Assembly: GCA_900473915.1 (NCBI GenBank)
Contig: UCNG01000007.1
Span: 122,254 to 186,253 of the forward strand
Direction: 5' to 3'
Source of the DNA: Hyphomicrobiales bacterium
Lineage (GTDB): Bacteria > Pseudomonadota > Alphaproteobacteria > Rhizobiales > Rhizobiaceae
Length of the DNA: 64,000 nucleotides
Shown piece after piece: positions 1-64,000 of this stretch. Both the position numbers and the translations under genes were made by a program. Position 1 is the stretch's first letter. Every line of letters begins with the position of its first letter. Below the pieces are notes generated by a model. That model saw only the letters and a list, made by a program, of their open reading frames with translations. It was not told the DNA's origin and searched no databases.

Positions 1-32
1 ATTGGAAATACATTTTCTTCAAAAGAATTTAT

Positions 33-491
33 TTATTTTAGTATCTCTGGAAAAAACCCTTTTACGGACTGCGTATTAAAATCAACTTTGTATGCATTAT
101 GCGCAAACTCGTTTCTAATTTTTCGTATACAATTAATTCGAATAAAAGTCTGCTTACTAATCCATCCAAGATGGTAACAAATAGTCAGTCTATTCCCAAA
201 TGTCGATAGCGGCCCATTTCCGCTAAACATCCGGTCTCTAGAACTAGATGATGATAAATCAAGCATATTGTAAGAAATAAGGCTCTCTATTTTGTCTTCA
301 ATAAGTGAAGCAAGAACAAGCACTCGCGCAGTATCACTTTCAGTTTTCAGACGCCGGATAATATCAGGCAGTTCCTTTCCATCATATGGTATAGCTTCAA
401 TCGCATGGGCCGCCTGTTCTAATTTGGCCTTATAATAGGCATTGACTGCCGCATTTAACGCTTGTGGCGGAATCATAATTTCTTGCCTCAA
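33..491 (-). CDS. MtlR-like (mannitol repressor family) protein
   Basis: A 152-residue soluble protein. The middle and C-terminal part carries the family pattern VLVLASLIEDKIESL (about residues 57-71), then FSGNGPLSTFGNR (about 89-101), a YHLGWIS segment, and an IRKIRNEFAHN stretch (about 122-132), all typical of MtlR/mannitol-repressor-like proteins. In enterobacteria MtlR represses the mannitol operon by a mechanism that does not depend on a classical HTH; many relatives elsewhere are orphans of unknown role, and no mannitol gene lies beside this one. The gene and its flanks are clearly richer in A+T than the rest of the window, which points to recent acquisition. The start at 491 is the first ATG codon after a stop; an alternative ATG lies five codons further in. 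The family call is good, the function unknown. Confidence 0.7.
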   Translation of the reverse strand: MRQEIMIPPQALNAAVNAYYKAKLEQAAHAIEAIPYDGKELPDIIRRLKTESDTARVLVLASLIEDKIESLISYNMLDLSSSSSRDRMFSGNGPLSTFGNRLTICYHLGWISKQTFIRINCIRKIRNEFAHNAYKVDFNTQSVKGFFPEILK

Positions 492-717
492 TACAGAGTG
501 CGGTTCGGATTGTAGCTAACACTAGAACGCGGTGAACCGAATTTTTGGTTCTCAGAGACACCTATCAGACCGAACATTACAAATAATATCGTTCTGCTCT
601 TGAACTTGCCAGATCCATGCACATTTGAAGAAATGCAGCGCCGGGCCCCTCTGGTCATGGCTACCGCTATGGCGATGTCGGGGCTGCTCCACTTGTTCAA
701 ATGGAGATGGTCCGGCG
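492..717 (+). promoter_or_regulatory. Structured leader upstream of the TerC/Alx gene
   Basis: About 225 bases separate the MtlR-like gene from the TerC start. The last 80 bases can fold: CGCCGG (639-644) pairs with CCGGCG (712-717) directly before the ATG at 718, GCCCC (645-649) pairs with GGGGC (680-684), and CATGGC (656-661) pairs with GCTATG (666-671). The GGAG ribosome site (703-706) lies inside the outer helix, so the fold could hide it. E. coli alx, a TerC relative, is controlled by a structured yybP-ykoY-type leader, but I do not see that motif's conserved GGGGAGUAG core here. A GAACC/GGTTC hairpin lies further up (534-551). Function is inference. Confidence 0.35.
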
Positions 718-1737
718 ATGGATTCGCTTATTGTAGCCCTTTCGGGCGATTTTCTCGGCACACCTGTATATTTTTGGGCGGCATTTATCATTGTGGTCGT
801 CGGCTTGCTCGTCTTCGATCTCGGCATTCTCCATCGTGACGAACACGAGATCGAAGCCAAGGAAAGCCTCCTGCTTTATGGTTTCTATGTTCTGATCGCA
901 CTAGCCTTCGGCGGCTGGGTCTGGTGGCAGCGCGGAGCGGCAGCCGGTCTGGAATTTTATACCGGCTATCTGATCGAGCAGAGCCTCGCGATGGACAACA
1001 TGTTTGTTATCGCAACGATTTTCGGCTTTCTCGGCATCCCGCGCCTTTATCAGCATCGCGTCTTGTTCTGGGGTATTCTTGGTGTCATTGCCTTCAGGGC
1101 AATCCTGATCGGACTGGGCGCCGCACTTGTGCACGAGTTCAATTGGATTCTTTTCCTCTTCGGCGCGTTCCTCATTTTCACCGGCTTCAAGATGTTCGGC
1201 CACAAAGATGAGACGCCCGACATCGAACAGAATGCCGTTTTCAGATTCCTGCGTCGGCGGTTCAACATCACCAGTGAGTTGCATGGCCGCAAATTCACGG
1301 TCAAGCAACCGCATCCGAAGACCGGCAAAATGGTTACCTGGCTGACACCACTGGCAGTTGCTCTGATCATGGTGGAAACAGTTGACCTCATCTTCGCAGT
1401 CGACTCAGTGCCAGCCGTCTTCGCTGTCACTCAGGACACGTTCATCGTCTACACTTCGAACATCTTTGCCGTTCTCGGCTTGCGCGCCCTTTATTTCGCA
1501 CTCGCTGCTGCAATGAACCGGTTCCGCTATCTGCAGGTCTCGCTTGCCATCATTCTGGTGCTGATCGGCATCAAGATTTTCCTCGTGCCGCTGGGTGTTC
1601 ACATCAACACATTGCTTTCGCTTGTCGTGACGCTCGCCATCCTCGCGAGCGGTGTACTTTACTCGCTTTATAAAACCCGCAACGAGCCTGACATGACCGT
1701 CGAGGACCTCGCCAAACAGCACCACATCGAAAACTGA
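718..1737 (+). CDS. TerC/Alx family integral membrane protein
   Basis: A 339-residue membrane protein of the TerC family (COG0861), with about eight or nine hydrophobic segments. The two family signatures are present: SLAMDNMFV near residues 88-96 and IFAVDSVPAVFAVT near 224-237, each with intramembrane acidic residues. Relatives include E. coli Alx, linked to alkaline pH and manganese homeostasis, and TerC of tellurite-resistance clusters; no other ter gene is near, so a metal (Mn) export or homeostasis role is more likely than tellurite resistance. I place the start at the ATG at 718, preceded by GGAG at 703-706; the longer reading from 625 would add a polar tail foreign to the family. A hairpin terminator follows at 1751-1778. 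Confidence 0.85.
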   Translation: MDSLIVALSGDFLGTPVYFWAAFIIVVVGLLVFDLGILHRDEHEIEAKESLLLYGFYVLIALAFGGWVWWQRGAAAGLEFYTGYLIEQSLAMDNMFVIATIFGFLGIPRLYQHRVLFWGILGVIAFRAILIGLGAALVHEFNWILFLFGAFLIFTGFKMFGHKDETPDIEQNAVFRFLRRRFNITSELHGRKFTVKQPHPKTGKMVTWLTPLAVALIMVETVDLIFAVDSVPAVFAVTQDTFIVYTSNIFAVLGLRALYFALAAAMNRFRYLQVSLAIILVLIGIKIFLVPLGVHINTLLSLVVTLAILASGVLYSLYKTRNEPDMTVEDLAKQHHIEN

Positions 1738-1750
1738 TCGAAACCACGAA

Positions 1751-1778
1751 AAGGCTGGCGTTAACCGCCGGCCTTTCT
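1751..1778 (+). terminator. Intrinsic terminator after the TerC gene
   Basis: AAGGCTGGCG (1751-1760) and CGCCGGCCTT (1766-1775) form a 10-bp stem with one G-T wobble around a five-base loop, followed by TCT. It lies 13 bases after the stop codon. Confidence 0.7.
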
Positions 1779-1863
1779 GTCTGTACAGTCCGACACCATT
1801 ACTATCTGAGCATATGAGAATTTATGGGTAGCACCCGCGAGATTGTCTCGATATGAGTGCGCC

Positions 1864-2745
1864 ATGACACGCAAAGGCCAAGGCTATCTCTTCACGCTTC
1901 TCGCGGTTACCATTTTTGCGACGCAGGATGGTATCTCGAAGTACCTCGGCACCCATTATTCGCCCATCCTGATAACGATGATCCGCTATTGGGTCTTTGC
2001 AGTGTTCGTTCTTCTGCTTGCTGCTCGCTCCGGCGGCATTTCAAAGGCCGCTGCAACGAAACGCCCCCTCCTTCAGCTTTTCCGCGGTCTTCTGCTTGCT
2101 GCTGAAATCGTTACATTCATCTTCGCCCTCAGTCGCGCCGGCATGGCAACGGCACAATCGATCTTTCAGGGTGCGCCGCTATTGGTGACGATGCTCTCCG
2201 TACCCTTCCTCGGTGAAAAGGTCGGCTGGAGACGATGGACGGCAATCATCGTGGGGTTGATCGGCGTTTTGCTGATTATCAATCCGGTGAACGCGACATT
2301 CGATGCCAGCCTGCTATTGCCGGTAGCGGCGATGGTCATGTTTGCCGTCTACGCTGTCGCGACGCGCGCCGTCAGCAAAAGTGACGATGCCATGACAAGC
2401 TTTTTCTATACCGGCGTGGCGGGTGCGGTCGCTCTCACCTTTGTCGGTAGCTTCTATCTCATGCCGATTGCCAGAAGCGACTGGTTCTGGATGGCAGCGC
2501 TGTGCGCCTGCGGCATAGCGAGCCACTACTTCCTCATCCGCGCCTATGACATTCTCGAGGCTGGAGAAGTGCAGCCGCTCACCTATCTGCAGCTTGTTAT
2601 CGGCGCCTGCATTGCGGTCACGGTGTTCGACGAACAGTTGTCATGGAACATCATCGTCGGAGCGATTATCGTTGTCGGCGCCGGACTGTTCTCGGTCTTC
2701 CGCGAACGGCAGCTTGGTAAAAGCAAGCCGCCGACGCTCGACTAG
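1864..2745 (+). CDS. DMT-superfamily (EamA) transporter
   Basis: A 293-residue protein with about ten transmembrane segments arranged as two EamA repeats (about residues 5-135 and 145-280), the pattern of drug/metabolite exporters. The first repeat opens with GYLFTLLAVTIFATQDGISKYL, usual for the family; the second ends with a helix pair ending FSVFRE. Substrate is not predictable from sequence. I chose the ATG at 1864; a TTG seven codons upstream (1843) is in frame but has no better ribosome site. It stands between the TerC gene and the FAD monooxygenase, same strand, with 122 bases to the latter, so co-transcription with the monooxygenase is possible but not shown. Confidence 0.8.
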   Translation: MTRKGQGYLFTLLAVTIFATQDGISKYLGTHYSPILITMIRYWVFAVFVLLLAARSGGISKAAATKRPLLQLFRGLLLAAEIVTFIFALSRAGMATAQSIFQGAPLLVTMLSVPFLGEKVGWRRWTAIIVGLIGVLLIINPVNATFDASLLLPVAAMVMFAVYAVATRAVSKSDDAMTSFFYTGVAGAVALTFVGSFYLMPIARSDWFWMAALCACGIASHYFLIRAYDILEAGEVQPLTYLQLVIGACIAVTVFDEQLSWNIIVGAIIVVGAGLFSVFRERQLGKSKPPTLD

Positions 2746-2867
2746 GCGGAACTTATCGAATTGATTGGCCAAAACGTCGCTTGACCCGGCGCTCTGACTT
2801 GACCTGCCGAGAGTGCCGGTCCTTTTATGTCTTCTGTACAGTGCAAGCAGGGTCGAGCGGGTATGAC

Positions 2868-4100
2868 ATGACGCAGACAGTCGCATCGCATATCACTTAC
2901 ATCAAAACCGACTGCGCGATTGCAGGCGGTGGGCCAGCAGGTTTGATGCTGGGTCTTTTGCTTGCCCGCTCAGGCGTGAACGTGACCGTTCTTGAGAAGC
3001 ATTCGGATTTTCTACGAGATTTTCGCGGCGACACAATTCACCCGTCCACTCTTCAGATCATGCATGAACTCGGTTTGCTGGACGGGCTCCTTGCGTTACC
3101 CCATACCAAGGCATATCGGCTAAACGCGGAAATCGGTGGTCAGGACATAACAATAGCGGATTTTTCGAAGATTCCGGCGCAATGCCGATTCATTGCTTTC
3201 ATGCCGCAATGGGAGTTTCTCGATTATATCGCACGTGAAGCTGCGAAATATCCCAACTTCAAACTCATCATGCCAGCCAGCGTAGTGGAACTGATCGAAC
3301 GGGACGGCAATGTTACCGGTCTCGTCGCGGCAACGCCCGATGAAACGATCAATATCAGCGCCAAGCTCGTCGTGGGTGCCGACGGCAGAAACTCCGTGGT
3401 GTGCGCAAAAGCCGGTATGGAGATCGAGAGCTTTGGTTCGCCAAGCGAGATACTCTGGATGAAATTGTCTCACCTTGCCAACGACCCGCCCTATACGATG
3501 GGGCATGGCGGACCCCGGCAAGGTTTTGTGATGATCGATCGTGGTGACTACTGGCAATGCGGTTATGTACTCCGCAAACAGTCTTTCACCGAGGTAAAAC
3601 AAAAGGGGCTCGAGGCATTCAGGGAAGCCGTAGCGAAAGTGTCCCCATTGCCCGCTGACCGAATGGATGAAATACGTACATGGGATGACATCCATCTGTT
3701 GAGTGTACGCATTGATCGGCTGAAGAAATGGTGGAAACCGGGACTTTTATGCATCGGGGATGCCGCCCATGCCATGTCGCCTATCGGCGGGTTCGGAGTT
3801 AATCTCGCCATTCAGGATGCCGTTGCGGCAGCGAATATTCTGGCTGCACCGCTCAAGGGCAACGTGGCCTTATCCCGTCACCTCGCAGCCGTCGAGGCGC
3901 GTCGCCGCTTTCCAACAAAGGCAACGCAGAAGCTGCAGCTGATGATGCGCAGCGATCGCCGCAAACGCGAAACGAATGACACAAGACAAGATGGACCGCC
4001 CGCTTTCATGCGTCATCTCGCCCGTTGGCCAATACTGGCCCATCTCGCAGGCAGACTGATTGGGGTCGGCTTCCGCCCGGAGCACGTCCGCAACAAGTGA
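2868..4100 (+). CDS. FAD-dependent monooxygenase (aromatic hydroxylase/UbiH-like)
   Basis: A 410-residue class A flavoprotein monooxygenase. It has the N-terminal Rossmann motif GGGPAG (residues 20-25) followed by VLEK, the DFRGDTIHPSTL segment that contacts flavin and substrate, the mid-protein 'DG' motif VVGADGRNS (about 176-184), and the FAD ribityl motif GDAAHAMSPIGGFGVNLAIQDA (about 292-313). Such enzymes hydroxylate phenols or similar rings with NAD(P)H and O2; the substrate cannot be inferred. The start at 2868 is the ATG nearest the conserved FAD motif; an in-frame reading from 2781 would add 29 unrelated residues. The preceding exporter gene might handle a related compound, but this is speculation. 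Confidence 0.8.
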   Translation: MTQTVASHITYIKTDCAIAGGGPAGLMLGLLLARSGVNVTVLEKHSDFLRDFRGDTIHPSTLQIMHELGLLDGLLALPHTKAYRLNAEIGGQDITIADFSKIPAQCRFIAFMPQWEFLDYIAREAAKYPNFKLIMPASVVELIERDGNVTGLVAATPDETINISAKLVVGADGRNSVVCAKAGMEIESFGSPSEILWMKLSHLANDPPYTMGHGGPRQGFVMIDRGDYWQCGYVLRKQSFTEVKQKGLEAFREAVAKVSPLPADRMDEIRTWDDIHLLSVRIDRLKKWWKPGLLCIGDAAHAMSPIGGFGVNLAIQDAVAAANILAAPLKGNVALSRHLAAVEARRRFPTKATQKLQLMMRSDRRKRETNDTRQDGPPAFMRHLARWPILAHLAGRLIGVGFRPEHVRNK

Positions 4101-4110
4101 GCGGAAGATT

Positions 4111-4959
4111 TCAGTCTATATCGTCGAGTTCGTCGTGAATCCCGGCAACGATCTCCAGCCGCTGTTGCGCTGATTTGCCTGCGAGCGAAGCGTAGGTCAG
4201 TGCGAGAAGCCGAATGGCGCTGCTGACAGCCGTATAAGATGCCCCCAATGCGAAACTGTCCACATGGCACGGCAGGACGACACGAGCATAACGCTGCGCC
4301 TCCGAAACCGACCCCCGGTCCGTAATAGTCACGATATTCAGCCGGCTGGTAACGGCATATCCCAGAATTTGTTTCAGCAAAGCCCGATGCGGCGGCAGCG
4401 TGATCAGCAACAACACGTCTTTCGGGCCGGTCATGGCCAGATCTTCAGCCCACGAACCCTGATTGATGCCAAGAATCATCACACTGTGCCGCAGCCTTGA
4501 AAACAGAAGGCGCGCGTACCGTGCGAACCCTTCCTCATCACCCATTCCGATCACCCAGACACGCGGCGCGGCAGCGATCATTTCCGCAGCCTCGCGCATC
4601 TTGTCGGAACGCAGCGCCTCGAAAGTTCGCGTGATATTGGCGATCTCCAGATCAAGATGCGCGCTGATGGTCCGCACCAACGGCACTTCCTCATCAATTG
4701 CAGCCGAATATTCATATGGTTCGGTGCGATTGCGCTCCTCACGCGCCTGGAGTTTTACTTCATTGAAATCGGCATAACCAAGATGCTGAAAGAAACGAGC
4801 CGTCGTTGCCTTGGATACACCGGCCATCTCTGCGATTTCGGTAGCGGAATGAATAAGAATATCGTCCTCGCGTTCAAGAACAAGCTGCGCGATTTTCTGC
4901 TCTCCTGCCGTGAGCTTTGCGTAGCGCTCTTGTATGCGCAGTACCAGACGTGAAGCCAT
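4111..4959 (-). CDS. MurR/RpiR family transcriptional regulator
   Basis: A 282-residue regulator with an N-terminal HTH_6 DNA-binding domain (about residues 1-77, ending in MAGVSKATTARFFQHLGY) and a C-terminal SIS domain (about 120-260, with VWVIGMGDEEGFARYA at its start) that normally binds a phosphosugar or sugar-like ligand. It is transcribed divergently from the cyclo-ligase/ABC-transporter cluster that begins at 5069, with 109 bases between, and is its most likely regulator. The shared intergenic region carries TGAAACA/TGTTTCA palindromes of the kind RpiR proteins bind. The gene converges with the monooxygenase, ten bases apart. Family certain, ligand unknown. Confidence 0.85.
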   Translation of the reverse strand: MASRLVLRIQERYAKLTAGEQKIAQLVLEREDDILIHSATEIAEMAGVSKATTARFFQHLGYADFNEVKLQAREERNRTEPYEYSAAIDEEVPLVRTISAHLDLEIANITRTFEALRSDKMREAAEMIAAAPRVWVIGMGDEEGFARYARLLFSRLRHSVMILGINQGSWAEDLAMTGPKDVLLLITLPPHRALLKQILGYAVTSRLNIVTITDRGSVSEAQRYARVVLPCHVDSFALGASYTAVSSAIRLLALTYASLAGKSAQQRLEIVAGIHDELDDID

Positions 4960-5018
4960 GTGCGTTTATTCCGAATCTCTAATGCACTAAAAAAGCTTAT
5001 CATTGCCCCTTGCAATAC

Positions 5019-5058
5019 TGAAACATTTGTTTCATTGATAGTGAAACATTGAAATTCA
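5019..5058 (+). promoter_or_regulatory. Candidate RpiR operator
   Basis: TGAAACATTTGTTTCA (5019-5034) is a perfect palindrome of 7-bp arms around TT. A second, looser element, TGAAACATTGAAATTCA (5042-5058), repeats the left arm and lies just before the ATG at 5069. Paired TGAAA/TTTCA half-sites are usual for RpiR-family operators. Position between the divergent rpiR-type gene and the transporter cluster supports the assignment; binding is inferred. Confidence 0.5.
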
Positions 5059-5068
5059 TGGAATCTCC

Positions 5069-5806
5069 ATGGCGTACTCCCGCAATACCCGGCAGCGCAT
5101 TTGGGAGCGACTGAAAGATGTCGCACGCCCCGATGCACGCTTCCACCTCAAATTTTCGGAATTCATTCCAGATTTTGAAGGTGTCGAGACAGCTACCGAT
5201 CAATTGCTGGCGCTGGAAGGGTTTGCAAAGGCCAATCTGGTTTTTGTTACCCCGGATAATTCCATGATCGAGTTGCGCCGTCGCCTGATCATGTCGGGTA
5301 CACCATTCATCATGCCGACCTACGGCATGCAGCGCGGCTTTCTCCTGCTGGAACCGGGATCCGTTCCCCCGGGGCTGGAGAAAGCCGCAGCCTGGCTTGA
5401 CGGAATGGAACATTTCGGCCGGCCGGTCAGTCTTGAGGACTTGACCCATATCGGTCGTTTTGATGTCATCGCGACTGGCGCATCCGCTGTTTCCATCGAC
5501 GGAGTCCGTTTTGGCAAAGGCCATGCATTCTTCGATCTGGAATGGGGCATGTTCACCGATCTGGGGCTTGCCGACGAGCAATCCCCGATCGTGGCAGCTG
5601 TGCATGATGTGCAGATCGTGGAAGAGCGCCTCAACGTTTCCGACAAAGATATCGCACTCGATTTCATCGCTACCCCCAGCCGCCTGATAGAAGTAACGCG
5701 TAATCGCCGTCGCCCCCGCGGCATCCGCTGGAACGACGTTTCAGCGGAAGAGATCCAGTCGATCCCGCCGCTGCGTGAGCTTGCGCGGATGCGTGGTATT
5801 GCCTGA
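5069..5806 (+). CDS. 5-formyltetrahydrofolate cyclo-ligase-like protein (COG0212 type), copy 1
   Basis: A 245-residue protein of the 5-FCL/NagB fold. It keeps the family's C-terminal signature as GVRFGKGHAFFDLEWG (about residues 146-161) in place of the GxGGGYYDR loop of true 5-FCL, and ends with ATPSRLIEV, a conserved strand of the fold. This altered loop marks the COG0212 paralogue group rather than the folate-recycling enzyme; comparative work, as I recall it, ties COG0212 to thiamin metabolism. It is the first gene of a run with an NMT1-type ABC importer and a second homologue at 9153, with which it shares the same architecture throughout. Role: probably modification or sensing of the imported compound. 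The reaction is unknown. Confidence 0.7.
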   Translation: MAYSRNTRQRIWERLKDVARPDARFHLKFSEFIPDFEGVETATDQLLALEGFAKANLVFVTPDNSMIELRRRLIMSGTPFIMPTYGMQRGFLLLEPGSVPPGLEKAAAWLDGMEHFGRPVSLEDLTHIGRFDVIATGASAVSIDGVRFGKGHAFFDLEWGMFTDLGLADEQSPIVAAVHDVQIVEERLNVSDKDIALDFIATPSRLIEVTRNRRRPRGIRWNDVSAEEIQSIPPLRELARMRGIA

Positions 5807-5833
5807 CAATTCAGCACCAAAAAGGAAGATTCA

Positions 5834-6805
5834 ATGAATATTGCCCTGGATCGCCGCCGTTTTCTTGGACTGATGGGCGCCGCAGCCGCTTTGCCCGCGA
5901 TGAGCCGTTTTGCCCGGGCGGATACGCCATTCAACTTTCAGGCTTCCTGGATAAACGATGCCGAATTCAGCGGCTATTTCATTGCCGCCGACAAGGGGTT
6001 TTATCGCGAAGAGGGCCTGGACCTGAACTATATTTCCGGTGGCCCCGATGTCATTCCCGAGAGCACCATCATCGCGGGCAAGGCTGACCTGACCCTCACC
6101 ACCCCTGATACGACAATCAAGGCCATCGTCGAACAGGGGGCACCTTTCAAGATCATTGGCGCCCAGTATCAAAAGAACCCTATCGGCATTGTTTCGCTCG
6201 CCAAGAACCCGATCAAGGAGCCGAACGACCTGATCGGCAAGACCCTCGCCGTACCGCCGGTCAACGTCATCTCGGTTGAAGCCATGCTGAAGATTTCCGG
6301 CATCGGGCCTTCTCAGGTCAACATCGTTCCTTATGCATATGATCCGACGCCGCTCATCAAAGGCGAAATCGATGCCTCGCTTGACTTCACGACCAATGTT
6401 CCCTTCACCATCAAGCAGGCTGGCGAAGAGGCTGTGTCCTTCCTGCTCTATGATTTCGGCTTTACGATCTTCAACGATACGGTTGTCGTAACGGAAGAGA
6501 CGCTGAAATCGAAGCGCAAGGAAATCGTTTCGTTCCTTCGCGCAAGCCGCAAGGGCTGGATTGAAAACCTCAAGGACCCGGCAGCCTACCCGCCGAAATT
6601 TGCCGACAGCTGGTTCAAGGGAACGGGGCGGTCAATCGAAAACGAAATCTATTTCAACACCGCGCAGAAGCCGCTGATCGAAACGCCTGACGGCATATTC
6701 TCGATGAGTGAGGAAGCCATTGAGAAAACAATCACGGCGCTCGGTACCATCGGCATCGCCGCAAAGCGCGACCATTTCGACACAACGCTTCTCGAAGAGA
6801 TTTGA
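5834..6805 (+). CDS. ABC transporter substrate-binding protein, NMT1/THI5-like
   Basis: A 323-residue periplasmic binding protein of the COG0715/NMT1 family. The N-terminus DRRRFLGLMGAAAALPA is a twin-arginine signal, so the protein is probably exported folded by Tat. The mature part begins with FQASWINDAEFSGYFIAADKGFYREEGLDL, the hallmark opening of binding proteins for the thiamin pyrimidine (HMP, formylaminopyrimidine) and riboflavin-type or alkanesulfonate-type ligands. The TGA stop at 6803-6805 overlaps the ATG of the ATPase gene, so the two are translationally coupled. An AGGA sequence lies ahead of the ATG at 5834. Ligand: a pyrimidine precursor is my leading guess from the COG0212 neighbours. 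Confidence 0.8.
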   Translation: MNIALDRRRFLGLMGAAAALPAMSRFARADTPFNFQASWINDAEFSGYFIAADKGFYREEGLDLNYISGGPDVIPESTIIAGKADLTLTTPDTTIKAIVEQGAPFKIIGAQYQKNPIGIVSLAKNPIKEPNDLIGKTLAVPPVNVISVEAMLKISGIGPSQVNIVPYAYDPTPLIKGEIDASLDFTTNVPFTIKQAGEEAVSFLLYDFGFTIFNDTVVVTEETLKSKRKEIVSFLRASRKGWIENLKDPAAYPPKFADSWFKGTGRSIENEIYFNTAQKPLIETPDGIFSMSEEAIEKTITALGTIGIAAKRDHFDTTLLEEI

Positions 6806-7572
6806 TGCCTGAAATGTCCGGGATCAAACTTGAAGATGTGACGCGCTCCTTTTCGGGGCGCGGCACGAATGTAACTGCGCTTTCCAACGTTTCACTCGAA
6901 TGCCCGACCGGTTCCCTTACCGCACTCATCGGGCCGTCCGGATGCGGCAAGTCCACCATGCTGCGTCTGGCGCTTGGTCTCGACCAGCCCGATAAAGGCT
7001 CGATTTCCGTCATGGGCAAAAGCCCGATCGAGGCCGCCAAAGCCGGGCTGACGGGGGTGGCTTTTCAGGACGCGGCGCTCATGCCGTGGCGTAATGTCGA
7101 AGATAATATTGCTTTGCCGCTGGATGTTCTCGACCTGCCCCGTTCCGCCAAGGCAGAACGGATCGCCGAACTGATCGCTCTTGTCGGCCTGAAAGGCTTC
7201 GAAAAATCGCTTCCCGGTGAGCTCTCCGGCGGCATGCGCCAGCGCGTCGCCATCGCCCGCTCTCTGGTAACCGATCCGCGCGTCCTGTTTCTGGACGAGC
7301 CTTTCGGTGCCCTCGACCAGATATTGCGCCGCCAGATGAACATCGAGCTTCAACGCATATGGCTTGAAAGCAAGGCGACAACGCTGCTTGTTACCCATGG
7401 GATAGACGAAGCGGTCTTTCTCGCCGACCGGATCGTGGTGATGCACAGCCGCCCCGGACGCATCGCGCAGATCATCGATATTCCGCTGGAGCGTCCACGC
7501 AGTCCCGAAATATTCAGCACGCCGCAATTCCATGCGCTGGAGGACGCCGTCGCGGAGGCTTTGCATGGCTGA
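6805..7572 (+). CDS. ABC transporter ATP-binding protein (nitrate/sulfonate/NMT1 type)
   Basis: A 255-residue ATPase. Walker [10 protein letters not shown] lies at about residues 46-54, the Q-loop at FQDAALMPWRNV, the signature LSGGMRQRVAIARSL near 140-154 and Walker B VLFLDEPFGALD near 162-173, with the switch histidine in LLVTHGIDEA. The MPWRNV sequence after the Q-loop is typical of the SsuB/TauB/ThiZ subfamily. Its ATG shares a base with the stop codon of the binding protein, and its own stop (7570-7572) overlaps the start of the permease at 7565. A TTG one codon earlier (6802) is in frame but less likely. Confidence 0.85.
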   Translation: MPEMSGIKLEDVTRSFSGRGTNVTALSNVSLECPTGSLTALIGPSGCGKSTMLRLALGLDQPDKGSISVMGKSPIEAAKAGLTGVAFQDAALMPWRNVEDNIALPLDVLDLPRSAKAERIAELIALVGLKGFEKSLPGELSGGMRQRVAIARSLVTDPRVLFLDEPFGALDQILRRQMNIELQRIWLESKATTLLVTHGIDEAVFLADRIVVMHSRPGRIAQIIDIPLERPRSPEIFSTPQFHALEDAVAEALHG

Positions 7573-9136
7573 CGTGAAGCCGTCCAACCATCTCTCGACC
7601 TTGCGCAACTGGATTATCCTTCTTGCGATATGGGAGTTGTGCGGCCGCTTCTCGCTGATCGCTGATGGCGCCCTGCCCGCGCCTTCCGCGATTTTGACCC
7701 GTCTCTGGGTAGACCGCGCTGACTATCCCGCCCATCTCCTAGCTACACTTCAGGGTGCGGGTGCGGGCTTTATCATTGGCAATCTCATCGCCGTTGCAGC
7801 AGGCATCGTGTTCGCTCTGTTTCCCGCTGCCGCCAAACTGGGGCGCGGCGTCAACATCGCGATCTTTGCGCTGCCGCCGATAGCGATCTCGCCCATTCTG
7901 GTACTGACTTTTTCAGGAATGACACCGCGCATCACGCTGGCGGCACTTGGCTGTTATTTCATCACAATGGCTGCCACCGTAACCGGCATCAGCCAGACAG
8001 ACCACCGCATGATCGACATCGTCCGCGCCTATGGCGGCAGTCGATGGAAAGTGTTGCGCCTGGCGCAATTGCGATCTGCATTGCCGTCGATCCTCGCGGG
8101 TCTGCGCATTGCCGCTCCAAATGCTGTTTTAGGTTCCATTCTGGCCGAGTTCGGCGGCGGTGGTCGTTTCGGTCTCGGCGCCTATTTGATCGGTTCGCTC
8201 GGGCGAGCCGAACCGACCAGACTCTGGGGTATCGGCCTCTGCGCCACCTTGCTCGCCGGGCTGGCCTATGCGCTCTTTTCCGTTCTTGCGAAAATCCTGA
8301 CTGGCAGCACCAAGGCTATCACGGTCCCGTCAAGCGCTCCGAACTTTGAACCTCGCGGGTCTCGCAGCCTGAATTTTGTCCTCACCATCTGTTCAATCGC
8401 GCTTCCGTTCGTCTTGTGGTGGTTGCTTCTGGTCAGCATGGGAACACCAGCCATGATTGCCAAGACACCGGCCGGACTGTTCGACTATCTGTTCCTCGCC
8501 CCGTCAGCGGCTCCCGCGCAGACAAAATTGCTGACAGCGCTTTCGCAAACTTTGCCGCTCACATTTCTCGGCATGGCCGCAGGCATTATCTTCGCCTTCG
8601 CCCTTGCCGTGGCGTCAGTTGCCCGACCCGCCATCGTGCGCGGCTTCATGCCAATCGCCCTTGTGACGCAGACAATGCCGCTCGTCGCGCTGACGCCTCT
8701 GCTCGTCCTGCTGCTGGGACGCGGGCCGTCCGTCATTCTCTGGATCACCATTTCGGTTACATTTTTTCCCGCCTTCGTGACCATGGCGCAAGGCATGGCA
8801 CTGGTTCCGCGTGCCGCGCTGGATGTTCCCCGCGCATACGGCGCGAGCGTCTGGAAACAAATTCGCCTGGTATCCGTGCCTGCTTCCCTGCCCTATCTCT
8901 TTGCCGCCATTCGTCTGGCCGTGCCGCGGGCGCTGCTCGGCGTCATGATCGCCGAATGGCTGGCAACGGGTACGGGCCTTGGAAATCTTCTCAACCAGTC
9001 TCGCGGATATCTTGACTATGGCATGATCTGGGCCGTTGCCGTGGTGTCCGTCCTGTTGTCCGTTTTTTTCTATCAAATCGTAGCCCTCTGCGAGCGCAAG
9101 GTACTCGCACGCCGGGGCATGAACCCGGCAAACTGA
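7565..9136 (+). CDS. ABC transporter permease with two fused permease domains
   Basis: A 523-residue protein that contains two complete binding-protein-dependent permease domains in tandem, about residues 15-255 and 270-520. Each has its own cytoplasmic EAA-type loop: AYGGSRWKVLRLAQLRSALP in the first and AYGASVWKQIRLVSVPASLP in the second. Normal members (ThiX, SsuC, TauC) are about 250 residues and form a homodimer, so this is a single-chain pseudo-dimer. The ATG at 7565 overlaps the ATPase stop by eight bases. The next gene begins 16 bases after its stop, which supports one operon from 5069 to 9893. Confidence 0.85.
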   Translation: MADVKPSNHLSTLRNWIILLAIWELCGRFSLIADGALPAPSAILTRLWVDRADYPAHLLATLQGAGAGFIIGNLIAVAAGIVFALFPAAAKLGRGVNIAIFALPPIAISPILVLTFSGMTPRITLAALGCYFITMAATVTGISQTDHRMIDIVRAYGGSRWKVLRLAQLRSALPSILAGLRIAAPNAVLGSILAEFGGGGRFGLGAYLIGSLGRAEPTRLWGIGLCATLLAGLAYALFSVLAKILTGSTKAITVPSSAPNFEPRGSRSLNFVLTICSIALPFVLWWLLLVSMGTPAMIAKTPAGLFDYLFLAPSAAPAQTKLLTALSQTLPLTFLGMAAGIIFAFALAVASVARPAIVRGFMPIALVTQTMPLVALTPLLVLLLGRGPSVILWITISVTFFPAFVTMAQGMALVPRAALDVPRAYGASVWKQIRLVSVPASLPYLFAAIRLAVPRALLGVMIAEWLATGTGLGNLLNQSRGYLDYGMIWAVAVVSVLLSVFFYQIVALCERKVLARRGMNPAN

Positions 9137-9152
9137 AATGCAAGGAGTCCGC

Positions 9153-9893
9153 ATGGAAATCACCGATCACAAAGCTTCCGTTCGCGAACGTGTGTGGAAC
9201 GAGCTGCGCAAGGTCGCCGTTCCAGATAGCCGTTTCCATTTCGACTTTGGGGAATTCATCGCGGACTTCGAAGGCGGCGAGGAGGCGGTGGCCCGTCTCA
9301 CAAGCCATCATTACTATCAGAATGCCGATTTCATTTTCATCACGCCCGATAATTGCCTTGATCGTCTCCGCCTGCAGGCGTTGAAAGACGGCAAGACCGT
9401 TCTGATAACAACTTATTCGATCAAGCGCGGTTTCTGGGTGCTCGACCCGAAGCTGATTTCGTCGGATCTCTATCTTTATGCCTCGACGCTCGACGGGATG
9501 GAGCGCGTGGGACAACCGGTAACGCTGAAAGATATCTCGGCCATGCCAGTGGTGGACTACATGGTCACAGGCACTGGCGCGATTAATCTTGAAGGCGTCC
9601 GCTTCGGCAAGGGGCATGGCTTCTTCGATGCCGAATGGGGCATGCTATACCAGCTTGGCCGTATCACCGCTGCAACACCAGCGGCCGCTGTCGTTCACGA
9701 CTGTCAGGTATTGAGCGAAAAGCTTACGCCCGATGTTTACGACACGGTGGCGGACGTGATTTTCACGCCGACCCGCACCATTGAGGTGAAGGACCCGCAC
9801 AAGCCAACCTGTGGAATCATCTGGGACCGTCTCGACCCCGTCATGTACGAGACAATCCCCCCACTTCAGGAATTAAAGGCCATGGGACTATAA
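9153..9893 (+). CDS. 5-formyltetrahydrofolate cyclo-ligase-like protein (COG0212 type), copy 2
   Basis: A 246-residue homologue of the protein at 5069. Shared blocks include SRFHFDFGEFIADFEG (copy 1: ARFHLKFSEFIPDFEG), FITPDN, the LDGMERVGQPVTL stretch, GVRFGKGHGFFDAEWGML and FTPTRTIEV. The two copies are diverged enough to be old duplicates with separate roles rather than a recent tandem event. AAGGAG at 9142-9147 fixes the start at 9153; the in-frame ATG at 9138 has no such site. It closes the transporter cluster and is followed by a strong terminator. The GKGHGFFD loop differs from the GYYDR loop of true 5-FCL, so folate cyclo-ligase activity should not be assumed. Confidence 0.7.
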   Translation: MEITDHKASVRERVWNELRKVAVPDSRFHFDFGEFIADFEGGEEAVARLTSHHYYQNADFIFITPDNCLDRLRLQALKDGKTVLITTYSIKRGFWVLDPKLISSDLYLYASTLDGMERVGQPVTLKDISAMPVVDYMVTGTGAINLEGVRFGKGHGFFDAEWGMLYQLGRITAATPAAAVVHDCQVLSEKLTPDVYDTVADVIFTPTRTIEVKDPHKPTCGIIWDRLDPVMYETIPPLQELKAMGL

Positions 9894-9910
9894 GCATCAT
9901 GCTCTGAAAC

Positions 9911-9948
9911 CTGAAAAGCCGGATGGGTCTGCCCATCCGGCTTTTCAG
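9911..9948. terminator. Bidirectional terminator between the transporter cluster and argO
   Basis: CTGAAAAGCCGGATGGG (9911-9927) and CCCATCCGGCTTTTCAG (9932-9948) form a perfect 17-bp stem with a four-base loop. Runs of A and T at the stem base give U-tracts in both directions, so it can end both the plus-strand cluster and the minus-strand argO-like gene, whose stop codon is at 9949. Confidence 0.85.
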
Positions 9949-10557
9949 TTACATACCAATCACGAGCTTCCAGGCAATAGACCACATCGTAACCGCGATA
10001 ACGCCTTCCAGAATACGCCACGAAGAAGGCCGGGCAAAAATCGGACGCAGCCAGCGCGCACCGAAACCCAGCGAAAAGAAGAACACGAAGGACGCGGTGA
10101 TAGCCCCTGCGGCGAAAGACGTTTCAAAACCCGGAAACTGCGTGGAGATCGTTCCCAGAAGAACGACCGTATCCAGATAGACGTGCGGATTAAGCCATGT
10201 CAGCGCGAGACAGGTCGCCAGCGTCTTGGTCAGGCTTACGGACGCCCCGTTCGCCGTCGCCAGCGCAGCAGAAGACGTGAAGGCAGAATGAAGGCTTCGC
10301 GCACCGTACCAGATGAGGAAAGCCGCACCGCCGTAGCGCATGACAGGATCAAGCGTTGGCATGACAGCAGCGATCTTCTGGAAGCTTGTGACACCGATCA
10401 GGATCAGGATGGCATCCGATATGGCACAAGCAAGACTTACAGCGAACACGTGCTCATCGCGTAGCCCTTGCCGCAGGACAAAGGCGTTTTGAGCACCTAT
10501 GGCAACGATGAGGGTAAGGCCCATGGTGAGGCCGGTGACATAGACTGAAGCATTCAT
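9949..10557 (-). CDS. argO: LysE/ArgO family amino-acid exporter
   Basis: A 202-residue inner-membrane protein with about six hydrophobic segments. The family signatures are clear: IGAQNAFVLRQGLR (about residues 20-33), CAISDAILI (44-52), and TWLNPHVYLDTVVLLG (about 119-134), which match the arginine exporter ArgO/lysine exporter LysE closely. It exports basic amino acids when they accumulate, for instance from peptide uptake. The divergent gene at 10652 encodes an ArgP/LysG-type LysR regulator, the standard partner that activates argO or lysE. The gene ends at the bidirectional terminator. The arginine/lysine preference cannot be read from the sequence. Confidence 0.85.
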   Translation of the reverse strand: MNASVYVTGLTMGLTLIVAIGAQNAFVLRQGLRDEHVFAVSLACAISDAILILIGVTSFQKIAAVMPTLDPVMRYGGAAFLIWYGARSLHSAFTSSAALATANGASVSLTKTLATCLALTWLNPHVYLDTVVLLGTISTQFPGFETSFAAGAITASFVFFFSLGFGARWLRPIFARPSSWRILEGVIAVTMWSIAWKLVIGM

Positions 10558-10651
10558 AAATGGTCGCCATCTGGGAGCAAGTTAGGCACTTGATACCGAA
10601 AGTCAGGGAGTTAGAATAGTTAAACTTTATAATTCTGATTAAGGAATACTA

Positions 10652-11560
10652 ATGATCGACTATTCCGCCTTGAGAGCAGTGGCGATGGTGGTTCAGACAG
10701 GCAGCTTTGAGAAGGCGGCTCGGGCTTTGCACGTAACCCCTTCCGCGATCTCGCAACGCGTCAAACATCTCGAAGAGCGGCTTGGGGTCGTCCTCATTGA
10801 GCGAGGCTCTCCGTGCGCAGCCACGGAAAAGGGCGACTGGCTCTGTCGTCATATCGAACAGGTGGGCATGCTCGAACGCGAGCTTCTGGCGGAATTGCCA
10901 GGGCTGTCCGGCAGCGAAAATACTGCACAGCACGTAACGCTCCATATTGCGACCAATGCCGACAGTCTGGGCACGTGGTTTCTGAAAGCCATCTCGCAGT
11001 TCAGCACGGCATCGGACTATCTTTTCAACATAGCAGTCGATGATCAGGATCATACTGCCGAATGGTTGCGGCGCGGGCGTGTGGTTGCCGCCGTCACCGC
11101 CCTGCACAAACCCGTTCAGGGCTGCCGTCTCACCCCGCTTGGCGTGCTCCGCTATCGGGCTACCGCCTCCCCTGAATTCATCGCACGGCATTTTCCAGAA
11201 GGCATAACCCGCGACGCAATCGCCAAGGCTCCAGCACTGACATTCAACCAGAAGGACAGGCTACAGGATGCATGGGTACGCACAGTCCTAAAAACCGATA
11301 TGGCTTGCCCCACACATTGGCTTCCATCGACGCAGGCCTTCGTCGATGCCAGCTTGTCCGGCATGGGATGGGGGATGAATCCGGTGCAATTGGTCGATCG
11401 ACATCTGACGTCCGGGCGGCTGGTTGAGCTGATCCCGGACACGCCGCTGGATATTCCGTTGTTCTGGCAGGTCAACCGCCTCGCGGCAGACAGGCTTGCA
11501 GATCTTACACAGATGGTCTTGTCGACCGCCCGACAGGAACTCTCCCCTTCGCGGGAATAA
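10652..11560 (+). CDS. argP: LysR-type regulator of the ArgP/LysG group
   Basis: A 302-residue LysR regulator. The N-terminal HTH reads GSFEKAARALHVTPSAISQRVKHLEERLG (about residues 16-44), very close to ArgP; the rest is the periplasmic-binding-like effector domain. ArgP senses arginine and lysine and switches on the amino-acid exporter. Divergence from the argO-like gene with 94 bases between them is the usual arrangement; that AT-rich gap (10558-10651) must hold both promoters and the regulator's binding sites, though no clean T-N11-A palindrome stands out. The start at 10652 follows AAGGAAT. Confidence 0.85.
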   Translation: MIDYSALRAVAMVVQTGSFEKAARALHVTPSAISQRVKHLEERLGVVLIERGSPCAATEKGDWLCRHIEQVGMLERELLAELPGLSGSENTAQHVTLHIATNADSLGTWFLKAISQFSTASDYLFNIAVDDQDHTAEWLRRGRVVAAVTALHKPVQGCRLTPLGVLRYRATASPEFIARHFPEGITRDAIAKAPALTFNQKDRLQDAWVRTVLKTDMACPTHWLPSTQAFVDASLSGMGWGMNPVQLVDRHLTSGRLVELIPDTPLDIPLFWQVNRLAADRLADLTQMVLSTARQELSPSRE

Positions 11561-11770
11561 ACCGGCTCGTTTCTGCCAAATTTATTGGCGCGCATCCTGA
11601 TGGCGCGAAATGCACGTTCAAAAAAAACGCATGGAAACAAAAAGCTATAGCTCCGATGTGATCGAGGCCTATGCTAAAAACAGATAGCCGGGGTAAGGTT
11701 TTTCTTCCCCTGACGGTCAATCACTATCTGTTTTCTTGAATGTGAACAGCGATTGAGCGATCCATAGACG
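11561..11770 (+). other. Gap after argP with a long inverted repeat
   Basis: No coding potential is apparent. AAAACAGATAG (11677-11687) and CTATCTGTTTT (11724-11734) are perfect 11-bp inverted arms, and between them a G-rich GGGGTAAG faces CTTCCCC, so a transcript would fold into a 58-base hairpin that ends in TTTTCTT. It could be the terminator of argP, 117 bases past the stop, or the 3' end of a small RNA. Confidence 0.4.
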
Positions 11771-11854
11771 ATGAAGCTCCTGTTTCTCATCGCTGCGCTG
11801 ATCGCCCTTGTTTTCCTCGGCTGCTATTTGCAGATGTTCTTTGCCGTGCCGTGA
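11771..11854 (+). CDS. Possible 27-residue hydrophobic peptide
   Basis: An ATG-initiated reading frame of 27 codons gives MKLLFLIAALIALVFLGCYL followed by QMFFAVP. It is a single hydrophobic helix with a lysine at the N-terminus and could be a small membrane protein, or a short lipoprotein signal remnant (a cysteine follows FLG). It sits between argP and the min operon, directly after an inverted repeat. The ribosome site is weak and I know no homologue; it is reported because composition and orientation are protein-like. Confidence 0.3.
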   Translation: MKLLFLIAALIALVFLGCYLQMFFAVP

Positions 11855-11923
11855 AGGTCAGTCAACGCCGTTTCCTGCCTCCCGAAGTCGCAGAGACGGA
11901 ATGTTCGAGACAGCAATGTCCGC

Positions 11924-11950
11924 AAAAAAGGCAGGATCAATGATCCTGCC
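11924..11950 (-). terminator. Terminator of the min operon
   Basis: On the minus strand GGCAGGATCA and TGATCCTGCC form a perfect 10-bp stem (11930-11950) followed by six T residues (forward AAAAAA, 11924-11929). The stop codon of the small ORF that follows minE (11937-11939) lies inside the stem. Confidence 0.85.
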
Positions 11951-12107
11951 CGGTTTGTGCAACGCCGGCCGCTTCTTCGCAGACCCTGACATGTTCAGCC
12001 AGCGCCTCGAGTTGCAAGAAGGCGCTGATGCTACAGATATCCCGCTTCTGAAACTTGGGAAGCTCCTGAAGCTCCTTCAATCTGGTGAGAAGTGCACCGC
12101 GGTTCAT
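11937..12107 (-). CDS. Small hypothetical protein downstream of minE
   Basis: A 56-residue, mostly helical, charged protein that starts MNRGALLTRLKELQEL and contains two cysteines. GGGAG lies seven to eleven bases before the ATG at 12107, so this start is better than the upstream in-frame codon at 12140. It follows minE by 45 bases on the same strand, and the operon terminator overlaps its stop codon, so it is very probably the last gene of the minCDE transcript. No domain recognised. Whether it touches Min function is unknown. Confidence 0.5.
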   Translation of the reverse strand: MNRGALLTRLKELQELPKFQKRDICSISAFLQLEALAEHVRVCEEAAGVAQTGQDH

Positions 12108-12152
12108 GGTTTCTCCCTCCATCTTTCTGGCTATCCGCAAGATTGGTGTTAA

Positions 12153-12422
12153 TCAGGCTGCCCGCACCTTCGCTTTCGTTTTCAAGGGAAGTTCGATATC
12201 GACTTCGAGCGTGGACATCTGGTCGCCCCGGTCCATTTTCACGCTGACTTTGTCGCGATCAATCTGGATATGTTTGGCGATGACAGCGAGGATTTCCTCC
12301 CGCAACACAGCAACCAGATCTGAATGCTCGTGTGACGCCCTTTCATGGGCGAGCAAAACCTGCAAGCGTTCGCGCGCTTGTGGCGCGGAAGCAGGCTTGC
12401 TGAAAAAACGAAACAGGCTCAT
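12153..12422 (-). CDS. minE: Cell division topological specificity factor MinE
   Basis: An 89-residue MinE. The N-terminal membrane-binding and anti-MinCD part starts MSLFRFFSK and continues with [14 protein letters not shown] (about residues 17-30), the conserved MinD-contact helix; the C-terminal dimerisation domain follows (about 36-85, with [14 protein letters not shown]). MinE stimulates the MinD ATPase, drives pole-to-pole oscillation and keeps MinC away from midcell. Its ATG overlaps the end of minD by four bases (12419-12422), which implies translational coupling. Length and order are standard. Confidence 0.95.
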
Positions 12423-13234
12423 GCCGCTCTCCTTCCGAAAAGTTTACCCAGAAGGCCGCGCTTTTCGGATGGAACAGTCATCGGCACTTCTTCACCGGCA
12501 AGGCGGCGGGCTGCGTCGAGATAAGCCAATGCAGGCGCACTGCGCTGATCGGCAAGCGTCACGGGTGAACCAATATTGGAAGCCCGCAGAACGTCCTGGC
12601 TTTCCGGGATGATGCCGAGAAGCGGAATGGACAGAATTTCGAGAACGTCATCAACCTTCAGCATGTCGCCGCGTTCGGCGCGCACCGGATCATAACGGGT
12701 CAGCAGAAGATGCTTTTCGACACGTTCGCCGCTTTCGGCCTTGAGCGTCTTGGCATCGAGCAAGCCGATAATGCGATCGGAGTCACGCACCGACGACACT
12801 TCAGGATTCGTTACAACGACCGCCATATCCGCATGGCGCATGGCAAGCGTGGCTCCGCGCTCGATCCCGGCAGGGCTGTCGCAAATGATCCAGTCGAACT
12901 CTTTCTTGAGCTCTTCCATGACGCGGTCAACGCCGTCAATGGTCAGGTTATCCTTGTCGCGCGTCTGGGAGGCCGGGAGCAGATACAGCGTCTCAAGGCG
13001 TTTGTCGCGAATCAAAGCCTGCGGAAGCTTGGCATCGCCCTGAATGACATTGACCAGATCAAACACGACGCGGCGTTCCGCCCCCATGACGAGGTCGAGG
13101 TTGCGCAGGCCGACATCAAAGTCGATAACGACAGTTTTCTCGCCGCGTTGCGCCAGCGCGGCGCCGATTGCAGCGGTCGATGTCGTTTTGCCAACGCCAC
13201 CCTTACCGGAAGTTACAACAATCACTTTTGCCAT
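12419..13234 (-). CDS. minD: Septum site-determining ATPase MinD
   Basis: A 271-residue ParA/MinD ATPase. The deviant Walker A motif KGGVGKT is at residues 11-17, followed by [17 protein letters not shown] (A' region), and ICDSPAGIE carries the Walker B-like aspartate. The C-terminus ends in an amphipathic membrane-targeting helix, [15 protein letters not shown]-bound MinD binds the membrane and recruits MinC. I set the start at the ATG at 13234; the reading from 13315 would add residues not found in MinD. It lies 148 bases after minC and overlaps minE by four bases. Confidence 0.95.
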
Positions 13235-13382
13235 ATTTGTCTCCTGTATCTCCCGCGCGCCTCCAGAGCATCCGTTACCGGGTATAGAAAATGCTCTGCT
13301 TTTCTTTTGTGGCACTCAAACGTGCCTGACAATTTGGTTGGGCATACGCTTTCCCGCAGCGCTTTGCCCTTTAGCCAGCATG

Positions 13383-14111
13383 CTAGCTCAGCGTTTCCGC
13401 CATCATATAATCGCCGTCGAGCCAGAGCTGGACAGCCTGTCCACGCAATCTGCTCTCCATGTCCTCGGCCGTCTTGTAGAGGCCGTCGATAGCGACAAGC
13501 TCGGCTTCCATCTTGCGGCAAAAAATGCGCGCATTGGCGTTTCCGGCTGTTCCGGCCATCGCACGACCGCGCAACGCTCCGTAAACGTGGATCGAACCGC
13601 CGGCCACCACTTCCGCACCAGATGCAACAGAACCGACAATCGTCACATCGCCGTCAGGAAAATAAACCGACTGCCCGGATCGAACCGGTTCGGTCACAAC
13701 CATGGAAGGCACGGCCTTGACGAGCTGTACCGATGCTGGCGCAACCGGTGCATGTTCCCTCGGTTTCGCTTCCGCAATCTCTGGGTCGAAATCGGCAGCT
13801 GGTTGCCCCCCACGCATCGCAGGCGGCATGCCGGGACCCAGAAGAGAAGGCCTGGCATTTTCGAAGCCGGTAATCCACACGCCACGGCTCACCAGATTCT
13901 CAAGCAACTGAACCAGTTGCGGGCGCTCGATCGATACATTCTCCAGATCGAGAACAATCGGGCGGTTCAGGAAGAACCCCACTGAACGTGCTGCCAAATC
14001 ATCCAGCTTGTCGAGCCAGCCGTCGAGCGGTAGTTCAGGCGAGAGCACCAGCGCCAGAAAGGACCTCCCTTTCAAGCGGATTGGACGAGACTGTGTTAGC
14101 ACTTGATTCAT
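13383..14111 (-). CDS. minC: Septum site-determining inhibitor MinC
   Basis: A 242-residue MinC. The N-terminal domain (about 1-110, MNQVLTQSRPIRLKGRSFLALVL onward) blocks FtsZ polymerisation; the C-terminal beta-helix domain (about 140-230) contains the conserved VTIVGSVASGAEVVAGGSIHVYGALRGRAMAG stretch that dimerises and binds MinD. A proline- and charge-rich linker of about 35 residues joins them. The start at 14111 is the ATG at the family's usual N-terminus; an in-frame reading to 14273 adds 54 residues without support. First gene of minCDE; the promoter should be in 14112-14300. Confidence 0.95.
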   Translation of the reverse strand: MNQVLTQSRPIRLKGRSFLALVLSPELPLDGWLDKLDDLAARSVGFFLNRPIVLDLENVSIERPQLVQLLENLVSRGVWITGFENARPSLLGPGMPPAMRGGQPAADFDPEIAEAKPREHAPVAPASVQLVKAVPSMVVTEPVRSGQSVYFPDGDVTIVGSVASGAEVVAGGSIHVYGALRGRAMAGTAGNANARIFCRKMEAELVAIDGLYKTAEDMESRLRGQAVQLWLDGDYMMAETLS

Positions 14112-14280
14112 CTTGGTTAAAAAACGGTTTATCCGGTCTATATGCGCAATGGTTAACAGATGGTTAATTTCTGAAGCCTGAATGATCCCGACAGCCAAGG
14201 CAGTCGGCTCTTTTTTGACACTCAGAGCATAACGATTGGATCCGCGATCCACTCCAGGCACAGAACGCAACATTGTACCC

Positions 14281-15500
14281 GTACGGAATGCCGAAATCGC
14301 TTCCAGCCGGGAAACGACTCAACTTTCTCTTGATTATAGCCGGATATCTTGACCGATAATTGCCGTATCTTCGCCCTTCCACAGAAGACGCAGCGGAAAA
14401 TATAAAATTAAATTTCAATCAAATATGACGTTACGTAATGTATTACAAATTTATAATATTTTTTTATTATGAGCTGCGGGGAGATAAGTTTAGGCATCAC
14501 TAAGAATAATCAAGCTTCCGCCACACTAATTAAAAGTATACTCTACTCTATTCACAATTTTTCTATACCTATCGAATGGGAAATCGGTATTTTCATGCCC
14601 TCCAGCCAGAGGCCTCATAAACAAACTCAAGCACAAAATTCGCGCCATCCCATCAAGAAACCTTCATCGCGGTGACGATGAATATAGCGATAGATCAATT
14701 GCTGTTTTCCGGTCGTCTTTTTGCTTCATCAAGCACAGCTATAGAGTGGTGCCTCTGCGCATTATCCAACGCAAAGCCGCTTCGCACTTTTGCTGAAAAT
14801 ACTCTAGCTGCAGCCGGCAAATTCTGCCGAAAACGCCCGAATACAAAATAAATCTTGGAAGGTTCCGCTCAAAGGAACCGCCTCGCGTTTGGGCGGGGGG
14901 CTTAGGGGCGCGAGGCGGGCGAGCTCTCAGGAGTGCACGCACTAGGAAAATGGAACGTTAGCTCCGATTCTGGAACTAACAATACGTTCCAGCGTGAAAA
15001 AATACGTGATTGCAGTGCAAAAAAGCCCGAATAGTTGGGGGAGGACCATCACGGATCACTGGAGTTCGCAATCTGTAACCCGTCGGCTCTGCTCGCTCAA
15101 TTCATAAGCTTGCAATGCTGATATGCACTGTCAACCGCACCCAAATTAAAAACCGCCTCGCAGCGAGTGAACGCGCTGAGGCGGCGTACCTCCTCCGAAA
15201 GCCCCCAATCGAAGAAGATGGCAGGAACTTACTCACAGCTTTGCCGAAAATAAATAGACAATTTATCGGTACACTTGAAAATCCGGTGAACAAATCGCCC
15301 AAGAGTTGAAGACCGCTCTCACTTCGAATTTTCCGCGTCGATATCTTTGGCGGGAGGCTCGGCTGAGGGATGACCCGTTTCCATTCTGCCGCGCATAGCT
15401 TCCACTGTGAGATCAGCTTGAGCTTTTTACCGCCTTCGCCCACAAACATACATAAATTTCAGTAATTTCTGAAAATTATAGAGTTTTATAAAGGGGTTGC
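14281..15500. other. Gene-poor, inverted-repeat-rich region
   Basis: No convincing protein gene lies here; short reading frames exist (for example 14469-14675 plus, 15102-15449 minus) but lack ribosome sites or recognisable similarity. The left part (about 14400-14640) is very AT-rich. Further on are several inverted repeats: GGTTCC/GGAACC (14861-14879), CCGCCTCGCG/CGCGAGGCGG (14878-14887 with 14909-14918), TGGAACGT/ACGTTCCA (14951-14958 with 14984-14991), and CCGCCTC(G)CAGCG with CGCTGAGGCGG (15153-15184). These could be small-RNA structures or remnants of repeats. Confidence 0.4.
14757..14806 (+). repeat. Rhizobial-type intergenic repeat, copy 1 (diverged)
   Basis: GCGCATTATCCAACGCAAAG followed by CCGCTTCGCACTTTTGCTG and AAAATACTCTAG matches the repeat at 63266-63371 and 27541-27580 with few changes. 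The upstream GAGTGGTGCCTCT may be the worn left arm. Confidence 0.6.
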
Positions 15501-15592
15501 TTTCTGAATGAGCGTGTTTATTGTTCCCTCCACTTGGAGGAGGGAGTACCGCCCCAGCGCGCTCGATCGCTGCGGGGCGGTTTCTTTTTAGC
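15501..15592 (+). ncRNA. Probable small RNA ending in a strong terminator
   Basis: A hairpin CCCTCC-ACTT-GGAGGAGGG (15526-15544) is followed at once by ACCGCCCC (15548-15555) and GGGGCGGT (15574-15581), a GC-rich terminator stem with a TTTCTTTTT tail (15581-15589). No gene on the plus strand precedes it within 1 kb, so the terminator most likely ends a short non-coding transcript that begins somewhere after 15400. The GGAGGAGG stretch is complementary to the CCTCCTCC loops of the array that follows. The 5' end is a guess. Confidence 0.45.
15548..15590 (+). terminator. Strong intrinsic terminator without an upstream gene
   Basis: ACCGCCCC/GGGGCGGT stem with an inner GCG/CGC pairing, followed by TTTCTTTTT. 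Orientation is plus by the T-tract. Confidence 0.75.
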
Positions 15593-15628
15593 TACCCGAA
15601 AATGCATATCTGCCTTGCAGCATTGCCC

Positions 15629-15656
15629 CTTGTAAGCGGCAACCCCTATCCCTATC
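15629..15656 (+). promoter_or_regulatory. Candidate RpoH-like promoter of the hairpin array
   Basis: CTTG (15629-15632) and CCTATC (15651-15656) are 18 bases apart and resemble the heat-shock sigma pattern (CTTG with a CC-A-T type -10). Initiation about seven bases later would fall at the base of the first hairpin (15665). CCUCCUCCC small RNAs in Rhodobacter are RpoH-dependent, which fits; the assignment is inference. Confidence 0.4.
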
Positions 15657-15662
15657 TTGGCG

Positions 15663-15787
15663 TTGTTCGGTTTTACTCCTCCTCCCAAAAACCGAACCCA
15701 AAGCGCGATACTCCTCCTCCCAATCGCGCTTTATAGATCCGCCCACTGCACACTCCTCCTCCCAGTGCAGTGGGCGTTCTCTTTTCT
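15663..15787 (+). ncRNA. Three-hairpin CCUCCUCCC (cuckoo/alpha-r14-like) small RNA array
   Basis: Three perfect hairpins stand in a row, all with the same 13-base loop ACTCCTCCTCCCA: arms GTTCGGTTTT/AAAACCGAAC (15665-15674 with 15688-15697), AAAGCGCGAT/ATCGCGCTTT (15700-15709 with 15723-15732), and CGCCCACTGCAC/GTGCAGTGGGCG (15740-15751 with 15765-15776). The stems share no sequence, only the loops do, so structure and loop are what is selected. The last stem is followed by TTCTCTTTTCT, a terminator-like tail. The loop is complementary to the Shine-Dalgarno core GGAGG. Alphaproteobacterial stress-induced small RNAs with exposed CCUCCUCCC loops (Rhodobacter CcsR, rhizobial alpha-r14) have this form. 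The arrangement is seen directly; expression is inferred. Confidence 0.8.
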
Positions 15788-15910
15788 GGCCTCTCCCCGA
15801 ACTCCTCATTGACTTTCTTCAATCCGAACTGATGATGCGCTGGCTCTTTCAGTTGTTTTAAGGGTTGAGGGATAATTTCGGTACTCGGCGCGACAGGGGA
15901 GCGGGGTTCC

Positions 15911-17584
15911 ATGTATTTCAGCAAGATTTTCAATTCCGCCAGGCGGGTGCACGGGGCGCCCTTGTTCTGGCTGGCTTTTGTTCTGCTCTTGCAGATCGTA
16001 CTTCTGTCGTTGAGGCTTAATGCGCCGATCGGCCCCATGTATTGGGACAGCTACATCTATTTTGATGCTGCCCAGCGCATAAGAATGGGGCAGATTCCGA
16101 ACGTGGACTTCTCCACCCCCGCAGGACCGCTTGGTTATTATCTGTTTGCGTGGGGACAAACCCTGTTTCCAAAAGCGCAACCGCTGTTGCTCGTTCAATG
16201 GTCCCTTTTGGCTATCGCGGCGCCTTTGATGGCATGGGTGCTGGCGCAGCTTCAACCCCGGAATCGGATGACCGGTTTTCTTCTTCTTGTTCCATTTCTG
16301 GTTTTCGCGGTCTTTCCGGCCAATACACAGAGCTTTTATCCCTATCCTGGATTGGATGGCTTCGGGATTTATAACCGCCACACGTCGCTTCTGCTTTACG
16401 TGCTGATATGCGGCCTGATGTTCATGCGTGACGGCGCGAAGCTTGCGCTTTTTTGCGCGGCAGCCATGCTTGCACTCTTCCTTATGAAGATTACGGGCTT
16501 TCTTGCAGGCGGCTTATTCGGTCTTGCGGCGCTTCTGGCTGGAAGAATCTCAATTCGCAGCGTAGCGCTGGCTGCTATGACCGCCATCACGGCGCTGTTA
16601 GCTCTGGAACTGAATAATGGAATTATCAGCGCGTATGTTCGCGATATCACGACATTGATCGCCTTGAATGAAGAGGCGCTATTGCCGCGCTTCCTCACCG
16701 TCATATCGTTGAAACTCGATGTCATCGTCCCGGCAGCGGTTCTCGTTCTGGCCCTTTTCTGGAGGGAGCAGCGCCTATCCGGAATGCAAGGCCGCTTCTT
16801 CGATCGGGGTTCCGTCTGGCTCGCCATCGGGCTTCTGGGCGGCGTCATTCTTGAAACGCAGAACACCGGCAGCCAGGAATTTATTTTTCTTTGGCCCATC
16901 CTGCTCATGATCTTTCAACGCGTGAAAGCCGGCAGCGAGAAGTTCAAGATCGTCTTCGTCACGCTTGCCGCCTTCTGTGTCATTCCGACTTTCACCAAGG
17001 TCACACACCGCACCTTGCGAGCCGTGGCCGTCGCGCCGACTTATGTTCAACCCTCTTTGCCGGAGCTGAAGAACTTGGGCCAAGTGCTTACGCGGCCTGA
17101 TTTCCTGAAGCGGGCAGAACTTTTCCAGTCCCATTATCCAGAGAACAATGCCGCCTATGACGTATTGGCCAAACAGGGCCAGCTACCCAGTTGGCAGCTT
17201 TATTCGGAAATTGACTTTCAGGTTTTCTGGCTCCTTTCTGCAAACCAGATGGTGGAGGATTTGAAAACCTTCGAAACCCGCAACAATATCCGCCTGCAAA
17301 GCATCATGTCGCTCGACTTCGTCAATCCGTTCGCCTGGATTTTGGACCGCGATGCCACACGGCATATCCAGATCGGCGCTGACCCGTTCCGCACGGTGCC
17401 TGCTCTGTCCGAACGAACGAAAGCCGCTGTGGAAGCAACCGATGGCATATTGCGCCCGAAATGTCCGACGACGACCAATCGCCTTGCCCTGCAGGAAATA
17501 TACGCCGAAGCGCTAAAGGATCGCTCCGTTATCGTTTTGAACCCATGTTGGGATTTGCTGCTTCGCCACGGTCTTATTCCGTAA
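15911..17584 (+). CDS. Polytopic membrane protein, GT-C glycosyltransferase-like
   Basis: A 557-residue protein with about ten to twelve transmembrane segments in the first 400 residues and a soluble C-terminal part of about 170. The first periplasmic loop contains MYWDSYIYFDAAQRI and PNVDFSTPAGPLGYYLFAWGQ, where acidic residues follow the first membrane segment as in GT-C enzymes that use polyprenyl-phosphate sugars; this likeness is of topology, not of a named family. The gene converges with the polyprenyl-phosphoryl-pentose locus (17596-24687), so it may be the transferase that uses that donor. GGGAG precedes the ATG at 15911. Its stop codon lies inside a hairpin shared with the aminotransferase gene. 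Confidence 0.55.
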   Translation: MYFSKIFNSARRVHGAPLFWLAFVLLLQIVLLSLRLNAPIGPMYWDSYIYFDAAQRIRMGQIPNVDFSTPAGPLGYYLFAWGQTLFPKAQPLLLVQWSLLAIAAPLMAWVLAQLQPRNRMTGFLLLVPFLVFAVFPANTQSFYPYPGLDGFGIYNRHTSLLLYVLICGLMFMRDGAKLALFCAAAMLALFLMKITGFLAGGLFGLAALLAGRISIRSVALAAMTAITALLALELNNGIISAYVRDITTLIALNEEALLPRFLTVISLKLDVIVPAAVLVLALFWREQRLSGMQGRFFDRGSVWLAIGLLGGVILETQNTGSQEFIFLWPILLMIFQRVKAGSEKFKIVFVTLAAFCVIPTFTKVTHRTLRAVAVAPTYVQPSLPELKNLGQVLTRPDFLKRAELFQSHYPENNAAYDVLAKQGQLPSWQLYSEIDFQVFWLLSANQMVEDLKTFETRNNIRLQSIMSLDFVNPFAWILDRDATRHIQIGADPFRTVPALSERTKAAVEATDGILRPKCPTTTNRLALQEIYAEALKDRSVIVLNPCWDLLLRHGLIP

Positions 17585-17599
17585 GTGGAATCCACTTAC
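17581..17599. terminator. Hairpin between convergent genes
   Basis: GTAAGTGGA and TCCACTTAC (17581-17589, 17591-17599) are perfect inverted arms around one base. The stop codons of both convergent genes (17582-17584 plus, 17596-17598 minus) fall within the arms. There is no clear T-tract, so its terminator role is tentative. Confidence 0.4.
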
Positions 17600-19011
17600 T
17601 TGATTTGAGCCTTGACGAAATCTCGCACAATCCGGACGATGCCGCGCGAAAGCACTTCATCCAGCGCCTTGATGAACGCGTCCACATGCTCGCGGCCGCA
17701 GATCAGCGGCGGCTCGAGGCGAATGACATTGCGGTTATACTCGGTAAAGGCGACCAGAACCCCGTGATCGCGCAGCAGATGGCTGCCGATAAAGCCGGGG
17801 AGCGAACCTTTCAGCTTTTCATCCAGCATTCCCAGAACAGGCCGTAGCACAGCTGGCATTGTCTGGGAAAAATCATGGAACTCCAGTCCCACCATCATCC
17901 CCTTCCCGCGCACGTCTTTCACAAGTGCGGGATAGCGGCCCTGCAACTCGCTCAGCCTTTCCAGAAGATAATCCCCTACCTCGGCTGCGTTATCGATCAG
18001 ATGCTCATCGTATAGAACATTCAAGGCTTCAATGGACGTGACGCAGGCTTCGCCGATCCCGCCAAAAGTCGCCATCGCATGGATCATCGCAGTCTTGGGC
18101 GTGCCATAGGCCTTCATGTAGATGCCACGGCGCGCGATCATCGCGGCCATGGCTGTCTTTCCGCCGCCAAGCGACTTCGCCAGCGCAGTGACGTCTGGAA
18201 TGACGCCATAATGCTCGAAAGCATAGAATTTCCCGGTTCGTCCCAACCCGCACTGCACTTCGTCGGCGACCCAGATCACACCATACTGCTCACACAGGCC
18301 ACGCAGCTTCTGCCAGAACTCTGCATCAGCCTGAATGATGCCGCCGCCGCCCTGCACCGTTTCAAGCACGATCACCCCGATTTCAGGGTCTGCGCGAAAC
18401 GCTTTTTCAATGGCTTCTATATCGCCGAAAGGCACACGCACAGTGTTGTCGACAAGCTTGAATTCGCCGCGATAAAGCCCGCCATCCGTGATGGACAGAA
18501 CGCCCTTGGTCTTGCCGTGAAACGAGTTTTCAGCATAGACGATCTTCGGCTTGTTCGGACCGGCGGCGCGCTCCGCGACCTTGATTGCAGCTTCCATCGC
18601 TTCCGAGCCGGAAGATCCGAGAAACACCATGTCGAGATCGCCGGGCGAACAGGCTGCAATGTCATACGCAAGAGCAGCCGCATATTGGGACATGAAGGCG
18701 ATTGCGATCTCGTGGCGCATCTCTTCCTGAAACTGTCGCCGTGCTTCCAGAATGCGCGGGTGATTGTGACCGAAAGCCAATGACCCGAACCCGCCGAAGA
18801 AATCGAGGATCGGGCGCCCGTTCTGGTCGTAATAATACATACCTTCCGCACGCTCGATCTTCACCTTGTGAAAACCGAGCAGCTTCATGAAGTGAAGTTG
18901 GCCTGGATTGAGATGAGCCGTGAACAGTTCCGTCATCTGCGGCAGATCGAGCGCTTTTGCTTCGACAACAGTCAGCAGTTTCGGCTTTGGCGTTGTGTTG
19001 GACTGGTTCAT
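17596..19011 (-). CDS. Class III PLP-dependent aminotransferase
   Basis: A 471-residue fold-type I aminotransferase. GSSGSEAMEAAIKVAE (about 131-146) binds the PLP phosphate, WVADEVQCGLGRTGKFYAFEHYG (about 245-267) carries the aspartate that holds the pyridine ring, and ALAKSLGGG (about 274-282) has the Schiff-base lysine. Relatives convert omega-amino groups of acetylornithine, putrescine or 4-aminobutyrate. It starts nine bases after the stop of the extended SDR gene and is last in the minus-strand run from the UbiA gene, so a part in building an amino-sugar or other modified glycan is possible, but a stand-alone amine catabolic role cannot be excluded. Confidence 0.75.
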   Translation of the reverse strand: MNQSNTTPKPKLLTVVEAKALDLPQMTELFTAHLNPGQLHFMKLLGFHKVKIERAEGMYYYDQNGRPILDFFGGFGSLAFGHNHPRILEARRQFQEEMRHEIAIAFMSQYAAALAYDIAACSPGDLDMVFLGSSGSEAMEAAIKVAERAAGPNKPKIVYAENSFHGKTKGVLSITDGGLYRGEFKLVDNTVRVPFGDIEAIEKAFRADPEIGVIVLETVQGGGGIIQADAEFWQKLRGLCEQYGVIWVADEVQCGLGRTGKFYAFEHYGVIPDVTALAKSLGGGKTAMAAMIARRGIYMKAYGTPKTAMIHAMATFGGIGEACVTSIEALNVLYDEHLIDNAAEVGDYLLERLSELQGRYPALVKDVRGKGMMVGLEFHDFSQTMPAVLRPVLGMLDEKLKGSLPGFIGSHLLRDHGVLVAFTEYNRNVIRLEPPLICGREHVDAFIKALDEVLSRGIVRIVRDFVKAQIK

Positions 19012-19019
19012 GTCTGCCT

Positions 19020-20027
19020 CTATACAGCTTCCGGTGCCGGGGCGTCGGAGGATGCAGCTTCGATCTTTTTGCGATACTCGCTATAGGCTGCGATCAGCAT
19101 ATCCTCGTCTCGATATTGCGGCACCCAGCCAAGCTCGCGCTCGCCCTTTGAAACATCCAGAACGCACATTTCATCGGCAATCAGATATTGCTCCGGGTCC
19201 ATGATCGGCATGTTCATCCAGTCGAGCAGGCCCAATGTCCGCTTCACCGCCCAGGCAGGCGTCGGCAACAAGACGGATTTTGATCCTGCATGGCGGACGA
19301 GATCTCCGAGCAGCTTGCGAACCGGGGGCGGGTTGAGCGAACCGAGATTATAGACCTCATTAGGTATACCCGCCTTGAAAGCAGCCCGTGCCGCCTCGGC
19401 ACAGTCGAATACCGAAATAAACTGGTAGGGATTTTTGCCCGAACCGATCATCGGCACCGGCAGATTGTAATCAATCAGCTTGAACAGCTTTTCCAGAATG
19501 CCGAGGCGTCCGGGGCCAATGATAAGGCGCGGACGAAGCAGGGAAATTTTCATCCCCCGCTCGCGCCATTCGACGGCAAGTTCTTCGGTCCTCAGCTTGG
19601 AAAGCCCGTACTCGCCGAGCGGCTTGCAGGGATGGTCTTCCTTCTGCGGCCATGTGTAGGTGTGCCCGTACACCATGTCGGTGGTGAAATGCACAAGCTT
19701 GTTCGCCCCTGCCGCATCCATCGCCCTGATGATGTTTTCCGTCCCGTAATAATTGACGGGAAAAAAGAAATCATGCCGTTTTGCCCGGACCTGTATCGGC
19801 GAGAGCATCTTGGCCGACAGATTGTAAACCACGTCGTCGGCGCGAATGCCCAACCTGCGGATTGCTTCCGGATCGGTTACATCGGTCGCGACGAAAGCGA
19901 CGTCGGCATAGTGCGACAGATCGCTTTTCACGATATCCGCGACAATGACCTCATGGCCGTCGCCAAGAAGTTTGGGAGCGAGATAACGCCCCACAAATCC
20001 ATCGCCGCCGAAGATTATGTGTCTCAT
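19020..20027 (-). CDS. NAD-dependent epimerase/dehydratase (extended SDR)
   Basis: A 335-residue extended short-chain dehydrogenase. GGDGFVGRYLAPKLL (about residues 7-21) is the Rossmann motif, and the YxxxK pair is YGLSK (about 139-143). Such enzymes act on nucleotide or lipid-linked sugars, or on steroid-like 3-hydroxy groups. It lies between the EmrE-like gene (16 bases) and the aminotransferase (8 bases). In mycobacterial decaprenyl-phosphoryl-arabinose synthesis, DprE1 is followed by an SDR reductase, DprE2; this protein or the classical SDR at 23387 could fill that step. The exact reaction is unknown. Confidence 0.75.
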   Translation of the reverse strand: MRHIIFGGDGFVGRYLAPKLLGDGHEVIVADIVKSDLSHYADVAFVATDVTDPEAIRRLGIRADDVVYNLSAKMLSPIQVRAKRHDFFFPVNYYGTENIIRAMDAAGANKLVHFTTDMVYGHTYTWPQKEDHPCKPLGEYGLSKLRTEELAVEWRERGMKISLLRPRLIIGPGRLGILEKLFKLIDYNLPVPMIGSGKNPYQFISVFDCAEAARAAFKAGIPNEVYNLGSLNPPPVRKLLGDLVRHAGSKSVLLPTPAWAVKRTLGLLDWMNMPIMDPEQYLIADEMCVLDVSKGERELGWVPQYRDEDMLIAAYSEYRKKIEAASSDAPAPEAV

Positions 20028-20043
20028 TGCGTGCCCCCCTCGC

Positions 20044-20463
20044 TCAACCCCGCGTCTGCTGGTTCACATTCGTCTCTGCCTTCGGTTCGGATGATTTGCC
20101 GCTTTGCGCGATCAGGACCGTCCCGATGCAAATGAACGCGATGCCTGCGATCTTGTATGCGCCCAGTTCCTCCTTGAACAAAAACCATGCGAACAGAGCC
20201 ACCGCCACATAGGCAAGGCTAAGGAACGGATAGGCGAAGGAAAGATCAACCTTGGACAACACGTAAAGATGTGATGCCATGGAGATGACAAAGGTCAGAA
20301 GGCCCGCAAAAACCCAAGGATTGAAAACGATCTGGAACACGCGCTGGATCAGTGTTTCTGCTGAAAAGCTGATCGGCCCGAGCGTCAGCATGCCGTATTT
20401 CAGCATCAGTTGCGCGGCGGCATTGGTCATGACTGTGAACAGGATGAAGGGTATATATTTCAT
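20044..20463 (-). CDS. EmrE/EamA-like small membrane protein
   Basis: A 139-residue protein with four transmembrane segments, in the size range of EmrE and of the ArnE/ArnF subunits that flip undecaprenyl-phosphate-aminoarabinose. The second half holds SFAYPFLSLAYVAVAL and a final helix pair with GIAFICIGTVLIA, typical of the family. It lies five to eight bases from the DprE1-like gene upstream and 16 from the epimerase downstream. A role as flippase for the polyprenyl-phosphoryl sugar made by the neighbours is attractive. I use the ATG at 20463; a GTG one codon earlier is also possible. Confidence 0.65.
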   Translation of the reverse strand: MKYIPFILFTVMTNAAAQLMLKYGMLTLGPISFSAETLIQRVFQIVFNPWVFAGLLTFVISMASHLYVLSKVDLSFAYPFLSLAYVAVALFAWFLFKEELGAYKIAGIAFICIGTVLIAQSGKSSEPKAETNVNQQTRG

Positions 20464-20471
20464 CACGTTTC

Positions 20472-21788
20472 CTACCCTGCCTCACTGAGCATCAAAGCCG
20501 TGCGGCGCCAAAAATTGGAATTGAAAGCCTTGTCGCGGAAAGGTTCGAAATCGCGCCAGCGCGGATAGCTTGCTGCAAAAGTTCGGGCGCTCATCCTCTG
20601 ATCCTTATAGGGGTTGACCCGACCGGCGGCCTCGATGGTCATCCGGTCCAGACGGTCCAGCAATTCCAGCGTCGTTCGGCCACGATTGGGGAAGTCCATG
20701 GTCAGCGTATATCCCGGCATCGGAAATGACATGGGACCGGGAGACTTCACCGACCCGAAACGCTTGAGCACAGTCAGGAACGATACCTGCCTCGCCTCGC
20801 GGCTTGCCGCGAGCATTGCCGGAATGACGGTTCTGGCAGCATCAAGCGGGATCACGCTTTGGTGCTGGTAAAGCCCTGCCGGGCCATAAAGCCGGTTCCA
20901 GTTTCGGATGGCGTCGAGAGGATAAAAGAAGTTCCGATACCGCACTCCATGCGCCGCCGTCATCCGTCTCTTGCGATGAAAATAGGCCGCGTTGAACAAT
21001 AACAGGCTTACCCTGTTCAACACGGGAAACGGCAAGTCAAAAGGCACGCCAAGGCGCGCAGATGCCGCTATATGCGAGCCGCCGAGCGCGGCAACATGGT
21101 TGCCGACCATCAGCAGGCCCCTACCATTGGAAAGCTGGTCGACCCAGGCCACGGCATATTCATTCTCACTATCGGCAATCTTAGCCATATCGAAATATGC
21201 ATCGAGATTGGCGAAGGGCAGAATCTTCTCCTCAACGTCGAGACCGCCCACGCGCATAAGCCGGATCGTTGCGCGGAGGATCAATCCGGTCAGCCCCATT
21301 CCGCCGATTGTGGCTCGAAACAGGTCGGGATTTTCCGCTGCGGAGCATCTATATTGAACACCATCCGAGCGAAGCAGGTCCAGCGCGTCGACATGGCACC
21401 CGAAAGTCCCCTGCCGATGATGGTTCTTGCCATGCACGTCATTGGCAATAGCGCCGCCGAGCGTCACAAACTGGGTGCCGGGCGTAACAGGCAGAAAATA
21501 ACCATGCGCCGCAACATGAGCGATGATTTCGCCCAGGAGCACGCCGCTTTCTGCCGTCAGCACTCCCCGGTCGGGATCGAAATGCACTATTCTTCTTCGC
21601 ACCTGCATGGGCACGAGGAAGCCCGCATCGTTGTGGCAGCTATCACCGTAGGAGCGACCATTGCCGAATGGCAACAGGCTGGCATCTTTGGGCAAGGTGC
21701 GCGTGAAATCAGTCTCCAGCCTCTCCAGCGAAAGAGATCGGCGCTCTCGGCGATCAACACGCCCGAAACTGTCGAAGGACTGTTCCAT
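20472..21788 (-). CDS. FAD-binding oxidase, DprE1-like (polyprenylphosphoryl-ribose 2'-oxidase)
   Basis: A 438-residue protein of the vanillyl-alcohol-oxidase family. LPFGNGRSYGDS (residues 39-50), FVTLGGAIANDVHGKNHH (107-124) and the TFGCHV segment match mycobacterial DprE1, which oxidises decaprenylphosphoryl-ribose at C2' on the way to arabinose. At the site of the benzothiazinone-reactive cysteine of DprE1 (NICVDFP as I recall it) this protein reads YTLTMDFP, with Thr363 in place of cysteine. The ATG at 21788 overlaps the stop of the UbiA gene by one base, so the two are translationally coupled, which strengthens the pathway call. Confidence 0.75.
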   Translation of the reverse strand: MEQSFDSFGRVDRRERRSLSLERLETDFTRTLPKDASLLPFGNGRSYGDSCHNDAGFLVPMQVRRRIVHFDPDRGVLTAESGVLLGEIIAHVAAHGYFLPVTPGTQFVTLGGAIANDVHGKNHHRQGTFGCHVDALDLLRSDGVQYRCSAAENPDLFRATIGGMGLTGLILRATIRLMRVGGLDVEEKILPFANLDAYFDMAKIADSENEYAVAWVDQLSNGRGLLMVGNHVAALGGSHIAASARLGVPFDLPFPVLNRVSLLLFNAAYFHRKRRMTAAHGVRYRNFFYPLDAIRNWNRLYGPAGLYQHQSVIPLDAARTVIPAMLAASREARQVSFLTVLKRFGSVKSPGPMSFPMPGYTLTMDFPNRGRTTLELLDRLDRMTIEAAGRVNPYKDQRMSARTFAASYPRWRDFEPFRDKAFNSNFWRRTALMLSEAG

Positions 21789-23227
21789 CAGCGCATTCCA
21801 GCCACAAGAAGCAACACTGCGCCAAGCGCGATGACGAGCTGGCTGCGCCAATCCTTGGCGATAAAGAGAACGGGATCGTCATCCATGTTGCCCCGATGCG
21901 CCAATATCCAAACGCGAACATTCATATAGAGCACCATCGGACCGAGCGGCCATATCAGCCAGGGATAGGTATAGAGCGTCTTGACCGCATCGCTATTGAT
22001 ATAGAGCGCCAGAACCAGCGCTGCAGTAAATGCGGCTGCCACCCCGCACTGCCCAACAATATCGCGATCTTCGGGGCGGTATCCCCGCCCGGCGATCTTG
22101 TCCTTTTCCGTCGCTACCGCGCCTTGCAGCTCGACATAGCGCTTCGCCAATGCGAGCGAGAGGAAGAAGAACATGGCAAAGGCCATCAGCCAGAAGGAGG
22201 GCGGAACATGTGATGCCGCCGATCCTCCCAAGAGTCGCAAGCTGTAAAGCCCTGCGAGACAAATCACGTCGCCCAGCAGCATGCGTTTCAAGGCAAATGT
22301 ATAAGCGGTCGTGAGAACCAGATAGGTGACGATTGCCAGCGTGAAAGCCGGCGGCAGGAAGAAGCAGATGAAGGCCGTCAAAAGCAGCAACAGAGCTGCG
22401 ACCGAAAGGCCGAAAGGAATGGAAATCTGCCCCATTGCAAAGGGCCGCTGATTTTTTCGCGCATGTCTCCGGTCTGCTGGAAGATCGGAAATATCGTTGA
22501 CGATATAGATCGCAGACGCTGTCGCACAAAAGGCAATAAATGCCAGGCAACCCGCAATGAACACGTCCGGCTTCACTATATCATGCGCCAGAGTGGCAGG
22601 AACAAAGACCAGCAGGTTCTTCAGCCATTGATGAACACGCAACATCCGGGCATAGGTTCGGATAGTCGGTTTCCCGGCATTGAAAACTTCGCAGCCGTTT
22701 CGCTTCTGAAAGCGCGCTGCTGCGCGATCGGGTGCCACGACAATCGCCTGCCGCGCCGCATCGAAAACCGGCAGATCGTCGCGATCATTCCCCGCATAAT
22801 CGAACCCCTGCCGCCCATAGCGCTCCACCAGAAGGTCGGCCCTGCTTTTTGCGACAGATTCTTTTGTCAGGGACGTTGAGCAGACCTCACTGAAGATACC
22901 GAGTTCCGACGCGACAGCGGTCGCTACCGGTTCCGGAGCTGCTGTCACCAGCACCAACATGCGTCCAGACGCATGTTCTGCGCGCAGAAAATCCAGAAAC
23001 TCGGTTCGATAAGGAAGTCGCGACGCATCCAGCGTGACGCGGCCTGCCACCTGTTGCCTGAGATATGCCTTGCCGGAGAGCAGCCAGACCGGCAACATGA
23101 AGACGAACAGAATGTTCTTTTTCAGAAGAAGAAAAATGCCTTCCCACAGCAGATCGGTCGAAACCAGCGTTCCGTCCAGATCGACTGCCAGCGGCACATT
23201 CCTGCTGCCCTGCCCCCGCGTGTCCAT
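21788..23227 (-). CDS. HAD phosphatase-UbiA prenyltransferase fusion (DPPR synthase-like)
   Basis: A 479-residue two-domain protein. Residues 10-185 form a HAD-type phosphatase with DLDGTLV (16-22) and GNDRDDLPVF (146-155). Residues 190-479 form a UbiA membrane prenyltransferase with about eight helices and the Mg-binding NDISDLPADRRH (244-255), which closely follows the NDxxDxxxD motif of mycobacterial decaprenyl-phosphate phosphoribosyltransferase. The fusion would join ribose-5-phosphate transfer from PRPP to polyprenyl phosphate with removal of the 5-phosphate, two steps done by separate proteins in mycobacteria. It overlaps the DprE1-like gene. Similar genes in Azorhizobium (noeC region) serve D-arabinosylation of Nod factors. 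Confidence 0.8.
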   Translation of the reverse strand: MDTRGQGSRNVPLAVDLDGTLVSTDLLWEGIFLLLKKNILFVFMLPVWLLSGKAYLRQQVAGRVTLDASRLPYRTEFLDFLRAEHASGRMLVLVTAAPEPVATAVASELGIFSEVCSTSLTKESVAKSRADLLVERYGRQGFDYAGNDRDDLPVFDAARQAIVVAPDRAAARFQKRNGCEVFNAGKPTIRTYARMLRVHQWLKNLLVFVPATLAHDIVKPDVFIAGCLAFIAFCATASAIYIVNDISDLPADRRHARKNQRPFAMGQISIPFGLSVAALLLLLTAFICFFLPPAFTLAIVTYLVLTTAYTFALKRMLLGDVICLAGLYSLRLLGGSAASHVPPSFWLMAFAMFFFLSLALAKRYVELQGAVATEKDKIAGRGYRPEDRDIVGQCGVAAAFTAALVLALYINSDAVKTLYTYPWLIWPLGPMVLYMNVRVWILAHRGNMDDDPVLFIAKDWRSQLVIALGAVLLLVAGMR

Positions 23228-23386
23228 TTTTAGCCCTTTACCGCCCGAGCCTCTCTTGTAACGGGACCGCGACAGAAGCCAAATGAAAAATGTACTTTCT
23301 CGATATAGATTGCGCTAAACGCGCATTCCCGCTGCAAAACGGGTCGAGGACCTCATTCTCGTCCCAATCGCTTTGCCAATCGTTGT

Positions 23387-24217
23387 TTACTTTGCGGGGA
23401 CGATCGGTTTCGGCCTGAACTCCGGCTTGATAGCCTTGAGCGCCATGCGATCCACCAGCGCGGGCGCTATAAGCTTCAACCAACGCCCCAGCCGCATCTG
23501 CCGGGTCATCAGCACTTCCCGTTTGCGCGCCTGCACGCCGTCCAGCATCAGCCGCACAGCTTCTTCGACCGGCATCATGTCATCCTCGCGCACGCCGCTC
23601 GTTCCAAGAGCGGCCCCGCTCGCACTGTAGCCCACCTTGCGAATGTCGGTCTTGACAACACCTGGATAGACGATTGTCACGGATATGCCGCTTGGTTCCA
23701 GTTCCGCGCGAAGCGCCTCGCAGAATCCGGAAAGGGCGAACTTCGTTCCGCTGTAGGCCGTGCGCCCTGGCACGCCGATCAACCCGGCAACGGATGAGAC
23801 CGCTACAATCCGCCCCTTGCTTGCAGCAAGATGGGGAAGTGCGGCATGGATAGGCCAGACACTGCCCCAGTAGTTCAACTCCATCAGATCATGCATCCAG
23901 CCGAGATCATCCGGCTTGATTTCGGCAAAATTGGCATGGGCCGACATGCCCGCATTCACGATCAGCGTATCGATGCGGCCATAGGCGGACACCGCCTTGT
24001 CAATCAAAGCGATGCAGGCAGCGCGATCTTTCACATCGGTTGGCACCACGAGGGCAGAACTGCCCAGCTGCCGCAATTCGGTTGCCAGATTTTCCAGCTT
24101 GTCCACATTGCGCGCAGCGAGCACCAAAGCAGCATTTGCACGGTCGCGCCGGGCAATCTGCCGTGCCGTTTCGGCACCGATACCATCCGATGCTCCCGTT
24201 ATGATCGTCACATCCAT
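23387..24217 (-). CDS. Short-chain dehydrogenase/reductase (classical SDR)
   Basis: A 276-residue classical SDR. The cofactor motif is TGASDGIGAETA (about residues 6-17), the NNAG-equivalent is VNAGMS, the catalytic serine is in VAVSSVAG and the YxxxK pair in YSGTK. The C-terminal 40 residues are basic and amphipathic (MRLGRWLKLIAPALVDRM), fit for membrane contact, as in DprE2 and in DHRS7-type enzymes. GGGAGG before the ATG at 24217 fixes the start; upstream in-frame codons are not supported. It lies 159 bases before the UbiA gene, so it may have a separate promoter. It is one of two candidates for the DprE2-like keto reduction. Confidence 0.75.
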   Translation of the reverse strand: MDVTIITGASDGIGAETARQIARRDRANAALVLAARNVDKLENLATELRQLGSSALVVPTDVKDRAACIALIDKAVSAYGRIDTLIVNAGMSAHANFAEIKPDDLGWMHDLMELNYWGSVWPIHAALPHLAASKGRIVAVSSVAGLIGVPGRTAYSGTKFALSGFCEALRAELEPSGISVTIVYPGVVKTDIRKVGYSASGAALGTSGVREDDMMPVEEAVRLMLDGVQARKREVLMTRQMRLGRWLKLIAPALVDRMALKAIKPEFRPKPIVPAK

Positions 24218-24288
24218 GCCAGGCCCTCCCTGCCTATCGATCAGACGACAGGCAAGGTACAGGCAGGCCAATCCTTGCGTCCAGTGGT

Positions 24289-24687
24289 TTAAACCTTGCG
24301 CGCCAGGATCGCGGCTATGGCGAGGCCACCGATCAGCGATATGTGCTCCAGTGCCACCGTCATGTCCCGGAAAGCTTCTTCTCCTTCTTTCGCCCAGAAT
24401 GGATGAGCGACCGGAATGGTCAGGATCGTAAAGACCGCAAGAGCGCCACAAGCCAGCCAGGTTCCGCGATTGAAGATAATCATCAACGATCCGCTGATTT
24501 GCAAAAGCAGGGTCGCGCTGTTGAACAGCCAGCCCGGATAGAGACCGAAGCTTTCCATTTCCGCGACATTGGCACCGAAATCAAAGAGCTTGGCCAGACC
24601 GCTGGACCAGAAAACAAAGGTGAGAACGATCCGCGCCAGCAAAAGACTGACGCGGGAATCGAGAATGTCAGCAATGAAGCGCGGCAT
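24289..24687 (-). CDS. DoxX family membrane protein
   Basis: A 132-residue protein with four transmembrane segments. ARIVLTFVFWSSGLAKLFDF (about residues 18-37) is the family's first helix with its glycine/lysine pair. DoxX-like proteins are linked to quinone-dependent oxidation or redox stress in some bacteria; here the role is open. The ATG at 24687 lies four bases beyond the stop of the MFS gene, so it is probably part of that SoxR-controlled transcript. 71 bases separate it from the SDR. Confidence 0.7.
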   Translation of the reverse strand: MPRFIADILDSRVSLLLARIVLTFVFWSSGLAKLFDFGANVAEMESFGLYPGWLFNSATLLLQISGSLMIIFNRGTWLACGALAVFTILTIPVAHPFWAKEGEEAFRDMTVALEHISLIGGLAIAAILARKV

Positions 24688-24690
24688 CAA

Positions 24691-26142
24691 TCAGCCCTTT
24701 CCGCCAGTGATCCGGTTGACCTTGAATGCCACGGCAATCGCAATTGCCGGTGCGAGCGCGAAAATTACCGAGAGCCAGAGCGAGGCATTGGCCGCGCCTT
24801 CCACGCCGCCAGGCACTGCAATACCGGCGAAATTGGCAACCATGCCCGCACAGGCCGTCCCGAAGGCAATGGCGAAGAGCTGCACGGTCGTCATGCCGCC
24901 TGCGGCAAGGTCCTGCTCGGTCGACGGAGCGCTTTGGTAAACACGGGTGACGAGGCTCGGCCAGGCAAGGCCAATCCCGAAACCGATCAGGATGAGCCCA
25001 AGGCAGACGGGCGCGAGCAATGACCAGTTGCCGTTACCGTGAACAGGAAGGAATACGGCGAGCAACACGAGGCCCGCAAGCGCGAGGATGGGGCCAGCCA
25101 CGACAAGCTTGTCGCCGCCCTTCTCCTGCCATTTGGAACTGAGGAAGGATGCCACAGTCCAGCCAATGGCCATCAGTGCCGCCAGATATCCCGCCCATAG
25201 CGGAGACTGGCCATGCAGGTGTTGAAGCAGGTAGGGCACGTATATTTCGGGCTGCATGCTGAGCATCAAAAGCGCGATGGTAAGGTAAAGCGCACCCAGC
25301 GGCGTCGACAGGCTGAACGAGCGGCGCGGCAGGAGGCGGGCCTTGGCGTCGCGGTCCACGACCGCAATGATGGCAATCATGAATATCGCAGCCCCCAGGC
25401 CAACGATCTTCCATAGCGTCTCCTGAGACAGGCTGCCTGCCGACACCGCAAGGACAGCGCCGGTCAAAAGGATGAGTTGAAGAACCGGAATGGAAACGCG
25501 CTCATTCTTGTCCCAGCTCGAACGCGGCAATGTTGCGAATGCGACCACAGCGAAAAGGCCCGAAACGGGCAACAACGACCAGAAAGCAGCGCGCCATGCG
25601 CCATATTCGGCAAAGATGCCGCCAATCGCCGGACCGATCAGCGTCGCCACGCCAAACATCGCGGAAATAAGCCCAATGGCCCTGCCCCACAGACGCTCTG
25701 GCAGCACGACACGGGTCAGGCCATAGGCAAGCGCATAAAGGAAGCCGCCGCCAAGGCCTTGCACGCTCCGCCCCACCAGCATCACAGGCATATTGATAGC
25801 CAGAGACGAAATCAGTGTACCGGCCGCGAACAGCAAGGTCGCCACGACATAGGCGCCCCTTGGACCCGCACTTTTGAGAAGCCGCGCAGTGAGTGCGGCG
25901 CCCAGAATGGAGGCCACGACGAACAAGGTCGTGGCCCAGGCATAGAAATCCATGCCACCAATATCCTGCACCACGCTCGGCATGACTGTGGTCGCGATGT
26001 ACATATTGACCGCATGGAGCGTGACCCCACCAGCCAAAGCCAGGGCATAGAGGCCATTTTTACCGCTTAGAAGCTCACCCCAGCCAGCGGGCTTATAGCC
26101 CGCGTCCCCCGCCGGAATTGTTTCTTCGATCGAACTTTGCAC
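24691..26142 (-). CDS. MFS multidrug transporter behind a SoxR box
   Basis: A 483-residue major facilitator with about fourteen transmembrane segments, EmrB/QacA-like. GRSVQGLGGGFLYALAYGL and GVATLIGPAIGGIFAEYGAWRAAFW are its motif C-type and loop signatures. A GTG start at 26142 is preceded by GGAGG eleven bases up. The promoter upstream has -35 TTGACC and -10 TATAAA 19 bases apart around a SoxR-type palindrome, so the pump is probably induced by redox-cycling compounds, which it may also export. The DoxX gene follows directly. Confidence 0.8.
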   Translation of the reverse strand: MQSSIEETIPAGDAGYKPAGWGELLSGKNGLYALALAGGVTLHAVNMYIATTVMPSVVQDIGGMDFYAWATTLFVVASILGAALTARLLKSAGPRGAYVVATLLFAAGTLISSLAINMPVMLVGRSVQGLGGGFLYALAYGLTRVVLPERLWGRAIGLISAMFGVATLIGPAIGGIFAEYGAWRAAFWSLLPVSGLFAVVAFATLPRSSWDKNERVSIPVLQLILLTGAVLAVSAGSLSQETLWKIVGLGAAIFMIAIIAVVDRDAKARLLPRRSFSLSTPLGALYLTIALLMLSMQPEIYVPYLLQHLHGQSPLWAGYLAALMAIGWTVASFLSSKWQEKGGDKLVVAGPILALAGLVLLAVFLPVHGNGNWSLLAPVCLGLILIGFGIGLAWPSLVTRVYQSAPSTEQDLAAGGMTTVQLFAIAFGTACAGMVANFAGIAVPGGVEGAANASLWLSVIFALAPAIAIAVAFKVNRITGGKG

Positions 26143-26177
26143 TGTCGGCCTCCGTGAACTGAATTGTTGCCGACGGG

Positions 26178-26208
26178 TTTATAGAACCTCAACCTTGGTT
26201 GAGGTCAA
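26178..26208 (-). promoter_or_regulatory. SoxR-controlled promoter of the MFS gene
   Basis: Read on the minus strand: -35 TTGACC (26203-26208), a 19-base spacer and -10 TATAAA (26178-26183). The spacer region holds the palindrome ACCTCAACC-TT-GGTTGAGGT (26186-26205), close to the SoxR consensus CCTCAAG...CTTGAGG. An overlong 19-bp spacer is the hallmark of promoters activated by MerR-family proteins. Confidence 0.8.
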
Positions 26209-26320
26209 TAGGCTATTTCGACTGAAAACATCAGGATTTAATCGGCCAAATCCAAAACAAAACCGCCACTGCGAACGAGCGCAATGGCGGTGGGGAAAAC
26301 TCGGCTCGGACGCTCGAAAA

Positions 26321-26788
26321 TCAGGTGAGATTTCCGGTCTTGGCCATCAATCTTCTGGGGCCAGCACCCTGTTGCCCGAGGATATCGTCCGGATTTCGCA
26401 ACGGGCATTCGGAAAGCGAGAGACAACCGCAGCCGATGCAGCTCGTTATCTGGTCACGAAGCTGCATCAGACTGTCGATACGCTCCTGAAGCATGCCTTT
26501 CCAGGCTTCCGAAAAGCGTCTCCAATCTTCCGCTGTCGGTACGTGGTCATGCGGAAGGTCTTCCAGCGCCTCACGAATGATCGCGAGGGGGATACCCGCG
26601 CGTTGCGCGATCTTGATAATGGCAATGCGACGCAGCACGGCGCGGTGATAACGTCGCTGGTTGCCCTCTGTGCGCCAACCCTCGATAAGCCCCTTGGTTT
26701 CATAGAAATGAACCGTAGAGACCGCCACGCCAGCGCGCCGGGAAACGTCACCAACTGTCAGGCTTTTCTTCAGACCTGAATGTTCCAT
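26321..26788 (-). CDS. soxR: Redox-sensitive MerR-family activator SoxR
   Basis: A 155-residue SoxR. The N-terminal winged helix has LTVGDVSRRAGVAVSTVHFYETKG (about residues 10-33), the middle forms the dimerisation helix, and the C-terminal cluster C117-x2-C120-x-C122-x5-C128 holds the [2Fe-2S] centre, as in E. coli SoxR (119, 122, 124, 130). Oxidation by redox-active compounds turns it into an activator. I take the ATG at 26788 because GAG lies nine bases before it and the length then equals SoxR; in-frame starts at 26806 and 26833 exist. No SoxS gene is near; targets are the MFS pump and cytochrome c genes with SoxR boxes. Confidence 0.9.
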   Translation of the reverse strand: MEHSGLKKSLTVGDVSRRAGVAVSTVHFYETKGLIEGWRTEGNQRRYHRAVLRRIAIIKIAQRAGIPLAIIREALEDLPHDHVPTAEDWRRFSEAWKGMLQERIDSLMQLRDQITSCIGCGCLSLSECPLRNPDDILGQQGAGPRRLMAKTGNLT

Positions 26789-26828
26789 ATCGTCAAACTC
26801 GATCATGCCGAATGTGTAGGCCTTTGAG

Positions 26829-26872
26829 CACATCCCGAAAAGTGTGAAACGGCTTTTGGTTCAGATGCGCGG
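26829..26872 (-). repeat. Short intergenic palindromic repeat upstream of soxR
   Basis: GCACATCCCGAAAAGTGTGA, then AACGG, a TTTTGG stretch and GATGCGC. The element at 56610-56654 is nearly the same; both have GCGCATC-like ends in inverted order. Confidence 0.65.
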
Positions 26873-26909
26873 AAGAAAAGCGCTCCAGCCGCGCGCCATC
26901 GCAAGCGTC

Positions 26910-27446
26910 TCATAAATCCGCGTCATGTCTCAACGCGCGATAATTGCGACGCGCCCATAGCAACGGGCGAGAATGCAGCGGCAAATCGGTATTCGTTACC
27001 AGCCCGGCAAAAAGCGTGTGATCCGCCATCGGAACACTGCCTGCAAGTTCGCAATCAATCGCAGCTGACGCCCCGAAAAGATGCGGCCTGCCCGACGGCC
27101 ATTCGCCCCACACGCCAATTAGAAATCTTTGCCCATGCGGTATTTTGCCTGCAAAGGCGTCGCCGATCATCTCCTGCCCTTCCGCGAGCATGGCGAGTGA
27201 GAAGCCGCCATCGGAAATGATCGCCGTTGCCAGTGCGCTGTCGCTTTTGACCGAAACCAAGACCATCGGCGGTTCGGCGGAAAGCGACAACACCGCTGTC
27301 ACCGTGCGACCGTGGGCTTCGCCAGCATCGCGCGCTGTCACCACGGACACGGTCGCGGCCATACGCGACATCACATCCGCGAACTCTCGTTTCGAAACAG
27401 CGCCAATTGCGTCGCGGTCTATATGCAGCACGTTCGTGTTCATCAT
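26910..27446 (-). CDS. Flavin reductase family protein
   Basis: A 178-residue protein of the FMN-binding split-barrel flavin reductase family (HpaC/RutF type). FADVMSRMAATVSVVTA (about 22-38) and the following HGRTVTAVLSLSAEPPMVLVSVK (about 45-67) are the conserved FMN-binding strands. Such enzymes reduce free FMN with NAD(P)H for a partner monooxygenase. No partner lies next to it. The ATG at 27446 is preceded by AAGG; the TTG at 27455 is an in-frame alternative. A rhizobial repeat stands upstream, and soxR downstream is 120 bases away. Confidence 0.8.
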   Translation of the reverse strand: MMNTNVLHIDRDAIGAVSKREFADVMSRMAATVSVVTARDAGEAHGRTVTAVLSLSAEPPMVLVSVKSDSALATAIISDGGFSLAMLAEGQEMIGDAFAGKIPHGQRFLIGVWGEWPSGRPHLFGASAAIDCELAGSVPMADHTLFAGLVTNTDLPLHSRPLLWARRNYRALRHDADL

Positions 27447-27477
27447 GTCAGACAACCTTCGGCTTCTGTCCCTGCTT

Positions 27478-27580
27478 AGAGCGGCTCCTGTTTTGACGGC
27501 ATCGTCGGAACCGCTCTATCTATTTGTTTTTCAACATTTCCGAACGCAAAACCGTTTCACACTTTTGCTGGAAATGTTCT
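27478..27580 (+). repeat. Rhizobial-type intergenic repeat, copy 2
   Basis: It opens with AGAGCGGCTCC and, after a short loop, GGAACCGCTCT (a palindrome), then TATCTATTTGTTTT, then CGAACGCAAAACCGTTTCAC and TTTTGCTGGAAATGTTCT. The order and sequence match the element at 63212-63313. Confidence 0.75.
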
Positions 27581-27667
27581 GGCGCCGGTCGGAATCGCCC
27601 CGCAGCGTTTCCGACCGGCCATGGCCTTACGTCGGGATGTCCGTTCGGCCATATCGGCTCCAAACAG

Positions 27668-28060
27668 CTATTCGGAATGCTGTTTGAGATAGGCGATCAT
27701 GTTTTCGAGGTCTTTTTCCTTGGTCAGCCCGGCGAAAGCCATCCATGTGCCTTTCACCATGGCTTGCGGTTTCTTGAGAAAGCTCTTCAGCTCATCCTCG
27801 TTCCAGACCAGCCCTTCGGACGCCGCCTTGCGCATTGCATCCGAATAGGGATAGCCCGGATAGGAGGCGGCCTTGCGGCCCACCACGCCCTTCAATGACG
27901 GGCCGCGTTTGCTTTCATCGGCATCCGCCGTGTGGCAGACGGAGCATCGCTTGAAGAGTTTTTCTCCCGCGGCAGCATCCGCCCCTTCACCAGAGGCGGC
28001 TGTCGAAACAATGAGAGCAGTGGAAAAGGCAAGGGGAACAAAAAGGAGCGACAAGCGCAT
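27668..28060 (-). CDS. Class I c-type cytochrome
   Basis: A 130-residue exported cytochrome c. Residues 1-22 are a Sec signal (MRLSLLFVPLAFSTALIVST), the haem motif CSVCH is at 39-43, GPSLKGVVGRKA follows, and the methionine in TWMAFAGL (about residues 107-114) is the probable sixth ligand, as in cytochrome c2/c550. It carries electrons in the periplasm. The start at 28060 has AAGGAG a few bases before it; the upstream region to 28126 is in frame but is regulatory. A SoxR box with a 19-bp spacer stands in front, so synthesis is probably redox-induced, an unusual target. Confidence 0.85.
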   Translation of the reverse strand: MRLSLLFVPLAFSTALIVSTAASGEGADAAAGEKLFKRCSVCHTADADESKRGPSLKGVVGRKAASYPGYPYSDAMRKAASEGLVWNEDELKSFLKKPQAMVKGTWMAFAGLTKEKDLENMIAYLKQHSE

Positions 28061-28091
28061 GGACGATACTCCAGATAATCGGCCATGCTTC

Positions 28092-28122
28092 TCTAGTTCC
28101 TCAACCTTGGTTGAGGTCAAGA
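28092..28122 (-). promoter_or_regulatory. SoxR-type promoter of the cytochrome c gene
   Basis: On the minus strand TTGACC, then 19 bases, then TAGAGA. The palindrome CCTCAACC-TT-GGTTGAGG (28099-28116) is identical to the one ahead of the MFS gene over 18 bases. The -10 is weak, as expected for an activator-dependent promoter. Confidence 0.75.
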
Positions 28123-28148
28123 GCAAATCTTGCCTGCCTCCTCACTTT

Positions 28149-29834
28149 TTAAGCACCGCTCGCAGAAAAATTCGCGGCAGCGCTTAACACAGCCCGTATC
28201 GACGCGGTTGCGATATCGTCATCGATCCCGACGCCGAAAACTCTCCGCCCATCCTGCGTCCGACATTCGATATAGGCCGCGGCCTGTGCGTAGGTGCCTT
28301 TTTTGAGCGAATGCTCGTGATAATCGACGATTTCCAGATCGATATCGCAACCGGTCTGCAATGCCGAGACCGCACTTGAGATCAATCCGTTACCGCGCCC
28401 TGTTATGGCGACTTCCTTGCCGCGATGCCGGATTCGCCCGGCAAAGACACGTGGCTCCCCGCTCCGCGCCGGTCTGCTTTCCCTGTAATTCAGAAGCTCG
28501 AATTCGGCGTTTGCGTTCAAATGATACAGGTCGCTGAATAGCGTCCAGATCATTTCAGAGGTCGTTTCCTTGCCGGTATCGTCGGCAAATGCCTGTACGC
28601 GACGGCTGAAATCGATTTGCAGCGGACGCGGCAGTTTCAGGCCCCGGTCCTGTTCCAGCACCCACGCCACGCCGCCCTTGCCCGACTGGCTGTTCACGCG
28701 AATGACGGCTTCATAGCTCTCGCCGATATCCTTCGGGTCAATGGGCAGGTAAGGCATTTCCCATATTCCGTCATTACGCGTTTCATGCGCGGCAAAGCCC
28801 TTGCGGATAGCATCCTGATGCGAGCCGGAAAAAGCTGTATGGACCAGTTCGCCTGCATAGGGATGGCGCGGATGAACTGGCAAGTCATTGCAATGTTCCA
28901 CCGTTCGCACGACGGAACGCATTTCTGGAAAATACAGTTTTGGGTCGATGCCCTGCGTATAGAAATTCAGCGCCAGCGTAACGAGATCGACATTGCCGGT
29001 GCGCTCGCCATTGCCGAACAGGCAGCCCTCGACACGATCAGCGCCTGCGAGCAGGGCCTGTTCCGTTGCAGCCACCGCTGTGCCCCGGTCGTTGTGTGGA
29101 TGGACGCTTATGATAACGCTGTCGCGGCGGGAAAGATTGCGGCAGAACCATTCGATCTGGTCCGCATAGACGTTTGGCATTGCCACTTCAACGGTAGCAG
29201 GAAGGTTGAGAATTACCTTGTTTTCCGGCGTTGGCTGCCAGACATCCAGAACACGTTCACAGATTTCCAGCGCAAAGTCCGGCTCGGTAAAGCAGAAGGT
29301 TTCCGGTGAATATTCAAACGTCCAACGCGTCTCGGGTTGCTTCCGGCTTTCCTCCAGCATGGCCGTTACGCCACAGACGGCCAGGTCGATTATCTCGTTC
29401 TTTTCCATCTTGAACACAACGCGACGGAAGAGCGGCGCTGTCGCATTATAAAGATGGACGATGGCCTGACGCGCTCCGCGCAGGGATTCAAAAGTGCGTG
29501 CAATCAGGTCGGCACGCGATTGGGTGAGCACCTGAATGGTCACATCGTCGGGTATCAGTTCCTCTTCGATCAGGCGGCGGACAAAATTGAATTCCGTCTG
29601 CGAAGCTGAAGGAAATGCAACCTCGATTTCCTTGAAACCGATTTCTAGGAGCATGCGATAAAAGCGCATTTTCTTGTCGCCATTCATCGGGTCGGCAAGC
29701 GCCTGATTGCCGTCGCGCAGGTCTGTCGATACCCAGCGTGGCGCCTGCGTCAAGCGCCGGTTCGGCCACTGGCGATCCGGCAGTTCGATTGGAGATATGA
29801 AAGGACGGTATTTGCTGTCCGGGTTCTGCAACAT
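28149..29834 (-). CDS. leuA: 2-isopropylmalate synthase, long form
   Basis: A 561-residue alpha-isopropylmalate synthase that condenses acetyl-CoA and 2-oxoisovalerate, the first step of leucine synthesis. The catalytic TIM barrel has [15 protein letters not shown] (about residues 36-50) with the metal-binding aspartate, and [22 protein letters not shown] (about 240-261) with two metal-binding histidines, followed by [15 protein letters not shown] linker leads to the C-terminal LeuA allosteric domain (about 430-555) that binds leucine. The type resembles the actinobacterial/long LeuA rather than E. coli's. Start 29834; an open frame to 29978 has no family likeness. No leucine-rich leader peptide is seen upstream. 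Confidence 0.9.
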
Positions 29835-30142
29835 GACAATAGATTCCTTCGGCTGCGCGGAGCAGCGACTGCGACAATGGGAAAGGGATTGACGGCAGGT
29901 TACGACCGCCGGGATGCCATCAGGCCCAACGGTCGCCGGTAAGTCGAAGGAGAAGAAGCAGGGACGCCAGTCGCGCATTGCCGACCGGAGTGTTCAACTC
30001 CGTCGAAACAACTGTGTTGTGGCAGGCGCAAGCGGACACGTTCAGGCTTTCTGGAAAACTGGCTTCTCCACCCGATAATAGACGTCCCGATATTGGCATT
30101 CTTGCGCATCAGGGTCATAATAGAGCGCAAAAGGGTCAACCC
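29835..30142. other. Intergenic region between leuA and the araC-type gene
   Basis: The 308 bases carry two divergent promoters by position. Open frames continue into it from both genes but have no protein-like features. I see no attenuator, riboswitch or repeat. Confidence 0.4.
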
Positions 30143-30892
30143 ATGTCGCTGAACTACCCTGCACCGCTTGCGCTCGCCCTATCGGCCCTGGCGCAAGATG
30201 ACACGTCTTTTGCCGGACCGCCGCACCGGCATCAGGATGCGCAACTGATCTATGCGCGATCCGGCGTGGTATCCGTCACAACGGAGAGCGGCACCTGGGT
30301 CGTGCCGCCAAATCGTGCGGTGTGGGTACCGCCGATGGTGGAACATGCAACGCGCAGCCATGGACCGGTCCAGTTTCGTACGATCTTTGTCCGTTCGGAT
30401 GCGGCCAGCTCCCTTCCCCCGTCCTGCGGCGTGGTGGAAGTTTCGCCATTATTGCGGGAATTGATCCTGCGTCTGGTTGAATTGCAGGACCAGCCTGTTA
30501 CATCCTTTGCACAGCGTATCAGCGAACTTTTGCTGGAAGAACTGACCTTTCTCCCCGCGGAACCGCTCAATCTTCCAATGCCTCTGGATCAACGGTTCCG
30601 CAAACTTTGTGAAGCCCTGCAAGCAGAGCCCGATACAGAGCTGTCCCTTGACGATGCCGCTGATCGAACCGGCATGAGCAGGCGCAGTTTCATGCGACAC
30701 TTCGAGCGCGAGACCGGCATGACCTATGGCCGTTGGCGGCAACAGGCACGATTGCTCGCTGCCCTGCCTGCCTTGGCCGCGGGAATGCCCGTCGTCACCG
30801 TTGCGCTGGACTGCGGATATCAAAGCGCAAGCGCTTTCGCCGCAACGTTCAAACGCAGCCTCGGGCGAAGCCCGGCAAGTTATTTTTCCTGA
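30143..30892 (+). CDS. AraC-family regulator with cupin sensor domain
   Basis: A 249-residue regulator. The first 100 residues form a cupin-like domain (FAGPPHRHQDAQLIYARSGVVSV and PPNRAVWVPPMVEHAT are its strands); the C-terminal 100 are the double HTH of AraC with LSLDDAADRTGMSRRSFMRHFERETGMTYGRWRQQARL and a second helix-turn-helix VTVALDCGYQSASAFAATFKRSLG. This architecture is usual in regulators of a neighbouring exporter or catabolic gene. It is divergent from leuA (309 bases apart) and ahead of the alcohol dehydrogenase; which it controls is not evident. The ATG at 30143 begins the cupin domain; in-frame codons upstream are not supported. Confidence 0.8.
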   Translation: MSLNYPAPLALALSALAQDDTSFAGPPHRHQDAQLIYARSGVVSVTTESGTWVVPPNRAVWVPPMVEHATRSHGPVQFRTIFVRSDAASSLPPSCGVVEVSPLLRELILRLVELQDQPVTSFAQRISELLLEELTFLPAEPLNLPMPLDQRFRKLCEALQAEPDTELSLDDAADRTGMSRRSFMRHFERETGMTYGRWRQQARLLAALPALAAGMPVVTVALDCGYQSASAFAATFKRSLGRSPASYFS

Positions 30893-31254
30893 AATATTCA
30901 CAAAGTTGTGTGATGGCAACCGAAGTGAAAGCGAACATTTTCAATCGCTTATATTCCGGGGCATTTCGACCGCGAACTTTCTGGCCTTGATTTAGCCCTC
31001 CTGATCGAAGGGAGAAATTGACAGTCCTGCTTCTTATCCTGTATCGGTCGTTTAGTTTTGAACATTGTTCAATATACTGAACAAACGAAAAGTTTCTCCC
31101 AGGCTTTTCTTCAGAACCGCCGATGCATCGGCTGTATCGGAAAATGACGGAGGCGCTTCCTTCCCAAGACAGAAGCTTTTCCGGGATAAGCCCAGCGTTG
31201 TGTGCCGGTGAGGAAGTGAGAGACCTCGGCGCTGGTGAAAGTGATAAGGGTGGA
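30893..31254. other. Intergenic region before the alcohol dehydrogenase gene
   Basis: 362 bases without a gene. The region is AT-rich in its middle and holds the palindrome described at 31058-31072. The last 130 bases are open in the frame of the dehydrogenase, but without coding character. Confidence 0.4.
31058..31072 (+). promoter_or_regulatory. Candidate operator upstream of the Fe-ADH gene
   Basis: TTGAACATTGTTCAA is a perfect palindrome around one base, with a further TGAAC half-site at 31078-31082. It lies about 185 bases before the dehydrogenase start. The protein that binds it is unknown. Confidence 0.4.
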
Positions 31255-32424
31255 ATGATGACAACAGAGATCAAGCCATTTTCGTTCGATACCGTCGGCT
31301 CGATGCTCGTCGAATGGAGCGCTGCCAAGCGCCTCGGCGAAATCCTCGGCGAGCGGTTTTCCGAACGCAAGATTCTGATCGTGACGGACAAGGGCCTGCA
31401 CAAGGCTGGCGTCCTCAACCATGCGCTGGCCTCGCTTGAAAAGGCTGGATTCGGTATCAGCGTGTTCGATGACGTGGTAGCCGATCCGCCGGAATCCGTG
31501 TTGTTTGCCTGTGTTGAGCAAGCAAAGGCCGCCGGTTGCGATATCGTACTTGGTCTGGGCGGCGGCTCTTCCATGGATATCGCCAAGCTCGCGGCCGTGC
31601 TGCTCGTTTCCGAACAGGAACTTTCCGAGCTTTACGGCATCGGCAAAGTGCAAGGCAGCCGTCTTCCGCTGATCCAGATTCCGACAACCGCTGGAACCGG
31701 ATCGGAAGTCACGAACATCACAATTCTGACAACCGGCGAAACCACGAAGATGGGCGTCGTTGCCCGCCAGCTTTACGCTGACTTCGTTATCCTCGATGCG
31801 GAGCTGACCTGCGGCCTGCCCGCCCTTCATACGGCGGCGACCGGCATCGACGCCATGGTCCATGCGATCGAAGCCTATACGAGCCGGATCAAGAAGAACC
31901 CGCTGTCAGACGCATTCGCCCGCGAAGCGCTGAAGCTTCTTTCAGCCAATCTGGTTGCAGCCTGCGAAAACGGCAATGACCGTCATGCCCGCGAGGCCAT
32001 GCTGCTCGGCGCCAACTATGCCGGTCAGGCGTTTTCGAACTCGCCTGTCGGTGCCGTTCACGCGCTGGCTTATCCGCTCGGCGGTCATTATCATGTGCCG
32101 CACGGCCTTTCCAACGCGCTGATGCTGGGACCTGTCCTGCGTTACAACATGGCGGGCGCAGCCACGCTTTATGCCGAGCTTGCCGATCTCCTGCTGGAGA
32201 AATCGGAAGGCACGACGGAAGAGCGCTCAGCGGCCTTCGTCACCTATATGGAAGAGCTGATGAACAAGTCCGGCGCACCGCGCCGCCTGCGTGATGTCGG
32301 CGTGACCGAAGACAGCCTTGAAATGCTGGCGCGCGACGCGATGCTGCAGACACGGCTTCTGGGCAACAACCCGGTTGACGTGACCGAGGCCGATGCGCTC
32401 GCGCTTTACCGCGAAGCTTTCTGA
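31255..32424 (+). CDS. Iron-containing alcohol dehydrogenase
   Basis: A 389-residue group III alcohol dehydrogenase. GGGSSMD (residues 102-108) binds NAD(P), PTTAGTGSEVTNI (about 140-152) follows, and the iron ligands lie in DAMVHAIEAY and AVHALAYPLGGHYHVPHG. Substrates in the family include alcohols, lactaldehyde, maleylacetate and hydroxyacids. The permease gene starts 70-90 bases on, so the two form a likely operon for uptake and reduction or oxidation of one compound. AAGGGTGGA precedes ATGATG; either ATG could be used. Confidence 0.85.
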   Translation: MMTTEIKPFSFDTVGSMLVEWSAAKRLGEILGERFSERKILIVTDKGLHKAGVLNHALASLEKAGFGISVFDDVVADPPESVLFACVEQAKAAGCDIVLGLGGGSSMDIAKLAAVLLVSEQELSELYGIGKVQGSRLPLIQIPTTAGTGSEVTNITILTTGETTKMGVVARQLYADFVILDAELTCGLPALHTAATGIDAMVHAIEAYTSRIKKNPLSDAFAREALKLLSANLVAACENGNDRHAREAMLLGANYAGQAFSNSPVGAVHALAYPLGGHYHVPHGLSNALMLGPVLRYNMAGAATLYAELADLLLEKSEGTTEERSAAFVTYMEELMNKSGAPRRLRDVGVTEDSLEMLARDAMLQTRLLGNNPVDVTEADALALYREAF

Positions 32425-32512
32425 TCAATAACAACGACCTGACGGAACGTGCCGGAGAAGCGAGCTGATTGCCGCTTCTCCGCAGCCGTTCCTCATGTCT
32501 TCGGAGAATAAA

Positions 32513-33874
32513 TTGAGCACTGAACGTATCGACGGTCAGGAGCAGCCATACTGGCCTGCCGGACCATTCAAAATTCGCCTGCCCTTCCTTCACTACAAAT
32601 TCGAATGGCCGGATTATTTTCAGGGCCTGCTCATGTGCGCAGTGGACCTGTCCGCCATCCCGCTGATGACCGAACTGCTTGGCATGCCCTTCGAGGTCGC
32701 CCTTGCCGTGGTGGTTCTCAATGGGCTTTTCTATCTTGCCCACCATCTTCTGGGCGATCCTGTCGTTCCGGGCTGGATCACGCCTGCCATTCCGCTGCTG
32801 ATGGCCTATTGCGCCACATTCCCTGAAGGACCGGAACGCGTTCACGCGCTGGTCGCATTCCAGATGATGCTGGGCATATTCTCCATTTTCATCGGCGCGA
32901 CGGGCATGGCGCATCGCGTGGTGCAGCTCATTCCAGCCGCCATCAAGGCGGGCATCATCGTCGGTGCGGGATTTGCCGCTGTCATATCGGTTTTCCAGCT
33001 TGGCGGGCGTTTCGATACGTTCCCCTTCACGATCACCGTTGCCGTCGGCCTTGGCTTCTATGTCATCTTTTCCCGCCATTTTGCGCGTATCAAGAACAGC
33101 AATCCGATACTCGCCATCATTGGAAAGCTTGGCGTGTTTCCGATTATTCTGCTTGCTGTCATTATCGCTCCCCTTTTCGGGGAAGCGCAGTGGCCTAAGC
33201 TCGAATGGTCGCTCACCAGCCCGGATTTCGCCACGCTGTGGCGTGAATACACGGTTTTCGGTCTCGGCTTGCCGCCGCTTTCGATGTTTCTCAGCGCTAT
33301 CCCGACCATGCTTGCGGCCTATATCGTCGTATTCGGCGACGTATTGCAAAGCCGCGCCATCCTGAAGGAAGCCGACGAGGCGCGCCCCGACGAAAAAGTG
33401 GACTACAATCCCGATCGGGCGCACCTCATTTTTGGCGGGCGCAACGCGGCAATGAGTGTTCTGGGGCCGGATGTTTGCATGTGCGGACCGCTCTGGTCGG
33501 CCATGCATGTGGTCATCACCGAGCGTTTTTCGCAGGGCAAGAAGGCCATGCATTCGATCTTCGGCGGCGCGGGCTCGTTCCGCTGGGGCACCAATACCGG
33601 CTTGTTCCTGATGCCTATCGTAACGCTCGTTCAGCCGATCCTCGGCGTGGCGCTTGCGCTAACCTTGCTTATTCAAGGTTATGTTTCGGTTCGCGTCGGC
33701 ATTCTCGAAGCTCGCTCGCAACGTGATCTCGGCATTGCCGGCGTTGTGGGTGCGGTTCTCGCTACACGCGGCGCAGCCTGGGCGTTTGCAACGGGTGTTG
33801 TCCTGTGCCTGCTGATCTATGGCCGCGACTTCTTCCGTGGCGAGACAGATAACACCTTTACCAAGGACAACTGA
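32513..33874 (+). CDS. NCS2/SulP-like permease (xanthine/uracil permease family)
   Basis: A 453-residue membrane protein with about twelve segments. Features include IPLMTELLGMPFEVALAVVVLNGL, a GWITPAIPLLMAY stretch, VQLIPAAIKAGIIVGAGFAAVI, which matches the P-AIK-GI motif of nucleobase and SulP-type carriers, and later GDVLQSRAILKEADEARPDE, then PDVCMCGPLW. GGAG (32503-32506) lies six bases before the TTG at 32513, so this TTG is the probable start; an ATG at 32495 is in frame but has no ribosome site. It is paired with the alcohol dehydrogenase. The substrate may be an organic acid or a nucleobase-like compound; I cannot decide. Confidence 0.75.
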   Translation: MSTERIDGQEQPYWPAGPFKIRLPFLHYKFEWPDYFQGLLMCAVDLSAIPLMTELLGMPFEVALAVVVLNGLFYLAHHLLGDPVVPGWITPAIPLLMAYCATFPEGPERVHALVAFQMMLGIFSIFIGATGMAHRVVQLIPAAIKAGIIVGAGFAAVISVFQLGGRFDTFPFTITVAVGLGFYVIFSRHFARIKNSNPILAIIGKLGVFPIILLAVIIAPLFGEAQWPKLEWSLTSPDFATLWREYTVFGLGLPPLSMFLSAIPTMLAAYIVVFGDVLQSRAILKEADEARPDEKVDYNPDRAHLIFGGRNAAMSVLGPDVCMCGPLWSAMHVVITERFSQGKKAMHSIFGGAGSFRWGTNTGLFLMPIVTLVQPILGVALALTLLIQGYVSVRVGILEARSQRDLGIAGVVGAVLATRGAAWAFATGVVLCLLIYGRDFFRGETDNTFTKDN

Positions 33875-33880
33875 CAAATT

Positions 33881-33905
33881 GCCCTCCCGGCAAGACCGGG
33901 AGGGC
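33881..33905. terminator. Hairpin terminator between permease and thuB
   Basis: GCCCTCCCGG (33881-33890) and CCGGGAGGGC (33896-33905) form a perfect 10-bp stem with a five-base loop. AAATT precedes it and TT follows. It separates the convergent permease and thuB genes. Confidence 0.75.
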
Positions 33906-33916
33906 TTCCGCCCATT

Positions 33917-34963
33917 CTATCCGCTGACCACTTCAGGCAACGGCCTGTCCACGATCATCGCATGATCGAGAACCCGTTGCAGGTTGGCCGCATGACGGAA
34001 GCTCGGTTCCATTTGCGCGCCATCGGCGACTGCACGGGCAAACCGCTGATAGTTGGTTTCGACCGTTCCCGCATCGATATCGCGCCAGACCGGCGTTTCG
34101 ATATCCTCCCCAATGGAACCGCGCAGGCTGGAACCGGTTGGCGTATGGAGAATTTCGAGCGCGCCCTTGTCGCCATGAATACGCAGCCGCAGCTCGTTCA
34201 GATGACCCGTGGCCCAGCGGCTAGCATGGATGACGCCCAGCGCGCCATTGGCATATTCCGCCATCATGACGAAGCTGTCATTGGCATCCAGCACATATTC
34301 GCCGATATGGTTGTTATCGGCTTTCTCGAAAGTTTTGAGCCGCGCCGAAGCCCGCTCCACATCGCTGCCGATGGCATAGGTCGCGAAGTCGAGAATATGA
34401 ATACCGACGTCACCCAGAACACCATTCGAGCCATGCCGGGTCGAAAGACGCCAGAGCCATTTGCTCTCCGTCTTCCAGTCACCCCACGCCTTGGAGACCA
34501 GCCAGCTTTGCAGATAGGACGCCTCGAAGTGACGCACCTGCCCGATCTCGCCCGCCAGCACCATTTCGCGCGCCTTTTGTAGCGGCGCGACATTGCGATA
34601 GGTGAGGTTGACCATATTGACGACGCCCGCCTGCTCGGCGGCATCGGCCATTTCTGCGGCCTTCTCGTAGCTTTCAGCCAGCGGCTTTTCGCAGAAGACA
34701 TGCTTGCCAGCGCCAACCAGCGCGATTGTGGTCGGGTGGTGGATGGCATCCGGCGTCACATTGGCAACCGCGTCGAAACGGTTCCACTCCAGCGCATCCT
34801 CAAGCCGCGTGAAGCGGTTGTGAATGCCGTGGTTTTCCGAAAACGCATCGACGCGCACTGCCGAAACATCGCACGCCGCCACGACCTCGACGCCCTCGAT
34901 GGCCTTGAAGGCTTCGACATGGTTCTTCGCCATGCCGCCTGTACCAAGAATAAGAAGACGCAT
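33917..34963 (-). CDS. thuB: ThuB, Gfo/Idh/MocA family dehydrogenase
   Basis: A 348-residue NAD(P)-dependent oxidoreductase. GTGGMAKNHVEAFKAI (residues 7-22) is the Rossmann motif, and EKPLAES (about 94-100) carries the family's conserved EKP lysine. The C-terminal part is the alpha/beta barrel-like substrate domain. In Sinorhizobium thuB closes the thuEFGKAB trehalose/maltitol/sucrose operon and, with ThuA, converts disaccharides through 3-keto intermediates. Here it is eight bases from thuA and last in the operon, which ends at the hairpin at 33881. Confidence 0.9.
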   Translation of the reverse strand: MRLLILGTGGMAKNHVEAFKAIEGVEVVAACDVSAVRVDAFSENHGIHNRFTRLEDALEWNRFDAVANVTPDAIHHPTTIALVGAGKHVFCEKPLAESYEKAAEMADAAEQAGVVNMVNLTYRNVAPLQKAREMVLAGEIGQVRHFEASYLQSWLVSKAWGDWKTESKWLWRLSTRHGSNGVLGDVGIHILDFATYAIGSDVERASARLKTFEKADNNHIGEYVLDANDSFVMMAEYANGALGVIHASRWATGHLNELRLRIHGDKGALEILHTPTGSSLRGSIGEDIETPVWRDIDAGTVETNYQRFARAVADGAQMEPSFRHAANLQRVLDHAMIVDRPLPEVVSG

Positions 34964-34971
34964 GATGCACC

Positions 34972-35757
34972 TCAGCGATAACCGGCTTCACCGGCTTTGT
35001 GCAATTTCGGTCCGCGCTCCACGATCGGCTCCAATGCCTTCTCGACCGGAACATTGGGCGCGGTGTGAATGCCGGTCCAGGCCGGTTGCGGATTATAGGC
35101 CCATTTGACCGAATTGCGCAGAACCGTGCGCACATTCGCATCGTGATAGGTCGGATAGGTTTCATGGCCGGGCCGGAAATAGAACACATTGCCCGCGCCG
35201 CGCCGCCAGGTCATGCCAGAGCGGAACACTTCGCCGCCAGCAAACCACGAGATGAAAACGGTTTCCAGCGGTTCGGGCACCGAAAACTGCTCGCCGTACA
35301 TTTCCTCATTTTCGAGCACGAAATTCTCGTCCAGCCCCTGAGCAATCGGATGGCCGCGATTGACGACCCAGACGCGCTCGCGCTCGCCCGCCTCGCGCCA
35401 TTTGAGCGCGCAAGGCGTGCCCATCAGGCGCTTGAAGATTTTTGAGAAATGGCCGGAATGAAGCACGATCAGGCCCATGCCCTCGAAGACGCGCTTTGCC
35501 ACGCGCTCGACGACTTCGTCGCTGACGCCGCCATGATCCTTGTGCCCCCACCAGACCAGCACGTCCGTTTCGGAAAGGCGTTCTTCCGGCAAACCGTGTT
35601 CTGGCTCCTGAAGCGTGGCGGTGGTCGCCTGAATAGCGCTATCCTCGTTCAGCGCCTTGGCGATGGTGTTGTGCATGCCTTCGGGATAGACCGAGCGCAC
35701 GGTTTCATTGATCTGCTCGTGGATGTTTTCACCCCAGACGATGGTACGAATAGGCAC
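34972..35757 (-). CDS. thuA: ThuA, trehalose utilization protein
   Basis: A 261-residue ThuA-domain protein (glutamine-amidotransferase-like fold) with VWWGHKDHGGVSD, GLIVLHSGHFSKIFKRLMGT and VFYFRPGHETYPTYHD as signature stretches. It partners ThuB in trehalose-type disaccharide degradation; the fold has no classical catalytic triad. The start is a GTG at 35757 because AGGAGA lies six bases upstream; an ATG eight codons earlier (35781) has a poor site. It follows thuK by 62 bases. Confidence 0.85.
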   Translation of the reverse strand: MPIRTIVWGENIHEQINETVRSVYPEGMHNTIAKALNEDSAIQATTATLQEPEHGLPEERLSETDVLVWWGHKDHGGVSDEVVERVAKRVFEGMGLIVLHSGHFSKIFKRLMGTPCALKWREAGERERVWVVNRGHPIAQGLDENFVLENEEMYGEQFSVPEPLETVFISWFAGGEVFRSGMTWRRGAGNVFYFRPGHETYPTYHDANVRTVLRNSVKWAYNPQPAWTGIHTAPNVPVEKALEPIVERGPKLHKAGEAGYR

Positions 35758-35819
35758 GAATATTCTCCTTGTTGTGGGCATTTCAGCCCGCGATCCATTT
35801 TGAGCTTGGGAGGTCGGCG

Positions 35820-36821
35820 TCAGACGGCGCGGCCTTTTTCATCGAAACGATGAACGTGGTTCCCTGTCGGGGAAACCGAGAGTGTCTCGCCGGGCTTGCG
35901 TGCCGACACACCGCTTTCGCGGACCACCAGCGGCTCTTCCAGACCGAGATCGATATAGACATAGGTATCGGAACCAAGGATTTCGGTATGGATAACCTGA
36001 CCCGACCAATGGCCGCCTTCGGGTACGATGGCCAGATGCTCGGAGCGCAGCCCCACCGTATGGGCGCCGAAAGGCTCGGCATGGCTGCCGGTCAGGAAAT
36101 TCATCTTCGGCGATCCGATGAACCCGGCGACGAAAAGCGAATTGGGCTTTTCGTAAAGCTCAAGCGGCGTACCGATCTGCTCCACGCGCCCATCGCGCAA
36201 CACGCAGATGCGGTCGGCCAATGTCATCGCCTCCACCTGATCGTGCGTCACGTAGATCATGGTGGTGTCTTCCATGCTCTGGTGGAGCCTGGCGATCTCA
36301 AGCCTTGTAGCCACACGTAGCGCCGCATCGAGATTGGACAAGGGCTCATCGAAGAGGAACACTTTCGGATCACGCACGATGGCGCGGCCAATCGCGACAC
36401 GCTGGCGCTGCCCGCCGGAAAGCTGGCGCGGCAGGCGCTCCAGGTAAGGCGTCAGCTGCAGCATCTCTGCGGCCTGATGAATACGGTCCTGGCATTCATC
36501 CTTGCTCTTGCCTGCAAGCTGCATGCCGAAAGCCATGTTCTCATAGACCGTCATATGCGGATAGAGCGCATAGGACTGGAACACCATGGCAATGCCGCGC
36601 TTCGATGGCGCGAAGCTGTTGACCACCGTTCCATCGATGGAAAGGCTGCCCGAGGTGATTTCCTCAAGCCCGGCAATGAGGCGTAGCAGCGTAGATTTTC
36701 CGCAGCCGGAGGGGCCGACGAAAACCATGAACTCACCGGGGCGGATATCCATATCCACGCCCCTGATAACCTCGAAATTCCCGAATGACTTGCGCACATC
36801 GCGCAATTGAAGTTCTGCCAT
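35820..36821 (-). CDS. thuK: ThuK, disaccharide ABC transporter ATPase
   Basis: A 333-residue MalK/UgpC-type ATPase. Walker [10 protein letters not shown] (residues 36-44), signature [14 protein letters not shown] (about 134-147), Walker [14 protein letters not shown] and switch H in [10 protein letters not shown] are all present. The C-terminal third is a TOBE regulatory domain ([11 protein letters not shown] onward). It powers trehalose, maltitol and sucrose uptake with ThuE-F-G. Eight bases separate it from thuG. The ATG at 36821 is the family start. Confidence 0.9.
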
Positions 36822-36829
36822 GGTTGTAC

Positions 36830-37654
36830 CTAACCCTTTACGCCGCCTGCCGTCAGACCGGACACGATCCGCCGCTGGAAGATGAGCACGAGGATGACGA
36901 GGGGAACCGTGACGATGACGGAAGCCGCCATGATGTTTCCCCATGGGATTTCAAACTGACTGCTGCCGGACAGAAGCGCGATAGCCACAGGCACGGTGCG
37001 CTGGCTGCCGGACGAGGTGAAGGTGAGCGCGAACAGAAATTCGTTCCACGCGGATATGAAGGCAAGCAATCCCGTCGTCACCAGAGCGGGCCACATGAGC
37101 GGCATGAAAACCCGCGTAATGATCACCCATGGCGACGCGCCATCGACAATTGCCGCCTCTTCGATTTCCACCGGCAGGTCACGCATGAAAGTGGTGAGCA
37201 CCCAGACCGTGAACGGCAGCGTGAAGATCATATAGGAAAAGATCAGCGCCAGCGGCGTATTGAAGATGCCAAGGAAGCGGATCAGCTCGAACAGGCCCGC
37301 CAGCACCGCAATCTGCGGGAACATGGACACCGACAGGATGGTGAGAAGCAAGAGCCCCCGCCCCCGGAAGCGCACCCGCGCCAGCGCATAGGCAGCCGTC
37401 ACCGCGAGCAGCAGCGAGATTGCCACCACCACGGTCGCCACCAGAAGCGAATTGCCGAGGCTGCGCACAAAACTTCCCTGCGTCAGCACGCCGGTATAAT
37501 TGTCGAGCGAAAAGCTGCTGGGCCAATAATCGACCTGAAACAGCGCCGTTCCCGATTTTAAACTTGTGATGATCGCATAATAGAACGGGAACACCGCAAT
37601 CAGAATGATGAGCGCCACAAGCAGGTAGAAGCCGAGCATTTTTACAGTGCGCAT
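36830..37654 (-). CDS. thuG: ThuG, disaccharide ABC transporter permease
   Basis: A 274-residue MalG-type permease with six transmembrane helices. The EAA loop reads EIEEAAIVDGASPWVIITRVFMPLMWPAL (about residues 168-196), which contacts ThuK. The N-terminal helix is typical of MalG homologues, which begin directly in the membrane. It is five bases from thuF, in the compact operon thuE-F-G-K-A-B. Confidence 0.9.
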   Translation of the reverse strand: MRTVKMLGFYLLVALIILIAVFPFYYAIITSLKSGTALFQVDYWPSSFSLDNYTGVLTQGSFVRSLGNSLLVATVVVAISLLLAVTAAYALARVRFRGRGLLLLTILSVSMFPQIAVLAGLFELIRFLGIFNTPLALIFSYMIFTLPFTVWVLTTFMRDLPVEIEEAAIVDGASPWVIITRVFMPLMWPALVTTGLLAFISAWNEFLFALTFTSSGSQRTVPVAIALLSGSSQFEIPWGNIMAASVIVTVPLVILVLIFQRRIVSGLTAGGVKG

Positions 37655-37659
37655 AATGA

Positions 37660-38637
37660 CTATTCCCCCCTGCCGCCAATATTCACGCGCCCGAAGAACA
37701 TGTAGAGCACGGTAATGGCCGCGATAATGAGGAACAGCATCGTGGATGCCGCCGCGCCATAGGCGAACTTGTCGAAATCGAAGAGATTTTCGCGGGCGAA
37801 AACCGACATGGTCTTGGTCTGCGCATTGTTAGGCGTCAGCACGTAGATGAGATCGAAAATGCGCAGCGCATCCAGCATGCGAAAGATGATCGCGACCATC
37901 AGCGCCGGGCGGATCAGGGGCAGTGTCACGCGCCAGAACACTTTCAGCGGATGCACGCCATCGATCTTCGCGGCCTCATAAATATCGGACGGCACCATTT
38001 GCAGCCCCGCCAGAATGAGCAGCGCCATGAAAGGTGTCGTCTTCCAGACATCGACGATCAGGATTGCGATCATTGCCGTATCGGGATTGGCCGTCCAGGC
38101 GATCTTCTGGCTGATAAGGCCCAGATTGAGCAAGATATGATTGAGGATGCCGAACTGATCGTTGAGCATCCAGCCCCACATCTTGGCCGAAACGATGGTC
38201 GGGATCGCCCACGGGATCAGGATCGCCGCGCGCACCAGCCCGCGCCCCCGGAAATTCGCATTCAGCACCAGCGCGACAATCATGCCAAAGATCGTTTCAA
38301 GGCTGACCGAAAGCAGTGTGAACCGGATCGTGTTCCAGACCGCGCCCCACCAGGCCGGATCGGCCAGAAGACCGCGATAGACGGTGCGTCCGCTCTTGAG
38401 CGTCACCCATGACAGGTAATTGTTGAAGCCTACGAATTCCGCCGTACCAAGGCTCGTCAGGGACGCGTTGGTAAAGCTGAAATAGATGGTGCGAAGCAAT
38501 GGCCAGCCCGCCACCAGCGCCAGCACGACCAGCGTCGGTGCGAGAAACACCCATGCCGACCGTTTTCGCTGTGCGCCAAGGTCGGAATGAACCCGCCTCC
38601 GCAGGTTCCTAGGCGCATCAAGAGAAGTCTCCGTCAT
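37660..38637 (-). CDS. thuF: ThuF, disaccharide ABC transporter permease
   Basis: A 325-residue MalF-type permease. After a polar N-terminus of about 25 residues comes SAWVFLAPTLVVLALVAGWPLLRTIYFSF, the usual first helix; the EAA loop is DIYEAAKIDGVHPLKVFWRVTLPLIRPAL (about 220-248). GGAG lies eleven bases before the ATG at 38637, which I prefer to in-frame codons further up. It follows thuE by 89 bases, a gap that could hold a stem-loop for differential expression. Confidence 0.9.
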   Translation of the reverse strand: MTETSLDAPRNLRRRVHSDLGAQRKRSAWVFLAPTLVVLALVAGWPLLRTIYFSFTNASLTSLGTAEFVGFNNYLSWVTLKSGRTVYRGLLADPAWWGAVWNTIRFTLLSVSLETIFGMIVALVLNANFRGRGLVRAAILIPWAIPTIVSAKMWGWMLNDQFGILNHILLNLGLISQKIAWTANPDTAMIAILIVDVWKTTPFMALLILAGLQMVPSDIYEAAKIDGVHPLKVFWRVTLPLIRPALMVAIIFRMLDALRIFDLIYVLTPNNAQTKTMSVFARENLFDFDKFAYGAAASTMLFLIIAAITVLYMFFGRVNIGGRGE

Positions 38638-38726
38638 GATCCTGCTCCGGGTCATCGGATGAGAAGGGCGTTCGGGTTGCCCGATAGGGGCTTGGGAGGA
38701 CAACCCGAACGCGGCTTGATCGGTCC

Positions 38727-39992
38727 CTACCAGCCAGAGCCTTCCAGCTCAGTCAGCTCGACCTCAAGCATTTCGAGGTTCTCCGCCGCCGTGCCGTTGC
38801 CCGAGAGCGTCTTGTGCACGGCGGTCCAGAATTTCGACGACACTTCATTATACTTCACCTTTGTCGCAGCCGACGGGCGCGGCACGGCATTCTGGAAGAT
38901 CGGCTTCCAGTTGGCCATGAAAGGCTGCGCCGCAATGACATCCTTGTCATCATAGAGCGCCGCAATGGTCGGCAGGCGAGAAATCTCGACCGCCTGCACC
39001 TTCTGCACTTCCGGCGACGCCAGATATTTGACCAGCGCGATGGCCGCATCCTGCTTGGTGGAATATTTCGAGACGGCAAGGTTCCAGCCGCCAAGTGTCG
39101 AGGACGGTGCATCGCCTTCCGCACCGGCGGGCAATGGCGCCACGTCGAACTTGCCCTTCACGCCGCTATCCGCGCTGTTACCGAGCGCATAGGCATAGGG
39201 CCAGTTGCGCATGAAGACTGCATTGCCTGTCTGCCAGACACCGCGCGATTCTTCCTCCTGATAGGCAAGCGCGCCCTGCGGCGAAATCGTACCGATCCAG
39301 CCCTTGGCGCGGTCGATAGCCGCCGCCGCTTTTTCATTGTTGATCGAAATCGTACCGTCGGCTTCAACGATCTGACCGCCGCCGGAAGACTTGATCCACT
39401 CCAGCGCGTTGCAGGTCAGGCCTTCATAGGCATTGCCCTGAAACACGAAGCCCCAGAGATCGGACTTTCCTTCGGCCCGCTCCTTGTCCATGATTTCCTT
39501 GGCGGTGGCCGTCATCTCGTCCCAGGTCTTCGGAACCTGCTTATTATATTTTTCCAGCAGATCCTTGCGATAGAAAAGCGCGGGAGCATCCGTATAGAAC
39601 GGCAGCGCAATCAGCTTGCCGTTCACGGTCTGCGACGCGATGATGGAGGGGAAATGTGCGCCCGTCACATCCTTCGTCGCTTCCTTGAGATCAACGAACT
39701 GGTCGGATAGTTGCGGCGCCCAGACCACATCGGTCTGGTAGACGTCGATATCAGCATTGCCGGCTGCGAGCCAGAGACGATACTGGCTGAACTGCTCGCT
39801 GCTCGACGGCGGCATCGAGACGATATTGACCTTGTTGCCGGTATCTTTCTCGAACTTGACGATCTGCTCCTGCAGAAACTTGATGTTGTTGCCTGTCGAA
39901 TTGGCCGCGATGGAAATTTCCACCGCATGGGCGCTCACCGTCGCCAGACCAAGCGCCACGCACGCCGCAAGCACACCTTGAAAAGCCTTCAT
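38727..39992 (-). CDS. thuE: ThuE, periplasmic disaccharide-binding protein
   Basis: A 421-residue extracellular solute-binding protein, family 1. MKAFQGVLAACVALGLATVSAHA is a Sec signal; the mature protein starts VEISIAANSTGN. Family features include YQTDVVWAPQLSDQFVDL and LPFYTDAPALFYRKDLLEKY, which form part of the sugar pocket, and GGWNLAVSKYSTKQDAA. In rhizobia ThuE binds trehalose, maltitol and sucrose. A strong GGGAGGAGGGAA site precedes the ATG at 39992. The C-terminus carries an acidic tail. Confidence 0.9.
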   Translation of the reverse strand: MKAFQGVLAACVALGLATVSAHAVEISIAANSTGNNIKFLQEQIVKFEKDTGNKVNIVSMPPSSSEQFSQYRLWLAAGNADIDVYQTDVVWAPQLSDQFVDLKEATKDVTGAHFPSIIASQTVNGKLIALPFYTDAPALFYRKDLLEKYNKQVPKTWDEMTATAKEIMDKERAEGKSDLWGFVFQGNAYEGLTCNALEWIKSSGGGQIVEADGTISINNEKAAAAIDRAKGWIGTISPQGALAYQEEESRGVWQTGNAVFMRNWPYAYALGNSADSGVKGKFDVAPLPAGAEGDAPSSTLGGWNLAVSKYSTKQDAAIALVKYLASPEVQKVQAVEISRLPTIAALYDDKDVIAAQPFMANWKPIFQNAVPRPSAATKVKYNEVSSKFWTAVHKTLSGNGTAAENLEMLEVELTELEGSGW

Positions 39993-40035
39993 AGTTCCCT
40001 CCTCCCATCCATCCTGCAAGCGGTTTACTAAAATC

Positions 40036-40048
40036 GAAAACGGTTTGG
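40036..40048 (+). promoter_or_regulatory. Candidate ThuR operator, thuE side
   Basis: GAAAACGGTTTGG, 44 bases before thuE. CG-centred AAACGGTTT elements are usual for LacI-family regulators, and a 12/13 match lies 197 bases away near thuR. Confidence 0.5.
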
Positions 40049-40232
40049 ATGGCGGAAAGGTTGCAGAGGACCGCATTTCTGTCAAGCCGCAGATTATTGC
40101 CCCGTTCGATTTCGTTCACCTACGACTTATATCAATATATAATCCAATATCTTAGAAGCTGATCCAACTGTTGAAGAGTGCTTTCGGCGCATATTTTCTG
40201 AAGCCTCCCTGAATGAAAATTCAAACAAACTT

Positions 40233-40245
40233 GAAATCGGTTTGG
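40233..40245 (+). promoter_or_regulatory. Candidate ThuR operator, thuR side
   Basis: GAAATCGGTTTGG, identical to the thuE-side copy but for one base; 103 bases before thuR. Two spaced sites could let the repressor loop the DNA and control both directions. Confidence 0.5.
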
Positions 40246-40347
40246 TTTCGTTGCACACTAGGGCCAGGACCTAAGTGCCGCAATTGTTAATCGCAGGGAA
40301 GCGGCTATAATCCGTCGCCTTGCCTGCCTGTATCATTCGAAAGCCAA

Positions 40348-41370
40348 ATGAAGCTCCGTGAATTCGCCAAACATCTGGGCCTTTCTGCAACGACCGTCAG
40401 CCGGGCGTTGAGCGGCTATCCCGAAGTGGCGGAAAGCACGCGCAAGCGGGTCATGGATGAGGCTGTGCGCCTTGGCTATCGGCCAAACGTCAACGCGGTC
40501 AGGCTGGTGACCGGGCGCGCTGGCGCCATCGGTGTCGTGATGGGCCGCAACAGCGAGTTTCACTTCGCCGAATTCATGCGCGGCATGGCGGAACGGCTTG
40601 GTCAGGATGAAGTCGATATTCTCGTCAGCCCGATTGCCAACAACGGAACCGAGGATGAAGTGCAGCTCTGCCGGCGTCTGGCCACCAGCCGCCGCGTCGA
40701 TGCAATCATCGTCACCTCGCCAAAGCCCAATGACGAACGTATCCGCATGCTGCACGAGCTGGGCATACCCTTTCTCGTCCATGGACGCTCCGAGACGGAC
40801 ATTCCGCACGCATGGCTCGACATCGACAATGAGGGCGCAGTCTACCGCTCCACTGCCCATCTTTTGGATCTCGGCCACAGCCGTATCGCGATGATCAATG
40901 GCCGTTATGGCTTCACCTTCTCGCTGCACCGCGACGAAGGCTACCGGAAAGCGCTTGAAAGCAGAGGCATCGCCTTCGACCCCGATCTGGTTGAACATGG
41001 CGACTTCACGGACGAGATCGGTTACCGCCTCGCGCGCAAGCTTCTGGAACGCGATCCGCGCCCGACGGCATTCGTTGCCGGTTCCATGATGACCGCGCTT
41101 GGCATCTACCGTGCCGCCCGCTCCTTCGGCCTGACCATTGGCAAGGACATTTCGGTCATCGCTCATGATGACGTGATTTCATTCCTCAGCGCCGACAATA
41201 TGGTGCCGTCGCTGACTGCAACCCGCTCATCCATGCGCGCGGCGGGTAAACGCTGCGCCGACCTGCTGATGGATATACTCGACGGACATGCAGCCGCCGA
41301 TATTCACGAGTTGTGGCCCGTCGAACTGATCCTGCGCGAATCCGCAACCCGCGTGCCGGAAAGGGCCTGA
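40348..41370 (+). CDS. thuR: ThuR, LacI-family regulator
   Basis: A 340-residue LacI-type repressor. Residues 1-55 form the HTH and hinge: MKLREFAKHLGLSATTVSRALSGYPEVAESTRKRV, then LGYRPN; the rest is the periplasmic-binding-like sensor domain. It is divergent from thuE and surely controls thuEFGKAB; in Sinorhizobium ThuR responds to trehalose, sucrose or maltitol. Start at 40348 (ATG) directly begins the HTH. Confidence 0.9.
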   Translation: MKLREFAKHLGLSATTVSRALSGYPEVAESTRKRVMDEAVRLGYRPNVNAVRLVTGRAGAIGVVMGRNSEFHFAEFMRGMAERLGQDEVDILVSPIANNGTEDEVQLCRRLATSRRVDAIIVTSPKPNDERIRMLHELGIPFLVHGRSETDIPHAWLDIDNEGAVYRSTAHLLDLGHSRIAMINGRYGFTFSLHRDEGYRKALESRGIAFDPDLVEHGDFTDEIGYRLARKLLERDPRPTAFVAGSMMTALGIYRAARSFGLTIGKDISVIAHDDVISFLSADNMVPSLTATRSSMRAAGKRCADLLMDILDGHAAADIHELWPVELILRESATRVPERA

Positions 41371-41509
41371 ATACGCTGAAGAACCAACCCGATTTGCCAG
41401 TTTAGCGCCGCCGGTGTAGATTTGCCGTGCAACGCGGAATTGGTATCGACGGCCCAAGGGCGCAGCCGAAACCAACCCGCGTTGTGTTTGGTTTAAATCG
41501 GAGTACAAA

Positions 41510-42436
41510 TTGCGCAGTGAACAATCTATTCTTCAGCTCTCAATAGCAGTTACTATATTCGTTGCTGGGTTCGGCGTTGTGTTCGGCCTGCTATCTGGAT
41601 CATTTTCTATCGTATTCGATGGCGTTTACATGCTTGCCGATGCGGCCATGAGCGGGTTAGCCCTTCTCGTTTCACGCCTCATCGCGCTCTCTGCCTTGCC
41701 TGAGCAGCCACGCGGAAGATTGCGTGATCGATTCACGATGGGCTTCTGGCATCTGGAGCCCATGGTGCTTGGCCTCAATGGCATGATGCTGACCGGCGTT
41801 GCGATCTACGCGCTTATCAATGCAATCGGCAGCCTGATGGTTGGCGGACGCGATCTTGAATTCAGCTATGCGACTTTCTATGCGGTCGTCGCACTCATCG
41901 CCTGCCTTGGCATGGCGTGGTTCGAAATGCGCGCAAACCGCACATTGAAGTCGGATTTCGTGGCGCTCGACGCCAAAGCCTGGATCATGTCGGGCGGAAT
42001 TACCGCAGCGCTTTTGATCGCCTTCTCGATTGGTGATGCCATTGAGAATACGGAGCTTGGCTGGCTGACGCCGTATATCGATCCCGCAGTTCTGGCGGTT
42101 GTTTGCCTTGTCATCATTCCCATGCCGATCGGCACGATCAAACAGGCGTTGGCCGACATTTTCCTAGTCACCCCTGCGGACCTCAAACAGCATGTCGACA
42201 GGATTGCCGAAGAGTTCGTCAAGCGCCACGGTTTCCTGTCATACCGCGCTTATGTCGCCAAAGTTGGCCGCGGCAAGCAGATCGAGCTTTACTTCATCGT
42301 TCCCCCCGATCTTCCGCCGCGAAAGCTTGAGGAATGGGACGCATTGCGCGACGAGATCGGCGATGCGCTCGGCGGCGAAGGACCGGACCGATGGCTGACC
42401 ATCGCCTTTACCACGGATGTTGAGTGGGCCGTGTGA
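41510..42436 (+). CDS. Cation diffusion facilitator family protein
   Basis: A 308-residue CDF transporter with six transmembrane helices and a short C-terminal cytoplasmic domain. FDGVYMLADAAMSG (about residues 37-50) and DFVALDAKAWIMSG (about 148-161) carry the acidic metal-site residues of helices 2 and 5. The histidine-aspartate pairs of zinc members are not obvious, so iron or manganese, or a non-canonical substrate, is possible. The start is a TTG at 41510, with GGAG nine bases ahead. No linked regulator. It stands alone between thuR and the convergent ABC gene. Confidence 0.8.
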   Translation: MRSEQSILQLSIAVTIFVAGFGVVFGLLSGSFSIVFDGVYMLADAAMSGLALLVSRLIALSALPEQPRGRLRDRFTMGFWHLEPMVLGLNGMMLTGVAIYALINAIGSLMVGGRDLEFSYATFYAVVALIACLGMAWFEMRANRTLKSDFVALDAKAWIMSGGITAALLIAFSIGDAIENTELGWLTPYIDPAVLAVVCLVIIPMPIGTIKQALADIFLVTPADLKQHVDRIAEEFVKRHGFLSYRAYVAKVGRGKQIELYFIVPPDLPPRKLEEWDALRDEIGDALGGEGPDRWLTIAFTTDVEWAV

Positions 42437-42453
42437 TCCTAGGCTGTAGTGCT

Positions 42454-44361
42454 TTATTCCGCGGCGATGAGGGGCGTTTCCACAACCGCATCCGGCATGG
42501 TATCGAAATGGACCGGACGCAGCGAAACATAGCCGTTTCGAATATCCAGCACATGGGAATAGACCTCTTCGCCGTCTTCGAGCAGCGGCAGCTTTTCCTC
42601 ATGCATGATGCTGATGACGATGGCCTGCGGACAGCGCGTCTTCAGCGCTTCATGGAAACGCATTTTCGAAGCCGGATCGAGTGCGCCGGTCGCTTCATCA
42701 AGGAAGATGATCGACGGCTTATGCAAGAGAATGCGCGCCAGCACGATCTTCTGCTTCTGTCCGCCGGACAGGATCATGTCCCACGGCGCGCCGCCCGCAT
42801 CCGGGTCGTTCATGCGCTCGATGAACTCGCCCAACCCCGCTTCATGCAGTACGGCGGCGACGGCCAGATCGCTGAACAGGCTTTCATCGGCAGGCAGGGC
42901 GACAAGCTGTTTCAGTGTGACGGAAGGAAACTTGGCCTCCTGCGTCGCATAAAGCGAGGTGGCGTTCTGCGGATAGATGATATCGCCGGTGCCATAGGGC
43001 CACAGGCCGTTGAGTGCCTTCATGAATGAAGTTTTGCCCGAGCCGGATTCACCCCGCATGTAAACCCAATCGCCCGCGCGAATGTTGATCACGCCGGAGC
43101 GCAGGAACGGCGCTTCACTGTCCGGTCCCTGCATAAGGGTGAGATTGCGCACCGACAGGCCAAAGCGCGGATGCTGCTCGGCGAAAGCGAAGCGGTTGAT
43201 GCCCGACCGGCTGTAGAATTCAGCCGGTTCCTGAACATTTTCGATGGCTTGCGCCAGCCCCGTCACGCGGCCCGCATTGGCACGCAGATTGGCAATCGCA
43301 GGCATGACCTGAATGAACCATGAGCAATCGTTGATCATTGCCGCGACCAGTTCCGCGCCCGTCACATAACTACGGAAGCTGACCGAGCCGCTCATATAGG
43401 GCAGAAGACCCGGAACATAGGCAACGATACGGTTCGAGAGAAAGCCATAGGCCTGCGAGAAGGCAAGATAGGCGGCATCGAAACGGTTGAGCCGGTTCCA
43501 GGTGCCGTCGACATCCTTGTAGAGACGGTCGTTGACCGAGCGCTGCACGGCCTCACCGCCGGAGGCGGAAATCTGGAAGCTGCGGCGCAAAAGCGTCGTC
43601 CATTCGCCACGATAGGAGCCTTCGGCCTTCTGGATGCCGAGATTGAGCCGCTCCAGACGCTTGCCGATCTTGATGGCGACCAGCGTGCCGAGCGGGACAT
43701 AGACCACGATTGCCGCAAAGGCCAGAACGGCGCTGCCATAGCTGCCGAGGAAATCCAGCCCGTCCACATGGGTGGACATCTCAATCAGCTTCTGACCGAT
43801 GAAGAAAGCGGACAGGAACACGCCGACAATGCCCATGACGAGGCCAATGGCACCGCCGGTCATCCCCTTGATCGATTCCTGCAGGCGCTGATCGATATTG
43901 TCGGGCTGGTCCTTGCCCCTGCCCTGCTGCAAATGGAAATGCGTGTGCCTGCCGTTCAACAGTGCGGTGGAGAACTGGTCGTTCAGCCATTTGCGCCATT
44001 TGCGATGCAGCGTGGTGGACAGGAAATGGCGGGAACCGACCAGCATCACATCCTTTGCCAGCATCAGCAGAACAAGAATGCCCGCATTCGCCGCTATCGT
44101 CATGAGAGGGTGCTGAACAGGCGCGGTGTTGACATTGACGATGGAGTTCATGAGCAAGCCGGAAGCCTCGGCCACCCAAACGGTGGTCTTGCTTACGAAA
44201 GCCGTCATCAGAAAAATTGCGAGGGTAAGTCCCCAGGCTTCCTTCCAGCGGTCGGAAACCCAATAGGCGCGCATCAGCCCCCAGAACGACGTCATGTCAG
44301 CCACGGCAGACCTTCCCCTTGCCTGCAAGGATTGCTGTCTGGTCTGCCGGTTTGTGTCCAA
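42454..44361 (-). CDS. SbmA/BacA-like ABC transporter, fused permease-ATPase (YddA type)
   Basis: A 635-residue ABC half-transporter. Residues 40-380 are a membrane domain of the SbmA/BacA family with WGLMRAYWVSDRWKEAWGL at its start and LHRKWRKWLNDQF (about 125-137), a family block. Residues 400-620 are the ATPase: GESGSGKTS Walker A, LSGGQKQKIVLARILLHKP signature, IIFLDEATGALDP Walker B. BacA-type proteins import peptides and affect very-long-chain fatty acids of lipid A in Brucella and rhizobia; this ATPase-linked form (COG4178) is the separate YddA/BclA-like group, which can transport antimicrobial peptides. A TetR-like palindrome lies upstream. Confidence 0.85.
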   Translation of the reverse strand: MDTNRQTRQQSLQARGRSAVADMTSFWGLMRAYWVSDRWKEAWGLTLAIFLMTAFVSKTTVWVAEASGLLMNSIVNVNTAPVQHPLMTIAANAGILVLLMLAKDVMLVGSRHFLSTTLHRKWRKWLNDQFSTALLNGRHTHFHLQQGRGKDQPDNIDQRLQESIKGMTGGAIGLVMGIVGVFLSAFFIGQKLIEMSTHVDGLDFLGSYGSAVLAFAAIVVYVPLGTLVAIKIGKRLERLNLGIQKAEGSYRGEWTTLLRRSFQISASGGEAVQRSVNDRLYKDVDGTWNRLNRFDAAYLAFSQAYGFLSNRIVAYVPGLLPYMSGSVSFRSYVTGAELVAAMINDCSWFIQVMPAIANLRANAGRVTGLAQAIENVQEPAEFYSRSGINRFAFAEQHPRFGLSVRNLTLMQGPDSEAPFLRSGVINIRAGDWVYMRGESGSGKTSFMKALNGLWPYGTGDIIYPQNATSLYATQEAKFPSVTLKQLVALPADESLFSDLAVAAVLHEAGLGEFIERMNDPDAGGAPWDMILSGGQKQKIVLARILLHKPSIIFLDEATGALDPASKMRFHEALKTRCPQAIVISIMHEEKLPLLEDGEEVYSHVLDIRNGYVSLRPVHFDTMPDAVVETPLIAAE

Positions 44362-44386
44362 TCCACACCTCGTTCGTCATCAAGAA

Positions 44387-44405
44387 ATGTAACGCTGTGT
44401 TACAT
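44387..44405 (-). promoter_or_regulatory. Palindrome upstream of the BacA-like ABC gene
   Basis: ATGTAAC (44387-44393) and GTTACAT (44399-44405) are perfect 7-bp arms with a five-base spacer, 26 bases before the start. A looser GTTAACACAATGTTAA follows at about 44423-44438. A TetR- or GntR-type repressor is suggested; none is adjacent. Confidence 0.4.
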
Positions 44406-44604
44406 ATTGCAACAAACTGTGGTTAACACAATGTTAATAGTCAACACAAAACCGGAGCAACAGCCCGTGAACCAATAGCAGTTCACGCACAACGATTTGA
44501 AATCGCTCGCCTATCAACAAACGTATTTTTTTGCTGAACAGACTGTTTCACGCGGAAAATGCCGGGGTAGAACCGCACATGTCGCGTGATTCCGGGCGAA
44601 GGAC

Positions 44605-45522
44605 CTATTGTGCCGCCAGATAGGACTGGAGCGGCGGCACCACATAATCAAGGAAAACGCGGACCCGCTGCGGCAGGCGAGCGCCGCCCAGAAACACGGC
44701 ATGCACATCTTCCAGATCATTCTCGACAGCGTCGGCGAGAACCTCCACCAATGCGCCGGAAGCAAGGTCGTTGCGCGCGTGAAAATCAGCGATCCGTGCA
44801 AGTCCCAGCCCGGCAACCGCCATGCGGCGGACGGTTTCGCCATTATTGGCCAGAAGCGATCCGTAAACGGCGCGGTCCACGATCCGCCCGCTTTCCTTCA
44901 GCGGCCAGACCGGCGCGGCGCGGCGGAAATTGAAACCGATGCAATTGTGATCCGCGAGATCATCAACGGTCATGGGCGTGCCGTGACGCGCCAGATAGGA
45001 CGGCGCGGCCAGAATCTTGCGTCGGGCGACCCCGAGCTTGCGCGCCGTCATGCTGGAATTGGGGAGGGTTCCGATGCGAAAGGCCACATCGGTACGATCG
45101 AGATAAAGGTCGACCAGTTCGTCAGAGAGCGACAGGTCGATCACGATATTCGGATAGGCGGCGAAGAAGTCCGGCAAAAGCGGCTCCAGCGCCAGCGTTC
45201 CCAATGCGACGGAAGCATTGACGCGCACCGTGCCGCCGGTGCTTGCGGAACCTTGCGAAAGCTCGCGTTCAACCTCCTCGAAATCGCGCAGCAATCCCTG
45301 GCTGCGTTCGTAATAAATCTGCCCCTCGCTCGTCAGCGACAGGCGTCGGGAGGAGCGCTCCAGCAGCCGCACGCCGAGCCTCGCCTCGATGCGCGATATG
45401 AGCTTGCTGATGGTCGAAGGATTCATGCGCAGAAGGCGCGCGGCCTCCGAGAAGCTGCCCGCTTCCACAACCCGCATAAAAACCTGCATTTCGCCGATGC
45501 GATTGTCCATCGCCCGCTCCAT
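44605..45522 (-). CDS. LysR-type regulator, divergent from the aldo-keto reductase
   Basis: A 305-residue LysR regulator. The HTH is GSFSEAARLLRMNPSTISKLISRIEARLGVRLLERSSRRLSLT (about 22-64), followed by the effector domain. The AaeR/CrgA-like wording LLRMNPSTISKLISRIE and the neighbour pair suggest control of the divergent reductase and MFS genes. 201 bases separate it from the reductase start. The ATG at 45522 might be replaced by the ATG four codons in, 45510. Confidence 0.8.
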   Translation of the reverse strand: MERAMDNRIGEMQVFMRVVEAGSFSEAARLLRMNPSTISKLISRIEARLGVRLLERSSRRLSLTSEGQIYYERSQGLLRDFEEVERELSQGSASTGGTVRVNASVALGTLALEPLLPDFFAAYPNIVIDLSLSDELVDLYLDRTDVAFRIGTLPNSSMTARKLGVARRKILAAPSYLARHGTPMTVDDLADHNCIGFNFRRAAPVWPLKESGRIVDRAVYGSLLANNGETVRRMAVAGLGLARIADFHARNDLASGALVEVLADAVENDLEDVHAVFLGGARLPQRVRVFLDYVVPPLQSYLAAQ

Positions 45523-45723
45523 CTGTGAAATCGTTTCACAGATAATGTGGATTTCGAGCGGATTTTCAAGTCCGCGCGACTATCCTATTTGTGCTGCACG
45601 AGATCAAGGCTGACCGGATCGTCCGGACAGAATCGGCATCTGCAAATTGAGAGCCCGAAGCATAAGCCTCCCAAGCTCGCGCAATTGACGCGATACGCCG
45701 AAGGCCAATCGACAGGAGATACT

Positions 45724-46548
45724 ATGAAAATCGTAAACGCACATGGCGCGGCCATACCAGCGCTCGGCTTTGGTGTTTTCCGCATGACGGACGCCGAAGT
45801 GGAAAGCGTTGTCCCGGCGGCGCTGGAAGCTGGCTTCCGCCACTTCGACACCGCGCAGATCTATCAGAACGAAGCCGCCCTCGGGCGCGCCTTGCAAAAG
45901 GCCGGCGCCAAGCGCGACGAGCTGTTCCTGACCACAAAGGTCTGGGTCGATAATTACAGCCCGGGAAAATTTGCAGCTTCCGTCGATGAAAGCCTCGACA
46001 AGCTGAAGGTCGATCAGGTCGACCTCCTGCTTCTGCACTGGCCCGCCGACAAGGTGGCGATTGCCGACCAGGTCGAGATGCTCAATGCCGTGCATGCAGC
46101 AGGCAAGACCCGCTTCATCGGCGTCAGCAACCAGAACGTCGCGCAGATGAAGGAATCTGTCCAGAAAAGCCGCGCACCTATCGTGACCAACCAGATCGAG
46201 GTTCATCCCTATCTCGACCAGAGCACGGTCGCACAGGCCGCGAAAGCTGCGGGCGTTGCCATCTCCGCCTATTACGGCATGGCCGATGGCGCAGTGCCGC
46301 GCGATGCGGTACTTCAGGCCATTGGCGCAAAATATGGCAAGTCCGCCGCTCAGGTTGGGCTTCGCTGGCTGATCGAACAGGGTTTTGTCGCCCTTTCCAA
46401 GACAGCCAAGCCTGAGCGCGTGGCAGAGAATTTCAATGTCTTCGACTTTGAACTCGCCGCAGAAGACATGGCCGCTATGGCAAAGCTTGCACGCCCCAAT
46501 GGTCGCATCGTCAGCCCCGAAGGTCTGGCGCCCGTCTGGGACAAATAG
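45724..46548 (+). CDS. Aldo/keto reductase
   Basis: A 274-residue NADPH-dependent reductase of the 2,5-diketo-D-gluconate reductase type. The catalytic tetrad is visible: Asp and Tyr in FDTAQIYQNE (about 39-48), Lys in TTKVW (about 71-75), His in LLLLHWP (about 102-108). IPALGFGVFRM is the usual opening. AGGAG lies five to eight bases before the ATG at 45724; an in-frame reading from 45547 is not supported. It is followed by the MFS gene after ten bases. Confidence 0.85.
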   Translation: MKIVNAHGAAIPALGFGVFRMTDAEVESVVPAALEAGFRHFDTAQIYQNEAALGRALQKAGAKRDELFLTTKVWVDNYSPGKFAASVDESLDKLKVDQVDLLLLHWPADKVAIADQVEMLNAVHAAGKTRFIGVSNQNVAQMKESVQKSRAPIVTNQIEVHPYLDQSTVAQAAKAAGVAISAYYGMADGAVPRDAVLQAIGAKYGKSAAQVGLRWLIEQGFVALSKTAKPERVAENFNVFDFELAAEDMAAMAKLARPNGRIVSPEGLAPVWDK

Positions 46549-46558
46549 GAATTTTATC

Positions 46559-47761
46559 ATGAGCGCTACACAGTCTCACGACAGCGCGACGAAGGCGGCC
46601 GGTTTCAACTGGCCGCTGCTCGCGCTTGCAATCGGTGCCTTTGGCATCGGCACCACCGAATTTTCACCGATGGGCCTTTTGCCCGTCATTGCGGACGGCG
46701 TTGACGTCTCCATCCCGACGGCTGGCCTGCTCGTCAGCGCCTATGCGGTCGGCGTGATGGTCGGCGCGCCGGTCATGACACTCGCCTTCGGGCGCTTCGG
46801 CAAGCGCACCGCGCTGATGCTGCTTATGGCCATATTCACGCTCGGCAACATCCTGTCCGCGCTCTCGCCGGATTACTGGACGCTTCTGGCTGCGCGCCTC
46901 GTGACCAGCCTCAATCACGGCGCGTTCTTCGGCCTTGGCTCCGTCGTCGCGGCCAGCGTCGTGCCGCCTGAAAAGCGCGCCAGCGCCGTCGCCACCATGT
47001 TCATGGGCCTGACGATCGCCAATATTGGCGGCGTTCCGGCGGCAACCTGGGTCGGTCAGCAGATCGGCTGGCGCATGTCCTTTGCCGGCACTGCCGTTCT
47101 GGGCCTCGTCACGATCACCGCGCTTTGGCTCGCCCTGCCACGCGGCGAAGCAGGCAAGATGCCGAATGTCGGCCAGGAACTTCGCGTTCTCGTGCGCCCG
47201 ACAGTGCTCATGTCGCTGGCAACAACCGTCATGGGCGCAGGCGCCATGTTCACGCTCTACACCTTTGTCGCGCCGGTTCTGACCGAACTGACCCACGCAT
47301 CGGAAAGCTTCGTGACGCTGGCGCTGGTTCTCATTGGCCTTGGCTTCACCATCGGCAATGCGCTTGGCGGACGTCTCGCCGACTGGTCGCTTGATGGTGC
47401 GACGCGCATCTTCCTTGTTGCGCTTGCGATCATCAGCCTCGCACTGCCGCTGGTGCTTACCAGCCATATCGGTGCCGCCATTGGTCTCGTTGCATGGGGC
47501 GCGGCAGCCTTCGCCATCGTGCCGCCGGTTCAGACCCGCGTCATGCAGGCCGCTTCGGAAGCGCCGGGACTGGCATCGTCGATCAATATCGGCGCGTTCA
47601 ATCTCGGCAATGCCGTCGGCGCGGCACTGGGCAGCGGCGTTATCAGCCTTGGTTTTGGCTATGCCGCGATACCGGTAGCCGGTGGCCTTCTGGCAGCGGC
47701 GGGCCTGCTGTTCACGCTGTCCCGCCGTCCGAAAACAGCGCTGGCTCCTTCAGCCTGCTAA
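46559..47761 (+). CDS. MFS transporter (DHA1, sugar/purine efflux-like)
   Basis: A 400-residue twelve-helix MFS protein. FGIGTTEFSPMGLLPVIADGVDVSIPTAGLLVSAYAVGVMVGAPVM is the AraJ/SotB/PbuE-type first pair of helices, with GRFGKRTALML as the A motif. The ATG at 46559 is ten bases after the reductase stop; both probably share one transcript under the divergent LysR regulator, for detoxification and export of a reactive carbonyl or sugar compound. Its stop codon overlaps by four bases that of the convergent permease gene (47758). Confidence 0.85.
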   Translation: MSATQSHDSATKAAGFNWPLLALAIGAFGIGTTEFSPMGLLPVIADGVDVSIPTAGLLVSAYAVGVMVGAPVMTLAFGRFGKRTALMLLMAIFTLGNILSALSPDYWTLLAARLVTSLNHGAFFGLGSVVAASVVPPEKRASAVATMFMGLTIANIGGVPAATWVGQQIGWRMSFAGTAVLGLVTITALWLALPRGEAGKMPNVGQELRVLVRPTVLMSLATTVMGAGAMFTLYTFVAPVLTELTHASESFVTLALVLIGLGFTIGNALGGRLADWSLDGATRIFLVALAIISLALPLVLTSHIGAAIGLVAWGAAAFAIVPPVQTRVMQAASEAPGLASSINIGAFNLGNAVGAALGSGVISLGFGYAAIPVAGGLLAAAGLLFTLSRRPKTALAPSAC

Positions 47762-48897
47762 TCCAACGTTCGCCTGAAGCGCAGAAGCGCCAGCGACGCA
47801 AACAGGAACACGAAGAATATGAGGGCGTTCACCTCTCCGGCAATGTCGGAAAGGTGGGCGCCCTTCAGCATGACCGCCCGCACAATACGCAGGAAATGGG
47901 TCAGCGGGAAAATCTCCCCCAGCGTCTGCGCCCAATCCGGCATGCCCCGGAACGGAAACATGAAGCCCGACAGCATCAGCGAGGGCAGGAAGAAAAAGAA
48001 GGTCAGCTGCATGGCCTGCATCTGCGTGCGCGATACGGTCGAGATCGTATAGCCGAGCAGCACCAGCGACAGCACAAAGATCAGAACACAGGCCAGAAGC
48101 AGCGCCAGCGATCCGACGAACGGCACCCCGAACAGAAGTTTTGCCGCCGCCAGCACCACAACGACCTGCACGGCTCCCACCGCCAGAAACGGCAGCACCT
48201 TACCCAGCATGATTTCGGCAGGCGTTGCAGGCATGGCAAGCAGATTTTCCATGGTGCCGCGTTCCGTCTCTCGGGTCAGCGCCATGGCCGTCATCATCAC
48301 CATGGTCATTTGCAGGATCACGCCCAGAAGGCCCGGAACGATATTATATTGCGACACGCCTTCCGGGTTGTAACGCCGGTGCACAATGACCTGCAACTGA
48401 CTGCGCGCCGCATCAGCGGCCTCCGCCTGTCTGCCCTGCTCGCGCAAAAGCGCCTGACTTGCAACGGTGCCAAGCGTCGAGATCGCGCCACTGGCAACCG
48501 ATGGATCGGTCGCGTCGGCTTCGATCAGGATCTGCGGCTGCTCGCCAGCATCGACACGCCTTGCAAAATCGGACGGGATCGTCACCACGAAGGAAACGGC
48601 GCCACTGGCGATCAGCGCCTCAGCTTCCGCCGCACTTTGCACCACATGGTCGAACCGATAATAGCCGGTTGTTTCCAAAGCCGAAATCATCGCGCGCGTA
48701 TAGTGATCCTGGCTGGTCACAACCAGCGCGCTCGGCAGGCTTTTCGGATCGTTGTTGATGGCGAAACCAAACAGCAAAAGCTGCATCAGCGGCACGATCA
48801 GCATCATCGCGAAGGTTATGCGGTCGCGCCGCATCTGGATGAATTCCTTCATCAGCATCGCGCCAAGACGCTCGAACGAGAACCAGCCACCGCTCAT
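47758..48897 (-). CDS. ABC-2 type permease (YbhR/YhhJ-like)
   Basis: A 379-residue ABC-2 permease. Helix 1 follows a MKEFIQMRRDRITFAMMLIVPLMQLLLFGFAIN opening, a long extracytoplasmic domain of about 130 residues comes next, then five helices, with ALTRETERGTMENLLAMPATPAEIMLGKVLPF (about 214-245) as the conserved coupling block and FPLTHFLRIVRAVMLKG near the end. In the E. coli ybhGFSR system there are two such permeases; here only one follows the ATPase, so it should act as a homodimer. It overlaps the ATPase gene by four bases. Confidence 0.85.
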   Translation of the reverse strand: MSGGWFSFERLGAMLMKEFIQMRRDRITFAMMLIVPLMQLLLFGFAINNDPKSLPSALVVTSQDHYTRAMISALETTGYYRFDHVVQSAAEAEALIASGAVSFVVTIPSDFARRVDAGEQPQILIEADATDPSVASGAISTLGTVASQALLREQGRQAEAADAARSQLQVIVHRRYNPEGVSQYNIVPGLLGVILQMTMVMMTAMALTRETERGTMENLLAMPATPAEIMLGKVLPFLAVGAVQVVVVLAAAKLLFGVPFVGSLALLLACVLIFVLSLVLLGYTISTVSRTQMQAMQLTFFFFLPSLMLSGFMFPFRGMPDWAQTLGEIFPLTHFLRIVRAVMLKGAHLSDIAGEVNALIFFVFLFASLALLRFRRTLD

Positions 48898-49829
48898 GAT
48901 GGGCCGTCCTTCGCCATATTGTCCTCGGCACTGGCCATGAACTGAATGAAGACATCCTCAAGGCTGGTTTCGCCCGGCTCGACTCTGATCCCGTCGCGCT
49001 GCCTGATTTTTTCCAGCGCCTTTTCAAGCTTCGCCCGGTCGGAGCCCACCACATGCAGCGTCGCGCCAAAAGGAGCCACCTGCTCCACGCCCGGTTCGCC
49101 TTCCAGTATGCGCGCAATTTCGCCAAGGCGCGGACCATCGACGATGAAGGTCGAAAGCCCGGCCTTGTCGATCACTTCCTGCACAGTGCCAGTGGCCAGA
49201 AGCTTGCCATATGAAATATAGCTGATGCGATGACAGCGTTCGGCTTCATCCATGTAATGGGTCGAAACCAGCACGGTCAGACCACCATCGGCGAGACGAT
49301 GAATCTCGTCCCAGAAATCGCGTCGCGCCTTGGGATCGACGCCTGCGGTCGGTTCGTCCAGCAACAGAAGTTTCGGCTTGTGCATGATGCAGGCGGCAAG
49401 CGCCAGCCGCTGTTTCCAGCCGCCGGACAGCGTTCCCGCCAGCTGGTTGCCACGCGAGGTCAATCCCAGTTCCTCAAGCGTGCGCGCCACATGCTCCTTC
49501 ACTGGCTTCAACCGGTAGAGCCGGGCGACAAATTCGAGATTTTCGGCAATGGTCAGGTCTTCATAGAAGGAAAAGCGCTGCGTCATATATCCGACCTCGC
49601 GCTTGATCTTCAGCCCTTCCGTGCGAAGATCGTAACCCAGCACTTCGCCCTCGCCCTCATCGGGCGTCAGCAATCCGCACATCATGCGAATGGTGGTGGT
49701 CTTGCCGGAGCCATTCGGCCCCAGAAAGCCGACAATTTCGCCCTCGGCCACCGACATGCTTACATGATCGACGACAGTGGCATCGCCGAAACGCTTGACG
49801 AGACCTTTGACATCGATGGCGTTCGCCAT
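48894..49829 (-). CDS. ABC transporter ATP-binding protein (YbhF-like, single domain)
   Basis: A 311-residue ATPase. Walker A GPNGSGKTT (about 37-45), signature LSGGWKQRLALAACIMHKP (about 136-154), Walker B LLLLDEPTAGVDP. The last 80 residues are the DUF4162-like tail. E. coli YbhF has two ATPase domains; this one has one. It lies 12 bases after the HlyD gene and overlaps the permease gene. Confidence 0.85.
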   Translation of the reverse strand: MANAIDVKGLVKRFGDATVVDHVSMSVAEGEIVGFLGPNGSGKTTTIRMMCGLLTPDEGEGEVLGYDLRTEGLKIKREVGYMTQRFSFYEDLTIAENLEFVARLYRLKPVKEHVARTLEELGLTSRGNQLAGTLSGGWKQRLALAACIMHKPKLLLLDEPTAGVDPKARRDFWDEIHRLADGGLTVLVSTHYMDEAERCHRISYISYGKLLATGTVQEVIDKAGLSTFIVDGPRLGEIARILEGEPGVEQVAPFGATLHVVGSDRAKLEKALEKIRQRDGIRVEPGETSLEDVFIQFMASAEDNMAKDGPS

Positions 49830-49841
49830 TGCCGCCTCCGC

Positions 49842-50786
49842 CTATTGCGAAGCCAGATCGACATCCACGATCTGGCCGGGCTGGAGAGGCGATGCGGGAT
49901 CGACGGGATGCGCCTCAACGAGATAAACCAGCTTCTGGCGCGTTTCGAGCGAGTAGATCACCGGCGGCGTGAATTCAGGGTCGGGCGAGACATAGCTCAC
50001 ACGGGCCTGAAGCCCGGGCGCGCAACCGTCGCATCGCACCGACAGCATATCGCCCGTCCGCACCGCCGCGAACTTGTCTTCCGGTATATAGACTTTCAGC
50101 TTCACCGCACCGTCCGGCAGCATTGTCAGCACCGGCGCGGAGGGACCGGCAATATCGCCGGGATTGCGGATGACATCGGTGACGCGCCCGGCGGCAGGCG
50201 CTTCAATCGTTCGCTTGGCGAGATGCCAGCGGGCGGAGTCGAGCTGCGCTTCGGCGCTTTTGACGGCATTTTCCGCCGCCTTGATGGTTTCAGGTCTGGC
50301 GGGAAGCCGCCCCACCGCCAGATTGGACGTCGCCTGATTGATGGCAGCTTCCGCCACCTCCACCTTGGTCGCCGCGTCGTCAAGCTGCGCCTGCGTCATT
50401 ACCCCGCGCTTCGTCAGGTCCCGCGTGCGCAACAGCGTGCGCCGCGCATCGTCGGCCTGCGCCCTCGCCGTCCTGACCGCCGCTTCCAGAACGGCAATCT
50501 CATCGGGACGCTTGCCGACCTGCAAATCCGCCAGTTGGGCGCGTGCCTGCGCCAGCGCCGCCTCGGCCTGCGCGACCGCAATCCTTGCGTCTGCATCTTC
50601 GGTCTGTGCTATCGGCTTGCCCGGCTCGACACGATCACCACGCCTGACGGCCACGGACTGAACCCGTGCCACTTCCAACGGCGCGAGCTGCACAAACTCC
50701 CCTTCCACATAGCCAACCGCAAGGGGCTGCGTGCTGCACGCTGCAAAAAGATAGGAAGCGAAAGGGAGAATGCACAGGACACTCAT
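49842..50786 (-). CDS. HlyD-family membrane fusion protein (YbhG-like)
   Basis: A 314-residue periplasmic adaptor. A hydrophobic N-terminus ends in FAAC, near a lipobox, so it may be a lipoprotein anchored at Cys16. Then comes a biotinyl-lipoyl half (VQSVAVRRGDRVEPGKPIAQTED), a coiled-coil hairpin of about 110 alanine-rich residues, the second lipoyl half (TIEAPAAGRVTDVIRNPGDIAG) and a beta-barrel. It links the ABC-2 pump to an outer-membrane channel encoded elsewhere. Its ATG overlaps the TetR gene by four bases. Confidence 0.85.
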   Translation of the reverse strand: MSVLCILPFASYLFAACSTQPLAVGYVEGEFVQLAPLEVARVQSVAVRRGDRVEPGKPIAQTEDADARIAVAQAEAALAQARAQLADLQVGKRPDEIAVLEAAVRTARAQADDARRTLLRTRDLTKRGVMTQAQLDDAATKVEVAEAAINQATSNLAVGRLPARPETIKAAENAVKSAEAQLDSARWHLAKRTIEAPAAGRVTDVIRNPGDIAGPSAPVLTMLPDGAVKLKVYIPEDKFAAVRTGDMLSVRCDGCAPGLQARVSYVSPDPEFTPPVIYSLETRQKLVYLVEAHPVDPASPLQPGQIVDVDLASQ

Positions 50787-51490
50787 ATCGACACCCCGGC
50801 GTTTCGAGCGGCGTCTTTGGCCGCAAGGATGGCCATCAGATTCTGGCGTACTATTGCTGCCACTGCCGCCGCCTCGTCCTCGCCCATCGTCGCCCAGCCC
50901 ATGCGCCGTTTCACCGCCTCGCGGCCAATGCGGAAATAGACAACCTGCCCAAGCAGGGTGAAGATGATAAGCCTTGTGGCTTCACTCTCGGCAGGCTCGC
51001 CCGTCGCGACCTCCCATATAGCGCAAAGCCTTTTGTGCGTCGGCTCGAAAACGCCTGAATAGATCCGGTCGAGCGCCGCCGTCGGATGCGCCAGTTCGCG
51101 TTGAAGAAACTGCACGATTTCGCCGGATTGCGGCTGCACCACGATAAACTGCGTCATTCGCTCGATCGCCATGACAAGCTGCTGACGCGCTTCTTCCTTC
51201 GTGTTGGCGGATACGCCGATCACCGCATAATGGCCGAGCGCCTGACCGGCCACGCTCTGTATTGTCTCGACGATATAGTCCGCCGCCGCCAGTCGCAGAC
51301 CTTCCTTGTTGCCGAAGTGGTAAGCGATGGAGCCAATATTCGCCTTGGCAAGACCCGCGATCTCCCGCGTCGATGTGGCGTCAAAACCCTTCGACCCGAA
51401 AAGCTGCAATGCCGCATGGATAAGCGCGGCGCGCGTCTGTTCCGCCGACGGGCGCGCTTGAGCCTGCGTGATATTTTTCGATGTGCTCAT
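50783..51490 (-). CDS. TetR/AcrR regulator, CecR-like
   Basis: A 235-residue TetR repressor. Residues 18-65 hold the HTH (ALIHAALQLFGSKGFDATSTREIAGLAKANIGSIAYHFGNKEGL), and the C-terminal part is like CecR (YbiH), the regulator that in E. coli stands in front of ybhGFSR and controls drug sensitivity. Gene order tetR-hlyD-ATPase-permease repeats that arrangement. A perfect palindrome just before its start is the obvious operator for autoregulation of the whole operon. Confidence 0.85.
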   Translation of the reverse strand: MSTSKNITQAQARPSAEQTRAALIHAALQLFGSKGFDATSTREIAGLAKANIGSIAYHFGNKEGLRLAAADYIVETIQSVAGQALGHYAVIGVSANTKEEARQQLVMAIERMTQFIVVQPQSGEIVQFLQRELAHPTAALDRIYSGVFEPTHKRLCAIWEVATGEPAESEATRLIIFTLLGQVVYFRIGREAVKRRMGWATMGEDEAAAVAAIVRQNLMAILAAKDAARNAGVSI

Positions 51491-51497
51491 AGAAGAA

Positions 51498-51519
51498 TTT
51501 AATCAATCGATTGATTAAA
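51498..51519 (-). promoter_or_regulatory. Perfect 22-bp palindrome, CecR-type operator
   Basis: Arms TTTAATCAATC and GATTGATTAAA meet without a spacer; the element ends eight bases before the regulator's start codon, so bound repressor would block transcription initiation or elongation of the whole efflux operon. Confidence 0.75.
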
Positions 51520-51641
51520 TGTCAAGCAATGCGAACAACGGAGGCCGTTCGGGGGCTACGGTTCCGTTGTTCGCTATGGTCTGCGGCGGAGTGTACGCCG
51601 CGACCATGTGGTGATTGGGATGGAGCCCAAACGCAGACGTG

Positions 51642-53120
51642 TCAGCCACGCCTGCCTACATGCCGACCGACGGCAATCGGAGTCGGCATTTCCTGATGGG
51701 AATGGAACAACTGCTCAAGGGCTTCTCTTATGGCTGGCTTTGCCGCCACAGCCTTGCCTGCCTTGCTGTCGACATGCAGCAGCATCTGCTCGGCGCTGGC
51801 AATTTCCGTATCGCCACGCCGGAGGCTGTGAAAGACATGCGCGCGCTTTTCGTCGAAGGAGAGCAATTGCGTTTCGACATGCAGCGCATCGCCTGCCTTC
51901 GCCTCGCCGCGATGCATGATATGGGTTTCAACCGTATAGTAGCTATGACCGGATTGCAGGTAGGCCTCGTCCATGCCGATATGGGCCAGAAACCTGTCCG
52001 TCGCCTGCCCGAACACGTCCAGATAGCGATGCTCGGTCATATGTCCGTTATAGTCGATCCATTCGGGGATCACCCGCACATCCAGAAGCCGCAACGGGCA
52101 GGAACCCGCATCGGGGCGGTCCGCCGCCGCATTGAGCCGCGCGGTATAGCCGTTGAGCAGCGCGCCCGCGCCCCAGCCCCTGCCCTGCTGCTGTTGCGAC
52201 AGGGCACGGATGATCGCGACCAAATTTTCATCGCGAATCCGCTCCAGATCGCGGATGGAAAGCCCTTCATTCTGCGCATCCGACTGGTCGGCGATGCGGT
52301 TGATCAGGCTGTCATCAAGGTCTGGCACATCTGTCAGCTTGGTCCATGGCCATTGCAGCGCGGGCCCGAATTGCGCAAGAAAGTGCCGCATGCCTGCCGG
52401 ACCGCCTGCAATGCGATAGGTCTGGAACAGGCCCATCTGCGCCCAGCGAAGCCCGAAGGAATAGCGGATGATATCGTCGATCTGCTCGACCGTTGCGATG
52501 CCGTCGCGCACGAGCCACAGGGCCTCCCGCCACAACGCTTCCAGAAGGCGGTCGCCGACAAAAGCGTCGATCTCCTTTTCAAGCACGACCGGCTCCATGC
52601 CGGTCTGGCGATAGAGCGCGGAAGCGGCCTCAATCGTTGCGGTTGCGGTCTTTTCGCCGGGAACGAGTTCCACCAGCGGCAACAGATAAACGGGGTTGTA
52701 AGGATGGGCGATCAGCAGCCGCTCTGGATGCCGCAACCCGGCCTGCAACTTGCTCGGCAGGAAGCCGGACGTGGAAGATGCGATCAGCGCATCGTCCGCG
52801 CAGGCCGCTTCGATATCCGCCATCACCGCAAGTTTCAGGTCGAGGCGCTCGGGCACGCTTTCCTGAATGAGCACCGCGCCTTCAACCGCTTCGGCCAGCG
52901 ATGCGGAAAAGGAAAGCCGCCCTTCCTGCGGAAGGCGCACGGTGGTCAGCGCCGCCAAGGCCCGGCGCGCATTGTCGAGAATATGCTCGGTCGTCGCCTT
53001 CGCATCCGGCGACGGATCGTAAACGGCAACATCGAAGCCATTGAGCAGAAAGCGTGCGGCCCAACCGCTGCCGATGACACCGCTGCCTATGCAGGCGATC
53101 TTGGGAGGATTGCTGTTCAT
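51642..53120 (-). CDS. cdhA: Carnitine 3-dehydrogenase-betainyl-CoA thioesterase fusion
   Basis: A 492-residue fusion. Residues 1-320 are a 3-hydroxyacyl-CoA dehydrogenase-like L-carnitine dehydrogenase: GSGVIGSG (12-19) binds NAD, VLIQESVPERLDLK and STSGFLPSKLQ follow, with HPYNPVYLLPLVELVPG. Residues about 345-475 form a hotdog thioesterase with WIDYNGHMTEHRYLDVF. In Pseudomonas these are separate (cdhA, cdhB); rhizobia have the fusion. The first domain makes 3-dehydrocarnitine, the second releases glycine betaine from betainyl-CoA. It begins five bases after the stop of the cleavage enzyme gene. Confidence 0.85.
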   Translation of the reverse strand: MNSNPPKIACIGSGVIGSGWAARFLLNGFDVAVYDPSPDAKATTEHILDNARRALAALTTVRLPQEGRLSFSASLAEAVEGAVLIQESVPERLDLKLAVMADIEAACADDALIASSTSGFLPSKLQAGLRHPERLLIAHPYNPVYLLPLVELVPGEKTATATIEAASALYRQTGMEPVVLEKEIDAFVGDRLLEALWREALWLVRDGIATVEQIDDIIRYSFGLRWAQMGLFQTYRIAGGPAGMRHFLAQFGPALQWPWTKLTDVPDLDDSLINRIADQSDAQNEGLSIRDLERIRDENLVAIIRALSQQQQGRGWGAGALLNGYTARLNAAADRPDAGSCPLRLLDVRVIPEWIDYNGHMTEHRYLDVFGQATDRFLAHIGMDEAYLQSGHSYYTVETHIMHRGEAKAGDALHVETQLLSFDEKRAHVFHSLRRGDTEIASAEQMLLHVDSKAGKAVAAKPAIREALEQLFHSHQEMPTPIAVGRHVGRRG

Positions 53121-53125
53121 GACTA

Positions 53126-54031
53126 TCACCAGCGCTTCGTGAGCTTGAGTTTCTCGCGGACTTCGGCAGGCGTCAGAACCTTCGTTCCCATATTGACGGC
53201 AATGGTCTTGGCCCGTTCAACCAGATCGCCATTCGACGCCAGAACGCCCTTGTCGAGCCAGATATTATCTTCCAGTCCCACGCGGATATTGCCGCCTGCA
53301 AGCACGGCCAGCGCCGCATAGGGCAACTGGTTGCGGCCTATGGAAAACGCCGAGAAAATCCAGTTCTCCGGCAGGTTGTGGAGGATGGATACCAGCGTCG
53401 CCAAGTCGTCGGGCGCGCCCCACGGGATACCCATGCATAGCTGCACCAGAACCGGATCGTCGAGCAGGCCCTGCTGCTGCAGCCATTGGGCAAGCGGCAG
53501 ATGACCCGTATCGAAAATCTCGATTTCCGGGCGAACGCCAAGCCGCTGTATCTGAGCGGCCATCTCCTTGAGCATGGCGGGCGTGTTGGTCATCACATAA
53601 TCGCCCTCGCCGAAATTCATCGTGCCGCAGTCGAGCGTGCAGATTTCCGGCAGGAGTTCAGCAACATGGGCGAGCCGTTCCGTCGCGCCAGCCATATCGG
53701 TTTTCGATGCATCGGGCGGCAGCGGAGCTTCTGCCGACCCAAAGACCAGATCGCCGCCAACGCCTGCCGTCAGGTTCAGCACAATATCGACACCGGACGC
53801 CCGGATATGATCCACGACCTCGCGGAAAAGTTCCAGCTTGCGCGATGGTTCGCCCGTTTGCGGATCGCGCACATGAATATGGGCGATTGCGGCGCCCGCC
53901 TCGGCGCTTTCGATTGCCGCATCGGCGATCTGGCGCGGCGTGATTGGCACCTTGTTCGAGCGATGCGTGGTTGCTCCGGCCCCGGTGACGGCAGCGGTGA
54001 TGAATATTTCGCGGGCAGGTTTTAAAGGCAT
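53126..54031 (-). CDS. cdhC: Dehydrocarnitine cleavage enzyme (BKACE/DUF849 family)
   Basis: A 301-residue beta-keto acid cleavage enzyme. The N-terminal ITAAVTGAG (about 11-19) is the family start and HIHVRD (51-56) supplies zinc ligands. It would react 3-dehydrocarnitine with acetyl-CoA to give betainyl-CoA and acetoacetate. The start is the ATG at 54031, with GAGGGAAACG ahead. It is first in a two-gene operon with the dehydrogenase-thioesterase and is divergent from cdhR (91 bases). Confidence 0.85.
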   Translation of the reverse strand: MPLKPAREIFITAAVTGAGATTHRSNKVPITPRQIADAAIESAEAGAAIAHIHVRDPQTGEPSRKLELFREVVDHIRASGVDIVLNLTAGVGGDLVFGSAEAPLPPDASKTDMAGATERLAHVAELLPEICTLDCGTMNFGEGDYVMTNTPAMLKEMAAQIQRLGVRPEIEIFDTGHLPLAQWLQQQGLLDDPVLVQLCMGIPWGAPDDLATLVSILHNLPENWIFSAFSIGRNQLPYAALAVLAGGNIRVGLEDNIWLDKGVLASNGDLVERAKTIAVNMGTKVLTPAEVREKLKLTKRW

Positions 54032-54122
54032 CTTCGTTTCCCTCAATTTTCGCCGAGCTTGACAGGTCGCGAAATGCCGGGATTATCATTTTACGAAATC
54101 TATTTGGCGAAGAGCGAAGAGC

Positions 54123-55076
54123 ATGATCTTTGAACCGTCCGACGAAGAACTGAGCGTTACGCTGCTTGTCCTGCCGGATTGTTCGCTGATGTCGCTGGCC
54201 GCGACGCTGGACCCGATGCGCGGCGCCAACCGTGTGACGGGACGCTCGCTCTATCGCTGGCGCGTGGTGTCACCGGACGGCAGCGACCCGGTCACATCCA
54301 GCGGCCTCAAGGTTTCGGCGGACGGAAAATTCGAGGTTGGCGCGCAGGATATTCTCATCATCGTCAGCGCCTTTCATGCCTTGGAACACGCAACGCCAAA
54401 GCTTCTCGCCATGCTGCGCCAGGCCGCCGCGCAATCGAAGCTCATCGTTGGCGTGGAGGCCGGATCGTGGGTGCTGGCAAAAGCCGGATTGCTCAACGGG
54501 CGCAAGGCAACCACCCACTGGGAAGACCTGGAGGCATTTTCGCAACGCTTTCCGGAAGTTGAAATGCAGTCGGATCGCTGGGTCCGGGACGGGGCACTTC
54601 TGACGACCGGAGGCGCGGCCCCGGCGCTCGACATGATGCTGGCGCTCATTCGCGCCCGACACGGCTATTCCATCGCGCTCGATGTGGCGAGCCTCTACGT
54701 CTATGACGAGGTGAAGCAGGCTTCGGATGCGCAGCCGCTGGTCTCCCTTGGCCGCCTGCTCAATCGCGAGCCGCGACTGGCCGACGCCATCAAGATCATG
54801 GAGACGCACATCGACCGGCCAATCCCTGTGTCGAGCGTGGCGCGCAGGCTTGGCCTTTCGACGCGCAGTCTTGAGTTGCTGTTTGCCAATGTGATCGGCC
54901 AGTCACCGGGCAACTACTATCTGTCGCTCCGGCTGAAAGCGGCCCGGCGGCTGATCCTCGACACCCGTCTTTCCATGGCCGACACAGCGGAACAGACCGG
55001 CTTTTCGTCGATCAGTTCGCTGTCGCGCGCCTTCAAGCGGCATTTCGGTCAGTCGCCGAGCAAGCTGCGCCAGTAA
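54123..55076 (+). CDS. cdhR: CdhR-like regulator, GATase1-AraC (GlxA family)
   Basis: A 317-residue regulator with an N-terminal DJ-1/PfpI-type domain (about 10-190) and a C-terminal AraC HTH (about 215-315: SSVARRLGLSTRSLELLFANVIGQSPGNYYLSLRLKAARRL). In the DJ-1 domain the usual nucleophile site reads VEAGSWVLAKAGLL, without cysteine, so it is a sensor not an enzyme. In pseudomonads CdhR activates carnitine genes on binding carnitine. It is divergent from cdhC and convergent with caiX, five bases apart. Confidence 0.85.
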   Translation: MIFEPSDEELSVTLLVLPDCSLMSLAATLDPMRGANRVTGRSLYRWRVVSPDGSDPVTSSGLKVSADGKFEVGAQDILIIVSAFHALEHATPKLLAMLRQAAAQSKLIVGVEAGSWVLAKAGLLNGRKATTHWEDLEAFSQRFPEVEMQSDRWVRDGALLTTGGAAPALDMMLALIRARHGYSIALDVASLYVYDEVKQASDAQPLVSLGRLLNREPRLADAIKIMETHIDRPIPVSSVARRLGLSTRSLELLFANVIGQSPGNYYLSLRLKAARRLILDTRLSMADTAEQTGFSSISSLSRAFKRHFGQSPSKLRQ

Positions 55077-55081
55077 AAGCT

Positions 55082-56017
55082 TTACAAGCCCAGACCGGAC
55101 TTCACCGCAGCAAGCGCCGGCTTGCCATCGACAGTGGTCACGCCCTCTAGCCATGCGTCGAGCTGCGCCGGGTTCTCCTTGATCCATTTCGCAACGGCGT
55201 CCTTGGCTTCCAGGCCGTCATTGAGGATCATGTTCATCATCGTGCTTTCCATTTCCGTGTTGAACTTCAGGTTCGACAGGAAGCGCGAGACATTGGGGCA
55301 GTCGGTTGCATAACCCTTGCGGGTCAGGGTCTCGACGGTCGCCGCACCATCATCCGGCCCGAACAGGTTTTCGCCATTTTGCAGATAGGTCAGCTTGTAG
55401 CGAATGTTCATCGGATGCGGCGTCCAGGCGAAGAACACCACCGGCTCATCCTTGCGCACCGCATTTTGAACCTGCGAAAGCATGGCCTGCTCGCTGGACT
55501 CTGCAAGCTGGAAATCCTTCAGGCCGAACTTGTCCTTCTCGATCATCGACTGGATGGTGGCATTGGCGCTGCTGCCTGCCTCGATGCCATAGATCTTGCC
55601 GCCAAGCTGGTCCTTGAATTTCGCTATATCGGCGTAGTTCCGGATGCCGAGATCCTTGCCCGTTGCGGCAAGACCGATCTTCGCGCCTTGAAGGTTCACA
55701 CCGGCCTGCTCGACCTTCTTTCCCTCAATATAGGGCTTGCGCGCTTCCTCCTGAAGCGGCATCCAGTTGCCGAGGAAAATATCGATCTGACCGTTTTCCA
55801 GCGACTGGAAAGTGACAGGCACGGAAAGAATGGTGGTCTGCGGCTGATATCCGGCCTTTTCCAGCAGCAGAGAGGCAAGTGCCGTGGTTGCGGTAATGTC
55901 GGTCCAGCCGACATCGGAGAATTTGGGCGACTTGCAGGCCTCGCCTTCGGCGGCATGCGCCTGCACGCTGGCAAGGCTGGCGACGCTTGCTGCAAGCAAA
56001 AGAAGCAGGTGTTTCAT
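55082..56017 (-). CDS. caiX: Betaine/carnitine ABC transporter substrate-binding protein
   Basis: A 311-residue OpuAC-type binding protein. MKHLLLLLAASVASLASVQAHA is the signal; the mature part opens with FSDVGWTDITATTALASLLLEKAGY and GNWMPLQEEARKPYI, which are typical of choline/betaine/carnitine binding proteins with an aromatic cage. No permease or ATPase gene follows, as in Pseudomonas, where CaiX delivers carnitine to a separate CbcWV core transporter. GGGGAG precedes the ATG at 56017. Choline is an alternative ligand. Confidence 0.8.
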   Translation of the reverse strand: MKHLLLLLAASVASLASVQAHAAEGEACKSPKFSDVGWTDITATTALASLLLEKAGYQPQTTILSVPVTFQSLENGQIDIFLGNWMPLQEEARKPYIEGKKVEQAGVNLQGAKIGLAATGKDLGIRNYADIAKFKDQLGGKIYGIEAGSSANATIQSMIEKDKFGLKDFQLAESSEQAMLSQVQNAVRKDEPVVFFAWTPHPMNIRYKLTYLQNGENLFGPDDGAATVETLTRKGYATDCPNVSRFLSNLKFNTEMESTMMNMILNDGLEAKDAVAKWIKENPAQLDAWLEGVTTVDGKPALAAVKSGLGL

Positions 56018-56171
56018 TATCTTCTCCCCTTTGTTTTTATTGAGAACAACATGATAGGGAAAACAGGAAATACCTCTTCGCAATATACGCAATCATCTTT
56101 GCGTTTTGCGCAACCTTTGACCCTCAACTGGCCGCGTTGGTTTTAGAAAGCTGCGCAAAACCGGGCAAGAT

Positions 56172-56573
56172 TTACTTGACCGCACCATATTGCGCGTCGC
56201 TGACATGCTCCAGCCAGTCCACGACCTTGCCGTCAAGCTGCTCCTGAATGGCGATATGGGTCATGGCGTTGCTGGCCGATGCGCCGTGCCAGTGCTTCTC
56301 GCCCGGCTCGAACCACACGACATCACCGGGCCGGATTTCCTCGATCGGCCCGCCCTCACGCTGCACAAGGCCAAGTCCGGCGGTCACGATCAGGGTTTGA
56401 CCAAGCGGATGCGTGTGCCAAGCCGTGCGGGCGCCCGGCTCGAAGGTCACGGTCGCAGCCGCCGCGCGCCTGGCATTGTTGGGAGAAAACAGCGGATCGA
56501 TACGGACATTGCCCGTAAACCAGTCGGCTGGGCCTTTGCCGGAAGGATCGGTTCCGTTTCGCTTGATATCCAT
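56172..56573 (-). CDS. Cupin domain protein
   Basis: A 133-residue single cupin. [28 protein letters not shown] (about 47-74) is motif 1 with metal-binding HTH and Q, and [17 protein letters not shown] (about 83-99) motif 2. Relatives include the manganese hydroxynitrile lyase/transhydroxylase-like cupins near carbohydrate genes. AGGAAA precedes the ATG at 56573. It lies 117 bases after the polyol oxidase gene, on the same strand, with a repeat between, so it may or may not belong to that operon. Confidence 0.75.
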
Positions 56574-56609
56574 GGCGCGTTTCCTTTCGAAGATGAGAGA
56601 CGCACCATA

Positions 56610-56654
56610 GCGCATCCCGAAAAGTGTGAAACGGTTTTCGAAACAAGATGCGCG
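56610..56654 (-). repeat. Short intergenic palindromic repeat, second copy
   Basis: GCGCATC (56610-56616) and GATGCGC (56648-56654) close a segment containing CCCGAAAAGTGTGAAACGG and TTTTCGAAAC. It matches the element at 26829-26872 at most positions. Confidence 0.7.
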
Positions 56655-56689
56655 TCAAGGCAAATGGATAGATCCAGTTCGCGGCCAGA

Positions 56690-58417
56690 TCAGCGCCTTT
56701 TGGCGGGGTGCGCCTGCAAAATAACGTTATGCCGCTTTTCAAGCTCCACGTTGACCGCCTCGATTTCCTGCGCCTTGCGCGCAACATCCCAGCCCAGTTC
56801 CCGCGCCAGAATGTCAGCAATTGCAGCGAGATTGCCAGTCGTCAGCGCCCCGTCGATGGCAAGCGTAGTGCGCCGCAAAACAACGTCCGCCAGATGCACG
56901 ACCAGCTCGTTGCGGGCGATCCATGCGATTTCCGTCGCGCTGATCGTTTCGGTTTCCGGCAGCATTGTCACCGATGCGCCCGCTTCCTCGCGTAGGATCG
57001 GCAAGGCCGTTGTGCCATAGCGCTTCAACAGGGTCTCGACCCGTGCCGCAGGCAGCCGTGTTTCGGTGGCATATTTCGTCACCCAGGCCTTGCGGGCGCG
57101 ATCATCGGACGGATAGTCCCTGCCGCCGCCGATAGCGAGGTTGCGCGTGGACACCTGCCGCGTCTTGCCAAACCGGGTCAGCACCTTGTCGGCCACTTCC
57201 TCTGCAAAGCCCCGGAACGTTGTCCACTTGCCGCCGACCAGCGCAATGATCGGGAACGGGCGGTCGCTATCCGGCTCGATCACCGGAGCGGAATGATCGC
57301 GGCTGATCAGCCCCGGTTCGGACGCGTTGGACGCCGGAAGCGGGCGGATACCGCTATAGGTATAGACGATCTGGCTGCGGTCGAATTTGAGCTTGGGCAG
57401 CAGCGAACGCAGGCTGTCGATGAAATAGTCGGTTTCAGGATCGTCGCAGCGCACATTGTCCGGATCATCAGACGGAATGTCGGTGGAACCCACCAGCGCC
57501 AGGCCATGATAGTCGTAGACAAGGCAGATGCGCCCGTCATCCGCCTCGAAATAGATCATCCGCCCGTTGAGGCTCTTCACCAGTTCGGGGTGGTCGATGA
57601 GAATATGCGACCCCTTGGTGCCGCCGATCATCTTGGTCGGCTTGCCAAGCGCGGCATTGACCCGGTCGATCCATGGCCCGGCGGCATTGATGACCAGCTT
57701 CGGCCTGACGGCGAATTTCGCACCATCCGGCCCCTCGAAGCCGACCACGCCGTTTTCGGCGGAGAGGAGCGTGGTGAAATTGGCGGCGGCGCTTTTCGGA
57801 TTGGCGCGCAACCCGTCGCTCACCAGCTCATAGACCAGACGTTCCGGCTGGCTGACCTTCGCGTCGTGATAGATGCCGCCTGCCACGATCGCAGGCGTGA
57901 TATAGGGCATTTCCTTCGTCGCCGTTTCCTTGAGCAGAAAACGGTGACGCGGCATGACGCGTTCGCGCGCACCGAAATAGTCGTAGAGCGCCAGTCCGAT
58001 CTTGATCAGCACGGCGCCACGGCTGCGCGGCGCGGTCGTCGAGCCGAACAGGGTGCGCAGCGCCGCCGTGATGCCCTTGGTCCACGAAAAAACCGGAATG
58101 AAGGTCGGCAGCGGCTCAACATTGTGCGGCGCGTTCTTCAGGAGCAGATTGCGCTCCAGCGTGGATTGGGCCACAAGGCCGAACTCGCCGGTTTCCAGAT
58201 ATTTCAGTCCGCCATGGATAAGCCGCGACGGGGCGGCGCTCGTGCCCGAACCGAAATCCGCCTTGTCCACGATCAGGCAGTTCACACCCTGCTCGCAAAG
58301 ATCGCGATAAAGCCCCGCGCCATTGACGCCCGCACCGAGAATGAGCACATCCACGCCTTCAGCCTCAAGCTGTCCAATGCGGCTTTTCATCTGGGCCAGA
58401 CTTACGAAATCATTCAT
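56690..58417 (-). CDS. FAD-dependent polyol-phosphate dehydrogenase, GlpD family
   Basis: A 575-residue GlpD/GlpA-type flavoenzyme. GAGVNGAG (28-35) binds FAD, SRLIHGGLKYLETGEFGLV (about 65-83) is the signature, and GGKWTTFRGFAEEVAD (about 415-430) contacts the phosphate substrate; a C-terminal capping domain follows. True GlpD oxidises glycerol-3-phosphate; here an FGGY kinase and a ribose-type importer stand upstream, so the substrate may be a phosphorylated tetritol or pentitol, as for EryB in erythritol use. It starts 35 bases after the kinase stop. Confidence 0.8.
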   Translation of the reverse strand: MNDFVSLAQMKSRIGQLEAEGVDVLILGAGVNGAGLYRDLCEQGVNCLIVDKADFGSGTSAAPSRLIHGGLKYLETGEFGLVAQSTLERNLLLKNAPHNVEPLPTFIPVFSWTKGITAALRTLFGSTTAPRSRGAVLIKIGLALYDYFGARERVMPRHRFLLKETATKEMPYITPAIVAGGIYHDAKVSQPERLVYELVSDGLRANPKSAAANFTTLLSAENGVVGFEGPDGAKFAVRPKLVINAAGPWIDRVNAALGKPTKMIGGTKGSHILIDHPELVKSLNGRMIYFEADDGRICLVYDYHGLALVGSTDIPSDDPDNVRCDDPETDYFIDSLRSLLPKLKFDRSQIVYTYSGIRPLPASNASEPGLISRDHSAPVIEPDSDRPFPIIALVGGKWTTFRGFAEEVADKVLTRFGKTRQVSTRNLAIGGGRDYPSDDRARKAWVTKYATETRLPAARVETLLKRYGTTALPILREEAGASVTMLPETETISATEIAWIARNELVVHLADVVLRRTTLAIDGALTTGNLAAIADILARELGWDVARKAQEIEAVNVELEKRHNVILQAHPAKRR

Positions 58418-58452
58418 GTCACTGTCTCTCTGGGCGAAGAACGCCCTTCATT

Positions 58453-59967
58453 TCAATCCGTGAGGGCTTCGATCTTCGGCCAGATCGGTCCGAGCGCCGA
58501 TGCGATTTCCTTGAACAGCCGATAGCGCTTTTCATAAAGCGCGCTCCGCTCCGCATCCGGCTGATAGGTGCGGCCTATGGCATCGAGATCGCGCGGGTCG
58601 CTGTAGACATCGGCAAAAACACCGGCACCCTTGCCTGCACAAAGGGCGGCGCCCCATGCTGCGGCTTCGTCCGTATCCGTCACGGTCACGGGCATGCCCA
58701 GCACATTGGCGAACATCTGCGCGAAAGCCGGGCTGCGCGACACACCGCCGGTAAGCCGCGCGGCAGAAATCTCGAAACCGTTCTTCAGGTGGTCGACATG
58801 GATGCGGTGGTTGAAGGCAATGCCTTCCCAGACTGCACGCAGCATGTCGCCGCGATCCTGCCAGCCGCGCAGACCAAAAAACGCGCCGCTCGCCATCGCC
58901 CCATAGGGCGAGCCGAACAGATAAGGATGGAACATCGCCGTCGAAGGCTTGGCCAATGCCGCATCGATTTCCGGGCGCAGCATGTCGTGGATAGAGCGTC
59001 CCGTTTCCTCTGCCTCGCGCCGTTCTGCCGGGCAGAGCTTGTCGAGGAACCAGTCGTAATTGGCGGTCGATGCAGGCGAGATCGACATGTTGTTCCATTC
59101 GCTCGGCGCAATACCGTTGCGGCAGAACCAGCTTTTATCGACGCGCGGTTCGGACGACAGCGTTTCGTTGATGGAATAGGTTCCGGCAACCACGGCAACG
59201 GTTCCGATGCCAAGCCCGCCGACGCCGAGTGCGGAGGCCGTCACGTCATGCAGCCCGCCGACAACCGGCGTACCGGCGACAAGGCCGGTGCGCTTCGCGC
59301 ATTCAGCCGAGACCTTGCCGACAATCTCATCGGAACGCGACATGGGTGGCAGCGCATCCCAAAGCGCCTCAAGCCCGAACAGAGCGAGCGCTTCCTTCGA
59401 ATATTCCTGCGTGTTCACATCGGTGAACGAGGTGGAGGCTTCGGTGCGATCGGTGCCCACGTCACCCGTGAGACAAAAGCGCAGCCAGTCCTTGCAGGCG
59501 ATCACATGGGCGATGCGGTGATAGCGTTCCGGTTCGTTTTCCTTCACCCATGCCAGAATGGCCGATGGTGCCGATGCATGGGGCAACTGGCCGGTAACGG
59601 CAATGGCGCGGTCGGCGACGGGGCTGCTGACCCAGCGCTCCGCCACATCGACGGCGCGACTATCGAGCGAGAGGATGCCGGCGCCGAGCGGCTGGCGGTC
59701 CTTGTCCAGCATATAGATGCCGTCGCCATGCGCGGTGGTGGCGATGGCCAGAATGTCGGAAGCGGGCCGCCCGCTTTTGGCGATGGCTTCCGCGATCGCA
59801 TCGGCGGTCGCATTCCAGAATTCGGCCATGTCGCGTTCAACATGGCGCGGGCGCGGGAACGATTGCGCCACACGGCGGCGCGCAACGGCAAGGGTGGTTC
59901 CGTCAACGTCGAACAATACGGCTTTGGTGACGGTGAGGCCACTATCGATTCCGAGCAGAGAAGGCAT
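58453..59967 (-). CDS. FGGY-family carbohydrate kinase
   Basis: A 504-residue sugar/polyol kinase. DSGLTVTKAVLFDVDG (8-23) is the first phosphate-binding loop, GDGIYMLDKDRQPLGAGILSLDSRA marks the N-domain, GGLHDVTASALGVGGLGIG (about 247-265) includes the catalytic aspartate, and LTGGVSRSPAFAQMFANVLGMPV (about 404-426) is the FGGY C-signature. It most resembles xylulose/gulonate-type members, and is not close to Brucella EryA as I recall that sequence. Its product should feed the GlpD-like enzyme. It starts 29 bases after the deoR-type gene. Confidence 0.8.
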   Translation of the reverse strand: MPSLLGIDSGLTVTKAVLFDVDGTTLAVARRRVAQSFPRPRHVERDMAEFWNATADAIAEAIAKSGRPASDILAIATTAHGDGIYMLDKDRQPLGAGILSLDSRAVDVAERWVSSPVADRAIAVTGQLPHASAPSAILAWVKENEPERYHRIAHVIACKDWLRFCLTGDVGTDRTEASTSFTDVNTQEYSKEALALFGLEALWDALPPMSRSDEIVGKVSAECAKRTGLVAGTPVVGGLHDVTASALGVGGLGIGTVAVVAGTYSINETLSSEPRVDKSWFCRNGIAPSEWNNMSISPASTANYDWFLDKLCPAERREAEETGRSIHDMLRPEIDAALAKPSTAMFHPYLFGSPYGAMASGAFFGLRGWQDRGDMLRAVWEGIAFNHRIHVDHLKNGFEISAARLTGGVSRSPAFAQMFANVLGMPVTVTDTDEAAAWGAALCAGKGAGVFADVYSDPRDLDAIGRTYQPDAERSALYEKRYRLFKEIASALGPIWPKIEALTD

Positions 59968-59996
59968 GTATCGTATTCCTGATAAATAAGCGCGGG

Positions 59997-60851
59997 CTAT
60001 TCTTGCTTTCCGCCTGTTCCGGCGCGGGCAACCACCACGTTGATGCCTTGCGCCTCCATGCGCTCGATATGCGCAAAGGGCGTGTTCTCATCGACGATGA
60101 CGACATCAAAATCGGTCAGCGCCCCGAAATTGTGCAGAGCGCGGCGCTCGAACTTCGTATGGTCGGCCAGCAGGATGCGCTTGGCGGCGCAATCCAGCAT
60201 GGCGCGCTTGGTCTCCACCATTTCCGGTGACTGATGAAACAGAAGATCATCGGTGATCGCGGCAATCGATATGAAGGCCACATCGGCGCGAAGACGGCGG
60301 ATTTCATGGATGGTCATGCCGCCGACAAAGGCATTGCACCAGTTATAGAGCTGGCCGCCGAGACCGAGCAGCGTCACATCCTTGATGTCGCGCACCTCAT
60401 TCATCAGGATCAGTGAATTGGTAATGACGGTCAGCGGACCCTTGTCCTGCAAATGCGGCACCATCTGGAGGACGGTGGTTGAATCGTCGAAGAAAATCGC
60501 CTGGCCGGGTTCGACGAACTGCATCGCCGCTTCGGCAATCAGCTTCTTTTCTTCCGACTGGCGGGTCACGCGATAAAGATCGCTTGCCTCAATCAGGCTG
60601 GTCGGCGCAGCCGACACGATGCCGCGCGACTTGCGAAACAGGCCGCGGCTCACCAGTTCATCGACGTCGCGATGCGCCGTCATCAGGCTGATGCCGAACC
60701 GTTCGGTCAGGTCCTCGATACGCATCGAGCCTTCGGCCATTACAGTTTCAGCAATCTGCTGGCGCCGGACGAGCTGACGCGCATGCCGACTGTCGTTCGG
60801 CACCTGATCCGTCATCAGCTTGTCAATGCTTGCTTTGTTGCTCACTGCCAT
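59997..60851 (-). CDS. DeoR-family transcriptional regulator
   Basis: A 284-residue DeoR regulator. The HTH is RRQQIAETVMAEGSMRIEDLTERFGISLMTAHRDVDELVSRGLFRKSRGI (about 29-78), and the DeoRC sensor domain follows with FFDDSTTVLQMVPHL, GGQLYNWCNAFVGG and LLADHTKFERRALHNFG. It binds a phosphosugar and likely controls this polyol cluster. The ATG at 60851 is my choice; 60815 is also in frame, and further upstream is unlikely. 185 bases to rbsB-type gene, with a hairpin between, suggest a second promoter. Confidence 0.8.
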   Translation of the reverse strand: MAVSNKASIDKLMTDQVPNDSRHARQLVRRQQIAETVMAEGSMRIEDLTERFGISLMTAHRDVDELVSRGLFRKSRGIVSAAPTSLIEASDLYRVTRQSEEKKLIAEAAMQFVEPGQAIFFDDSTTVLQMVPHLQDKGPLTVITNSLILMNEVRDIKDVTLLGLGGQLYNWCNAFVGGMTIHEIRRLRADVAFISIAAITDDLLFHQSPEMVETKRAMLDCAAKRILLADHTKFERRALHNFGALTDFDVVIVDENTPFAHIERMEAQGINVVVARAGTGGKQE

Positions 60852-60989
60852 GCCTGCCACTTGTCCCCTTGCTTGCGCGTTCCGAAAGCTTCGGAATCGC
60901 CTGATAGGCTTCATATTGCGCGGTCTTCAGCCCCAAAATCCAGCGAGTGATTGCATGGGACTTGTCTGCGGAGAGGGACTTCTGGAAAT

Positions 60990-61025
60990 GCGCACCCCGA
61001 AAGCGCTTTGGCTGTCGGGATGCGC
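60990..61025 (-). terminator. Hairpin between the binding-protein gene and deoR-type gene
   Basis: GCGCACCCCGA (60990-61000) and TCGGGATGCGC (61015-61025) pair with one mismatch, with ATTT after the stem on the minus strand. It could end or attenuate the transporter transcript 12 bases past the stop. It also recalls the ends of the GCGCATCCCGA repeats. Confidence 0.5.
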
Positions 61026-61036
61026 CTTTTCAAACC

Positions 61037-61984
61037 TTACTGTTCGAGAACGAACGGCGAGGTGTACTTGTCGACATTGTCCTTGGTGATCAGGATGCAG
61101 TCGAAGAGCTGCTTTTCGTGATCCACGCCGGTCTTGCCGGTCTTGATGAAGTTGTCGGCCTGCTTGACGGCAGCTTCCGAGAACACGGCAACCGGCTGCA
61201 GAACGGTGTACTGCAGTTCACCGGCCTTGATGGCCGCAACCGCATCCGGCGAACCGTCGAAACCGCCAACCTTGACCTGGTCCAGCTTGCCCGCCTTCTT
61301 CAGAGCGGCAATCGCGCCCAGAGCCATTTCGTCGTTACCGGAGATAACGCCGATAATGTCCGGATTGGCCTGAAGCAGGGCCTGCATCTTGTCGTGACCC
61401 TGGGTACGGTCCCAGTTGGCGACGTCCTTGCCAGCCTTTACCAGATCGGGATACTGCGACAGAACGGTTTCATAGCCGTTCGAGCGCGTTGCGGCATTGT
61501 TGTCGGAAGGCGCGCCGAACAGTTCGACATATTTGCCCTTTTCGCCAACGCTTTCGACCCACTGGGTGGCACCGATGGCTGCGCCCTGCGCGTTGTTGGA
61601 AACGAGCTGCGCCTTGGCCAGACCTTCCTGGTTGATTTCCGCATTGACGAGGAAAACCGGAATATTAGCGGCGATTGCACGCTTGACCGCACCGACCGAG
61701 CCGTCCGCATTGGCCGGGTCGAGAATGATGGCGACCGACTTGTTGGTGATCGCCGTGTCGATCAGGTTGCTTTCGGTGTTGGTGTCGCCCTTGTGGCCAC
61801 CGACAACAGCCTTGTAACCGAGACCTTCAGCGGTCTTCTTGGCGATTTCACCTTCGGTGAACCAGTACGGGTTGGACGGATCGTTGACGATGATCGTCAT
61901 CAGTCCTTCGGCCCAGGCCGTGCTGGCGATGAGAGGCAACGCTGCCGCCGCGGCGAACAGAACGCGCATTCCCTTCTTGAACAT
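61037..61984 (-). CDS. RbsB-like sugar/polyol ABC transporter binding protein
   Basis: A 315-residue type I periplasmic binding protein. Residues 1-25 are a Sec signal ending STAWA. NDPSNPYWFTEGEIAKKTAEGLGY (about 34-57) and ISGNDEMALGAIAALKKAG (about 214-232) are family blocks. Ribose-family proteins bind pentoses, tetritols or pentitols; the kinase and GlpD-like genes downstream favour a polyol. It follows the permease gene by 162 bases, and GGGAG stands before the ATG at 61984. Confidence 0.85.
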   Translation of the reverse strand: MFKKGMRVLFAAAAALPLIASTAWAEGLMTIIVNDPSNPYWFTEGEIAKKTAEGLGYKAVVGGHKGDTNTESNLIDTAITNKSVAIILDPANADGSVGAVKRAIAANIPVFLVNAEINQEGLAKAQLVSNNAQGAAIGATQWVESVGEKGKYVELFGAPSDNNAATRSNGYETVLSQYPDLVKAGKDVANWDRTQGHDKMQALLQANPDIIGVISGNDEMALGAIAALKKAGKLDQVKVGGFDGSPDAVAAIKAGELQYTVLQPVAVFSEAAVKQADNFIKTGKTGVDHEKQLFDCILITKDNVDKYTSPFVLEQ

Positions 61985-62146
61985 GGTCTCACTCCCTTAA
62001 CATTTTTCGTTTGCGTTATGCCGGTTCCCCGGCGGTACTTATTTCCATCAGGCCGTTTTTCGAGATCATGCGCCTTTCTGGAAACCTTTCGATACGCCCG
62101 GAATTTCTGCGGCCCCGCCCGGAACGGTGGGCAGAACCGCTACCGA

Positions 62147-63187
62147 TCATCGCCGGGAATATTGAATGCTGTTGAGCAGAACCGCGAGCACGATAACCGC
62201 GCCGGTAAAGACGGTCTGCCAGTAGGAGGACACGCCGATGATCACGAGGCCGTCGGAAAGGAAACCGATCACGAAAGCGCCGAGAAGCGTGCCCTGGATA
62301 GTACCGCGCCCCCCAGTGAGCGCAGCGCCGCCGATAACCACGGCAGCGATTGCCGTCAGTTCGTAGGTGGTGCCTGCCGTCGGGCCAGCGGAGGTGAGCT
62401 GCGACGCAAGGATCAGACCCGCGATAGCAGCGCAGATGCCGGAAATGACATAGACCGACACCTTCACGCGCTTGACCGGAACGCCGGACAGTTCAGCCGC
62501 GCGTTCGTTGCCGCCCGATGCATAGAGCCAGCGGCCGAATGCAGTGCGGTTGAGAACGATTGCGCAGACGATGGCGAGAACGACCAGAACCAGAACACCG
62601 ATCTGCACGCCGAACAGCTTGTTGAAGCCGAGCCAGTCGAAACCGGTATTGCCAAGCTCCGGGCGTCCGCCGAGATTATTGTAGGTCAGGCCATTGGTCA
62701 TCAGAAGCGCTACGCCGCGGGCGCAATAGAGAACGCCAAGTGTCGCGACGAAGGCCGGAACGCGCAGATAGGCGATCAGCACGCCATTGACCGCGCCGAC
62801 GAACGCGCCAAGCGCACAGGTGATGATAACCACCGCCCAGACCGGGAAATAGAGGATGACGCCGAATTGCTGCAAGGTAACGCCTTGCATCAGGAAACCG
62901 GCGACGACACCGGCGAGCCCCAAAGTAGAGCCGACCGAAAGGTCGATGCCGCCATTGAGAATGACAAGCAGCATGCCAATGGCAAGCAGGCCGAATATCG
63001 CCACGTGCGACGACATGGTGAGGAAGTTGTCGACCGTGAAATAATTCGGCGAAAGGAACGAGAAAACTGCAATGATCGCAATCAGCGAAAAAAACGCGCG
63101 ACCTTCGAGCAGCAGATGCACGAGGCTGGGCTTCCGCTTCGCGCCGTTCGGAGCCGCTGTTTCCTTGTTGGTGCTTGTGACTGACAT
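62147..63187 (-). CDS. RbsC-like sugar/polyol ABC transporter permease
   Basis: A 346-residue permease of the BPD_transp_2 family, with about ten hydrophobic segments. GGIDLSVGSTLGLAGVVAGFL (about 79-99), ASGGNERAAELSGVPVKRVKVSVYVISG (about 217-244) and AAVVIGGAALTGGRGTIQGTLLGA (about 278-301) are the hallmark stretches of RbsC. It sits between the ATPase gene (183 bases, filled by tandem repeats) and the binding-protein gene. Confidence 0.9.
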   Translation of the reverse strand: MSVTSTNKETAAPNGAKRKPSLVHLLLEGRAFFSLIAIIAVFSFLSPNYFTVDNFLTMSSHVAIFGLLAIGMLLVILNGGIDLSVGSTLGLAGVVAGFLMQGVTLQQFGVILYFPVWAVVIITCALGAFVGAVNGVLIAYLRVPAFVATLGVLYCARGVALLMTNGLTYNNLGGRPELGNTGFDWLGFNKLFGVQIGVLVLVVLAIVCAIVLNRTAFGRWLYASGGNERAAELSGVPVKRVKVSVYVISGICAAIAGLILASQLTSAGPTAGTTYELTAIAAVVIGGAALTGGRGTIQGTLLGAFVIGFLSDGLVIIGVSSYWQTVFTGAVIVLAVLLNSIQYSRR

Positions 63188-63211
63188 TCTATCAGTGCTC
63201 CATAACTATTC

Positions 63212-63372
63212 TAGAGCGTTTCCAGTAAAAGGGGGGCGCTGGAACCGCTCTATCTATTTGTTTTTACGCTTTATCCGACGCAAAACCGCTTCGCGTTTTT
63301 GCTGGAAATGCTTTGTTGTTCTTACGCATTATCCAACGCAAAACCGCTTCGCGTTTTTGCTGAAAATGCTTT
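63212..63372 (+). repeat. Rhizobial-type repeat with tandem duplication, copy 3
   Basis: AGAGCGTTTCCAG with CTGGAACCGCTCT (63213-63250) forms a palindromic head, then TATCTATTTG. Two near-identical 48-base units follow: 63266-63313 and 63324-63371, each with ACGCAAAACCGCTTCGCG-like core and TTTTTGCTG(G/A)AAATGCTTT. The second unit ends within the ATPase stop codon. Compare 27478-27580 and 14757-14806. Confidence 0.8.
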
Positions 63373-64000
63373 AGTGACCGACCATGGCTTCGCCCGAGGC
63401 GGCCATGATCTTCTCCTTGGACACGTCCGATCCGAATTCGGCGGAGATGCGCCCACGGTGCATGACGATGATACGGTGCGCGATGCTGAGGCATTCGCCG
63501 ACTTCCGAAGTCGTATAGACCACGGCCAGACCCTGCTTCGCCTTTTCGGCCAGAAGCTTGAACACTTCCGCCTTCGCGCCGATGTCGATGCCGCGGCTCG
63601 GCTCATCAAGCAGGATGACTTCCGGCTCGGTCGCCAGCATCTTGCCGATCACGACCTTCTGCTGATTGCCGCCGGAAAGCGAGCCGATTGCCGCTTCGCC
63701 GCCATCGGTCTTGATGTGCACATTCCTGATCGACTGATCGACGATCTGCTTCTCGCGCTTGCGCGATGTGAAAAGCCCCTTGGTCATTTCGGCGATGCTG
63801 GCGAGCGACAGGTTCTTGCCGACCGTCATCGTCTGCACGAGACCGTCGCGCTGGCGATCTTCCGGCACCAGCACAAGACCCTTCTCGATACGCTGCGCGA
63901 TGGTGAGGCCGGAAACGTCCTGCCCTTTCAGGAGAACGCGCCCGCTGCTCGCCTTGAGACGACCGGCAACGGTTTCCAGAAGCTCCGTGCGACCGGCACC
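63371..64000 (-). CDS. RbsA-like sugar ABC transporter ATPase, partial
   Basis: The C-terminal 209 residues of a two-domain RbsA-type ATPase; the gene runs off the right edge and its start is not in the window. The visible part opens with GAGRTELLETVAGRL in the second ATPase domain, a degenerate Walker A region, then LVLVPEDRQRDGLV, the signature GSLSGGNQQKVVIGKML, Walker B VILLDEPSRGIDIGAK and YTTSEVGECLSIAHRIIVMHRGR. The order rbsA-C-B is the usual one for this transporter class. A repeat element follows its stop codon. Confidence 0.9.
   Translation of the reverse strand, partial: GAGRTELLETVAGRLKASSGRVLLKGQDVSGLTIAQRIEKGLVLVPEDRQRDGLVQTMTVGKNLSLASIAEMTKGLFTSRKREKQIVDQSIRNVHIKTDGGEAAIGSLSGGNQQKVVIGKMLATEPEVILLDEPSRGIDIGAKAEVFKLLAEKAKQGLAVVYTTSEVGECLSIAHRIIVMHRGRISAEFGSDVSKEKIMAASGEAMVGH

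What the first reader, a model, noticed from the sequence alone, without database searches (positions are those of the whole stretch)
15663..15787. Three tandem hairpins with the same anti-Shine-Dalgarno loop
Seen: three perfect stems of different sequence, 2 and 7 bases apart, each present the identical loop ACTCCTCCTCCCA, which is complementary to GGAGG ribosome sites. A U-rich tail follows and a CTTG-N18-CCTATC promoter lies in front. Known: CCUCCUCCC-loop RNAs ('cuckoo' RNAs, CcsR, alpha-r14) are stress-induced sRNAs in alphaproteobacteria, usually with two such loops. Inference: this is a member with three loops that could act as a polyvalent riboregulator or sponge for mRNA or protein.
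Basis: partly seen in the sequence, partly recalled or inferred. Interest (0 to 1): 0.82.

Follow-up and report, generated by a model that had tools for sequence, protein, structure and literature searches.

The report
Anti-ribosome-site RNA beside likely decoy RNA
The three hairpins are a known kind of bacterial regulatory RNA that blocks ribosome-binding sites, but just upstream lies an apparently undescribed, strongly conserved tiny RNA gene whose tip looks like a ribosome-binding site and could act as a decoy that soaks that regulator up.

Summary
In detail: three perfect hairpins carry the same loop ACTCCTCCTCCCA. This is an alpha-r14 sRNA: Rfam RF02344, 80.9 bits, cut-off 58.8, with covarying stems (18 of 35 pairs changed on both sides).

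Upstream, at 15532-15589 (+), lies a second small RNA gene that matches no Rfam family at E<=1. It has a palindromic operator-like site, a -35/-10-like pair, a 5' end ACTTGGAGGAG and a terminator. A strong copy is in 29 of 35 genomes of the Brucella/Ochrobactrum genus. In 30 copies the 11-nt 5' end never varies; 0 of 23 neighbouring positions checked are invariant. GGAGGAG complements the alpha-r14 loops. In 28 of 29 genomes alpha-r14 follows; in one the small RNA stands alone. The palindrome recurs at a MarR-like/cydD-like locus and near a SCO1-like gene. Best reading: an SD-mimic sponge for anti-SD sRNAs. Expression and pairing are untested.

The parts
15658..15787 (+). alpha-r14 (NfeR1-type) sRNA gene: three hairpins with CCUCCUCCC loops and a U-rich tail
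   Evidence: Rfam RF02344 15658-15780, 80.9 bits, cut-off 58.8; fold z -9.65; covariation
15665..15697 (+). hairpin 1, 10-bp stem, loop 15675-15687
15700..15732 (+). hairpin 2, 10-bp stem, loop 15710-15722
15740..15776 (+). hairpin 3, 12-bp stem, loop 15752-15764; possibly also the terminator (inference)
   Evidence: not listed by the terminator scan, which allows loops of 3-8 only
15629..15656 (+). alpha-r14 promoter-like CTTG-N18-CCTATC
   Evidence: aligned across the relatives; not listed by the simple promoter scan
15602..15623 (+). conserved ATGCATATCTGCCTTGCAGCAT upstream of the alpha-r14 promoter; possible LysR-type (LsrB/VtlR-like) site
   Evidence: well conserved in the alignment except L155, where alpha-r14 is absent; resemblance to the published TGCA-N6-GCAT is loose in spacing
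15532..15589 (+). candidate 58-nt SD-mimic small RNA: 5' ACTTGGAGGAG (15532-15542), terminator stem about 15549-15580, U-run 15581-15589
   Evidence: 11-nt 5' end unchanged in 30 of 30 copies; model R1 at >=94 bits in 29 of 35 genus genomes; no Rfam match at E<=1 in 15400-15900
15497..15524 (+). promoter-like pair of the small RNA: TTGCTT-N16-TATTGT
   Evidence: spacer 16 nt in 30 of 30, distance to the A 7 nt (27) or 6 nt (3); not listed by the simple promoter scan
15457..15474 (+). operator-like palindrome TTTCAG-TAATTT-CTGAAA
   Evidence: 2-3 sites per genome in 7 of 8 genomes at up to one mismatch, reversed-pattern control 0 in all 8; also before a MarR-like/cydD-like locus and a SCO1-like gene
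15143..15234 (-). second, diverged copy of the small-RNA unit, pointing the other way; the alpha-r14 that follows it in several relatives appears decayed here
   Evidence: R1 39.8 bits

Best explanation
The locus holds two adjacent sRNA genes read in the same direction. (1) 15658-15787 is an alpha-r14 sRNA that, like S. meliloti NfeR1, most likely pairs through any of three equivalent CCUCCUCCC loops with Shine-Dalgarno regions of many mRNAs and blocks translation. (2) 15532-15589 is a roughly 58-nt RNA with its own regulated promoter; its largely single-stranded 5' end ACUUGGAGGAG imitates a Shine-Dalgarno sequence and is followed by little but a terminator. It most likely pairs with the anti-SD loops of the alpha-r14 copies (and perhaps of the AbcR sRNAs, which carry the same core) and takes them out of action when the palindrome-binding regulator, perhaps the MarR-like protein encoded with cydD, allows its transcription. 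Shown by comparison: the alpha-r14 identity, the conserved structure, the invariant 5' end, promoter geometry, terminator and shared palindrome. Inferred: transcription, the start site, which protein binds the palindrome, RNA-RNA pairing, and the direction of the effect. Separate estimates: alpha-r14 identity 0.97; small RNA is a real independently transcribed gene 0.85; it antagonises anti-SD sRNAs 0.5.
For: alpha-r14; NfeR1 mechanism PMC10746234 (passages). Small RNA: strong copy in 29 of 35 genus genomes; 11 of 11 positions of the 5' end invariant among 28 distinct sequences (30 copies, chosen by similarity of the whole 161-base element, none dropped), against 0 of 12 in the -35/-10 spacer, 0 of 5 before the start and 0 of 6 after; constant promoter spacing; no ATG/GTG/TTG shortly after GGAGGAG in 25 of 30, GTG at +3 in 5, so hardly a translation signal. 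GGAGGAG complements CUCCUCC; three CTCCTCCC loops lie downstream in 29 of these 30 copies, all three with the full ACTCCTCCTCCCA in 26. Mean duplex energy -18.0 kcal/mol with the alpha-r14 loop and -18.0 with the AbcR loop, against -12.5 with the 16S 3' end. 28 of 29 strong copies lie directly upstream of an alpha-r14 on the same strand, yet G009 keeps an intact small RNA with none beside it. A diverged copy changed its core to UGGGAGGA, which still matches the loop's UCCUCCCA (L125). Precedent: CrfA sponges the anti-SD siblings SisA-D in Caulobacter (PMC12559287, abstract and passages).
Against: No expression or interaction data were available. Any SD-like sequence would match anti-SD loops, so complementarity alone is weak evidence. 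One short site faces three redundant loops and 4-9 alpha-r14 matches per genome, so the stoichiometry is poor unless the RNA is abundant or pairing triggers decay. The conserved ACUU is not explained by the alpha-r14 loop. Several diverged copies keep GGAGAU rather than GGAGGAG and pair poorly with the loop: -7.5, -9.3 and -9.9 kcal/mol for three of six tested, and two of these are predicted to pair better with the 16S end. Outside the genus the motif is not enriched upstream of alpha-r14: 3 of 120 upstream, 3 of 120 downstream. The U-tail can partly pair with the 5' end (unpaired probability 0.66 with tail, 0.82 without). The simple promoter scan lists neither promoter. 6 of 35 genus genomes have alpha-r14 but no strong copy.
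Confidence: 0.52

Rival explanations
1. The upstream element is a real sRNA, but it regulates mRNAs, not alpha-r14; the invariant 11-mer is its seed for some messenger.
For: The whole ACUUGGAGGAG is invariant, and ACUU is not needed for alpha-r14 pairing.
Against: The exact 11-nt complement CTCCTCCAAGT has 9 sites in six genomes: 6 on the opposite strand of the gene itself and 3 others, against 7 for the reversed control pattern; two of the three others lie in related sequence but in opposite senses, the third is unrelated. Shorter or imperfect targets were not searched.
Confidence: 0.15
2. The element is not a trans-acting RNA but a second, regulated promoter plus attenuator for alpha-r14; read-through past the terminator adds alpha-r14 transcripts.
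For: 28 of 29 strong copies end 67-213 nt upstream of an alpha-r14 on the same strand (coordinates; tally).
Against: alpha-r14 has its own promoter-like pair; the terminator is strongly conserved; G009 keeps the whole element without alpha-r14 beside it; G012 has an insertion between the two; attenuation gives no evident reason for the invariant 5' end.
Confidence: 0.13
3. Only the alpha-r14 is functional; the upstream unit is an insulating terminator that was duplicated together with alpha-r14.
For: Diverged copies upstream of other alpha-r14 genes keep the terminator best.
Against: An insulator does not need a conserved promoter, operator and invariant 11-nt 5' end.
Confidence: 0.1
4. The small RNA is a decoy for 30S ribosomes or for a GGA-binding protein of the CsrA type.
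For: It carries GGAGGAG without a start codon in most copies.
Against: Pairing with the 16S 3' end is weaker (-12.5 against -18.0 kcal/mol; the 16S end was typed from recall); that this group lacks CsrA is recalled, not tested.
Confidence: 0.05
5. One reading: a novel three-loop member acting itself as a polyvalent sponge for mRNA or protein.
For: Three identical loops are present.
Against: Three loops are the published norm; NfeR1 acts by silencing target mRNAs at the ribosome-binding site.
Confidence: 0.05

Closest known systems
alpha-r14 family / NfeR1 (Rfam RF02344)
   Same: Three hairpins, an identical CCUCCUCCC loop in each, variable stems, sigma-70-like promoter with a conserved upstream element
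   Different: The NtrC site of S. meliloti is reported as not evident in Brucella homologues (PMC10746234); here the gene is paired with an upstream small RNA not found in the non-genus family genomes searched nor enriched upstream of other alpha-r14 sites
CcsR / cuckoo RNAs with DUF1127 (CIN1 locus)
   Same: Same loop motif
   Different: CcsR1 model below cut-off (26.2 against 65.3); no DUF1127 gene directly upstream, although other alpha-r14 copies in the same genomes do follow DUF1127 genes
CrfA sponge of SisA-D in Caulobacter crescentus
   Same: A separate, conditionally expressed sRNA that pairs with the anti-SD motif of a family of sibling sRNAs (PMC12559287, abstract and passages)
   Different: Targets are another family (alpha-R8); I did not compare CrfA's sequence; here the candidate is very short, lies next to a target gene and shares a palindrome with cydD-like and SCO1-like loci
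AbcR1/AbcR2 (alpha-r15, RF02345)
   Same: All 9 matches in the four genomes searched carry the same CCUCCUCCC core, so they are possible further partners
   Different: Different architecture; no alpha-r15 match in the window

Membership tests
alpha-r14 (RF02344) | Covariance-model score above the gathering cut-off | tested here: met
   80.9 against 58.8 bits, full length 1-123
alpha-r14 (RF02344) | Three hairpins each with CCUCCUCCC, stems varying with compensation | tested here: met
   18 of 35 pairs changed on both sides, 140 cells against 48.6 shuffled, 0 of 500; one of five measures (further pair types, 34 against 34.5) does not exceed its shuffles
alpha-r14 (RF02344) | Promoter like CTTAGAC-N17-CTATAT with a conserved upstream element, bound by LsrB in S. 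meliloti | tested here: inconclusive
   CTTGTAA...CCTATC and a conserved TGCA-containing element are present, but the spacing differs from TGCA-N6-GCAT; binding not testable
alpha-r14 (RF02344) | Silences mRNAs by pairing at the ribosome-binding site | not testable with these tools
   Known for NfeR1 (PMC10746234 passages); inferred here
CcsR (RF02791) / CIN1 | Model score above cut-off | tested here: not met
   26.2 against 65.3 bits
CcsR (RF02791) / CIN1 | DUF1127 gene directly upstream | tested here: not met
   None of the ORFs of >=25 aa at 14251-15990 looks like DUF1127 (read by eye). PF06568 search of three relatives finds no match near the matching alpha-r14: the nearest on the same contig are 36 kb away (G002) and 17 kb away (G018), none on that contig of G003
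Bacterial sponge RNA | Separate transcript with own promoter and terminator | tested here: inconclusive
   Conserved promoter-like pair, palindrome and terminator in 30 copies; transcription not shown
Bacterial sponge RNA | Accessible, conserved complementarity to the target sRNA seed | tested here: met
   Invariant GGAGGAG in 30 of 30 copies, three CTCCTCCC loops downstream in 29 of 30; mean unpaired probability 0.66-0.82. Not met in several diverged copies
Bacterial sponge RNA | Lowers activity or level of the target sRNA | not testable with these tools
   Needs experiment

The most novel reading that the evidence does not exclude
A minimal (about 58 nt) stand-alone Shine-Dalgarno-mimic RNA that neutralises a whole class of anti-Shine-Dalgarno sRNAs, encoded next to one of its targets and co-regulated through a shared operator with cydD-like and SCO1-like respiratory loci. 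In these genomes alpha-r14 copies would then often come with either a DUF1127 gene or an RNA antagonist as neighbour.
Probability: 0.45. Interest if true: 0.7.

Novelty: new variant of a known kind. Interest (0 to 1): 0.52.

Why it matters
Anti-SD sRNAs with redundant loops could silence many mRNAs; what restrains them is, as far as I saw, described only for Caulobacter CrfA (PMC12559287). A conserved SD-mimic RNA beside alpha-r14, sharing a palindrome with terminal-oxidase-related genes, would make that question directly testable and suggests a link between respiratory state and global translation control. It also shows that the adjacent sequence, not the striking hairpins, holds the new information.

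Tried and rejected
Rejected: (a) three loops as a novelty. (b) CcsR membership. (c) The upstream GGAGGAG as part of a small protein gene: a 27-aa frame MSVFIVPSTWRREYRPSALDRCGAVSF exists at 15508-15591, but its start codon and upstream part are not kept in the alignment, and no start codon follows GGAGGAG in 25 of 30 copies. (d) A conserved full-length 11-nt mRNA target. (e) Wider distribution: the exact pattern is in 5 of 297 family genomes, all five also among the 35 genus genomes (it missed genus member G018, whose copy has one changed base); the model is in 3 of 121, all genus (stricter filters). (f) The plasmid collection has no match to 15000-17000.

Weak points: one search matched only 6 of 30 copies because the pattern was too narrow; it was repeated correctly, but the duplex energies of the diverged copies come only. 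The alpha-r14 table was cut, so the 22 of 34 weak small-RNA copies counted as followed by alpha-r14 is a lower bound; at least two of the 12 counted as misses are followed by one (G018; G002 C2:792626). The 39 rows of the alpha-r14 alignment A3 were picked by having three CTCCTCCC, so loop conservation in A3 is partly by choice; the independent count is, on copies picked by the upstream element. A3 mixes orthologues and paralogues, and the structure tested came from one of its rows. In one search I dropped 8 of the 120 loci (Streptomyces, Bacteroidales, Actinobacteria, Cystobacterineae, Acidimicrobiaceae, Lachnospiraceae, Hungatella, Arthrobacter) as chance matches, and sites too near a locus end. 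One search covered the window and 55 of the loci then held. The protein called SCO1-like is named by eye; the N-terminal piece scanned gave no family. An earlier count gave loop positions one base too low; one search is right. Novelty in print rests on searches of an open-access library only, and on term look-ups in PMC9751625 and PMC12772402.

Full report
WHAT IS THERE. The three hairpins are as described: stems of 10, 10 and 12 bp without mismatch, 2 and 7 bases apart, each closing the loop ACTCCTCCTCCCA. The plus strand folds far better than shuffles (z -9.65, 0 of 200). The promoter-like CTTG-N18-CCTATC and the U-rich tail are present, though a simple promoter scan does not list that promoter.

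WHAT IT IS. The region 15658-15780 matches Rfam ar14 (RF02344) end to end at 80.9 bits, cut-off 58.8. CcsR1 is far below its cut-off. In 35 of 35 genomes of the genus reached through Brucella cytisi, ar14 is found above cut-off, with 4-9 matches each. An alignment of 39 distinct copies (orthologues and paralogues, picked by their loops) keeps 94.4% of cells paired, with 18 of 35 pairs changed on both sides and 140 such cells against 48.6 in shuffles; one of five measures, further pair types, does not exceed its shuffles. The founding member NfeR1 of S. meliloti is described as having three hairpins with identical CCUCCUCCC anti-SD motifs that act redundantly on target mRNAs; it silences ntrB through them, and homologues are named in Brucella (PMC10746234, passages). 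The Rhizobiales survey lists three- and four-hairpin families with this loop (PMC3927594, passages). The finding as given is therefore a known family member; three loops are its normal form.

WHERE THE EVIDENCE LED. The intergenic region upstream of alpha-r14 is not empty. Aligning the locus with B. cytisi, B. rhizosphaerae and O. teleogrylli showed conserved blocks upstream. A search of 35 genus genomes with window 15440-15600 found the element in 29 at E <= 6.2e-17, and a covariance model built from 19 copies found a strong copy (94.7-108.9 bits) in 29 of 35. Of the other six, three (G022, G027, G031) have only weak copies and three (G015, G033, G036) none at E <= 0.1.

ANATOMY OF THE SMALL RNA. 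Reading left to right: palindrome TTTCAG-TAATTT-CTGAAA (15457-15474); TTGCTT (15497-15502), 16 nt, TATTGT (15519-15524); 7 nt; ACTTGGAGGAG (15532-15542); a GC-rich terminator stem and U-run to 15589. In 30 of 30 copies (29 relatives and the window) the spacer is 16 nt, and the distance from TATTGT (or TATTTT) to the A is 7 nt (27) or 6 nt (3), which fits transcription starting at that A (inference). Among the 28 distinct sequences all 11 positions of ACTTGGAGGAG are invariant, against 0 of 12 in the spacer, 0 of 5 just before and 0 of 6 just after. The copies were chosen by similarity over the whole element, and none was dropped for its 5' end. No start codon follows GGAGGAG closely in 25 of 30 copies; the other five have GTG at +3. 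No Rfam family matches 15400-15600 at E <= 1.

LINK TO ALPHA-R14. GGAGGAG is the exact complement of CUCCUCC. Three CTCCTCCC loops lie downstream in 29 of the 30 copies, and in 26 all three are the full ACTCCTCCTCCCA. The AbcR sRNAs in four genomes of the genus carry the same CCUCCUCCC core. Mean predicted duplex energy is -18.0 kcal/mol with the alpha-r14 loop, -18.0 with the AbcR loop and -12.5 with the 16S 3' end (the 16S letters are recalled). Of 29 strong copies 28 are followed on the same strand by alpha-r14. In G009 the complete element persists with no alpha-r14 next to it, and in G012 an insertion separates the two; both argue against a purely cis role. A diverged copy before another alpha-r14 (L125) has UGGGAGGA in place of GGAGGAG, still complementary to the loop's UCCUCCCA.

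ITS REGULATION. The palindrome TTTCAGTAWTTTCTGAAA occurs two or three times, at up to one mismatch, in 7 of 8 genomes searched, with none for the reversed pattern. In B. cytisi and O. teleogrylli a site outside the small RNA precedes a MarR-like regulator (PF12802, 31.1 bits, cut-off 27, for B. cytisi) followed by a cydD-like gene (for B. cytisi the CydD match, 109 bits, is to a partial protein and below the equivalog cut-off of 435; the O. teleogrylli frames were read by eye). A one-mismatch site lies upstream of a SCO1-like gene in L254, L255 and L257; that name is my reading of its CxxxC-containing sequence (L255), not a profile hit. So the small RNA may share a regulator with respiratory genes (inference; binding untested).

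HOW IT MOST LIKELY WORKS. Shown elsewhere for NfeR1: the loops silence mRNAs at their ribosome-binding sites. Inferred here: the small RNA offers a free SD-like 5' end and competes for those loops, relieving targets. Caulobacter CrfA does this to the anti-SD siblings SisA-D (PMC12559287, abstract and passages), so the principle has a precedent in the same class. The problems are real: one site against many loops, no expression data, the unexplained ACUU, and diverged copies that keep GGAGAU rather than GGAGGAG and pair poorly (three of six tested, two of them better with the 16S end).

DISTRIBUTION. Exact pattern: 5 of 297 family genomes. Model: 3 of 121. All of these are genus members seen. 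Upstream of 120 alpha-r14 sites from the genome-contig scan (8 of 120 loci dropped as chance), 3 have GGAGGAG or GGGAGGA within 300 nt, and 3 of 120 downstream. Within what was searched, the small RNA is an innovation of the Brucella/Ochrobactrum genus. In the same genomes other alpha-r14 copies lie just behind DUF1127 genes (at least two each in G002, G003 and G018), as in the published CIN1 arrangement (PMC10253847, passages).

VERDICT. The reported feature is real but known (interest about 0.15 alone). The neighbouring small RNA is, as far as the searches here reach, undescribed and strongly conserved; as a candidate SD-mimic sponge it deserves follow-up.

Noticed in passing
window 15143-15234 (-) and 15037-15045 (-): A diverged, oppositely oriented copy of the small-RNA unit (39.8 bits). 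In several relatives an alpha-r14 gene follows it, making a divergent pair; in the window that gene seems reduced to a TCCTCCCCC remnant.
   Followed up: partly
L124, L198 and the minus-strand copies such as L121:1195-1284: Many diverged copies of the unit share roughly TTGGGGGCTTT-N-GNNGGAGAT rather than ACTTGGAGGAG; what this second class pairs with is unexplained.
   Followed up: no
window 633-690 (+): terC RNA (RF03067) at 51.1 bits, cut-off 39.9.
   Followed up: no
G002, G003, G018: At least two alpha-r14 copies in each of three genomes lie just behind DUF1127 genes, so many copies divide by partner: DUF1127 or the small RNA.
   Followed up: partly
L130 near 264-279 (B. cytisi genome): The cydD-like reading frame appears split into two frames; draft error or real was not checked.
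   Followed up: no
L254 344-1093 (-): A Stealth-type gene (PF11380) lies divergently beside the SCO1-like gene that carries the one-mismatch palindrome.
   Followed up: no
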